From Nitratireductor sp. (GTDB lineage Bacteria > Pseudomonadota > Alphaproteobacteria > Rhizobiales > Rhizobiaceae), in assembly GCA_020441665.1 (NCBI GenBank), contig JAGRLT010000035.1:1-39518 (forward strand): DNA of 39,518 bases, read 5' to 3'. Made by a program: the position numbers and the translations under genes. Positions 1 to 39,518 of the stretch are shown in pieces; within the stretch, counting starts at the first letter, position 1; each line of letters opens with the position of its first letter. Under the pieces are notes generated by a model. It was not told the DNA's origin and did not search any database. It was given only the letters and a program-made list of their open reading frames with translations.

Positions 1-466
1 CAACTCGACGTGTCAAATTATGACGGATTGCCGTAGCTTAGCAGTTCAGAAAATGCAGGCCAACCGCAACGCGGAAAGCGCGCGGAACTCTTCCGCGCCA
101 AGCTTAGCAGTTCAGAAAATGCAGGCCAACCGCAACCTTCCTTGCCGTCATCCCCGACATAGAGCGAGCTTAGCAGTTCAGAAAATGCAGGCCAACCGCA
201 ACGAAATGCCCGCCTTCCTCCGCAGAACGGCGAGCTTAGCAGTTCAGAAAATGCAGGCCAACCGCAACGGCCCGTTCCGATAACAGTTTGGAAGGCAGAG
301 CTTAGCAGTTCAGAAAATGCAGGCCAACCGCAACAGACGATCCGAAAGCTTTCTGGCGGCACCGAGCTTAGCAGTTCAGAAAATGCAGGCCAACCGCAAC
401 GATCATGCCGCTTGCTCCTGTTCCTTGATCAGCTTAGCAGTTCAGAAAATGCAGGCCAACCGCAAC
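1..466 (-). CRISPR. CRISPR array, probable type II-C, truncated at left edge
   Basis: Seven identical 36-bp repeats lie at 35-70, 101-136, 167-202, 233-268, 299-334, 365-400 and 431-466. They are separated by 30-bp spacers that are all different. Bases 1-4 (caac) match the last four bases of the repeat and a 30-bp spacer follows at 5-34, so the window begins inside an earlier repeat and the array continues to the left. Read on the minus strand the repeat begins GTTGCGGTTGG and ends TGCTAAGCT. The 36/30 geometry and this GTTG...GCTA pattern resemble type II-C (Cas9) repeats of alphaproteobacteria and Neisseria. By analogy with Neisseria, the terminal TGCTAAGCT could act as an extended -10 within each repeat, which is why minus-strand transcription is proposed. 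No cas gene, tracrRNA or clear leader was found inside the window. The right-most repeat is not degenerate. The array is certain; the subtype is inferred. Confidence 0.96.
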
Positions 467-528
467 CAGGCGGGTGTCGAGGTTTCGCGCGCCGAAGCTG
501 CTGCAAGCGGTTCGGGCGGATGGCTGCA

Positions 529-1722
529 TTATTCCGCTGCGCTCTCGCCGCGCGCCTGGCTGCCTACCTGGCCTTGCCGCGCCATGTGGTGGCGGGCAAC
601 CACGCTGAGCGCCGTGACGAGGGCGACGCCTTCGAGCGCCAGCAGCAGCGGCGCGATCAGGACGAGGGCGGCAAAGACCGGCAGGACAAAGCACGCCCTG
701 CTGGCCGCAAAGCAGAAGCGGTCGCGCACGAACCACAGGCCCAGCATGTAGAGCGCCACGGGAACGGCCACCGCATAGTCGCCGGCCAGCAGCGGCACAT
801 GGGCCTTGCCGGCGACGATGTCGACCAGCACGGCGAAGCCCGCGCCGACCGCCGCTCCCGAGGCGTAGATCACGAAATGGCCATAGCCCCAGGGGATCGC
901 CCGGCCGAGATCGCTGCGGTCGAGATGTTCCTCGCGGACAAAATAGAGCCACCACATCGAAAAGACGATCACCAGTGCCGACAGGGTGATGTGGACAAAC
1001 CCGATCTGCGGTGCGCCGTCGGAAACCTGTCGCAGCGCAAGCGCACCGGAAAGCAGCGTTTCGCCGAGCACGATGATGTTCAACAGGCCGTAGCGCTCGA
1101 TGATGTGATGGCGGTGCCACGGCGTGTTGATCTTGCGCTCGGCCAGCACCGGCACGGCCAGTTCCAGCACCACGCCCAGGGTGAACAGGGCCACAAGCGG
1201 CAGGGTCGAAAGCGGCTGCAGCAGCAGGAAGAGGATCCAGTAGGCCTGCACCGCCGCGATGCCGCCGGCATAGGTCAGCGCAGCCGCGCGCCGCTTGCCG
1301 TCATGGCGCGCCGCACGCAGCCAGAAGGCGACCATGGCGATGCGCATGATGACATAGCCGGCGACCCCCATGCGGAAATCGAAGTCGTTGCCGATGCCCG
1401 AAGCCATGGTCAGGGAGCCGGCCATGATGACGAAGGTGAGGAGCCGGAAAACCGCATCGTCATTGTCGTAGGCCGAGGCGAACCAGGTGTAGTTCATCCA
1501 GGCCCACCAGACCGCGAAGAACGCGATCAGGAAGGTGATGACGCCCTGCGCCGCGTGGTTTTCGGCGATCGCGTGATGCAGGCCGGCCGCAGCGGCCGCA
1601 ATGGCGATGACCGAAACGAGGTCGAAGAACAGTTCCAGCGGCGTGGCCACCCGTTGCGCTTCGTGCGGGTCGCGTGGCGGCATGGGGCGGCGGAAGGCGG
1701 CGATGGGGCTAGAGCGTGTCAT
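529..1722 (-). CDS. ltrA: Low temperature requirement protein A (LtrA) family membrane protein
   Basis: This 397-residue protein is made almost wholly of hydrophobic helices. Two family hallmarks are visible: near the N-terminus a TPLELFFDLVSV motif, and mid-protein ERYGLLNIIVLGE, both typical of LtrA (PF06772). The family was first linked to growth of Listeria at low temperature; its biochemical role is unknown. The start at 1722 has a weak purine-rich GAAGAA upstream; an internal ATG at 1683 just before the first motif is a possible alternative. The gene ends about 60 bp from the last CRISPR repeat and is transcribed toward the array. It does not overlap the dehydrogenase gene to its right (100-bp gap), so it is probably a separate unit. 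Confidence 0.88.
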   Translation of the reverse strand: MTRSSPIAAFRRPMPPRDPHEAQRVATPLELFFDLVSVIAIAAAAAGLHHAIAENHAAQGVITFLIAFFAVWWAWMNYTWFASAYDNDDAVFRLLTFVIMAGSLTMASGIGNDFDFRMGVAGYVIMRIAMVAFWLRAARHDGKRRAAALTYAGGIAAVQAYWILFLLLQPLSTLPLVALFTLGVVLELAVPVLAERKINTPWHRHHIIERYGLLNIIVLGETLLSGALALRQVSDGAPQIGFVHITLSALVIVFSMWWLYFVREEHLDRSDLGRAIPWGYGHFVIYASGAAVGAGFAVLVDIVAGKAHVPLLAGDYAVAVPVALYMLGLWFVRDRFCFAASRACFVLPVFAALVLIAPLLLALEGVALVTALSVVARHHMARQGQVGSQARGESAAE

Positions 1723-1822
1723 GGTCGTTCTTCGTAGCCCACAGTTGCCGGCAGGAAAAGACCCGTTCGCCGCGCCGGCGGGCGGTCGCAGGCAGCCGCC
1801 GGCGCTTGCCGTCTGGCGCCGG

Positions 1823-3247
1823 TCAATGCGCGATCATCACATGGCGGATGGCGGTATAGTCCTCCAGCGCGTATTGCGACATGTCCTTGCCATAGCCGGA
1901 CTGCTTCAACCCGCCATGGGGCATCTCGTTGACCAGCATGAAATGGGTGTTGATCCAGGTGCAGCCATATTGCAGCCGCGCCGCGCAGGCCATCGCCCGG
2001 CTGACATCCCTGGTCCAGACCGAGGAAGCGAGCCCGTAATCGGAATCGTTGGCCCAGTCGACGGCTTCGTCCAGCTCGCTGAAACGGGTTACCGACACCA
2101 CCGGGCCGAACACCTCCCGGCGCACGATCTCGTCGCTCTGCAGCGCGCCGGCGACCACGGTCGGCTTGAAGAAGAACCCGCTGTCGCCATGCGCGGCGCC
2201 GCCGGTGGTGATCTCGATGTGCTTGTGCTCGGCGGCGCGCTGGACGAAGCTCAGCACCCGGTCGCGCTGGCGCGCCGAGATCAGCGGCCCGATCTCGTTC
2301 TCGGTGTCGTCGGCGCTGGCGAACTTGATCGACGAGACGGCGGAGGTCAGGTCGGCCACCAGCCTGTCGTGGATTTTCGGCCCGGCATAGATCCGGCACG
2401 CCGCCGTGCAGTCCTGCCCGGCATTGTAGTAGCCGAAGGTCCGCACGCCGTTGACCACCGCTTCGAGATCGGCATCGTCGAACACGATGACCGGTGCCTT
2501 GCCGCCGAGCTCCAGATGGGTGCGCTTGACGGATTTGGCGGCGGCCTGGAGCACCTTCTTGCCTGTCGCGATATCGCCGGTGATCGAGATCATGTCGACG
2601 CCGGGATGGTTGATCAGCGCGTTGCCGACGCTGCCGCCGCGGCCGAGCACGATGTTGACCACCCCTTCCGGCAGGATGTCGGCCAGGATGCGGGCGAGCT
2701 TCAGGGCGGTCAGCGGCGTCTGCTCCGACGGCTTGAAGACCACCGTGTTGCCGCCGCCGATCGCCGGGGCGAGTTTCCACGCCATCATCATCAGGGGATA
2801 GTTCCAGGGTGCGATCGAGGCGACGACGCCGACCGGGTCTCGCCGAAGCATGGAGGTATGGCCCGGCAGGTATTCGCCGGCCAGGCTGCCCTGCATGCAG
2901 CGCACCGCGCCGGCGAAGAAGCGATAGCAGTCGACGATGGCCGGGATTTCGTCGTTCCGCACCGCATTGATCGGCTTGCCGCAATTGAGCGCTTCCAGCC
3001 GGGAGAATTCGTCAGCCTCCGCCTCGATGCGGTCGGCGATCTGCATCAGATAGCCGGAGCGCTCGCCCGGCGTCGTGCGCGACCAGGATCCGAACGCCTT
3101 GCGCGCGGCGGCCACCGCCGCCTCGACCTGATCGGGCGATGCCTCGGGGAGCTTCAGGATGCTGTCGCCCGTCTTGGGGTTGAGGATGTCTTCCTCGGCA
3201 TCCTTACCGGTTTCGAATCCCGATCCTATCAGCATTTGCGTATTCAT
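1823..3247 (-). CDS. patD: Gamma-aminobutyraldehyde dehydrogenase (PatD/YdcW-like)
   Basis: This NAD-dependent aldehyde dehydrogenase of 474 residues has the full family core. PWNY lies at about 147-150, the general-base glutamate E246 in HLELGGKAP, and the catalytic C280 in [14 protein letters not shown]. The sequence around these and the C-terminal [18 protein letters not shown] closely follow E. coli YdcW, which oxidises 4-aminobutyraldehyde (1-pyrroline) from putrescine to GABA. It is the last gene of a five-gene minus-strand locus in ydcSTUVW order, which supports that assignment. A start at 3280 would overlap the permease gene and has no good Shine-Dalgarno. The ATG at 3247 has AGGAG eight bases upstream and aligns with the E. 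coli N-terminus, so it was preferred. Substrate specificity is inferred from similarity and context. Confidence 0.92.
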
Positions 3248-3269
3248 CACCGATACTCCTGTTGAATGT

Positions 3270-4085
3270 TCATTTTCCATGGCCGCCGATCTGGTCGCCG
3301 TCGCGGGTCAGGTAGTAGGCGGCAAGAATGGGAAGAAACGTCACCAGCACCACCACCATCGCGACGACATTGGTGACCGGGCGCTGGCGCGGACGCACCA
3401 GCTCTTCCAGCATCCAGATCGGCAGCGTCGCCTGGTGGCCGGCGGTGAAGGTGGTGACGATCACCTCGTCGAAGGAGAGCGCGAAGGCCAGCATCCCGCC
3501 GGCAAGCAGCGCCGTCGCCAGGTTCGGCAGCACGATGTAGCGGAAGGTCTGGAACCCGTCGGCGCCGAGATCCATCGACGCCTCGATCAGCGAGGTGGAC
3601 AGCCGGCGGAAGCGGGCGACCGCATTGTTGTAGACCACGACGATGCAGAAGGTCGCGTGCCCCAGCACGATCGTCCAGGTGGAAAACGGAATGTCGGCCA
3701 GATTGAAGGCCGAGCGCAGGGCGATCCCGGTGATGATGCCGGGCAGGGCGATCGGCAGGATCACCAGCAGCGAAATCGCCTCGCGGCCGAAGAACCGCCA
3801 GCGCGACACGGCGGCGGCGCACAGCGTGCCGAGCACGATGGCGATCAGCGTGGAGATTGCCGCCACCTTGACCGACAGCGCCAGGCTTTCCCACACATCC
3901 GGCCGGTTCCAGGTGACCCCCAGCCATTTGATCGTGTAGCCGGGCGGCGGCCATTGGTAGCTCTTTTCCTCGGTCGTGAACGCGTAGACGAAGATCAGCA
4001 GGATCGGCAGATGCAGGAACAGGAGGCCCGCCGCCGCGGCGATCTTCAGGCCCATCGGCGCCCGGTTTTGACGATCAGAGCGCAT
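3270..4085 (-). CDS. ydcV: ABC transporter permease, polyamine/YdcV type
   Basis: This 271-residue inner-membrane permease belongs to the PotC-like (BPD_transp_1) family, with about six membrane segments. The cytoplasmic EAA loop that docks on the ATPase is readable as [21 protein letters not shown]-like sequence in the second half, followed by [14 protein letters not shown], as in E. coli YdcV. Its start overlaps the end of the other permease gene by 11 bp, which suggests translational coupling. It should form a heterodimer with the YdcU-like permease, powered by the upstream-encoded ATPase and fed by the YdcS-like binding protein. The substrate is probably a polyamine or related amine. Confidence 0.92.
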
Positions 4086-5022
4086 CGAAGGCCCCCAGGC
4101 GTTTGGCCGCGTACAGATAGATGCCCATGATCAGCACCGGCACCACGGTGAAGGCGGCGGCAAGCGGGATGTTTCCCGCCGTTCCCTGATGGGCATAGAC
4201 CGCCTGGCCGATGAACAGGCGCGACGAGCCGATGATCTGTGGAATGATGTAGTCGCCGAGCGTCAGCGAGAAGGTGAAGATCGAACCCGCGACGATGCCG
4301 GGCAGCGCAAGCGGCAGCAGCACATGGCGAAGCGTCTGTCCGGGGGCGGCGCCGAGATCGCCGGACGCTTCGATCAGGCTCGCCGGCACGCGCTCCAGCG
4401 AGGCCTGGACCGGCAGGATCATGAAGGGCAGCCAGACGTAGAGGAAGACCAGGAAGGTGCCGGTATAGCTCACCGACAGCGAGTTGCCGCCGATCAGCGG
4501 TGCCTGCAGATAGGCATCGAGCAGCCAGGTCAGATGCAGTTTGCCGACCAGCCAGTTGAGAATGCCCTCCTTGGCCAGGATCAGTTTCCAGGCATAGACC
4601 TTGACCAGATAGCTCGACCACAGGGGCAGCATGATGCCGAGATAGAATACCGCCTTCCAGCGGCCGGTGGCGTAGCGGGCGGCGAAATAGGCGACCGGAA
4701 AGGCGACGGCCGCCGCCGCGATCGTCACCATCGCCGCCATCGAAACGGTGCGGATGAGGATATCCAGATTGGCCGGAACGAACAGTTCGCGATAGGTCTT
4801 GAGAGTCGGTTCGCGGTTGATCAGGCCGGAGAACTCGTCGATCGAGAAGAAGCTCTGGGCGAGCAGCGCGAACAGCGATCCAAGATAGATGACGCCGAGC
4901 CACAGCAGCGGCGGCGTCAGCAGCAGCAACAGCAGGAAGCGCGGATTGCGCCACAGGCTGTCGGACAGTTCGCCGGCCGGACCGACCCGCTTCGGGCTGA
5001 CGATTGCCGCCTGGACGGTCAT
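4075..5022 (-). CDS. ydcU: ABC transporter permease, polyamine/YdcU type
   Basis: This 315-residue permease of the PotB-like family has an N-terminal hydrophobic segment ([19 protein letters not shown]) and a long periplasmic loop, then five further membrane segments. The EAA loop is visible as [20 protein letters not shown] about two-thirds along. Its ATG overlaps the stop codon of the ATPase gene (ATGA at 5019-5022) and its end overlaps the next permease start, so the ATPase and both permeases are very likely translated from one message. It is partner to the YdcV-like permease in an importer for an amine or polyamine. Confidence 0.92.
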
Positions 5023-5996
5023 CTGTCGTCATCCATCAGGTGGATGTCCTGGTCGTTCCAGCGGATCCGCACCGTCGCGCCGTCCTGCGGCGCAGGCTCG
5101 GTCGAGGGCAGCAGCATGTTAAGCCGCTGACCCTGGCTGTCGAGGACGACACGGGTCTGCCCGCCGAGGAAGCTGTGCCACGCCACGCGGGCAGGCTTGC
5201 CACCCGAGCTGGTGAGCCGGATCGCCTCCGGGCGCAGGCTGGACCATTTCCCGGTGCCGGTGAAATCCGGCGGCAGCACGTTGGAGGCGCCGACGAAATC
5301 GGCCACGAAGCGTGAATTCGGCCGCCGGTAGATATCCTCGGGCGAGCCGACCTGCATGATCCGGCCCTGATTGAAGACGGCGATGCGGTCGGCCATGGAC
5401 AGCGCCTCGCCCTGATCGTGCGTGACGAAGACAAAGGTGATGCCGAGCGCCTTCTGCAGCGATTTCAGCTCTTCCTGCATCTGTTCGCGCAGCTTCTGGT
5501 CGAGCGCCCCCAGCGGCTCGTCGAGCAGCAGGACCCGCGGCTTGTTGACCAGCGCGCGCGCCAGTGCCACGCGCTGGCGCTGGCCGCCCGACAATTGGCC
5601 GGTCCGGCGGTCGCCATAGCCGGGCAGTTCGACCAGCGCCAGCGCCTCTTCGGCCAGACGGTGGCGTTCGGCCCTGCCGACGCCGCGCACCATCAATCCG
5701 TAGGCCACGTTGTCGATGATCCTGAGGTGGGGAAACAGGGCGTAGTCCTGAAACACCGTATTGACGTTGCGCCGATAGGGCGGAATGCCCTCGACGGCCT
5801 CGCCGAAGATCCGGATTTGGCCGGAGGTCGGCTGCTCGAAGCCGGCGATCAGCCGCAGGCAGGTGGTCTTGCCCGAGCCCGACGGGCCGAGCATGGCGAA
5901 GAATTCGCCCTCGCCGATTTCAAGATCGACGTCATCGACGGCCCTGACGCTGCCGAAATGGCGCGAAACGGCGGTGAAGGAGACGGCATTGGTCAT
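5019..5996 (-). CDS. ydcT: ABC transporter ATP-binding protein, polyamine/YdcT type
   Basis: This 325-residue ATPase has Walker A GPSGSGKT (37-44), the Q-loop in VFQDYALFP, signature LSGGQ (135-139), Walker B VLLLDE (155-160) and the switch histidine in VTHDQ (H193). A C-terminal TOBE-like domain follows (SLRPEAIRL and onward), as in PotA/YdcT importers. The open frame continues upstream to 6446, but that part is antisense-like shadow over the binding-protein gene. The ATG at 5996 gives the usual N-terminus. It lies 59 bp downstream of the binding-protein gene, after a strong hairpin, and overlaps the next gene by 4 bp. Confidence 0.94.
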   Translation of the reverse strand: MTNAVSFTAVSRHFGSVRAVDDVDLEIGEGEFFAMLGPSGSGKTTCLRLIAGFEQPTSGQIRIFGEAVEGIPPYRRNVNTVFQDYALFPHLRIIDNVAYGLMVRGVGRAERHRLAEEALALVELPGYGDRRTGQLSGGQRQRVALARALVNKPRVLLLDEPLGALDQKLREQMQEELKSLQKALGITFVFVTHDQGEALSMADRIAVFNQGRIMQVGSPEDIYRRPNSRFVADFVGASNVLPPDFTGTGKWSSLRPEAIRLTSSGGKPARVAWHSFLGGQTRVVLDSQGQRLNMLLPSTEPAPQDGATVRIRWNDQDIHLMDDDR

Positions 5997-6008
5997 GATG
6001 AACCCGTC

Positions 6009-6029
6009 GCCTGCCCGATACGGGCAGGC
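6009..6029 (-). terminator. Intercistronic hairpin between ydcS-like and ydcT-like genes
   Basis: A perfect 9-bp GC-rich stem (6009-6017 with 6021-6029) has a three-base loop and sits in the 59-bp gap after the binding-protein gene. It lacks a following T-run, so it is unlikely to be a full intrinsic terminator. Hairpins at this position in transport operons commonly protect the 3' end of the binding-protein message or attenuate read-through, which gives more binding protein than membrane parts. That role is inferred. Confidence 0.6.
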
Positions 6030-6055
6030 AGGTTGTTCGTTTCGGGAATGCGGGA

Positions 6056-7216
6056 TCAGCGGCCGCCGATCACACCGATATAGTCGGATACCCAGCGATA
6101 GTAGGGGATGCACTCGTCCTGCGATCCGCAGCTCGACACGGGCGTGGTCCAGAACTTGATCTTGTCGAAGTCCTTGAGGCCATTGATATCGCATCCTTCC
6201 GCATTCTGCATGCCGCGCCCGTCGGTGCAGGCGGCGGGCACGCTCGGCACCGCGCCGAACCACACCGAAAGGTCGCTCTGCAGATTCGAGGAAAGCGTGT
6301 GCTCCATCCACATATAGGCGCAGTTCGGATTGGCCGCATCGGCATGCATCATCGTGGTGTCGGCCCAGCCCGTCGCCCCTTCCTGGGGGATCACCGAGGC
6401 GATCGGCAGGCCCTCGGATTTCAGCAGGTTGACCTGGAACGGCCATGAGCCCGAGGCGACGACGCCCTCGTTCTTGAAATCGTCCATCTGGATGAACGCA
6501 TCGTGCCAGTAGCGCGACACCAGCTTGCGCTGCTGGCGCAGCAGGCCGAGCGCCGCCGCATACTGGTCGGCATTGAGTTCATAGGGGTTCTGGATGCCGA
6601 GTTCGGGCTTGTTGTGCATCAGGTAGTTGGCGGCATCGGCGATATGGATCGGGCCGTCATAGGCCTGCACCCGACCCTTGTTCGATTTTCCGTCGCCCAG
6701 TTCCATCTCCTCGAAAACCACGTTCCAGCTCGTCGGTGGCTCCTTGAAGACTTCCGTATTGTACATCAGCACGTTCGGCCCCCACATATAGGGCACGCCG
6801 TAATGGACGCCGTCCACCGTGTGCCAGGGCGCGTTCTTCAGCCGGTCATCCACCGTCGACCAGCTCGGGATCAGGTCGACATTGACCGGCTGGACCCGCT
6901 TGCCGGCGATCAGCCGCAGCGACGCGTCTCCCGACGCCGTCACCAGGTCGAACCCGCCCTCGTTCATCAGCGCGACCATCTCGTCGGACGTGTTCGCCGT
7001 CTTGACCTGGACCTGGCAGCCGCTCTGCTCCTCGAACTTGGTCACCCAGTCAAAGCTCTTGTCGGTTTCACCGCGCTCGATATAGCCCGGCCAGGCCACG
7101 ATGACGACGCTTCCCTCGCCGGCGCCGACCGATGTCAGCATCTCCGCGGCGAAGGTCTGCCCGGCCATCGACAAGATCAGAGCCATGGCGGTACCGGCTT
7201 TCAGAATCGATTTCAT
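6056..7216 (-). CDS. ydcS: Periplasmic substrate-binding protein, polyamine/YdcS type
   Basis: This 386-residue extracellular binding protein has a clear signal peptide (MKSILKAGTAMALILSMAG, cleavage near FAAE, about residues 22-24). The body is a type 2 periplasmic binding fold of the PotD/PotF/YdcS group: GSVVIVAWPGYIERG near the N-terminus, then YGVPYMWGPNVLMYN. Six cysteines fall in the mature part, mostly in the C-terminal third, so disulfides are possible. A strong GGGAGGAA Shine-Dalgarno precedes the ATG at 7216. It is the first gene of the ydcSTUVW-like locus and captures the substrate for the two permeases. The ligand is probably putrescine or a related amine, judged from the dehydrogenase at the end of the locus. 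Confidence 0.92.
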   Translation of the reverse strand: MKSILKAGTAMALILSMAGQTFAAEMLTSVGAGEGSVVIVAWPGYIERGETDKSFDWVTKFEEQSGCQVQVKTANTSDEMVALMNEGGFDLVTASGDASLRLIAGKRVQPVNVDLIPSWSTVDDRLKNAPWHTVDGVHYGVPYMWGPNVLMYNTEVFKEPPTSWNVVFEEMELGDGKSNKGRVQAYDGPIHIADAANYLMHNKPELGIQNPYELNADQYAAALGLLRQQRKLVSRYWHDAFIQMDDFKNEGVVASGSWPFQVNLLKSEGLPIASVIPQEGATGWADTTMMHADAANPNCAYMWMEHTLSSNLQSDLSVWFGAVPSVPAACTDGRGMQNAEGCDINGLKDFDKIKFWTTPVSSCGSQDECIPYYRWVSDYIGVIGGR

Positions 7217-7313
7217 GACGTTCCTCCCGTGCTTGCACGATCGCTTGGCCGCGACCGGTTGGGCGGATCATCCACACGGAATACAGGTTTCGCAAATTCA
7301 ATTATTAGATTGT

Positions 7314-7336
7314 CGATATCGGATTTTCCGATATCG
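7314..7336. promoter_or_regulatory. Perfect 10-bp inverted repeat between LysR gene and ydcS-like gene
   Basis: CGATATCGGA at 7314-7323 is mirrored exactly by TCCGATATCG at 7327-7336 around a TTT centre. It lies 7 bp beyond the LysR stop codon and about 100 bp upstream of the binding-protein start, in an AT-richer patch. It may be a terminator hairpin for the LysR transcript (no good T-run follows) or an operator for the transporter locus. The sequence alone does not decide. Confidence 0.5.
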
Positions 7337-7342
7337 GGCGAT

Positions 7343-8308
7343 TTACTGCCGTGCCTGATGGCTGCTTTTGGCAATGCCGATGAAGTCGCGCGCGATCCGC
7401 GCCAGCGCCATTCCGCGCCGCCAGGCGATGCCGACCTGCACCACCGGCAGCGAGCCGGAAATGTCGCGCGAGACGATGCGGTCGCCTTCGAGCGACCACG
7501 GCCGGTAGACGAGGTCGGGCAGCAGCGCGATGCCCGAGCCGGTGGCCACCAGATTTCGAACCGCCTCGACCGACCGGGTGCGGAACGCCACATTCGGCTT
7601 GGCGCCGAACGCGCCCAGAAGCCGCGCCGTCGCTTCCTCGATCTCGTCCATCATCAGCATGATCAGCGGTTCCTCGGCGATATCGCGAAGTTCGATACTG
7701 TCGCGGTCGGCAAGCTTGTGGCCGAGCGGCAGCCACAGCCGGTAGGGCGAGACCTCGAGGATCTCGGCCTGCATTGCCGAACGGTCGCGCATGTCGGAAA
7801 TCACCATCACCGCCACGTCGAGCTCGCCGCCGATCAGCAGATGTTCGAGATAGTCCGCGCTGTCCTCGATCGCCGTCACCTCGACGGCGGGATTGGCGCG
7901 CTTGAAACGGGTCAGGATGTCCGACAGGACGTAGCCCGCCACCAGCGACGTCACGCCGAGATGAAGGCTGCCGCTCTTCTCATCGTCGGCGGTCTCGAAC
8001 GCGCGGCGCGCATGGTGGACATCGGAAAGGATCGTCTGCGCGTGGCGCAGGAACTGATGGCCCTTGTGGGTGATGTTGAGGCCGCGCGGATGCCGGTCGA
8101 AAAGCGTCACGCCGAGATCGCCCTCGAGTTCCTTGATCGCCTCCGTGACCGCCGATTGCGAGATCGCCAGCGTGTGTGCGGCTCCCGATACGGTGCCTTC
8201 CTGGCAGACCGCGACGAAATAGCGGAGTTGCCTCAAAGTGAATGCCAAGGACTGCTTCCCGTTGCGCGTTGTTCGATCGCCGGCTGCCGCGAACGGCAAT
8301 CTCGCCAT
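7343..8308 (-). CDS. LysR family transcriptional regulator
   Basis: This 321-residue protein has an N-terminal winged helix-turn-helix (TLRQLRYFVAV, then SGAAHTLAISQSAVTEAIKEL) and a LysR substrate-binding domain. The frame opens at an ATG at 8308, but LysR proteins usually start a few residues before the FTLRQLRYF motif. A TTG at 8248 is therefore a realistic alternative start. It lies immediately upstream of, and on the same strand as, the amine-transport locus, with a palindrome in between, so it may regulate that locus. This is inference from position; LysR genes more often sit divergent to their targets. Confidence 0.9.
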   Translation of the reverse strand: MARLPFAAAGDRTTRNGKQSLAFTLRQLRYFVAVCQEGTVSGAAHTLAISQSAVTEAIKELEGDLGVTLFDRHPRGLNITHKGHQFLRHAQTILSDVHHARRAFETADDEKSGSLHLGVTSLVAGYVLSDILTRFKRANPAVEVTAIEDSADYLEHLLIGGELDVAVMVISDMRDRSAMQAEILEVSPYRLWLPLGHKLADRDSIELRDIAEEPLIMLMMDEIEEATARLLGAFGAKPNVAFRTRSVEAVRNLVATGSGIALLPDLVYRPWSLEGDRIVSRDISGSLPVVQVGIAWRRGMALARIARDFIGIAKSSHQARQ

Positions 8309-8408
8309 AGCGCGCCGAAACGGGCAAGGCTTAATTTAGGCGCTTGGACGCCGCGACGGCAGCAATTCGTCACGAGCGGGAGGGAGGGCCGAATGCATCG
8401 CCCGCCGC

Positions 8409-9317
8409 TCAGCGCATCACCCGTTCCTGATAGGTTCGGCTCACCTCGGCGGTAACCGGCCCCGGCGCGCCGCCGCCGATCGTCCGTCCATCGATCCTGA
8501 TCACCGGGGTGACGCCGCCCAGCGTACCGGTCACGAAGGCTTCGCCGGCGCTATAGGCCTCGGCAAGGGTGAAGTCCTTTTCGAGCGCGATGCCGCCTTG
8601 CGCCCGCCAGCTCTCGATCACCGCGCGCTGGGTGATCCCCTTGAACGAGAAGCTGCCCGTCGAGGTCCACAATTCGCGCCCCCGCACGATGAAGAAATTG
8701 GTCGAGTTGCAACTGGCGACAAAGCCGCGCGGGTCGAGCATCAGCGCTTCGTCGGCACCGGCATGGATCGCCTGTATCAGCGCCTGAATGAGGTTGAGCC
8801 GGCTGTGCGAGTTCAGTCTGAGATCGAACACGTCCGGGCCGCTCGTCCGGAAGGTCGAGGTGAAGAGCGACAGGCCCTTCGTCGTCGATTCAGGCTTCGG
8901 CGTCTTGTATTCGGCGACGATCACCAGCGTCGCCTTTGTGATGACGAAGCGCGGATCCTGGTTGGGCGTGCTCTTCACGCCGCGGGTGACCATGAGGCGG
9001 ATATGGGCGCCGTCCGTCATGCCGTTGACCTTCAGCGTCGCATGGATGGCATCGGTGATTTCCGCCTGGCTTCTGCCGATGTCGAGGGCGATGGCGGCCG
9101 CGCCCTCGAACAGCCGGTCGAGGTGCTCCTCGAGCAGGAGGAGCCTGCCCTGTTTGAGCCGCAGCCCCTCCCAGACGCCGTCGCCCAGCACGAAGCCGCT
9201 GTCGAACACCGAGACCACGGCCTTGTCGCGCGGCACGAACGCGCCGTTCACATAGACTTGCACCGTCTCGTTGCGCGGATCGCTGACATAGCCCTGGGCG
9301 CTCTGATTGCCGGTCAT
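8409..9317 (-). CDS. Class IV PLP-dependent aminotransferase-like protein (BCAT/D-amino acid type)
   Basis: This 302-residue protein has the fold-type IV pattern. The N-terminal VFDSGFVLGDGVWEG (about 37-51), AGADEALMLD (186-195), CNSTNFFIV (203-211), KGITQRAVIES (226-236) and TGTLGGVTPV (263-272) all match branched-chain or D-amino-acid aminotransferases. The stretch that should carry the Schiff-base lysine reads DLRLNSHSRLN (165-175) and contains no lysine, which is unusual and may change or abolish the usual chemistry. The frame is open further upstream (to 9818), but that overlaps the GST gene in another frame. The ATG at 9317 is the sensible start, 13 bp after the GST stop. Its start codon lies inside a sequence identical to the tip of an IS481-type element. 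Confidence 0.85.
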   Translation of the reverse strand: MTGNQSAQGYVSDPRNETVQVYVNGAFVPRDKAVVSVFDSGFVLGDGVWEGLRLKQGRLLLLEEHLDRLFEGAAAIALDIGRSQAEITDAIHATLKVNGMTDGAHIRLMVTRGVKSTPNQDPRFVITKATLVIVAEYKTPKPESTTKGLSLFTSTFRTSGPDVFDLRLNSHSRLNLIQALIQAIHAGADEALMLDPRGFVASCNSTNFFIVRGRELWTSTGSFSFKGITQRAVIESWRAQGGIALEKDFTLAEAYSAGEAFVTGTLGGVTPVIRIDGRTIGGGAPGPVTAEVSRTYQERVMR

Positions 9318-9333
9318 TGAAAGCTCACATCTA
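9316..9333 (-). repeat. 18-bp copy of the IS481-type element tip at the GST/aminotransferase junction
   Basis: On the minus strand the 18 bases TAGATGTGAGCTTTCAAT are identical to 21284-21301, where they form the target core plus left tip of an IS481-family remnant. Here they cover the stop codon (TAG) of the GST gene and the first two bases of the aminotransferase start codon. It could be a relic of an element that inserted at the TAG and was later lost, or chance. The rest of the element is absent. Confidence 0.5.
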
Positions 9334-9930
9334 ATTCGCCAGCCGGATCTCATGCGCCCGCATATAGGCAGGCCGCTCGCGCAGGCGTTTGGAATAGGCC
9401 TTGAGCGGGCCGTCCGGCCAGCCGAACCTGGCATTGATCGCCCAGCCCGAGCAATGGCCGATGACGATGTCCGGCACGGTGAACTCGTCCCCCGTCGCAT
9501 AGGTTCTGTCGCCGAGCCGGGTCTCGAGCACCCGCATGGCGTTGTGGAAATCATGTTCGAGCGCCGGGCGCACCGCGTCGGTGCGCAACTCCTCCGGCAG
9601 GATGAATTTGTGCTTTGCCGCCTGCCACAGCGTCGCGTCGAGTTCGTCGAGGGCGAAGAACAGCATGCTGTCCTGATGGGCGCGTTCGATCGTGCCCGCC
9701 GCCGCGGTGAACCGGCCATGCTTGTCGGCGAGATATTGCAGGATCGCGGCGCTGTCGATGATGTGGTCGTCGCCCACTTTGAGAACCGGCGACTTGGCCG
9801 ACGGATTGACCGCCGCAAGTTCTTCCGATCGCGGGCTTGCCGGGATCAGGTCATAGTCGACGCCAAGCTCCTCCAGCATCCACAGGACGCGGAAGGCGCG
9901 GTTTTTCGGGTTTCCGATCAGGGTATACAA
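9331..9930 (-). CDS. Glutathione S-transferase family protein
   Basis: This 199-residue protein has a thioredoxin-like N-terminal domain (YTLIGNPKNRAFRVLWMLEELG, then NPSAKSPVLKVGDD and the glutathione-contact IIDSAAILQYLADK) and an all-helical C-terminal domain. The length is normal for a soluble GST. The substrate is unknown; the family conjugates or reduces electrophiles with glutathione. The start is a TTG at 9930 preceded by GGAG; no ATG is available in frame nearby. It ends 13 bp before the aminotransferase start, so the two genes are probably co-transcribed. Confidence 0.9.
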   Translation of the reverse strand: MYTLIGNPKNRAFRVLWMLEELGVDYDLIPASPRSEELAAVNPSAKSPVLKVGDDHIIDSAAILQYLADKHGRFTAAAGTIERAHQDSMLFFALDELDATLWQAAKHKFILPEELRTDAVRPALEHDFHNAMRVLETRLGDRTYATGDEFTVPDIVIGHCSGWAINARFGWPDGPLKAYSKRLRERPAYMRAHEIRLAN

Positions 9931-9941
9931 AGGGCTGCTCC

Positions 9942-9971
9942 ATGCATGAAAAGGTCGCGCCGATCATGCAT
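9942..9971. terminator. 8-bp inverted repeat upstream of the GST gene
   Basis: ATGCATGA at 9942-9949 and TCATGCAT at 9964-9971 are perfect complements around a 14-base loop. CATGCATGAAA also occurs as a direct repeat at 9941 and 9965. It sits in the 77-bp gap after the DUF3750 gene and just before the GST start. It may end the DUF3750 transcript or be an operator for the GST gene. No T-run is visible. Confidence 0.35.
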
Positions 9972-10007
9972 GAAAGTGGCAGGGTCGCAATGCCATTTGC
10001 GGGAGCG

Positions 10008-10781
10008 CTACTTGTCTGCCCAGGCCGTGCGGGTAAGCTCGAGACGGCCGAAACCCGGTATCTTGAGCGCCGGATGCAGCACGTCCACCCCGGCGACGAG
10101 CCCGAGGAAATTGACCTCCAGGCCGCTCACCCTGCCGCCGGAAATACCGGCATAGCCGCCGGCCGAAAGCTTGAACTCGTCGTTCTCGCCGTCCCAGAAC
10201 CAGGCCAAGAACGAGGTTTGGCCGCCGGCTATGTAGTCGCGGCCGACCGCATTGGCCGGCAGCACGGCGTGCAGTTGCGGCACCTGGCGCAGCACATGGG
10301 CGACGAAGGAATTTGAATTCGGTCCCGGCCAGATGTGATAGCCGCCGGGCTTCGAATGGGGGTAGGCCGCGATCGCCGCCTCGACCCTGGGGATCAGGCG
10401 TTCGGCCGCCTCGCCGCGCACCGTCTTGACGATGAACGGCGTGTTTGAATACCAGCGCGCATCGGGCGCGTAATGGTTGCGCCGCACGGGATTGCCCCAG
10501 CCCACCTTGTCGTAGCGGTCATAGGCATCGGCCCCGGCCTTCTTGAGGACAATCCAGCTGTGCAGCGAGAGCGCGCCCTTGAGCCCGCCGGTGCGCGCCG
10601 CCATGACATGGATCACCGCTTCCGGCACATCGCCCGGCGCGGGCAACACGCCCGAGGCCGACCAGTCCGCCTCGCGCCACGAGCCGGGCCGCTCCAGCGA
10701 CATCCACCAGACGATGGAGGCGGCTGCCGGCAGGATGAACAATAAAAGGATCAGCACGATAAGGCGTTTGATGAAGCGCAT
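10008..10781 (-). CDS. DUF3750 domain-containing membrane-anchored protein
   Basis: This protein of about 257 residues has one N-terminal membrane helix or signal anchor (MRFIKRLIVLILLLFILPAA), followed by a soluble domain. The body has conserved-looking VIHVMAARTGGLKGALSLHSWI, then YHIWPGPNSNSFVAHVLR and the GRDYIAGG region, which match my recollection of DUF3750 (PF12570). Its function is unknown; the H, N and S residues in SLHSW and GPNSNSF could be functional. The open frame begins at 10856, but the ATG at 10781 places the hydrophobic segment at the N-terminus and is preferred. It is divergent from the BTLCP gene across a 237-bp region carrying CtrA-like motifs. Confidence 0.78.
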   Translation of the reverse strand: MRFIKRLIVLILLLFILPAAASIVWWMSLERPGSWREADWSASGVLPAPGDVPEAVIHVMAARTGGLKGALSLHSWIVLKKAGADAYDRYDKVGWGNPVRRNHYAPDARWYSNTPFIVKTVRGEAAERLIPRVEAAIAAYPHSKPGGYHIWPGPNSNSFVAHVLRQVPQLHAVLPANAVGRDYIAGGQTSFLAWFWDGENDEFKLSAGGYAGISGGRVSGLEVNFLGLVAGVDVLHPALKIPGFGRLELTRTAWADK

Positions 10782-10895
10782 GATGAGGGCTCGGGTCTGG
10801 CGATGGCGACGAATGAGCCACGGCAAAGGGGCGAAACGGTGATCGCATTCCGGCAAAGTCGCGAAAGCGCGCCGTCATGGGTGAGGTGAGGCGCA

Positions 10896-10903
10896 TTAAC
10901 CAT
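10896..10903 (+). promoter_or_regulatory. CtrA half-site-like TTAACCAT
   Basis: TTAACCAT lies in the divergent region between the DUF3750 and BTLCP genes, 43 bp left of a full TTAA-N7-TTAA motif. TTAACCAT is a commonly reported half-site for the cell-cycle regulator CtrA in alphaproteobacteria. A lone half-site is weak evidence; the neighbouring full motif adds some weight. Confidence 0.35.
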
Positions 10904-10946
10904 GGAAAGCGGTGTGGCATTGACTAAACCGCGCCGTTCCGTTTGG

Positions 10947-10962
10947 TTAACATCCGGTTAAC
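10947..10962 (+). promoter_or_regulatory. Putative CtrA box upstream of the BTLCP gene
   Basis: TTAACATCCGGTTAAC matches the CtrA consensus TTAA-N7-TTAA exactly and also carries the extra C often seen after each half-site. It ends 57 bp before the chosen BTLCP start, a typical promoter position. CtrA is the master cell-cycle response regulator of alphaproteobacteria. Binding is inferred from the motif only. Confidence 0.6.
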
Positions 10963-11018
10963 GGGATTGAGGCGGCGGCGTGCGGAATTCGGGGATACCA
11001 TCGCGGAAGGGGAGGCGC

Positions 11019-11645
11019 TTGCCTTTGGAGCTGAACGCCCTTTCGCGCGCCCTGCGGCTGGCGGCTTCGGGCTTCATGCTCACCGTTCCTCATGCCTCCC
11101 AGGCACTGGCCGACAGCCCGTTTCAGCGTATCGGCAATCTCACATCCCAGCCCATCGGCCACTACGAATATTGCCGCGAACACCGCGAGGACTGCAACAT
11201 CGTCAGCCTGGCGGCGCTGCCGCCGCGGCTGACCAACGCCCGCTGGGAAGAGCTCGTTGCCGTCAACATCGAGGCCAATGCGGCGATCACGCCGCGCACC
11301 GACCTCGAGATCTACGGCGTCGAGGAACATTGGGCGCTGCCGGAATTCTACGGCGATTGCGAGGACTACGTCCTGATGAAGCGCAAGGCGCTGATCGATC
11401 GCGGCTGGCCCGCCCACGCTCTGCTGCCCACCGTCGTGCTGCGGCCCAATGGCGAGGGCCATGCGGTGCTGACCGTGCGCACCAGCCGCGGCGACTACGT
11501 GCTGGACAATCTCAAGGATGCGATCCTGCGCTGGGACCAGACCGATTACAAATTCCTCAAGCGGGTCGCCGCGCGCCATTCCGGCCGCTGGGAGGACATC
11601 CTGGACAGCCGCTCGATCGTCGCCAGCATTCACCGGTCGGAATAG
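11019..11645 (+). CDS. BTLCP family transglutaminase-like cysteine proteinase
   Basis: This protein of about 208 residues has an N-terminal export signal (hydrophobic stretch ending near SQALADSP) and a transglutaminase-like domain. The catalytic triad can be read as Cys in YGDCEDYVLMKR, His in GEGHAVLTVRT and Asp in YVLDNLKDAI, the pattern of the bacterial BTLCP family (DUF920, PF06035). Members are periplasmic or secreted and linked to surface processing. A TTG at 11019 has an excellent AAGGGGAGG Shine-Dalgarno and gives a proper signal sequence; the frame opens upstream at a GTG at 10980. A CtrA-like box lies just upstream, so cell-cycle control is possible. It converges with the small gene at 11648. 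Confidence 0.88.
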   Translation: MPLELNALSRALRLAASGFMLTVPHASQALADSPFQRIGNLTSQPIGHYEYCREHREDCNIVSLAALPPRLTNARWEELVAVNIEANAAITPRTDLEIYGVEEHWALPEFYGDCEDYVLMKRKALIDRGWPAHALLPTVVLRPNGEGHAVLTVRTSRGDYVLDNLKDAILRWDQTDYKFLKRVAARHSGRWEDILDSRSIVASIHRSE

Positions 11646-11647
11646 CG

Positions 11648-11947
11648 CTATTTCACCCAGGCTTCGGGTATCTTGTCGGGAAACGGCTGCTCGTCGCCGC
11701 ACGCACCGCATTCGAGGAATCTCTTGCGCGCTTCTTCCCATGTGGCTCGAGCGCCGGCGGGCTGCGTTCCGCCGGTGATGATGGTGTCGACCTCTCCCTC
11801 ATGAGGCGCCGGCACGATCGCGCCGGAGGCATCGGCGAGCAGGAATTCGCCGATCGGGGTGGCGGCGCGGGCCGCGTGAACCGGCACGCCGGCCGCCAGC
11901 GCCAGGCCCGTGCACACAATTGCCGCGCGGTATCTGAGTTCTGCCAT
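11648..11947 (-). CDS. Small exported protein of unknown function
   Basis: This hypothetical protein of about 99 residues has a signal peptide (MAELRYRAAIVCTGLALAAG, cleavage near ARAA). The mature part is short and ends with a Cys pair in FLECGACGDEQPFPDKIPEAWVK. No family was recognised. Upstream in-frame ATGs at 12007, 11971, 11956 and 11953 are alternatives; 11947 was chosen because it gives a compact signal peptide. It converges with the BTLCP gene, only 2 bp apart. A second CtrA-like box lies at 12011-12025, about 65 bp upstream of the chosen start. Its exported nature and shared motif suggest an envelope role. Confidence 0.6.
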   Translation of the reverse strand: MAELRYRAAIVCTGLALAAGVPVHAARAATPIGEFLLADASGAIVPAPHEGEVDTIITGGTQPAGARATWEEARKRFLECGACGDEQPFPDKIPEAWVK

Positions 11948-12010
11948 GGGCATCATGATCGGACCTGCCATGCCTGGATTGAGAATATCGCTAGAATTGA
12001 TCGGCAAATG

Positions 12011-12025
12011 TTAACACCGCGTTAA
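12011..12025. promoter_or_regulatory. Second putative CtrA box
   Basis: TTAACACCGCGTTAA is a full TTAA-N7-TTAA match. It lies upstream of the small exported-protein gene (minus strand) and 152 bp upstream of uvrD (plus strand), so the position fits the small gene better. Motif match only. Confidence 0.55.
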
Positions 12026-12176
12026 GGAATGGGGTCGCGCCGCTGATTTGATCACGGCGCGGGATGGCGCGGGACAGGGTCGAAAATCCCCTGAAAATGC
12101 CGTGTAGGGCGGCTCGGGCGGAATTGCCGGGTGGCGCGACCTTTCAATTCGCCTCCGAATCGCTACATTCCCGGCG

Positions 12177-14798
12177 ATGCTGAACACCATGCCGCACGCC
12201 CACGCAATGGCCCCCTGCCGCAGCGCCGCCGATCTGCCTTCCGGCGGTAGCGGCCTTGCCGCGCGCGCCCTGCAGCAGCGCCAGGCCCGCTCGGCGCCGG
12301 ATTATTTCGACGGGCTCAATCCCGAGCAGCGCGACGCGGTGGAAACCCTGGACGGCCCGCTTCTGGTGCTTGCCGGCGCCGGCACCGGCAAGACCCGCGT
12401 TCTGACCACGCGTATTGCCCATATTCTGGCGAGCGGCAGGGCCTGGCCGTCGCAGATCCTCGCCGTCACCTTCACCAACAAGGCGGCGCGCGAGATGAAG
12501 GAGCGCATTTCGCGCTATGTCGGCGAGCAGGTCGAGGGCATGCCCTGGCTCGGAACCTTCCATTCGATCTGCGCCAGGATATTGCGCCGTCATGCCGAAC
12601 TGGTGGGCCTCAAATCCTCCTTCTCCATCCTCGATACCGACGACCAGATCCGGCTGCTGAAACAGTTGATCCGCGCCGAGGGCATAGACGACAAGCGCTG
12701 GCCCGCCCGCCTCTTCGCCGGCCAGATCGACCAGTGGAAGAACAAGGGGCTCTCGCCCGAGAAGATATCGGAGGGCGATGCGCGCTCCTTTGCCGATGGC
12801 CGGGGCAGGGCGCTCTACCAGCAGTATCAGGAGCGCCTGAAGGTGCTCAACGCGGTCGATTTCGGCGATCTGCTGGTCGAGTGCATCCGCCTGTTCCGCG
12901 AAAATCCGGACGTGCTCTCCGAATATCAGAACCGCTTCCGCTACATGCTGGTGGACGAATACCAGGACACCAACGTCGCGCAATATCTGTGGCTGCGACT
13001 GCTGGCGCAGCGGAAGTCTAGTTCGCTCGCGCGAGACGCTTTGCGTCCGCTCCGCGAGGGCGGCGCATCAGCGCCGGCCGCCTCCTCGGCGGCGGGAGGG
13101 GGCAAAGCGAGCGAAGAGCGAGCCGCGCAGCGCAGCGACATCGCCGAAGGCGATTTGGAGCGAGCGGATAAAACTATTCCCCCCAATATCTGCTGCGTGG
13201 GCGACGACGATCAGTCGATCTATGGCTGGCGCGGCGCCGAGGTCGACAACATCCTGCGGTTCGAGAAGGATTTCCCCGGCGCCAAGGTGATCCGGCTTGA
13301 GCGCAATTACCGCTCAACGGCCCACATTCTGGGCGCAGCGTCGCATCTGATCGCCCATAATGAGGGCCGGCTCGGCAAGACGCTCTTTACCGAGCAGGCC
13401 GATCCCGATGCCGCCCGGGTGCGGATCGCGGCCTGCTGGGATTCCGAGGAGGAGGCGCGCAATGTCGGCGAGGAAATCGAGCAGCTGCAGCGCGGCGGCC
13501 ATGCCCTCAACGACATGGCGATCCTGGTGCGTGCCTCCTTCCAGATGCGCGAGTTCGAGGACCGCTTCGTCACCCTCGGGCTCAACTACCGGGTGATCGG
13601 CGGTCCGCGCTTCTACGAGCGCATGGAGATCCGCGACGCGATGGCCTATTTCCGCGTCACCGTGCAGCCGGCCGATGATCTGGCCTTCGAGCGCATCATC
13701 AACACGCCGAAGCGCGGCATCGGCGAGGCGACCCTGCGCATCATTCACGACCATGCCCGAAAGCGCCGCATTCCGCTGACCGCCGCGGTGCGCGAACTGG
13801 TCGATTCGGAGGAGTTGAGATCCGGCGTGCGGGCGACCCTCGCCCATCTGATGGATGATTTTTCCCGCTGGTCGGGCCTGGTCGACGCCATGGTTCATAC
13901 CGAGCTTGCCGAGATGATCCTGGAGGAATCCGGCTATACCGAGATGTGGCAGAACGACCGCTCCGCAGAGGCGCCGGGGCGTCTCGACAACCTCAAGGAA
14001 CTGATCCGTTCCATGGAGGAGTTCGACAACCTTTCGGGCTTCCTCGAACACGTCTCGCTCGTCATGGACAGCGAGCAGAACGAGGCGCTCGACGCCGTCT
14101 CGCTGATGACGCTGCACTCGGCCAAGGGGCTGGAATTCGACACCGTCTTCCTGCCCGGCTGGGAGGAGGGCCTGTTTCCCCATCAGCGCGCGCTCGACGA
14201 GGGCGGCCGCTCGGGCCTCGAGGAGGAGCGGCGTCTTGCCTATGTCGGGATTACCCGCGCGCGCGAAAACTGCGTCATCCTGTTCACCTCCAACCGCCGC
14301 GTCCACGGCCTGTGGCAGAACTCGATCCCCTCGCGCTTCATCGACGAACTGCCGGAACCCCATGTGGAAATCGCCGAGACCGGCAACAGCTATGGCGGCT
14401 ATGGCTCGAACCGGGTCGGCGGCGGCTACGGCGCCTCGCGTTTCGATGCTTCCGAACCGTTCACCTCGACCTATGCATCGCCCGGCTGGCAGCGCGCCCA
14501 GCGCGGCAATCAGCACCGCGCGGCGGGCGCGAGCGGCGATCCGGTCAAGCGCAATTGGGGCTCGCGCTCGGGCGCCGGTGTCGCCGAAGGCCGGGGAACC
14601 CGCGGCCGCACCATCGATGGCGAGCTCATCGCTTCCTCGATCAATCAGGCTTCAGGCAATTTCTCGGTCGGCGACCGGGTCTTTCACCTGAAATTCGGCA
14701 ACGGCAACATCGCGGCCATCGACGGCAACAAGCTCACCATCGATTTCGACAAGGCCGGCCAGAAGAAAGTGCTCGACAGTTTCGTCGAGGCGGTCTGA
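12177..14798 (+). CDS. uvrD: ATP-dependent DNA helicase UvrD/PcrA with an in-frame insertion
   Basis: This 873-residue superfamily 1A helicase unwinds DNA 3'-5' in nucleotide excision and mismatch repair. Motifs in order are: DGLNPEQRDAV (Q motif), AGAGTGKT (66-73, Walker A), AVTFTNKAAREMKER (Ia), VDEYQDTN (II), CVGDDDQSIYGWRGA (III), RLERNYRST (IV), TLHSAKGLEFDTVFLPGWEEGLFPH (V) and RRLAYVGITRARE (VI). A glycine-rich linker (GGYGSNRVGGGYG) leads to a C-terminal Tudor-like domain (VGDRVFHLKFGNGNI onward). About 55 residues of low-complexity sequence (about 280-335) sit between motifs II and III where relatives have a short loop; the DNA there is a chain of palindromes. The frame is kept and every motif is intact, so the protein is probably active. 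No clear Shine-Dalgarno precedes the ATG at 12177; ATGs at 12189 and 12207 are alternatives. Confidence 0.94.
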   Translation: MLNTMPHAHAMAPCRSAADLPSGGSGLAARALQQRQARSAPDYFDGLNPEQRDAVETLDGPLLVLAGAGTGKTRVLTTRIAHILASGRAWPSQILAVTFTNKAAREMKERISRYVGEQVEGMPWLGTFHSICARILRRHAELVGLKSSFSILDTDDQIRLLKQLIRAEGIDDKRWPARLFAGQIDQWKNKGLSPEKISEGDARSFADGRGRALYQQYQERLKVLNAVDFGDLLVECIRLFRENPDVLSEYQNRFRYMLVDEYQDTNVAQYLWLRLLAQRKSSSLARDALRPLREGGASAPAASSAAGGGKASEERAAQRSDIAEGDLERADKTIPPNICCVGDDDQSIYGWRGAEVDNILRFEKDFPGAKVIRLERNYRSTAHILGAASHLIAHNEGRLGKTLFTEQADPDAARVRIAACWDSEEEARNVGEEIEQLQRGGHALNDMAILVRASFQMREFEDRFVTLGLNYRVIGGPRFYERMEIRDAMAYFRVTVQPADDLAFERIINTPKRGIGEATLRIIHDHARKRRIPLTAAVRELVDSEELRSGVRATLAHLMDDFSRWSGLVDAMVHTELAEMILEESGYTEMWQNDRSAEAPGRLDNLKELIRSMEEFDNLSGFLEHVSLVMDSEQNEALDAVSLMTLHSAKGLEFDTVFLPGWEEGLFPHQRALDEGGRSGLEEERRLAYVGITRARENCVILFTSNRRVHGLWQNSIPSRFIDELPEPHVEIAETGNSYGGYGSNRVGGGYGASRFDASEPFTSTYASPGWQRAQRGNQHRAAGASGDPVKRNWGSRSGAGVAEGRGTRGRTIDGELIASSINQASGNFSVGDRVFHLKFGNGNIAAIDGNKLTIDFDKAGQKKVLDSFVEAV
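13014..13181 (+). repeat. Palindrome-rich element inserted in frame in uvrD
   Basis: This stretch of about 168 bp encodes an Ala/Ser/Arg/Glu-rich segment absent from the usual UvrD motif II-III loop. It contains successive hairpins: 13035-13039 with 13043-13047, 13061-13066 with 13071-13076, 13077-13082 with 13088-13093, and 13141-13145 with 13149-13153. A longer-range pair, TTCGCTCGC at 13022-13030, matches GCGAGCGAA at 13107-13115. The length is close to a multiple of three and there is no stop in the coding frame. The structure recalls palindromic elements, such as the Rickettsia RPE class, that insert into genes and are translated. Exact ends were judged by eye, and no second copy was found in this window. 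Confidence 0.65.
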
Positions 14799-14804
14799 CG
14801 CCCG

Positions 14805-15950
14805 TCAGCTCACCACCGCCCGGTCGGTGACGCGTCGCCAGTCGGTGCCGTCGGAAAAACTCAGAACCGCGCCGCCCGTCTCATCGGAAACGAAGATCAT
14901 CGCGCCGGCGCCCTCGCCCGAAGCCGAGGGCAGGCCCGCCACCGTGTAGGACTTGACCCGCACGGCGCCGTTGACGTCCAGCAGCGCGCCCGGCGAACCC
15001 GTGCCGATGCCCACCTTGCCGTCATGGGTGATCAGCATCCGCTCGGCCATCGAGCCGCCGGATGCGGTTCGGAAGGCGATCTGCCCATCATCCTTGTTGG
15101 CCGTGTCGGGGCCGCACTCCAACCGGATTGCCGTGACGGTGTTGCCGTTCCATCGGCCGACGATGATCAGATTGCCGGCGCCCTGGAGGGTCCGGTTGGA
15201 ATCGCCGGCGAAGATCGCGTTGTAGTCACCCGCCGTCTTGAACCGCATCTCGCTGGCGGCATTGTCGTCGCGCACTTCCAGATTGGCCGAGGGCGTGGCG
15301 CCGATACCCACATGGCCGGTATTGCGGTCAACGACGATCGCCTGGCGGAAGGTCGCCCCGTCGGGCGAGACCTTGATCGAGAAATCGTCATTGCCGGCAA
15401 GTCCGAATTCCGCCCGACCCGAAAAGCCGGTCTGAAACAATACGCTGCCGGTGCCGCCGCTCGCCGCCTTGTTGACCTTGAGCTGCATGTCGCCGGAACC
15501 GGGCGTCACATCGTCATGGGAAAGCAGTACCGCATCGGACTTGACCGCCAGCCGGTTGGTGGCATCGGGCACGGTGTTGACGCCGAATAGCGGCAGGCTC
15601 TCCTGCGCCCCGGCAGCGATCCACTGGCTGCCGTCCCAAAGCTGCAACCCGGCAATGTCCTCGACCCAGGCGAGCCAGCCGGCCTGTGGCGGGTAATAGG
15701 CCCAGGCGCCGTCCTGATAGGCGGCGATTTCCAGATCATGCCCCGCCCAGGCACCCGTGGCGCCGGCGGCGATGATATGCCGCTCGCCCGGATCCGGCGT
15801 CGCCGGCGGCGCGGTTTGCGTATCGCTTGCAACGCTCAACTGCACCACCGCATCGAGCATGCGGATCGCCTCGTTATGGGTGACGTGCTTTTGCGCCTGC
15901 TGCGGCGCGATATAGGGCAGGGAGAGATTTTCGGACTGATCCACGGGCAT
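14805..15950 (-). CDS. DUF2793 phage-tail-like protein
   Basis: This 381-residue protein has an N-terminal DUF2793-like module (LPYIAPQQAQKHVTHNEAI, then ERHIIAAGATGAWAG and WLAWVEDIAGLQLWDGSQW), as found in prophage and gene-transfer-agent loci. The C-terminal half resembles tail fibres or spikes, with repeated GHVGIGATPSANLEV and GKVGIGTGSPGALLDVNG motifs. The frame remains open far upstream (to 17669), but only the part from the ATG at 15950, preceded by an AAGG Shine-Dalgarno, is plausible. No other phage genes lie nearby, so it is an isolated, possibly domesticated gene. It converges with uvrD, 6 bp from its stop. Confidence 0.85.
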   Translation of the reverse strand: MPVDQSENLSLPYIAPQQAQKHVTHNEAIRMLDAVVQLSVASDTQTAPPATPDPGERHIIAAGATGAWAGHDLEIAAYQDGAWAYYPPQAGWLAWVEDIAGLQLWDGSQWIAAGAQESLPLFGVNTVPDATNRLAVKSDAVLLSHDDVTPGSGDMQLKVNKAASGGTGSVLFQTGFSGRAEFGLAGNDDFSIKVSPDGATFRQAIVVDRNTGHVGIGATPSANLEVRDDNAASEMRFKTAGDYNAIFAGDSNRTLQGAGNLIIVGRWNGNTVTAIRLECGPDTANKDDGQIAFRTASGGSMAERMLITHDGKVGIGTGSPGALLDVNGAVRVKSYTVAGLPSASGEGAGAMIFVSDETGGAVLSFSDGTDWRRVTDRAVVS

Positions 15951-16142
15951 GGAGCCTTTCAGGGCTGAACACGGACCGAAGCCTAGCCGGTGGCTCTGCG
16001 GCGGGGATAAGTTTCGCGGCCCGCCGGCCTCTCCCCGATCAGCCCTTGCCAGGCAATCCCGGCTGACCCAAAAGGGACATCCGTCCAACCATCCCATCGA
16101 TGGCGGCGGCCTCTGGCCCCGCCACGTTTCCGGAGTTTCGCG

Positions 16143-17186
16143 ATGAAAATGAACCCGCTCGGACGCAGTGATCTGCGCGTCTCCGAACTCTGCCTTGGCA
16201 CCATGACCTGGGGCTCGCAGAACAGCCAGGCGGAGGCCCATGAGCAGCTCGACCACGCCATTGGCGAGGGCATCAACTTCATCGACACGGCGGAAATGTA
16301 TCCCACCACGCCGCGCCGCGGCGAAACCACCGGTCTTACCGAGGAGATCATCGGCAACTGGCTCAACGGCCGGGCGGATCGCGACCGGCTCGTCATCGCC
16401 ACCAAGGTGACCGGCGTCGGCAATCAGGATATCCGCAACGGCGAGCGCGTCACCGGCGCGAGCCTGCGCGCGGCTCTGGAAACGTCGCTGAGGCGGCTCA
16501 GGACGGACCATATCGATCTCTACCAGCTCCATTGGCCCAATCGCGGCTCCTACCACTTTCGCCAATGCTGGAACTACGACCCGGCGCGGCAGAGCCCCGC
16601 GGGCATCGAGGAGGAGATCGCCGACATGCTGGGTGCGGTTGCCAGGCTGCAGCAGGAAGGCAAGCTGAGGGCCTTCGGCCTGTCGAACGAGACCGCCTGG
16701 GGGACGATGAAATGGCTTGAGGTCGCGAGGCGCGAAAGCCTGCCGCGCGTCGTCTCGATCCAGAACGAATATTCGCTGCTCTGCCGCCTGTTCGATACCG
16801 ATCTTGCCGAAGTGGCGGTGCATGAGCAGGTCGGCCTGCTGGCCTTTTCGCCGCTCGCTGCCGGCGGCCTCTCGGGCAAATACCGTCATGGCGATATCCC
16901 CGCCGGCTCGCGCCGTTCCCTGCAGCCGGAACTCAACGACCGTTACGTTCCGTGGTCGGAGCAGGCCATAGCAGCCTATGTGGGCGTTGCGAACAGACAC
17001 GGGCTCGACCCCGCCCGGATGGCGCTCGCCTTCGCCCGCACGCGTTCCTTCATGACCTCGGTGATCATCGGCGCGACCTCGATGGAGCAACTGCGCAATA
17101 ACATCGCCGCGAAGGATCTGACGCTTTCCGAGGAAGTCCTGGCCGACATCCAGGCGGTCCGCCGCGACCACCCCATGCCCATCTGA
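16143..17186 (+). CDS. Aldo/keto reductase, Tas-like
   Basis: This 347-residue NADPH-dependent oxidoreductase has a TIM-barrel fold. The catalytic tetrad is readable as D48 and Y53 (FIDTAEMYP), K88 (IATKV) and H130 (LYQLHWP). GLSNETAWG, IQNEYSLL, FSPLAAGGLSGKY and the C-terminal cofactor region VIIGATSMEQLRNNI follow in standard order. Length and the TMTWGSQNS and YPTTPRRGET segments resemble E. coli Tas. The physiological substrate is unknown. It is divergent from the DUF2793 gene (192-bp gap) and upstream of a long leader region for the TRAP operon. Confidence 0.93.
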   Translation: MKMNPLGRSDLRVSELCLGTMTWGSQNSQAEAHEQLDHAIGEGINFIDTAEMYPTTPRRGETTGLTEEIIGNWLNGRADRDRLVIATKVTGVGNQDIRNGERVTGASLRAALETSLRRLRTDHIDLYQLHWPNRGSYHFRQCWNYDPARQSPAGIEEEIADMLGAVARLQQEGKLRAFGLSNETAWGTMKWLEVARRESLPRVVSIQNEYSLLCRLFDTDLAEVAVHEQVGLLAFSPLAAGGLSGKYRHGDIPAGSRRSLQPELNDRYVPWSEQAIAAYVGVANRHGLDPARMALAFARTRSFMTSVIIGATSMEQLRNNIAAKDLTLSEEVLADIQAVRRDHPMPI

Positions 17187-17686
17187 ATTGCCGCATCCCG
17201 CCCGCTTTCCGCCGCAAGACACTACGTTAAGACACAGCTTTCGAACCCGCGCTTGACGGCCGGTCTCGCGGCTTGCCGGGCGAAGCAATGGCGGGCTACG
17301 CGCCCGATTGGCAGGAATCTGCCAGTTTTCGCTCGCCAGGGACGTAATCAGAATATCAGACTTTAGTGGAGGATGGGCCGAGGCGGAAAGGGGGTCGGTT
17401 TTTGCCGCCTGCCCCCGGACCCGGCGGGCGACCTGCAAGGGGGGTGTCAAATTTTTGAAATAATTGGCGTTTTCTCCCCTGTGCGGGCGGCTGCCCGATG
17501 CGCCGGAATTTTTGGTGTGTCGAAACCTCGGCCGGCCGGGCCTGCCTGCCGCCGCGGCGCCCTTCCGCGCCGTCCACGGCCTTGACTTCGCCACGCATAC
17601 AGGGATTCGTGAGGGCAGCCTGATCTTGCCGGAAGAGTCCGGCAGGCCGTTTTCTGGCGCATCCAACAACCGAATGGGAGGATATC
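17187..17686 (+). other. 500-bp gene-free region before the TRAP operon
   Basis: No convincing gene was found; the long minus-strand frames here lack recognisable protein features. It holds a short hairpin TGGCAG-GAAT-CTGCCA at 17309-17324 followed by GTTTT (weak terminator candidate for the reductase gene). A palindrome TCAAATTTTTGA at 17447-17458 lies in an AT-rich patch (possible operator). A stem-loop at 17627-17644 lies close to the dctP start. It probably carries the promoter and control sites of the TRAP operon. Confidence 0.5.
17627..17644 (+). promoter_or_regulatory. Leader hairpin before dctP
   Basis: TGCCGGA at 17627-17633 pairs with TCCGGCA at 17638-17644 around an AGAG loop, 42 bp before the dctP start and outside the ribosome-binding site. 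It could stabilise the message 5' end or take part in attenuation; a TTTT run follows after GGCCG. Its role is inferred. Confidence 0.35.
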
Positions 17687-18703
17687 GTGAAACTACTCAA
17701 ATCCCTCGCTGTGACTGCCGGCCTTCTCGCCACCACCGCGCTTGGCGCCGCAACCGGCGCCTATGCCCAATGTGACGATGGCGAGATGGTCATCAAGTTT
17801 TCCCACGTGGTCGCCGCGACCGGCCACCCCAAGGGCGATGCCGCGACCATGCTTGCCGAGCGCGTCAATGAGGAGATGAACGGCAAGGCCTGTATGGAGG
17901 TCTTCCCGAACTCGACCCTTTATGACGACGACAAGGTGCTGGAAGCGCTGCTGCTGGGCGACGTGCAGCTTGCCGCGCCCTCGCTGTCGAAGTTCGAGGC
18001 CTATACGCTGAAATACCGGCTCTTCGATCTTCCCTTCCTGTTCGCGAGCCTCAAGGCGGTCGACGCGTTCACCACGTCCGATGCCGGCAAGGGCCTGCTG
18101 AAGGTGATGGAAGACAAGGGCTATACCGGTCTCGGCTACTGGTCGTCGGGCCTCAAGCAGTTCTCGGCCAACAAGCCGCTGCTGATGCCGGCTGACGCCA
18201 ACGGGCTGAAATTCCGCGTCCAGACCTCCGATGTGGCGGTTGCCATGATCGAGGCGATGGGCGCTTCCGCCCAGAAGCTCGCCTTCAAGGAAGTTTATGG
18301 CGCGTTGCAGACCGGCGTTGTCGACGGTCAGGAAAACTCCTGGTCCAACATCTACACCCAGAAATTCTTCGAGGTGCAGGATGGCGTGACCGAGACCAAC
18401 CACCAGTTGCTCGCCTATCTGCTGGTAACCTCGACCGAGTGGCTTGCAAGCCTTGACGAGGAAACCCGCAACCAGTTCATCGCCATCGTCGACGACGTGA
18501 CCGCCAAGGCGAACGGCCAGGTGGCCGACAAGGAAGCGGCGAACCGTCAGAACATCATCGATGCCGGCGGCACGATCCGCGAGCTCAGCGCCGAACAGCG
18601 CCAGGCCTGGGTCGACACCATGAAACCCGTCTGGGACAAGTTCGAAGCCGATATCGGCAAGGACCTGATCGAGGCGGCGGTCGCTTCCAACGCATCGAAC
18701 TAG
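17687..18703 (+). CDS. dctP: TRAP transporter substrate-binding protein DctP
   Basis: This 338-residue periplasmic protein has a signal peptide (MKLLKSLAVTAGLLATTALG, cleavage near AYAQ, about residue 27). The DctP-family fold shows IKFSHVVAATGHPKG, PNSTLYDDDKVLEALLLGDVQ, LFDLPFLF and the conserved arginine region GLKFRVQTSDVAVAMIEAMGA, then QTGVVDGQENSW. It binds an organic acid for the sodium-driven DctQM permease. The start is GTG with GGGAGGAT at good spacing. The ligand may be a carboxylate such as lactate or a C4-dicarboxylate; the broken dehydrogenase after dctM hints at a 2-hydroxyacid. Confidence 0.93.
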   Translation: MKLLKSLAVTAGLLATTALGAATGAYAQCDDGEMVIKFSHVVAATGHPKGDAATMLAERVNEEMNGKACMEVFPNSTLYDDDKVLEALLLGDVQLAAPSLSKFEAYTLKYRLFDLPFLFASLKAVDAFTTSDAGKGLLKVMEDKGYTGLGYWSSGLKQFSANKPLLMPADANGLKFRVQTSDVAVAMIEAMGASAQKLAFKEVYGALQTGVVDGQENSWSNIYTQKFFEVQDGVTETNHQLLAYLLVTSTEWLASLDEETRNQFIAIVDDVTAKANGQVADKEAANRQNIIDAGGTIRELSAEQRQAWVDTMKPVWDKFEADIGKDLIEAAVASNASN

Positions 18704-18713
18704 GTGAAAAATG

Positions 18714-18738
18714 CGGGAGCGGGCAAAGCCCGCTCCCG
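18714..18738 (+). terminator. Strong hairpin after dctP
   Basis: CGGGAGCGGGC at 18714-18724 is an exact complement of GCCCGCTCCCG at 18728-18738 around AAA, starting 10 bp after the dctP stop. There is no proper T-run after it. As for the ydcS-like gene, it probably stabilises the binding-protein message and reduces read-through into the membrane genes. Confidence 0.7.
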
Positions 18739-18970
18739 TCTCATCGACGGGTGGCAGGCAGCCGCGCCCCTACGGCCCGCCCGTCGCGGATCCGAGGCCA
18801 GTCGGTGAACCTGTATGCGCCAGCACCGGCCGGGGTTTGCCGCGGCCTGTCGCGGTTTGATTGCGCTGGCGGCGTTTGCATAGCATTATCGTGTGTCACA
18901 GGAGGGATTGCGGCTTGGCGTGGAGGCGCCCCGCCGCATTTCGCATAACCGGAAAAAGGGGGGAGGAAAG

Positions 18971-19651
18971 ATGAGCCAGTTCTGGCCGTATCTCGCAATG
19001 GCCGTGCTGATCGGCCTGCTTTGGCTTTGGGAGCGCTCCTATCCGGGCGCGGTGACCCGGTTTGAGGAAAACCTCATCGCCACCCTGCTGGCGGCCATCA
19101 CCATCGTGTCGTTTACCCAGGTGATCGCCCGCTACGGTTTCAACACCGGCTGGGGCGGCGCGCTCGAATTCACCCGCATTCTCTTTGCCTGGATGATCCT
19201 GTTCGGCATGAGCTACAGCATCAAGATCGGCAGCCATCTCGGCGTCGACGCCTTCATCCGCCTGCTGCCCGGCAGGGCGTTCCGCGCGGTCGCCATCTTC
19301 GGCGCCTTCTGCGCCTTCCTCTATGCCGCCATGCTGATCTCGGCGACCTGGCTCGAATTCTTCGGCGCCAACTCGAAGGGCGGCGCGGTCGACTACTGGT
19401 CGAAGATGTTCAAGCTCGGCATCGGGCTGGACGATCTCAGATATCCCCACTGGATGCAGGAAAGTTTTGGCATCCAGGAACGTGTCCAGCGCTGGGTCGC
19501 CTATCTCATCCTGCCCCTCGGCCTTGCCCTGTTCGGCTTTCGCTCCCTGCAGGCCATGCATGCGATCTGGAAGGGCGAGCGCGAACTCGTCATCGCCGGC
19601 CACGAGGCCGAGGATCTCGTCGCCGAAAACAAAGACGCGCTGAAGGACTGA
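18971..19651 (+). CDS. dctQ: TRAP transporter small permease DctQ
   Basis: This 226-residue membrane protein has four predicted helices. Typical DctQ features are EENLIATLLAAITIVSFTQVIARY, ALEFTRILFAWMILFG and IKIGSHLGVDAFI. A strong GGGGGAGGAAAG Shine-Dalgarno marks the ATG at 18971; the frame opens earlier at 18893, without such support. It sits between dctP and dctM with only 10 bp to dctM. The segment between the third and fourth helices is longer than in minimal DctQ proteins. Confidence 0.92.
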   Translation: MSQFWPYLAMAVLIGLLWLWERSYPGAVTRFEENLIATLLAAITIVSFTQVIARYGFNTGWGGALEFTRILFAWMILFGMSYSIKIGSHLGVDAFIRLLPGRAFRAVAIFGAFCAFLYAAMLISATWLEFFGANSKGGAVDYWSKMFKLGIGLDDLRYPHWMQESFGIQERVQRWVAYLILPLGLALFGFRSLQAMHAIWKGERELVIAGHEAEDLVAENKDALKD

Positions 19652-19661
19652 GGAAAGAGCC

Positions 19662-21275
19662 ATGGAAACCGCAATTCTCTTCATCCTCGTCCTCACACTG
19701 CTCTTCCTTGGCGTGCCGGTCGCCGTCTCGCTCGGCCTGTCCTCGATCATCGTCATCGCGTTCTTCTCCTCCGACTCCATGTCGTCGGTGGCACTGCAAC
19801 TCTTCACCGCCTCGCAGAACTACACTTTGCTGGCCATCCCCTTCTTCATTCTGGCTTCCGCCTTCATGTCGACGGGCGGTGTCGCCAAGCGCATCATCCG
19901 CTTCGCCATCGCCGCCGTCGGCCATTTGCGCGGCGGCCTGGCCATGGCCTCGGTACTGGCCTGCATGCTGTTTGCGGCGCTGTCCGGCTCGTCGCCCGCA
20001 ACCGTCGTCGCCATCGGCACCATCGCCATCGCCGGCATGCGCCAGGTCGGCTACTCCAAGGAGTTCGCGGCAGGCCTCATCGCCAATGCCGGCACGCTGG
20101 GCATTCTCATTCCGCCCTCGATCGTCATGGTGGTCTATTCGGCCGCCACCGATGTCTCCGTCGGCCGCATGTTCCTTGCCGGCGTCGTGCCGGGCATCGT
20201 TGCCGGCCTCATGCTGATGGTGGCGATCTATGTCGTCGCGCGGATGAAGAACCTGCCGGCCGAGCCCTGGAAAGGCTTCGGCGAAATCCTTCAGGGCGGC
20301 AAGGAGGCCGGCTGGGGCCTGTTTCTCATCATCATCATCCTGGGCGGCATCTATGGCGGCGTCTTCACGCCGACCGAGGCAGCGGCGGTCGCCGCCGTCT
20401 ACTCCTTCTTCATCGCGCTCTTCATCTATCGCGACATGGGGCCGATGAAGGATGTGCCCTGGGTCGTCGAGGCGGATGGCGCCGATGCGCTGACCGGCTT
20501 CAAGTCGATCGTCTATGCGATCTCCTTCTTCTTCGTCTGGATGGTGCTGTCCTTCTTCGTCACCTCCGAATGGGAGGGGGTGACGTTTACCGGCCGCCTG
20601 CTCTGGGGCATCGGCCTGTCGGTGCTGGCCGGCATCGCCTATGCCAACTGGCGCGGCGGCAATGCCGCGCGCATTCCCGCCATGTGGGCGTCGAGCCTGC
20701 CGGTATTCGGCCGCAACTTCGCCCTGATGGGCCGCAAGTCCTTCGCCGCCTTCTTCAACGACGACACCCGCAAGGTGATGGTGGATGCGTCGAAGACGAC
20801 GATCATGCTGATGTTCATCATCGTCAACGCGCTGCTCTTCGCCCATGTGCTGACCTCGGAGCGCATCCCCCAGGCGATCACCGACATGATGCTGGACTAT
20901 GGCTTTACCTGGTTCACCTTCCTGATCGCGGTCAACATCCTGCTGCTGATCGGCGGCCAGTTCATGGAGCCGTCCGGCCTGCTGCTGATCGTGGCACCCG
21001 TGGTCTTCCCGATCGCCATCGAACTCGGCGTCGATCCCGTCCATCTCGGCATCATCATGGTGGTCAACATGGAGATCGGCATGATCACGCCGCCGATCGG
21101 CCTCAACCTGTTCGTCACCTCGGGGATCACCGGCATGAGCCTGGTCAGGGTGGTCAAGGCGGCGCTGCCCTTCGTTGCCGTGCTGTTCGCCTTCCTGATC
21201 CTGGTGACCTATGTGCCGATCCTCTCCACCTGGCTGCCCTACAGCCTGATGGGGCCGGAAATCGTCACGCGGTAG
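19662..21275 (+). CDS. dctM: TRAP transporter large permease DctM, extended form
   Basis: This 537-residue permease catalyses sodium-driven uptake with DctQ and DctP. Family motifs include FLGVPVAVSLGLSS, AAIALSGSSPATVVAIG-like sequence (seen here as LSGSSPATVVAIGTI), GTLGILIPPSIVMVVY, GGVFTPTEAAAVAAVYSF and near the end MEIGMITPPIGLNLFV. Most DctM proteins are about 425-440 residues. The extra 100 or so residues lie roughly between 255 and 370, with two added hydrophobic segments and a soluble stretch (GRKSFAAFFNDDTRKVMVD). A GAGGAAAG ribosome-binding site precedes the ATG. The gene is followed directly by an IS481-type remnant, 12 bp after the stop. Confidence 0.93.
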   Translation: METAILFILVLTLLFLGVPVAVSLGLSSIIVIAFFSSDSMSSVALQLFTASQNYTLLAIPFFILASAFMSTGGVAKRIIRFAIAAVGHLRGGLAMASVLACMLFAALSGSSPATVVAIGTIAIAGMRQVGYSKEFAAGLIANAGTLGILIPPSIVMVVYSAATDVSVGRMFLAGVVPGIVAGLMLMVAIYVVARMKNLPAEPWKGFGEILQGGKEAGWGLFLIIIILGGIYGGVFTPTEAAAVAAVYSFFIALFIYRDMGPMKDVPWVVEADGADALTGFKSIVYAISFFFVWMVLSFFVTSEWEGVTFTGRLLWGIGLSVLAGIAYANWRGGNAARIPAMWASSLPVFGRNFALMGRKSFAAFFNDDTRKVMVDASKTTIMLMFIIVNALLFAHVLTSERIPQAITDMMLDYGFTWFTFLIAVNILLLIGGQFMEPSGLLLIVAPVVFPIAIELGVDPVHLGIIMVVNMEIGMITPPIGLNLFVTSGITGMSLVRVVKAALPFVAVLFAFLILVTYVPILSTWLPYSLMGPEIVTR

Positions 21276-21287
21276 GAGGGCGCTAGA

Positions 21288-21514
21288 TGTGAGCTTTCAA
21301 TAGGTTGTCCATTCGGACCGGACCATGTTGATTGGAGTTACCACACTTCGATCTTCAGGGAGGTGTCCGAATGAACATCCATGAGAATGCCCGTTTGACG
21401 CCGTTGCGTCGAGAGGAGATGGCGCTTTCGGCCATTGAAGGCCATCCTTCCAGGGGCGAGGCGGCCCGGATTTACGGCGTTTAGGCGAAGATCGTTTCGC
21501 GCTGGGTGGACCGC
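21288..21514 (+). mobile_element. IS481-family element remnant (left end)
   Basis: The left terminal sequence TGTGAGCTTTCAATAGG resembles that of Bordetella IS481 (TGTGAAGATTCAATAGG from memory) and is preceded by GCTAGA, which fits the NCTAGN target of that element. The 5' end of a transposase gene follows. The element stops abruptly near 21514 inside the transposase helix-turn-helix region and runs into dehydrogenase coding sequence. No right terminal repeat is present, so it is a deletion remnant. Confidence 0.8.
21371..21514 (+). pseudogene. IS481-family transposase, N-terminal fragment with internal stop
   Basis: Translation from the ATG at 21371 begins MNIHENARLTPLRREEM and continues with an HTH-like EGHPSRGEAARIYGV, an N-terminus typical of IS481 transposases. 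A TAG at 21482-21484 interrupts the frame, after which KIVSRWVDR still matches the family. The DDE catalytic domain is missing. It is non-functional. Confidence 0.8.
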
Positions 21515-21886
21515 TGCAAGATCGAGGCGCTTGCCGGCATGATGCTGCCGATGGGTGACGCCAAGGGCGCGGCGCTGGCGCTGATGGTGGAAATCCTCGC
21601 CGCGACGCTCACCGGCGCCCGCTACAGCTATGAGGCAAGCTCGTTCTTCGACGCCGAGGGCGCGCCGCCCGGTGTCAGCCACCTGATCATCGCCTTCGAT
21701 GCCGGTGGCAGGATCAGCCCGGTCTTCGCCGCGCGGCTGGAGGAATTGCTGGCCGAGAATGGAGCCCAGCAGGGCGCCCGCCTGCCCGGCAGCCGCAGAT
21801 TTTCCGCTCGCGCCGATGCGCATGAAAACGGCATCGTCATTCCCGCCCACCTGATGCGGGAAATTCTCGACGCGGCGGGCGGATAG
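21515..21886 (+). pseudogene. Ldh family (malate/L-lactate-type) oxidoreductase, C-terminal fragment
   Basis: About 123 codons encode the C-terminal part of an Ldh2/YiaK-type NAD(P)-dependent 2-hydroxyacid dehydrogenase. MLPMGDAKGAALALMVEIL, TGARYSYEASSFFDAEGAPP, HLIIAFDAGG and ARLPGSRRFSARADA are readable, and the frame ends at a natural stop (21884-21886). The N-terminal two-thirds is gone, replaced by the IS481 remnant in the same reading frame. Its place right after a TRAP operon suggests the intact gene once handled the imported acid. A GTG at 21506 could start translation, but the product would lack the active site. Confidence 0.8.
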
Positions 21887-21890
21887 GTCG

Positions 21891-22826
21891 TCAGAGCCAC
21901 GGCGGGTTCGCTGCCTTGTCGTTGAGCCCGAAGGGAAGTTCCGCCATCCAGTCCCGCAGGGCCCTGAGCGGCGGATAATCCTCATGGGCCTGCGGCCAGA
22001 CCAGCGAATAGGTGCCGAGGCTCACGGTTTGGCCATCGCCCAGCCTGACCAGCCTGCCGGCCGCGATCTCCGGCTCTGCGATGAAGTCCGGCAGCAGGGC
22101 CGCGCCGAGGCCGGCCACGGTCGCCTGCAGCAGCGTCGCATATTGGTCGAAGCGCATTCTTGGCCGCTGCGGCGCGACGCTGCCCATCGCGGCAAACCAG
22201 TGCTGCCAGGCGCGCGGCCGCGTTTCGAGCGTCAGCAGCGTCAGCTCGCCCGGCGCGCCGGAAATCGCATCAGAAATCGCATCAGAAGAGCCGGCCAGCA
22301 ATCCCGGCGCCAGAACGGGCAGGGCGCGCTCGTCCATCAGGGCCAGCGATCGCGTCGCGGGCCAGGGATCGCGGCCGAAATGGATCGCCGCATGAAACCG
22401 GCTCTGCGAGAAATCGAACAGCGCCATGCGCGTCGACAGGTTGAGCGAAATGCCCGGATGCCGCGCGTGGAAGTCCGGCAGGCGCGGCGCCAGCCAGTGG
22501 GTCCCGAAAGACGGCAGGATCGCCAGTTCCAGCGTGCCGCCCTCCGGGTTGGTCGCCAGATTGACCGTCGCATTGGTGATCGCGGCCATCGCCTCGCGGA
22601 TCGTTGCGGCATAGGCCCGCCCCTGCGGCGTCGGTTTGAGCCGCTTCTTTACCCGCAAAAACAGTGCCACCCCCAACTGGTCTTCCAGCTTGGCGATCTG
22701 CCGGCTGACCGCCCCTTGCGTCAGGTTGAGTTCGTCGGCTGCCGCCGTCACCGAGCCGAGCCGGATGACGGCCTCGAGCGCGGTAAGCCAGCCGATCGGT
22801 GGGAGGAAGCGGCGTTGGATACCCAT
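21891..22826 (-). CDS. LysR family regulator (GcvA/GcdR-like), probable regulator of gcdH
   Basis: This 311-residue LysR protein has an N-terminal HTH (LTALEAVIRLGSVTAAADEL, then LTQGAVSRQIAKLEDQLG) and the GcvA-type effector domain (LAILPSFGTHWLAPRLPDF). It is divergent from glutaryl-CoA dehydrogenase, with 182 bp between the starts, the classic LysR arrangement, so regulation of gcdH is likely. It contains a four-residue duplication (SDAI SDAI) encoded by a perfect 12-bp tandem repeat at 22261-22284. It ends 4 bp from the dehydrogenase fragment. Confidence 0.9.
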   Translation of the reverse strand: MGIQRRFLPPIGWLTALEAVIRLGSVTAAADELNLTQGAVSRQIAKLEDQLGVALFLRVKKRLKPTPQGRAYAATIREAMAAITNATVNLATNPEGGTLELAILPSFGTHWLAPRLPDFHARHPGISLNLSTRMALFDFSQSRFHAAIHFGRDPWPATRSLALMDERALPVLAPGLLAGSSDAISDAISGAPGELTLLTLETRPRAWQHWFAAMGSVAPQRPRMRFDQYATLLQATVAGLGAALLPDFIAEPEIAAGRLVRLGDGQTVSLGTYSLVWPQAHEDYPPLRALRDWMAELPFGLNDKAANPPWL

Positions 22827-23008
22827 ATCATTCCATTCTGTAATGTTTTTATCGGAAAATATCCATTTATAGGCTCATTTTGCAATGAAATAATGTCATT
22901 CAAGCACAAAATTCCTGTCCGTGCCGACGATCCGGCCAGACGCCGGAGGATTGCAACCCGCCCGCGCTTCGCGGTATCAGTACGAACCCACCCTCTCAGG
23001 AAAAAGCC
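22827..23008. promoter_or_regulatory. Divergent promoter region of LysR gene and gcdH
   Basis: This 182-bp intergenic region contains a strikingly AT-rich core (about 22830-22915) in an otherwise GC-rich window. Several imperfect AT-rich dyads occur, for example ATTCTGTAAT and near TTTGCAATGAAATAATG, of the kind bound by LysR proteins. Exact promoter elements cannot be fixed by eye. AGGAAA lies just before the gcdH ATG. Confidence 0.55.
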
Positions 23009-24217
23009 ATGACCGAAAAAGACAAGAACTCCCCGAGCCTCGGATCGTTCAACTGGGAAGACCCGCTATTGCTCGAAGGCCAGTTGACCGAGGACGAGCG
23101 CATGCTGCGCGATGCGGCGCGGGCCTTTGCCCAGGACGTCCTGGCGCCCCGCGTCATCGCCGCCTATCGCGACGAGGTTTCCGATCCCTCGATCTTCCGG
23201 GAGATGGGCGATGCCGGCCTGCTCGGCCTGACGATCCCCGAGGAATATGGCGGGCTGGGCACCGGCTACGTTACCTATGGCCTCGTTGCCCGCGAGATCG
23301 AGCGCGTCGATTCGGGCTACCGCTCGATGATGAGCGTGCAGTCCTCCCTCGTCATGTATCCGATCCATGCCTATGGTTCCGAGGAGCAGCGCCGCAAATA
23401 CCTGCCTAAGCTCGCCAGCGGCGAATGGATCGGCTGCTTCGGCCTTACCGAGCCCGATGCCGGCTCCGATCCGGGCGGCATGAAGACCCGTGCCGAAAAG
23501 ACCGCCGACGGCTATCGCCTGACCGGCAGCAAGATGTGGATTTCCAACGCCCCCTTCGCCGATGTCTTCGTCGTCTGGGCGAAGTCCGACGCTCATGGCG
23601 GCAAGATCCGCGGCTTCGTGCTCGAAAAGGGCATGAAGGGCCTGTCGGCGCCGAAGATCGAGGGCAAGCTGTCGCTGCGCGCCTCGACCACCGGCGAGAT
23701 CGTGCTCGACGGCGTCGAGGTCGGCGAAGAGGCGCTTCTGCCCAATGTCGAGGGCCTCAAGGGGCCGTTCGGCTGTCTCAACCGTGCCCGCTACGGCATT
23801 GCCTGGGGTGCCATGGGGGCCGCCGAATTCTGCTGGCACGCCGCCCGCCAGTATGGCCTCGACCGCAAGCAGTTCGGCCGGCCGCTCGCCCAGACCCAGC
23901 TTTTCCAGAAGAAGCTTGCCGACATGCAGACCGAGATCACCCTCGGCCTTCAGGCGGCCCTGCAGGTCGGCCGTCTGATGGACGAGGCGAGGGCGGCACC
24001 GGAAATGATCTCGCTCATCAAGCGCAACAATTGCGGCAAGGCGCTCGACATCGCCCGCCTGGCCCGCGACATGCATGGCGGCAACGGCATTTCCGAGGAA
24101 TTCCAGGTCTTCCGCCACATGGTCAACCTCGAAACGGTCAACACCTATGAGGGCACCCATGACGTGCATGCACTGATCCTCGGCCGCGCCCAGACCGGCT
24201 TGCAGGCGTTTTTCTAG
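23009..24217 (+). CDS. gcdH: Glutaryl-CoA dehydrogenase
   Basis: This 402-residue FAD-dependent acyl-CoA dehydrogenase converts glutaryl-CoA to crotonyl-CoA and CO2 in lysine, tryptophan and glutarate breakdown. Distinguishing features are the N-terminal [56 protein letters not shown] and the C-terminal [17 protein letters not shown], where E381 is the expected catalytic base. The YEGTHD motif separates it from most other acyl-CoA dehydrogenases. It is paired with a divergent LysR gene, as in other proteobacteria. A terminator-like hairpin follows. Confidence 0.95.
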
Positions 24218-24251
24218 GCCTTCGGGCCCGGTTTCCCCCAAATTACCCCGT

Positions 24252-24274
24252 CCTCTCCCTGCCAAAGGGGGAGG
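24252..24274 (+). terminator. Terminator-like hairpin after gcdH
   Basis: CCTCTCCC at 24252-24259 pairs (one T-G wobble) with GGGGGAGG at 24267-24274, loop of seven bases, 35 bp after the gcdH stop. AATTTTTG follows after a short gap, so it is a plausible intrinsic terminator. Confidence 0.6.
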
Positions 24275-24309
24275 GCTTCACAATTTTTGCCCCAACCGCA
24301 CGGACCATA

Positions 24310-24338
24310 TTGACAATTATTATGTATAGACATAAAGC
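24310..24338 (+). promoter_or_regulatory. Putative hut promoter with overlapping HutC-like operator
   Basis: TTGACA at 24310-24315 is a perfect -35; 17 bp later TAAAGC (24333-24338) is a weak -10. The spacer contains the dyad TATGTATAGACATA at 24321-24334, close to the GTCTATACA-type sites bound by the GntR-family repressor HutC. The overlap would let a repressor block RNA polymerase. It is 32 bp upstream of the hutI start. No hutC gene is in the window. Confidence 0.55.
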
Positions 24339-24370
24339 ATCGGCATAAACCTGTTCCAGAGGGTCGTCCC

Positions 24371-25591
24371 ATGCTGCTCGTCAATGCCAGGCTCGCCACC
24401 ATGGCGGCTGCCACGCCGGAGGATGCCGCGCGCGGCGAGCGCTATGGCCTGATAGAGGATGGCGCGATCGCCATCGCGGACGGCGCCATCGCATGGGTGG
24501 GGAAGCGTCAGGATGTGCCCGAGCAATGGACCCGCGGTGAGGTCACCGATCTCGGCGGCCGGCTCGTGACGCCGGGCCTGATCGATTGCCACACCCATCT
24601 TGTCCATGGCGGCAACCGCGCCACCGAATTCGAGATGCGGCTCGAAGGCGCGAGCTATGAGGCAATCGCCCGCGCCGGCGGCGGCATCGTCTCCACGGTT
24701 TCGGCGACCCGCACGGCAAGCGATGCAGAACTGCTCGAAAGCGCGCTCAGACGGGCCGATGCGCTTTTCGCCGAAGGCGTCACCACGCTGGAGATCAAGT
24801 CCGGCTATGGCCTTGATCCCGAAACAGAGCTGCGCATGCTGCGCGCCGCCCGCAGGATTGCGGCCCAGCGGCAGGCGGACGTGCGCACCAGCTATCTCGG
24901 TGCCCATGCGGTTCCGCCGGAATATGCCGGCCAGGCCGATATCTATATCGACGAGATCTGCATCCCCACGCTTCGCGCCGCCCATGCCGAGGGCCTCGCC
25001 GACGCCGTCGACGGGTTCTGCGAGGGCATTGCCTTCAACCCGCAACAGATCGCCCGCGTCTTCGACTGCGCCAAATCCCTCGGCCTGCCGGTCAAGCTCC
25101 ATGCCGAGCAATTGTCCAATCTCGGCGGCGCGAAACTGGCGGCGGAGTATGGCGCGCTTTCCGCCGATCACCTCGAATATCTCGACGAGGATGGCGTCAT
25201 CGCCATGGCGGCCTCGGGAACGGTGGCCGTTCTCCTGCCCGGCGCCTTCTACACCTTGCGCGAAACGCAATTGCCACCGCTCGACCTGTTGCGAAAACAT
25301 TCCGTGCCGGTCGCCATCGCCACCGATGCCAATCCCGGTTCGTCGCCGATCACCTCGCTCCTGCTGACCCTGAACATGGCCTGCACGCTGTTTCGCATGA
25401 CGCCGGAAGAGGCGCTTGCCGGCGTCACGCGCCATGCCGCCCGGGCGCTCGGGCTCGCCGATCGCGGCACCCTCGAAGCGGGCAAGCGCGCCGACCTTGC
25501 CGTCTTCGACGTCGAACACCCCGCCGAGCTCGCCTATCGCATCGGCTTCAACCCGCTCCATGCCCGCTACTACGCCGGAAGGAAATCATGA
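24371..25591 (+). CDS. hutI: Imidazolonepropionase
   Basis: This 406-residue metal-dependent hydrolase of the amidohydrolase superfamily opens imidazolone-5-propionate to N-formimino-L-glutamate, the third step of histidine breakdown. The metal-binding [10 protein letters not shown] motif is near residues 74-83, with [26 protein letters not shown] and the [10 protein letters not shown] motif further on, all standard for HutI. Length is normal. GAGGG precedes the ATG. Its stop overlaps the hutH start (ATGA), so the two are coupled. Confidence 0.96.
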
Positions 25592-27114
25592 CCATCCTCC
25601 TTACTCCCGGCAAGGTCGACCTTGCCACGCTCGAAACCCTCTGGCGCTCCGGCGAGCCGGTCCGCCTGCATGAAAGTGCCCGGCCCGCCATCGAGGCTGC
25701 CGCCGAACTGGTGCGCCAGGCGGCCGAAGGCGAGACCGCCGTCTACGGCGTCAATACCGGCTTCGGCAAGCTTGCCAGCGTCAAGATCGCGGCCAGGGAC
25801 ACCGCTACCCTGCAGCGCAACCTCATCCTCTCCCATTGCTGCGGCGTTGGCGATGCGCTCGATGCCGCGACGACCCGGCTGATGATGGCGCTCAAGCTCC
25901 TGTCGGTCGGCCGCGGCGCCTCGGGCGTTGTCTGGCAGACCGTCGAGCTGATCGAGGCGATGCTCGAAAAGGGCGTTCTGCCGGTGATCCCCGATCAGGG
26001 TTCGGTCGGTGCCTCCGGCGACCTGGCGCCGCTTGCCCACATGGCGGCAAGCCTGCTGGGCGAGGGCGAGGCAAGCTATCAGGGCAGGGTCATGCCCGCC
26101 GCCGAAGCGCTTGCCGCCGCCGGGCTGAAGCCCATCGTGCTCGGTCCCAAGGAAGGACTGGCGCTGATCAACGGCACGCAGTTCTCCACCGCCTGCGCGC
26201 TTGCCGGCCTGTTTGAGGCCTGGCGCAATGCGCGCGCCAGCGTCGTCACCTGTGCCCTGTCGACCGATGCCATCATGGGTTCCACCGCGCCGCTGGTCGA
26301 TGCGATCCATACCCTGCGCGGCCATGCCGGACAGATCGACGTGGCGCGCGCCCAGCGGGCGATCATGCAGGGTTCCGAAATCCGCGAGAGCCATCGCGAG
26401 GGCGATACCCGCGTACAGGATCCCTATTGCATCCGCTGCCAGCCCCAGGTTGCCGGCGCCGCCATCGACCTGCTGCGCTTTGCCGGCCGCACGCTTGAGA
26501 CCGAGGCCAATGCGGTGACCGACAATCCGCTGGTGCTGGTCGAGGAAGGGCTGATCGTCTCCGGCGGCAATTTCCATGCCGAACCGGTCGGCTTCGCCGC
26601 CGACCAGATCGCCATCGCGGTATCGGAAATCGGCGCCATCGCCCAGCGCCGTGTAGCACTGATGGTCGATCCGACGCTGTCCTTCGACCTGCCGCCCTTC
26701 CTGACACCCGATCCCGGCCTCAATTCCGGCTTCATGATCGCCGAGGTCACCACGGCGGCCCTGATGAGCGAGAACAAGCATCTCGCCAATCCCTGCACGA
26801 CCGATTCGACCCCCACCTCCGCCAATCAGGAAGACCATGTTTCCATGGCCGCCCATGCCGCGCGGCGGCTGCGCCGGATGAACCGGAACCTCAACACCAT
26901 TCTCGGTGTCGAGGCGCTGTGTGCGGCCCAGGGCATCGGCTTCCGCGCGCCGCTCAAGACCAGCGAAGCGTTGCAGGGCGTCGTCACCACGCTGCGCTCG
27001 CAGGTGCCGGGGGTCGTCGAAGACCGCTTCCTGGCCCACGACATTGCAAAGGCTTCCGCCATGATTGCCGACGGCGCGCTGATCGAGGGCCTCGATCTGC
27101 CGGGCAGCAAGTAA
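25588..27114 (+). CDS. hutH: Histidine ammonia-lyase
   Basis: This 508-residue enzyme deaminates L-histidine to urocanate, the first step of the pathway. The self-made MIO cofactor comes from A142-S143-G144 in [15 protein letters not shown], at the classical position. [10 protein letters not shown] near residue 53, NGTQFSTA, and the C-terminal [15 protein letters not shown] are also typical. Its start overlaps the end of hutI by 4 bp. It is followed by hutU with a 58-bp gap. Confidence 0.97.
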
Positions 27115-27172
27115 CCTACCTTAGGCCGGCGAGGGGTGTCGCCCTCGGCCCGGCATGACTGGAGAAAGACCC

Positions 27173-28855
27173 ATGACCAATCCCCGCCACAATACCCGCG
27201 ACATCTTCCCGCCCACCGGAAGCGAGATCACCGCCAAGAGCTGGCTTACCGAAGCGCCGATGCGCATGCTGATGAACAACCTGCATCCCGATGTGGCGGA
27301 GAACCCGCACGAGCTCGTCGTCTATGGCGGCATCGGGCGCGCGGCCCGCACCTGGAACGATTTCGACCGCATCGTGGCGAGCCTCAAATCGCTTGAGGAA
27401 GACGAAACGCTGCTGGTGCAGTCCGGCAAGCCGATCGCGGTGGTGCGCACGCACGCCGACGCGCCGCGGGTGCTGATCGCCAACTCCAACCTCGTGCCCC
27501 ATTGGGCGACCTGGGAGCATTTCAACGAACTCGACCGCAAGGGCCTTGCCATGTATGGCCAGATGACGGCCGGCTCGTGGATCTATATCGGCACCCAGGG
27601 CATCGTGCAGGGTACCTATGAGACCTTTGCCGAGGCGGGCCGCCAGCATTTCGGGGGCGATCTTTCCGGCAAGTGGATCCTGACCGGCGGGCTTGGCGGC
27701 ATGGGCGGCGCACAGCCGCTTGCCGCAGTCTTCGCCGGCGCCAGCTGCCTGGCCGTCGAGTGCGACGAGACCCGCATCGACTTCCGCCTGCGCACGCGAT
27801 ATCTCGACGAGAAGGCCAAGACGCTCGACGAAGCGCTGGCGATGATCGAGAAATGGACCAAGGCGGGCGAGGCGAAATCCGTCGGTCTGCTCGGCAATGC
27901 GGCGGAAGTCTTCCCCGAACTGGTCGAGCGCATGAAGGCGGGCGGCATCCGCCCCGACATCGTCACCGACCAGACCAGCGCGCACGACCCGCTGCACGGC
28001 TATCTGCCGGAAGGCTGGAGCGTCGCCGAATGGCGCGAAAAGCAGGAAAGCGATCCCAAGGCGGTCGAGAAAGCCTCCCGTGCCAGCATGAAGAAGCATG
28101 TGGCCGCGATGGTCGACTTCTGGAACGCCGGCGTTCCGACGCTCGACTACGGCAACAACATCCGCCAGGTGGCGCTGGAGGAAGGGCTTGAAAACGCCTT
28201 CGCCTTCCCGGGCTTCGTGCCGGCCTATATCCGGCCGCTGTTCTGCCGGGGGATCGGTCCGTTCCGCTGGTGTGCGCTGTCGGGCGATCCCGAGGACATC
28301 TACAAGACCGACCAGAAGATGAAGGAGCTGTTTCCCGACAACGCGCATCTTCACAATTGGCTCGACATGGCGCGCGAGCGCATCGCCTTCCAGGGCCTGC
28401 CGGCGCGCATCTGCTGGATCGGGCTGGGCGACCGCCACCGGGCGGGGCTCGCCTTCAACGAGATGGTGGCCTCCGGCGAGTTGAAAGCGCCCATCGTCAT
28501 CGGCCGCGATCACCTCGATTCGGGTTCCGTCGCCTCGCCCAACCGCGAGACGGAAGCCATGAAGGATGGTTCGGACGCGGTCAGCGACTGGCCGCTCCTG
28601 AACGCGCTGGTCAATACCGCTTCGGGCGCCACCTGGGTTTCGATCCATCACGGCGGCGGCGTCGGCATGGGCTTCTCGCAGCATTCGGGTGTCGTCATCG
28701 TTGCCGACGGCACCGAGGCGGCGGCGAAGCGGCTGGAGCGCGTCTTGTGGAACGACCCGGCTTCCGGCGTCTGGCGGCATGCCGATGCGGGCTATGAAAT
28801 CGCGCTTGATTGCGCGCGCGAACACGGGCTCAATCTGCCGGGCATTCTCGGCTGA
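27173..28855 (+). CDS. hutU: Urocanate hydratase
   Basis: This 560-residue NAD+-using enzyme converts urocanate to imidazolonepropionate, the second step of histidine breakdown. Evidence includes [13 protein letters not shown] near the N-terminus, the NAD-binding [25 protein letters not shown], the active-site [10 protein letters not shown] and [15 protein letters not shown] near the C-terminus. An upstream ATG at 27155 is in frame, but the ATG at 27173 has GGAG eight bases before it and matches family starts. The order hutI-hutH-hutU without hutG, hutF or hutC is notable. Confidence 0.97.
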
Positions 28856-28874
28856 CGGGCACAGCCCTGCCATG

Positions 28875-28903
28875 ACCCGCGGGTTGGATCATTGCCCGCG
28901 GGT
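28875..28903 (+). terminator. Hairpin after hutU
   Basis: ACCCGCGGG at 28875-28883 and CCCGCGGGT at 28895-28903 form a perfect 9-bp stem with an 11-base loop, 19 bp after the hutU stop. No T-run follows, so it may be a Rho-linked or message-stabilising structure that separates hutU from the M20 gene. Confidence 0.5.
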
Positions 28904-28971
28904 CTGATAGACGGGATCAGAATGGGTTGCGATCCGATCATGGAGAGGCCCGACGATGGATAGGAACGGCC

Positions 28972-30485
<1,514 letters not shown>

Positions 30486-30630
30486 TCGGCGATGCCTGCG
30501 GCCGACCGGCCTCGCCACTTTCGAGGATATCGCCGACGGCGGGGCCGCTGCGCCCAGGATCGTGTTGACGCTGGGCCGATAAAGGTCCAAGGCGGGTCGC
30601 GGCAGGCGCGAAAACGAGTTTGGAGTGGCA

Positions 30631-31662
30631 ATGTCGGTTCGCAGGTATTTCTTCTGGCCGGTCGTCTTCACGGCCATCGGCCTTGCCGCCGTCTTCTGGA
30701 TCGGCTGGAGCGAATACGGCAACTGGTATGGCGCGCTCTCCTTCTTCCTGATTGGCGTGGTTCTGGCGGTCCTCGAAATCTCGCTCTCCTTCGACAATGC
30801 CATCGTCAACGCCAACAAGCTGCATTACATGACGCCGGTCTGGCGGCAGCGCTTTCTGACCTGGGGCATCCTCATCGCCGTCTTCGGCATGCGGATCGTC
30901 TTTCCGCTGGCCGTCGTCGCGATCGCCGCCGGGATCGGCCCGCTCGCGGCGCTTGAACTGGCCGTCATGCGTCCCGCCGAATACGGCCGCATCATCGAGG
31001 GCTCGCACCTGTCGATCGCAGCCTTTGGCGGCACCTTCCTGATGATGGTGGCGCTGAGCTATTTTCTCGACGAGGACAAGGAAGTCGACTGGTTCGTGCC
31101 GCTCGAAAGGCGGCTGCGCAAATGGGCCTCGCTGCGCGGTCTCGAAATCGCCTTCGTCATCCTGGTGATCGCCGGCTTCGCCTGGTTCCTGGCGCCGGCC
31201 GACAAGGCGACCTTCCTGATGTCGGCGATCTTCGGCCTGCTGACTTTCCTGCTGGTCGAACTGCTCGGCAATGTGCTCGACCGGGCCGAGGAAGCCCGCG
31301 ACATGGCGCGCGCCGGCGGCTTCGGCGCCTTTCTCTATCTCGAAGTGCTCGATGCGAGCTTCTCCTTCGACGGGGTGATCGGCGCCTTCGCCTTCACCAA
31401 GAACCTGTTCCTCATCGCCATCGGCCTCGGCATCGGCGCCTTCTATGTCCGCGCCATGACGATCATGCTGGTCGAGAAGGATACGCTCGCCCAGTACCGC
31501 TATCTCGAGCACGGCGCCTTCTATTCGATCTTCCTGCTGTCGGTGATCATGTTCGCCCAGTCGATGGTCCATGTGCCGGAGGTCGTTACCGGCTTCATCG
31601 GCGTGGGGCTGATCGGCCTCGCCTTCCTGCAGTCCATGCTCTACAACCGCAATTCGGCCTGA
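30631..31662 (+). CDS. DUF475/TerC-like integral membrane protein
   Basis: This 343-residue polytopic membrane protein has about nine hydrophobic segments. The acidic motif VLEISLSFDNAIVNANKL near residue 48 and its second-half counterpart EVLDASFSFDGVIGAFAFT are the paired hallmarks of DUF475 (PF04332), a relative of the TerC/Alx family of metal-ion exporters. Metal transport (for example manganese or calcium) is a reasonable inference from TerC but untested here. GGAG sits five bases before the ATG at 30631. It converges with the RND pump gene across a short tandem repeat. Confidence 0.87.
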   Translation: MSVRRYFFWPVVFTAIGLAAVFWIGWSEYGNWYGALSFFLIGVVLAVLEISLSFDNAIVNANKLHYMTPVWRQRFLTWGILIAVFGMRIVFPLAVVAIAAGIGPLAALELAVMRPAEYGRIIEGSHLSIAAFGGTFLMMVALSYFLDEDKEVDWFVPLERRLRKWASLRGLEIAFVILVIAGFAWFLAPADKATFLMSAIFGLLTFLLVELLGNVLDRAEEARDMARAGGFGAFLYLEVLDASFSFDGVIGAFAFTKNLFLIAIGLGIGAFYVRAMTIMLVEKDTLAQYRYLEHGAFYSIFLLSVIMFAQSMVHVPEVVTGFIGVGLIGLAFLQSMLYNRNSA

Positions 31663-31704
31663 TCATTCACCGGCCCGATCATTCACCGGCCCATCATTCA
31701 CCGG
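31661..31704. repeat. 16-bp tandem repeat at convergent gene ends
   Basis: GATCATTCACCGGCCC occurs at 31661-31676 and 31677-31692, with a shortened third copy at 31693-31704. The first copy overlaps the stop codon of the DUF475 gene, and the third holds the stop codon of the RND gene on the other strand. Confidence 0.85.
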
Positions 31705-34700
31705 GTTGCATCCCGGTTTTGCCGGCTTTGCCCGAATAGGCTTCCGCGAGTTCGCGCTCGAGCCGCCGTGTTTCGGTGATGCGCGGCTTGGTGAAGCGCG
31801 CCAGCAGGAGATAGGCGACCGGGGTCAGGAACAGGGTGGCGAGTGCGGCGAGCCCCAGCCCGCCGACGATCACCCAGCCGAGCGCGATGCGCGATTCGGC
31901 GCCCGCGCCGCTCGCCAGCACCAGCGGCAGGCCGCCCAGCACGGTCGAGATCATCGTCATCAGCACCGGCCTGAGCCGCACGATCGAGGCCTCCTCGATC
32001 GCCGCGCGCACGGAGTGGCCGCGGTCGCGCAACTGGTTGGCGAATTCGACGATCAGAATGCCGTTCTTCGCCATGATGCCGACCAGCAGCACCAGCCCGA
32101 TCTGGCTGTAGACGTTGAGCGAGGTGCCCGTCGCCCACATCGCGATGACCGCGCAGGCAAGCCCAAGCGGCACGGTGAACATGATGATGAAGGCACTGAC
32201 GAAGCTCTCGAACTGCGCCGCCAGAACCAGCAGCACGACGATGATGGCGAACAGGAAGGTCTGGCCGATGCTGCCGGAGGTCTCGTTGAGCGTTGCGGCC
32301 TCCGCCAGCGGAACGACCCTTGCGCCGGGCGGCAGGTGCGGGGCCGCGATCCGTTGCGCCTCGGCCAGCGCATCGCCCAGCGCGAAGTCGGGCTCGAGGC
32401 TGGCGGTGATCGAGACGGCACGCATCTTCTGCTCGCGGCCGAGCGACGGCGCGACGGCCCTTTCCTCCAGCGTCGAGATCGCCGACATCGGCACCGTGCG
32501 GCCGTCGCCGGTGCGCAGGAAGATGTTTTCGAGATCGGTCGGGTCGTTGATCGGATTGCCGGTCGAGATCAGCTTGATGTCGACCGCCCGGTCGTTGACG
32601 AAGACCGAGCCGAGGGAGCGGCCATCGAGCATCGCCTGGATGACCGGCGCCAGCCCGTCGATCTGGATGCCGAGGGTTGCCGCGCGCTCGCGGTCGATCG
32701 AGATCGACAGCTGAGGCTGGGTGGTCTCGTAGGAAAGCCGGATGCGCCCGAAGCGTGGATTGGCCTCGAGATCGGCCACAACCTTGTCGGCGGCGGAGGC
32801 GAGCGCTTCGTAATTGTCGCCGGCCAGCGCGATCTGCAGCCCGTTGCCGGCGCCGCGAATGCCGAGACTGTTCGGCTGGATGACGAAGACGCGCAGCCCC
32901 GGCACCGTACCGGCCATAGTCTGCATCTCGCCGGCGATGTCCTGCTGGCTGCGTGCCCGCTCGTCCCAGGGCGCCAGCGTCAGCACCATGAAGCCGCTAT
33001 TGACCGACGAGCCGCGCCCGGCAATCGAGAAGATGTTGGTCACTTCGCCGCTTTCGCGCAGCGGCAGGACCTTCGCCTCAAGCTGGCGGAGGCGCGACGC
33101 CGTATAGTCGAGGCTCACCCCCTGCGGCGCGCTGATCGACAGCAGCACGACGGCGCGGTCCTCGACCGGCGTCAACTCCTGTCGCAGCCCCTTGAACAGC
33201 ACATAGGAAAAACCGGTGATCAGCGCCACCACCACCAGCACCACGGCCGGCATGTTGAGACAGGGGCGCAGCAGAGCCCGGTAGAAGCCGATCGATGCGG
33301 CGCCCAGACGCGCCGCCGGTCCCTTGCGGTCTTCCTTCTCGGTTCTCGCCCGCAGCAGCCGCGAGGCCAGCATCGGGCACAGCGACAGCGCCACGGTCGA
33401 CGACAGGACGACGGCGATCATCAGCGTGAAGCCGAATTCGCGGAACAGCCCGCCCGCCTTGCCGGGCAGGAACGAGATCGGCACGAAGACGGCGGCAAGC
33501 GTCGCCGTGGTGGTGACGACCGCGAAGAACACCTGCCGCGTGCCGATCACCGCCGCCGCTCTCGGCGCCATGCCCTCATTGCGGCGGCTGACGATGTTTT
33601 CAAGCACCACGATCGCATCGTCGACCACGATGCCGGTTGCCAGCACCAGCGCCAGCAGGGTGAGGATGTTGACCGACAGGCCCGCCGCCCATACGCCGGC
33701 CACCGCCCCGATCAGCGCCACCGGCAGGGTGATCGCCGGAATGATCGTGGCGCGCACATTGAGCAGGAAGAGATAGATCACCGCGATGACGATGGCGGTT
33801 GCGAGCAGGAGCGAACGCACCACTTCCCCGATCGACTGGCTGATATAGGTGGCATCGTCGCTGGTGACGCGAATGTCCACATCGGCCGGCAGCACGCCGC
33901 GGATTTCCTCGACCGCCGCCCGCACGCCCTCGGAAATCTCCAGCGTGTTGGAGCCGGCCTGGCGCACGATCCCCATGCCGACGCCCGCCCTGCCATTGGC
34001 GCGCAGCGAGGAGGAGCCGGGATCGGGGCCGAGCGACACGGTGGCGACATCGGCGATCCGCGTGCGCCCGGTGATGATCGTGTCGCCGAATTCCTCCGCC
34101 GTGTTGATCGGCGCCTGCGCCCGCACGACGAGATCCTGCGAATTGCTGGTCAGCGAGCCCGCCGGCGCGTCGAAGGCGGCGCTGGAAAGCGCGGTGGCGA
34201 GATCGGCCACCGTCAGCCCCCGGCTTGCCAGCTTGGTCTGGTCGATATCGATGCGGAAGATATTGTCCCGGTCGCCATAGATGGAGACATCGGCAACGCC
34301 GGGAACGGCGGAAAGCCGGTCGACGATATCTTCCTCGACCAGCAGGGTGATGTCCTGCACCGTGCGTTCGGCGGACGTCACGGCGATGCGCATCACCGCC
34401 TGCGCGTTGTCGTCGGCCTTGACCACCTGCGGGTCCTCGGCATCGTCCGGCAGGTCGCGCGAAATACGGTTGATCGCGTCCTTCAGATCGTTGGCGGCAA
34501 CGTCGATATCGGTGCTTTCGGTGAAGTCGACGGTGACCGAACTACGGCCGAAGGTGGAGGAGGAGGAGATCGACTTGATGCCGGAAACCCGCCCCGCCGC
34601 ACCCTCGATGCGGGCGGTGATTTCCTTGTCGATGGTTTCGGGCGAGGCGCCGGTATAGGTCGTACGGATGGTGACGACCGGGCTGTCGACTTCCGGCAGT

Positions 34701-34867
34701 TCGCGAATCTCGATGCCCAGAAGCGCCGCGATGCCGCCGACGAAGATCAGCAGGTTGAGCACGATGGCGAGCACCGGCCGGCGCACGAACAGCGCCGTCA
34801 TGTCGCCGGTATCGCCGCCCGGGGCGGCGCTGTCGCTCTGTTTGCGGTCTTCGCTCTTCTCGGCCAT
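31694..34867 (-). CDS. RND family multidrug efflux pump, inner-membrane transporter
   Basis: This 1057-residue HAE1-type RND transporter is of full length, with twelve membrane segments and two large periplasmic loops. The proton-relay pair is visible in LATGIVVDDAIVVLENI (first half). VRRPVLAIVLNLLIFVGGIAALL forms TM1, and GIMAKNGILIVEFANQLRDRG lies in the second half. It exports drugs or toxic compounds using the proton gradient. The first 22 residues (charged, before MTALFVRRP) are an extension, and an ATG at 34801 is an alternative start. The start lies 3 bp after the adaptor gene's stop, so the two are translated together. No outer-membrane TolC-like partner is nearby. Confidence 0.95.
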   Translation of the reverse strand: MAEKSEDRKQSDSAAPGGDTGDMTALFVRRPVLAIVLNLLIFVGGIAALLGIEIRELPEVDSPVVTIRTTYTGASPETIDKEITARIEGAAGRVSGIKSISSSSTFGRSSVTVDFTESTDIDVAANDLKDAINRISRDLPDDAEDPQVVKADDNAQAVMRIAVTSAERTVQDITLLVEEDIVDRLSAVPGVADVSIYGDRDNIFRIDIDQTKLASRGLTVADLATALSSAAFDAPAGSLTSNSQDLVVRAQAPINTAEEFGDTIITGRTRIADVATVSLGPDPGSSSLRANGRAGVGMGIVRQAGSNTLEISEGVRAAVEEIRGVLPADVDIRVTSDDATYISQSIGEVVRSLLLATAIVIAVIYLFLLNVRATIIPAITLPVALIGAVAGVWAAGLSVNILTLLALVLATGIVVDDAIVVLENIVSRRNEGMAPRAAAVIGTRQVFFAVVTTTATLAAVFVPISFLPGKAGGLFREFGFTLMIAVVLSSTVALSLCPMLASRLLRARTEKEDRKGPAARLGAASIGFYRALLRPCLNMPAVVLVVVALITGFSYVLFKGLRQELTPVEDRAVVLLSISAPQGVSLDYTASRLRQLEAKVLPLRESGEVTNIFSIAGRGSSVNSGFMVLTLAPWDERARSQQDIAGEMQTMAGTVPGLRVFVIQPNSLGIRGAGNGLQIALAGDNYEALASAADKVVADLEANPRFGRIRLSYETTQPQLSISIDRERAATLGIQIDGLAPVIQAMLDGRSLGSVFVNDRAVDIKLISTGNPINDPTDLENIFLRTGDGRTVPMSAISTLEERAVAPSLGREQKMRAVSITASLEPDFALGDALAEAQRIAAPHLPPGARVVPLAEAATLNETSGSIGQTFLFAIIVVLLVLAAQFESFVSAFIIMFTVPLGLACAVIAMWATGTSLNVYSQIGLVLLVGIMAKNGILIVEFANQLRDRGHSVRAAIEEASIVRLRPVLMTMISTVLGGLPLVLASGAGAESRIALGWVIVGGLGLAALATLFLTPVAYLLLARFTKPRITETRRLERELAEAYSGKAGKTGMQPGE

Positions 34868-34870
34868 GAC

Positions 34871-36100
34871 CTAGCTGCTTTCGGGCGCGCCCTGTTTTGG
34901 CGGTTGCGGCTGCGCGGCTTCCTCGGAAGCGCTGCGGACCGCCATTCCCGGCCTCAGGCTCTGCAGCCCCTCGGTGATCACCGTATCGCCCTTGGCGACC
35001 GCGCCGCTTACCAGCACGGTATCGCTGTTGCGCTGGATGATGCGAACCGGCACGCGCATCGCCTTGTCGTCGACCGATTTCCACAGATAGGCCCCGTCGG
35101 AACTCCACTGGATCGCCAGCGGCGGCACGGCTGCATAGCTGTCGCCGGAAAAGGCCAGCCGCACCTTGAACGACATGCCGGGCCTGAGCCGGTCCTCGGC
35201 ATTGTCGAGTCGCGCCCTGATCTGGAAGGTCCGGCTGGCGCGGTCGATGCGGCTGGCGATCGCGGTGATTTCGCCCGCCACCGGCGCATCGGGAAGCGCG
35301 ATCGCCTCGGCATCGATCTTCTGGCCGACCGCGACCAGGGCGGCAAAGCGCTCCGGCACGTAGAAGTCCAGCAGGATCGCCGAGCGGTCGTCGATCGTCG
35401 CCAGTTGCGTGTCGGTGGTGACATAGTCGCCGATCTCGACCGGTACGAGGCCGACGACGCCGGCGATCGGCGCGATGACCGAGCGCCTTTCGAGCGTCAG
35501 TTCCGCGTCGCGCAGCGCCAGTTCGGCATTGGCAAGCTCGTTCTCGGCCTCGGTCAGCTGCACGGCGGTCACCGTGCGGCTCTCGACCAGCTTGCGGTTG
35601 CGTTCGACCTTGTCGCGGGCGATCCTGACGGCGAGCGCCGCCCGGTCGCGGGCGATCGCCTGGGCCTGCGAATCGAGCCGGAACAGAACGTCGCCGGCGG
35701 CAACCTGCGCCCCGGCCTCGATTTCGACGGATGCGATCGTGCCCGATGACAGCGGTACGATCGCCACCGACCGCAGCGCCTCACCATCGCCGATCGCGCT
35801 GACCCGGTCGTTGATGGCGGCTTCCCCGGCGGTCGCCGTAACTACCAGTGTCGCCTGATCGCCGCCCGGCCAGCCGCCACCCGCCTTGCCGCCTCCTTTG
35901 CCCGCTCCCTGGCCGCTGCCTCGGCTGCCCTCGGTCGAGGCGGTCGTCGCGCCGTCATTGCCGCTCACAAAGGCGACGAGTTGCGGCGGCAGGCCGGCCC
36001 TGAGCGCCAGCGAGGAGGCCGTCGCGTCAAACCGCAGCCACAGCACGGCGGCGATGACGATCACGGCGACAATCAGCGATATCTGCTTGAGGAGGTTCAT
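34871..36100 (-). CDS. RND efflux periplasmic adaptor (membrane fusion protein)
   Basis: This 409-residue HlyD/AcrA-family adaptor has an N-terminal membrane anchor (LLKQISLIVAVIVIAAVLW). A glycine-rich linker (about 59-80, including GAGKGGGKAGGGWPGG) follows, then a lipoyl-type half-motif (VEIEAGAQVAAGDVLFRLD), a helical hairpin (ELANAELALRDAELTLERRS) and the second lipoyl half (VIAPIAGVVGLVPVEIGDYV). Beta-barrel and membrane-proximal domains follow. It bridges the RND pump to an outer-membrane channel. The ATG at 36100 is favoured over 36130 because it puts the hydrophobic helix at the N-terminus. Confidence 0.93.
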   Translation of the reverse strand: MNLLKQISLIVAVIVIAAVLWLRFDATASSLALRAGLPPQLVAFVSGNDGATTASTEGSRGSGQGAGKGGGKAGGGWPGGDQATLVVTATAGEAAINDRVSAIGDGEALRSVAIVPLSSGTIASVEIEAGAQVAAGDVLFRLDSQAQAIARDRAALAVRIARDKVERNRKLVESRTVTAVQLTEAENELANAELALRDAELTLERRSVIAPIAGVVGLVPVEIGDYVTTDTQLATIDDRSAILLDFYVPERFAALVAVGQKIDAEAIALPDAPVAGEITAIASRIDRASRTFQIRARLDNAEDRLRPGMSFKVRLAFSGDSYAAVPPLAIQWSSDGAYLWKSVDDKAMRVPVRIIQRNSDTVLVSGAVAKGDTVITEGLQSLRPGMAVRSASEEAAQPQPPKQGAPESS

Positions 36101-36114
36101 CTGCCGGCAACAAT

Positions 36115-36147
36115 CCCAATCCGGGCCCAACCCGACCCAATCCGGGC
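36115..36147. promoter_or_regulatory. Direct repeat upstream of the RND operon
   Basis: CCCAATCCGGGC occurs at 36115-36126 and again at 36136-36147, a 21-bp spacing or two helical turns, 15 bp upstream of the adaptor start. It may be an operator, but no regulator gene is adjacent. Confidence 0.35.
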
Positions 36148-36308
36148 TTTCCGCGTCCTGGTGCCGCCCCGCAACCGGGCGAAGCCGGGCATACCGATAC
36201 CGTGCGCCCGAAAGCGGAAGCCCAGCCCGGAAACTAGCGCAATTTGCGGATTCCGCCAGCCATCAATTGTGAAATTGTCGTAATCAATCGCCGCGAAGGG
36301 CGTGCCCG

Positions 36309-36647
36309 TCAGCGCACGAAAACCAGCTCGGCGATGTTGCCGTGCTCATAGACCCAGGCCTCGCGGTCGCCGCGATAGAGGCGGCGGTCCGGCGCGCAGA
36401 GCTGGGGATCGAGCTCGCTGGTATCGAGATAGATCGCCTCCATCATCAGGGCGTATTCGCGCGCCATTTCCTCGTCGGACTTGCGGTATTCGGCTGCGAT
36501 CTGCTCAGCCTCGTCGATCAGTGGCAGGCGGATTTCCGCGCCCTTTACTTCCATGGTCGGCATGGATGGTGTCTTCCCCGATTTCCTTTTCATGGCGAGC
36601 GCAGGCTCCCCGAATCGCTTTTCGTTGACCTCGATTTTCACGGCCAA
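36309..36647 (-). CDS. Conserved hypothetical protein
   Basis: This cytoplasmic protein of about 112 residues is rich in charged residues, with a helical middle (DEAEQIAAEYRKSDEEMAREY) and a short C-terminal DREAWVYEHGNIAELVFVR. No signal peptide, membrane segment or known domain was recognised. The frame opens at a TTG at 36647 without a good ribosome-binding site; an ATG at 36593 with GGGGAG upstream is a plausible shorter start. It is divergent from bacA. Real coding is supported by coherent composition and isolation from other genes; its function is unknown. Confidence 0.6.
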   Translation of the reverse strand: MAVKIEVNEKRFGEPALAMKRKSGKTPSMPTMEVKGAEIRLPLIDEAEQIAAEYRKSDEEMAREYALMMEAIYLDTSELDPQLCAPDRRLYRGDREAWVYEHGNIAELVFVR

Positions 36648-36687
36648 TCGTAATCAGAGGGTTAATGGTGCTGTGACGATTGCAACA

Positions 36688-36725
36688 CCGCCCGCGGCCG
36701 CGAGCCGACAAAGCTGCGCGGGCGG
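36688..36725. promoter_or_regulatory. 9-bp inverted repeat in the bacA upstream region
   Basis: CCGCCCGCG at 36688-36696 is complementary to CGCGGGCGG at 36717-36725, with a 20-base loop, followed by GCTTTCC. It lies 70 bp upstream of the bacA start, in its likely leader or promoter. It may be a structured leader or a terminator-like element; nothing in the sequence decides. Confidence 0.35.
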
Positions 36726-36794
36726 GCTTTCCTATGCAGGTGATCCACCCTAGTTTCGCCCGACTCTCTTTTTCGATTCCCGGAGACCTTCCAC

Positions 36795-38048
36795 GTGTTC
36801 AACTCGTTTTTCCCCCGGCCATCCATCTACTTTTTGTCAGCTCTTGTCTGGATTGCGGTGCTTATCACGATCTGGTTCGCAGGCCTGTCAGGATGGCACA
36901 CGGGTCTGGAGATGTTCAGCGGGTTGGCCCAACCGGTCGCCGAGGGCGCGCGTCCGCCATTCCTGACGGAGGCGCGGGTCTGGACGTATGGCTATATCCT
37001 GTTGGGTGGCTTCCTGTTCGCCCTTTTCTGGATGATCGCGAGCAATCACCATTGGCGTCGATGGTCGGTGATCGGCTCGACCATCATCATACTCGCTACC
37101 TATTTCAACGTGCAGATTTCGCTCTATCTCAACGACTGGTACGGCGAGTTCTTCGATCTGATCCAGAATGCGCTCGCCAATCCCAATACCGTGACGCTGG
37201 ATGAATATCTCGGCAAGATCTGGACGGTCGCCGGTATTCTGGTCGTCAACATCGCAGCGCTCGTGCTGCTCGATTTCTTCGTCTCGCACTATGTCTTCCG
37301 CTGGCGCTGGGCGATGAACGACTACTACATGCGGCATTGGGGCGAGGTGCGCGATGTGGAGGGCGCGGCACAGCGTGTGCAGGAAGACACCATGCGCTTT
37401 GCCCGAATTGTCGAGGGACTTGGGGTCCGCCTTGTGCGCTCGATCATGACTCTGATCGCATTTCTGCCGCTCCTCTATCAGCTCTCAACCCATATTCCGG
37501 AGCTTCCCTTTATCGGTCCGGTTGAGCACTCACTGGTGTACGTGGCACTTCTCTCGGCGATATTCGGGACGGTTCTTCTTGCGGTCGTCGGCATCAGACT
37601 GCCCGGGCTTGAATTCAACAATCAGCGCGTGGAGGCTGCCTATCGCAAGGAACTCGTCTATGGCGAGGATCATGCCGAGAGGGCACAACCGCTCACAGTG
37701 CTCGAGCTGTTTGATGCCGTGCGAAGGAACTACTTCAGGCTCTACTTCAATTATCTCTACTTTGGCGTCGCGCGGTGGACCTATTTGCAGGCCTCGAATT
37801 TCATACCGCTCATCGCCATGGGGCCCGCCATCGTAACCGGCACGATTACCTTCGGCATCTATCGCCAAATCGCCAACGCATTCGACGAGGTCGAGGATTC
37901 ACTGAGATTTCTGGCCAATTCCTGGTTGACGATCATCGACCTGATTTCGATCTACAAACGTCTCATCGCGTTTGAAGCGCGCATTGAAGGGGATGAGCGG
38001 CCGGACACGCCGCTGTCGGCGGGATCGTTTTCGATGCAGGAAGCCTAG
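36795..38048 (+). CDS. bacA: BacA/SbmA family peptide transporter
   Basis: This 417-residue inner-membrane protein has about seven or eight helices and matches the SbmA/BacA family (PF05992), which takes up peptide antibiotics and bleomycin. In rhizobia BacA is needed for chronic infection of legume nodules. Readable features include ATYFNVQISLYLNDWYGEFFDLIQ near residue 100, FRWRWAMNDYY and RIEGASQRVQEDTMRF-like sequence (here EGAAQRVQEDTMRFARI), and LPGLEFNNQRVEAAYRKELV. The start is GTG at 36795 with GGAGA upstream. It is transcribed alone, convergent with the DksA-like gene. Confidence 0.92.
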   Translation: MFNSFFPRPSIYFLSALVWIAVLITIWFAGLSGWHTGLEMFSGLAQPVAEGARPPFLTEARVWTYGYILLGGFLFALFWMIASNHHWRRWSVIGSTIIILATYFNVQISLYLNDWYGEFFDLIQNALANPNTVTLDEYLGKIWTVAGILVVNIAALVLLDFFVSHYVFRWRWAMNDYYMRHWGEVRDVEGAAQRVQEDTMRFARIVEGLGVRLVRSIMTLIAFLPLLYQLSTHIPELPFIGPVEHSLVYVALLSAIFGTVLLAVVGIRLPGLEFNNQRVEAAYRKELVYGEDHAERAQPLTVLELFDAVRRNYFRLYFNYLYFGVARWTYLQASNFIPLIAMGPAIVTGTITFGIYRQIANAFDEVEDSLRFLANSWLTIIDLISIYKRLIAFEARIEGDERPDTPLSAGSFSMQEA

Positions 38049-38104
38049 GCTGTACCGACATTCAGGATTGGTGGGCGGCATCATGGCGGTCTTTTCGCCT
38101 TGCC

Positions 38105-38434
38105 TCACGCGCATTTGACGCACCGCTCCGCCATCGGATCGATGGCGAGGCGGCCGTCGGGAATTGCCTCGCCGCAATCGAGGCAATAGCCGTATTCGTC
38201 CTCGCGGATGCGCCGTTCCGCCTGCTCGATGCGGACGAGGTCGCGCTTGCGGGCGCGCTCCTGGGCTTCGGCCATCGCCTGCTGCTGCATCGCGTCCATC
38301 CGCGACAGGCGGCCGACCGATTGCTGGTCGAGCGCCACCGTCGCCCGCGCTTCCCGCGACAGTTTCGACAGCGCTTCCAGTTCCGCTCGCCTTTCGCTGA
38401 GGCGTTTTCGGGCAAGTTCGGGATCGATGGCCAA
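38105..38434 (-). CDS. TraR/DksA family zinc-finger protein
   Basis: This short DksA-like protein of 109 residues has a helical coiled-coil region (about 5-78) followed by a C4 zinc finger with C84, C87, C105 and C108 (YCLDCGEAI and ERCVKC). It is shorter than E. coli DksA and matches the small TraR/YbiI-type members, which may bind RNA polymerase through its secondary channel. The frame opens upstream to 38602, but the repeat-rich DNA there is unlikely to be coding. A TTG at 38434, with GGAAT upstream, gives the normal N-terminus AIDPELARKRL. Targets are unknown. Confidence 0.85.
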   Translation of the reverse strand: MAIDPELARKRLSERRAELEALSKLSREARATVALDQQSVGRLSRMDAMQQQAMAEAQERARKRDLVRIEQAERRIREDEYGYCLDCGEAIPDGRLAIDPMAERCVKCA

Positions 38435-38488
38435 GGCATTATTCCGCTTTTTTGAACTGACTTTTCGTCTAACATGACTTGAGGCCGG

Positions 38489-38520
38489 GCGTGAACCGGG
38501 CCAAGCGTGAACCGGGCCAG
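38489..38520. repeat. Two tandem 16-bp repeats
   Basis: GCGTGAACCGGGCCAA at 38489-38504 is followed directly by the same unit with one change at 38505-38520. It lies in the divergent region between the DksA-like gene and nnrU. Its function is unknown. Confidence 0.8.
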
Positions 38521-38554
38521 GCGGGGGCCGGCGCAGGATGGACCGGCCGGGGCC

Positions 38555-38605
38555 CACGCCGCAGACAAGGGCACACCGCGGACAAGGCCACGCCGCAGAC
38601 AAGGG
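38555..38605 (+). repeat. Three tandem 17-bp repeats ending in the nnrU ribosome-binding site
   Basis: CACGCCGCAGACAAGGG occurs at 38555-38571 and 38589-38605. A variant differing at three positions lies between them (38572-38588). The ACAAGGG of the third copy sits directly before the nnrU start and looks like its Shine-Dalgarno. Confidence 0.85.
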
Positions 38606-38606
38606 A

Positions 38607-39182
38607 ATGACGATGATCTGGCTGATCGTGGGACTGGTACTGTTTCTCGGCGTTCATTCGGTGCGCATGCTGGCGCCCCGCTGGCGCGACGCGAAGCTGG
38701 CAAGCATGGGCGAGGGGCCCTGGAAAGGCGTCTATTCGCTGATTTCGCTGGTCGGGTTCGCGCTGCTGATCTGGGGCTACGCCCAGGCCCGCGCCGATGC
38801 GCCCATCCTCTATGTGCCGCCGGCCTGGGGCCGCCATGTCGCCTGGCTGCTGATGGCGCTCGCCTTCATCTGCCTGATGGTGTTCAACCTGCCGGCGGGC
38901 CGGTTGAAGCCGATGCTCAAGCATCCCTTCCTGCTCTCGGTAAAGCTCTGGGCGACGGCGCATCTCCTGGCCAATGGCGATGCGGCGTCCGTCCTGCTGT
39001 TCGGCGCGTTTCTCGCCTGGGCGGTGTGGAACCGGATCGCGGTCAAGCGCCGTGGCGGCGCATTGCCTGCGCCGGGTCCGGTCGGCAACGACATCGCCGC
39101 GGTCGTCAGCGGCCTCGTCCTCTGGGCGCTGTTCGCCTTCTGGGCCCATCAATGGCTGATCGGCGTTTCGCCCATGGCGTAA
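38607..39182 (+). CDS. nnrU: NnrU family integral membrane protein
   Basis: This membrane protein of about 191 residues has five or six helices and belongs to the NnrU family (PF07298), first seen in nitrite/nitric-oxide reduction clusters of Rhodobacter and also related to a zeta-carotene isomerase fold. Readable features are GLVLFLGVHSVRML, PWKGVYSLISLVGFALLIWGY, FNLPAGRLKPMLKHPFLLSVKLWATAHLLANGD and a C-terminal WLIGVSP. Its function is not established and no nitrogen-oxide genes are near. Either ATG at 38607 or 38613 could start it; the AAGGG in the last tandem repeat is better spaced for 38613. Confidence 0.9.
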   Translation: MTMIWLIVGLVLFLGVHSVRMLAPRWRDAKLASMGEGPWKGVYSLISLVGFALLIWGYAQARADAPILYVPPAWGRHVAWLLMALAFICLMVFNLPAGRLKPMLKHPFLLSVKLWATAHLLANGDAASVLLFGAFLAWAVWNRIAVKRRGGALPAPGPVGNDIAAVVSGLVLWALFAFWAHQWLIGVSPMA

Positions 39183-39183
39183 G

Positions 39184-39204
39184 CGGCAGAACATCGTTCT
39201 GCCG
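39184..39204 (+). terminator. Intrinsic terminator after nnrU
   Basis: CGGCAGAAC at 39184-39192 pairs perfectly with GTTCTGCCG at 39196-39204 around ATC. It starts 1 bp after the nnrU stop and is followed by TTGATTCTTT. Stem, position and T-rich tail support a terminator. Confidence 0.7.
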
Positions 39205-39238
39205 TTGATTCTTTCTGTCGCTTTGCTCTAAAAGGCCG
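39205..39238 (+). promoter_or_regulatory. Weak promoter candidate for the TPR gene
   Basis: TTGATT at 39205 could be a -35, followed after 16 bp by TCTAAA as a -10. Neither matches consensus fully. It lies about 60-90 bp upstream of the TPR start. Confidence 0.3.
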
Positions 39239-39294
39239 CGACCAACCATTGCGGGCGCGCCGGCGCACCCTGTTTTCGGGAAAATTTCAGTTCG

Positions 39295-39518
39295 ATGGCC
39301 AAAGACGACACTTTCATCCGCGAGGTGGACGAGCAGATCCGCCAGGACAGCGCGCGCGAATTCTGGGCGAAATACGGCCGCATCATCATCGCCGCCGCCG
39401 TGCTGGTCGTTGCCGCAACCGCTGCCTTTCGCGGCTGGCAATACTATTCCGAACAGAAGATCGCCGCCGCCGGCGACCGCTTCATGACCGCGATCGAGGC
39501 GGCGGAAGCCGGCAAGCA
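39295..39518 (+). CDS. YfgM-like tetratricopeptide repeat protein (5' part)
   Basis: The first 74 codons of a gene cut by the window end. The product starts MAKDDTFIREVDEQIRQDS, with a cytoplasmic amphipathic segment, then one membrane helix (RIIIAAAVLVVAATAAFRG), then the beginning of a periplasmic helical domain (EQKIAAAGDRFMTAIEAAEAGK). This is typical of the TPR_21/YfgM family, which aids envelope protein handling and often lies upstream of the BamB and Der genes. The downstream neighbours are not visible. Confidence 0.85.
   Translation, partial: MAKDDTFIREVDEQIRQDSAREFWAKYGRIIIAAAVLVVAATAAFRGWQYYSEQKIAAAGDRFMTAIEAAEAGK

Follow-up and report, generated by a model that had tools for sequence, protein, structure and literature searches.

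The closest described systems to the locus studied here are intragenic REPs and the RPEs of Rickettsia. According to Di Nocera et al. (2013; PMC3733652), most REPs lie outside genes, downstream of coding regions, and many of the intragenic ones occur in genes for replication and repair, among which UvrD/REP helicase and uvrB are named. In-frame REPs in repair proteins, including the UvrD/REP helicase, are already known from this source. Two Xanthomonas recB genes are reported to carry different REPs at nearly the same position; REPs in other genes that share a functional category lie at different sites (PMC3733652). Two tagged types are described: CGTC REPs, with a CGTC, TGTC or CCTC tag, a stem of 8–9 bp with AT first, a loop of 4–5 bases and mostly a CCA tail, and GTAG REPs, with a GTAG tag and often near tyrosine transposase genes; untagged families are said to remain to be studied (PMC3733652). 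RPE hosts include replication, repair and RNA-acting proteins, with R. conorii uvrB among them (PMC3733652). Open-licence papers returned nothing on the UvrD turn or the unit sequences described below. The main interest of the present case lies in one permissive UvrD turn that is repeatedly used by different repeats.

The window, a stretch of 39,518 nucleotides from a Nitratireductor sp. genome, encodes a UvrD with extra residues between helicase motifs II and III (Table 1). The insert is real: the 873-residue frame is open throughout, and motifs II and III flank the extra segment intact by sequence and alignment, as a sequence-only reading of this DNA had claimed. Between Q278 and N337 there are 58 residues, compared with 3–15 in 26 short-loop relatives of the same family, a net gain of about 51 residues over relatives whose loops have 7 residues, for example RAKGEPQ. 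The alignment of E. coli UvrD with the window's UvrD breaks solely between residues 238 and 243, and the turn replaced by the insert amounts to about 4 residues in the E. coli protein (239–242).

Table 1. Positions within the window of uvrD, its flanking helicase motifs and the parts of the insert.
Feature	Position	Strand	Basis
uvrD, 873 aa DNA helicase II (UvrD/REP helicase), insert carrier	12177..14798	+	ORF; PF00580 and PF13361; best PDB matches E. coli UvrD (2IS1) and PcrA (1PJR)
Helicase motif II, DEYQDT, residues 260–265	12954..12971	+	sequence and alignment
Insert as a whole, extra codons 280–336	13014..13184 (about)	+	loop comparison with relatives; relatives' matches split near 280/336; low pLDDT
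Unit A, repeat read in reverse, three hairpins and end TTCGCTCGCGCGAG	13022..13093	-	copies and orthologue
Left arm TTCGCTCGC of 9-bp long-range pair	13022..13030		by inspection
Hairpin GACGC-TTT-GCGTC	13035..13047		perfect stem; arms differ among other copies
Hairpin CGGCGC-ATCA-GCGCCG	13061..13076		perfect stem
Hairpin GCCGCC-TCCTC-GGCGGC	13077..13093		perfect stem
Unit B, second repeat unit, forward, AAGCGAGCGAAGAGCGAGCC...hairpin...TTGGAGCGAG	13105..13164	+	copies and orthologue
Right arm GCGAGCGAA of 9-bp long-range pair	13107..13115		by inspection
Hairpin ATCGCC-GAA-GGCGAT, in unit B	13140..13154		perfect stem
Helicase motif III region, GDDDQSIYGW, residues 342–351	13200..13229	+	sequence and alignment

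An AlphaFold2 model built with 41 sequences (mean pLDDT 78.5; 419 of 873 residues at 90 or above) places the insert between the helix that follows motif II (267–277) and the strand preceding motif III (338–343). Predicted confidence falls below 50 at residues 289–291, 295–311 and 313–331, that is, over most of 289–331, and the segment is probably disordered in the cell. The earlier suggestion that the loop lies near the ATP site is unsupported: the turn sits at the distal end of the helix that follows motif II, which in the RecA fold would lie away from that site.

The insert contains four perfect hairpins (stems of at least 5 bp) with 23 bp in all, compared with means of 1.5 hairpins and 8.3 bp in dinucleotide shuffles; 26 of 1000 shuffles matched the hairpin number and 10 of 1000 the paired length. 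None of the 88 other 168-nt windows of uvrD reached the same number of hairpin base pairs. The DNA had been described as a chain of short hairpins together with a 9-bp long-range pair. Both the hairpins and the pair are present, but in the minimum-energy RNA fold of the plus strand the left end of the insert pairs instead with its right end. Global fold energy was rejected as proof of structure, being unexceptional for plus-strand RNA (z -1.77, 10/200 shuffles as good), minus-strand RNA (z -0.94, 36/200) and minus-strand DNA over 13020–13170 (z -1.17, 23/200). A search with 4227 Rfam models gave no hit at the gathering score over the window, and none at E values up to 1 over 12950–13250.

A search of the window's genome (G000; 3.34 Mb, 173 contigs) with the 168-base insert returned the self match and five partial copies, which supports reading it as a dispersed palindromic repeat. 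The insert consists of two inverted units. Copies of unit A were found in the glycyl-tRNA synthetase beta subunit GlyS (contig C167, 81% identity), in the same-genus genome G004 (81%) and in UvrB (contig C106, 72% with gaps), and copies of unit B in UvrB (87%) and beside tRNA-Asn (80%) and tRNA-Gly (74%), lying 13 and 10 bases, respectively, past the tRNA 3' ends. UvrB carries both units in frame near its C terminus. GlyS carries unit A in frame between its two Pfam domains. A second in-frame segment of GlyS, with the same terminal peptide GEATRVSA, is a weaker match (68% over 93 columns), and another copy is found at and past the GlyS stop codon. Because GlyS uses other places, in-frame copies are not special to UvrD. 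In the rest of the window the insert families gave only weak matches, probably due to chance. The element thus occurs in frame in a conserved, apparently working protein, with dispersed copies both in and between genes. With such copies elsewhere, and with the segment not conserved across the order, it is hardly an ordinary UvrD loop.

Copies of the unit keep the constant block CGCGNAGC and mostly GCGTGAGCG, and the hairpin between the blocks is rewritten: the stem arms are GACGC/GCGTC in the window, and GTGGC/GCCAC, GCAGC/GCTGC, GATGC/GCATC, GCCGC/GCGGC or GTAGC/GCTAC in other copies. As the arms vary too much for simple alignment, the hairpin between the anchors was scored directly in 22 distinct anchor-found stretches, leaving out a duplicate of the window (L001) and a match judged to be due to chance (L028). 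The mean best stem was 4.18, compared with 2.77 in single-base shuffles, none of 500 of which scored as high. Stems of at least 5 bp, with eight different arms, were present in 15 stretches, and the other 7 fell short. Re-pairings between different stretches also fit in 44 of 210 cases, because several stretches share arms. Counting units by the anchors (CGCGNAGC...GCGYGAGCG) proved weak, a composition-like pattern giving similar numbers in many GC-rich genomes. The counts, with those of a built-in backward control, were 35 vs 5 in G053, 20 vs 4 in G045 and 18 vs 3 in G013, and only 5 vs 2 in the window's own genome. All 13 forward anchors in UvrD loops read in one same frame, which may reflect common descent.

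Within the genus, G005 carries a homologous insert at the same place and in the same frame (unit A 89%, unit B 97%), and G004 carries only its 3' end, a remnant of unit B (95% over 39 bases). An assembly artefact is unlikely, since the insert is shared by G005 and its 3' end is kept in G004, a genome in one contig. The G004 form would fit either the loss by deletion of DNA between GCGCAGCG repeats or an earlier state with one unit. A third genome of the genus, G001, has an unrelated repeat of the LVEG / LRQAQG type at the turn. Alignment with relatives had been proposed as a means of fixing the insertion ends and any target duplication. An alignment of five genomes, which does not fix the ends to the base, yielded neither a visible target duplication nor an exact empty site.

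To what extent the turn is occupied in other members of the family was examined in 141 genomes, of which 139 contained UvrD. A short-loop query matched 76 of these proteins unsplit and 63 split at the loop (5 of the 63 inferred from E-values). Loops were read in 89 genomes, G122 yielding none by the expression used. The expanded loops read numbered 58 of the 63 (those of G082, G094, G111, G113 and G165 being left out) and were 19 to 101 residues long. Using peptide expressions, 47 of the 58 were classed to repeat families and 11 as 'other'; the families F1, F2, F3, F4, F6 and F7, and the window composite W, whose units resemble F1, are our own labels for these expressions and not entries of a curated library. 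Different family labels occurred within one genus in three groups (g1, g58, g63). The sequence-only reading, which had seen one element, is incomplete, as the turn hosts other repeat families in many relatives.

Fourteen joined loop inserts were searched against 14 genomes, with up to 23 candidates scored per genome, so that the counts are lower bounds. At least 128 matches were obtained, 14 of them self; at least 8 of the 14 inserts had a match beyond their own locus, and at least 6 had one elsewhere in their own genome. A reversed-letter control query gave no match in the same 14 genomes. For six inserts (G002, G004, G006, G015, G016 and G017) no match outside the own locus was found among the candidates scored, those of G002 and G006 having none elsewhere in the 14 genomes searched, and part of the expanded loops may therefore be decayed elements or ordinary linkers. 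Growth of a low-complexity loop by slippage, with no repeat element involved, would suit the 11 unclassed loops among the 58, and the hairpin content of the 'other' loops, 12 in the whole set, is near chance (0.118 of bases, compared with a shuffled mean of 0.076 and a maximum of 0.131). As an account of the window's insert slippage is hardly credible, given the copies elsewhere and the empty reversed control, and the 50 repeat-classed loops have 0.230 of their bases in hairpins, compared with 0.095 when shuffled (maximum 0.124).

Expanded turns also appeared among named UvrD loci. In the 80 listed, the loop was read in 75, and the span between motifs II and III was at least 48 residues in at least 8. 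Among the matches listed, seven of these long-span loci belong to Hyphomicrobiales (L040, L041, L042, L044, L046, L075 and L080) and one, outside that order, to Streptomyces (L113). Rhizobium alarense (L046) has exactly the loop of G017, and a named Rhizobiaceae MAG (L080) has that of G016; the family surveyed is probably Rhizobiaceae sensu lato. Four Bradyrhizobium-type loci have CGTC-type or other multi-copy repeats at the turn, and when the L044 and L041 inserts were used as a query, the genomes of L040, L041, L042 and L044 each yielded 41 to 52 matches.

The uniqueness of the site was assessed in an alignment of 88 UvrDs, including the reference G025 with its very short loop; the UvrD of G072 was left out, as the Walker motif is not on its stretch. 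Across the core, taken from the Walker motif to the C-terminal linker, insertions of at least 8 residues occur at one site only, the motif II–III turn, in 72 sequences. With the threshold lowered to 4 residues, the turn is expanded in 84 sequences, and one other site in 5, by 5 residues each. The C-terminal linker, outside the core, also expands, by up to 55 residues.

With a probability of roughly 0.7, the best explanation is that a two-unit composite repeat entered uvrD in frame at the only permissive turn of the motor core, where it is tolerated and translated as a flexible linker, and that several families land, nest and replace one another there. Two inverted units of a dispersed, untagged, F1-related hairpin-chain repeat would have entered at the turn that connects the helix following motif II with the strand running up to motif III. 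UvrD would stay functional because the motor core accepts extra residues nowhere but at this turn, and the insert would be neutral for its activity. The succession of several palindromic families at the same point would follow from the permissiveness of the turn and from the enlargement, by an existing insert, of a target in which further insertion is harmless.

Recurrence at one turn could alternatively come from targeting rather than tolerance, the DNA of the turn (in the window, CTGCTGGCGCAG, a small inverted repeat) being a preferred insertion target. In favour of this, several families share the turn and are scattered over the UvrD tree: by rough counts, F4, present in 12 genomes, requires 11 changes compared with a shuffled mean of 11.3, and the presence of any repeat family requires 21. 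The tree was a single midpoint-rooted FastTree of core columns from 87 genomes, one of the 88 having been dropped for length, and no support values were used. We consider directed insertion improbable. GlyS carries copies at other places, and a single target rule is unlikely because families with different units share the turn.

Substitution was compared between insert and core. Between G000 and G005, on the stretch ending before the G005 stop codon, the core has pS 0.54 and pN 0.05, and the insert pS 0.19 and pN 0.13, giving pN/pS of about 0.10 and 0.67, respectively. Of 41 pairs examined, 37 were repeat-bearing pairs with alignable inserts, three mixed pairs and one 'other' pair falling outside the count. 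The insert pN exceeded the core pN in all 37, so that constraint on the inserts at the protein level is weak, beside a strongly conserved core. This weak constraint argues for tolerance.

The low silent divergence of the G000/G005 insert, not equalled by any of 57 core windows, is not predicted by plain neutrality. It would fit a role for the nucleic acid, in which hairpins are kept for the uvrD mRNA or DNA (translation pausing, mRNA stability or transcription) and the protein merely tolerates them. Paired bases of this insert also change less often than unpaired ones (3/54 vs 23/117; Fisher p 0.02), as they do in six repeat-bearing pairs pooled (24/249 vs 112/576; p 0.0005), a set that is biased because its members were chosen as similar by eye; a control pair with 'other' inserts gave 13/44 and 17/70. 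Pairing survives the rewriting of stems in 15 of the 22 anchor-found stretches. A conversion tract that extends into the gene is an unlikely source of the similarity, because G000 and G005 differ again no more than 15 nt upstream and 3 nt downstream of the loop codons. As a general property, however, silent-site conservation is weakened by the wider set, in which insert pS was below core pS in only 21 of the 37 pairs (median ratio 0.84); it is clear for G000/G005 but not general. Moreover, of 20 base pairs changed in the six pairs only 1 was still Watson–Crick, and the insert is swapped or lost among related genomes. We regard such a role as rather unlikely.

A linker that adaptively alters UvrD activity or partner binding would be in line with the speculation of Di Nocera et al. 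on hypermutable or mutator microorganisms, and with their doubt that the many REP-tagged replication and repair genes are due to chance (PMC3733652). UvrB of the window's genome carries the repeat as well. A tRNA synthetase subunit does so too, and the insert's amino-acid sequence is under weak constraint and is exchanged within genera, while the core is strongly conserved; an adaptive linker is accordingly very unlikely.

Compared with the described systems, the window's insert resembles the RPEs of Rickettsia in being a palindromic repeat in frame inside a conserved protein (RPE features as given in PMC3733652). It differs in being a chain of 5–6 bp hairpins with swapped stems, in a Rhizobiaceae-type host. 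The RPEs were compared by description, and the parallel drawn in the sequence-only reading holds as a likeness of type in another alphaproteobacterial lineage, not as homology. With the intragenic REPs it shares residence in the coding regions of repair genes, UvrD/REP helicase and uvrB in both cases (PMC3733652), but its family has neither a GTAG nor a CGTC tag, and several families make repeated use of one UvrD turn. By inspection, no GTAG is present in the window's insert, and neither the insert nor its copies have a CGTC tag or a CCA tail, their stems being 5–6 bp. CGTC-type units do occur at the same turn in L040, L042 and L044, where the inserts show, by inspection, CGTC, a 9-bp stem starting ATTGCCGGG, a 5-base loop, the complementary stem and a CCA tail. 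Like MITEs, the window's units are short, inverted and dispersed; unlike them, the insert has no visible target duplication and no partner transposase found beside it. Its two ends pair imperfectly in the fold.

The dispersed copies suggest that the element has spread in a transposition-like manner, which had been presented as mobility. A RAYT-type mobiliser was considered and rejected: among the 14 genomes searched, the window's own alone contained the Y1 transposase family (PF01797), on a 4.9-kb contig (C148) with no anchored repeat unit, and no mobiliser is tied to the element.

The UvrD turn may be, and we propose this tentatively, a true recurrent landing pad across Hyphomicrobiales, in which F1, W, F2, F3, F4, F6, F7, Bradyrhizobium-type CGTC repeats and others nest in and replace one another, with at least the window type kept at the level of hairpins and not of amino acids. 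If this is true, the REP tagging of repair genes would be a site-specific permissive or targeted process, not chance.

Di Nocera et al. raised the question of whether the REPs in repair proteins are chance insertions or change how these proteins act (PMC3733652). Carrying different repeats in a large share of the family, the UvrD turn offers many natural replicates for this question. It further marks a position at which a superfamily 1 helicase can take up additional residues, and it serves as a warning for annotation, in which such segments should be read as repeats and not as conserved domains.

In the genome that contains the window (G000), the repeat also occurs within genes other than uvrD. 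The beta subunit of glycyl-tRNA synthetase (GlyS) carries one in-frame copy, which is common to the same-genus genome G004. It also has another segment that matches less strongly and sits where G001 has one too. Comparison with GlyS of relatives (L210 and L213 among the loci) found neither segment in G005 or G006. Split matches suggest additional GlyS inserts at another place. The C-terminal region of the repair protein UvrB contains both unit A and unit B, the two inverted units forming the UvrD insert, and apparently a third repeat type, which reads LGLDPRTQ on the other strand and which we take to be a type already known.

Locations of the features in G000
Feature	Locus	Contig	Coordinates
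CRISPR-like array		window (start of contig)	35-467
GlyS with repeat segments	L002 / L209	C167	
UvrB C-terminal region	L222	C106	
Y1 transposase-family gene	L221	C148	2757-3083

The CRISPR-like array comprises six copies of a repeat close to GCTTAGCAGTTCAGAAAATGCAGGCCAACCGCAAC at a constant 66-nt period, with spacers of approximately 30 nt.

In G005, uvrD (L147, C86) has a TAG stop shortly after motif III, near the end of a 3.7-kb contig; this could be an assembly error. The UvrD of the actinobacterium Streptomyces nanshensis (L113) has a motif II-III span of 58 residues, with a Glu/Gly-rich insert at the same turn as the insert in the window's UvrD.

A single Y1 transposase-family gene was the sole match among the 14 genomes searched, and no anchored unit (hairpin repeat located by its constant flanking blocks) was found on its contig. 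Anchored units were matched in genomes from other families within the same order, with 35 matches in G053 and 20 in G045, against 5 and 4, respectively, for the reversed anchor pattern.
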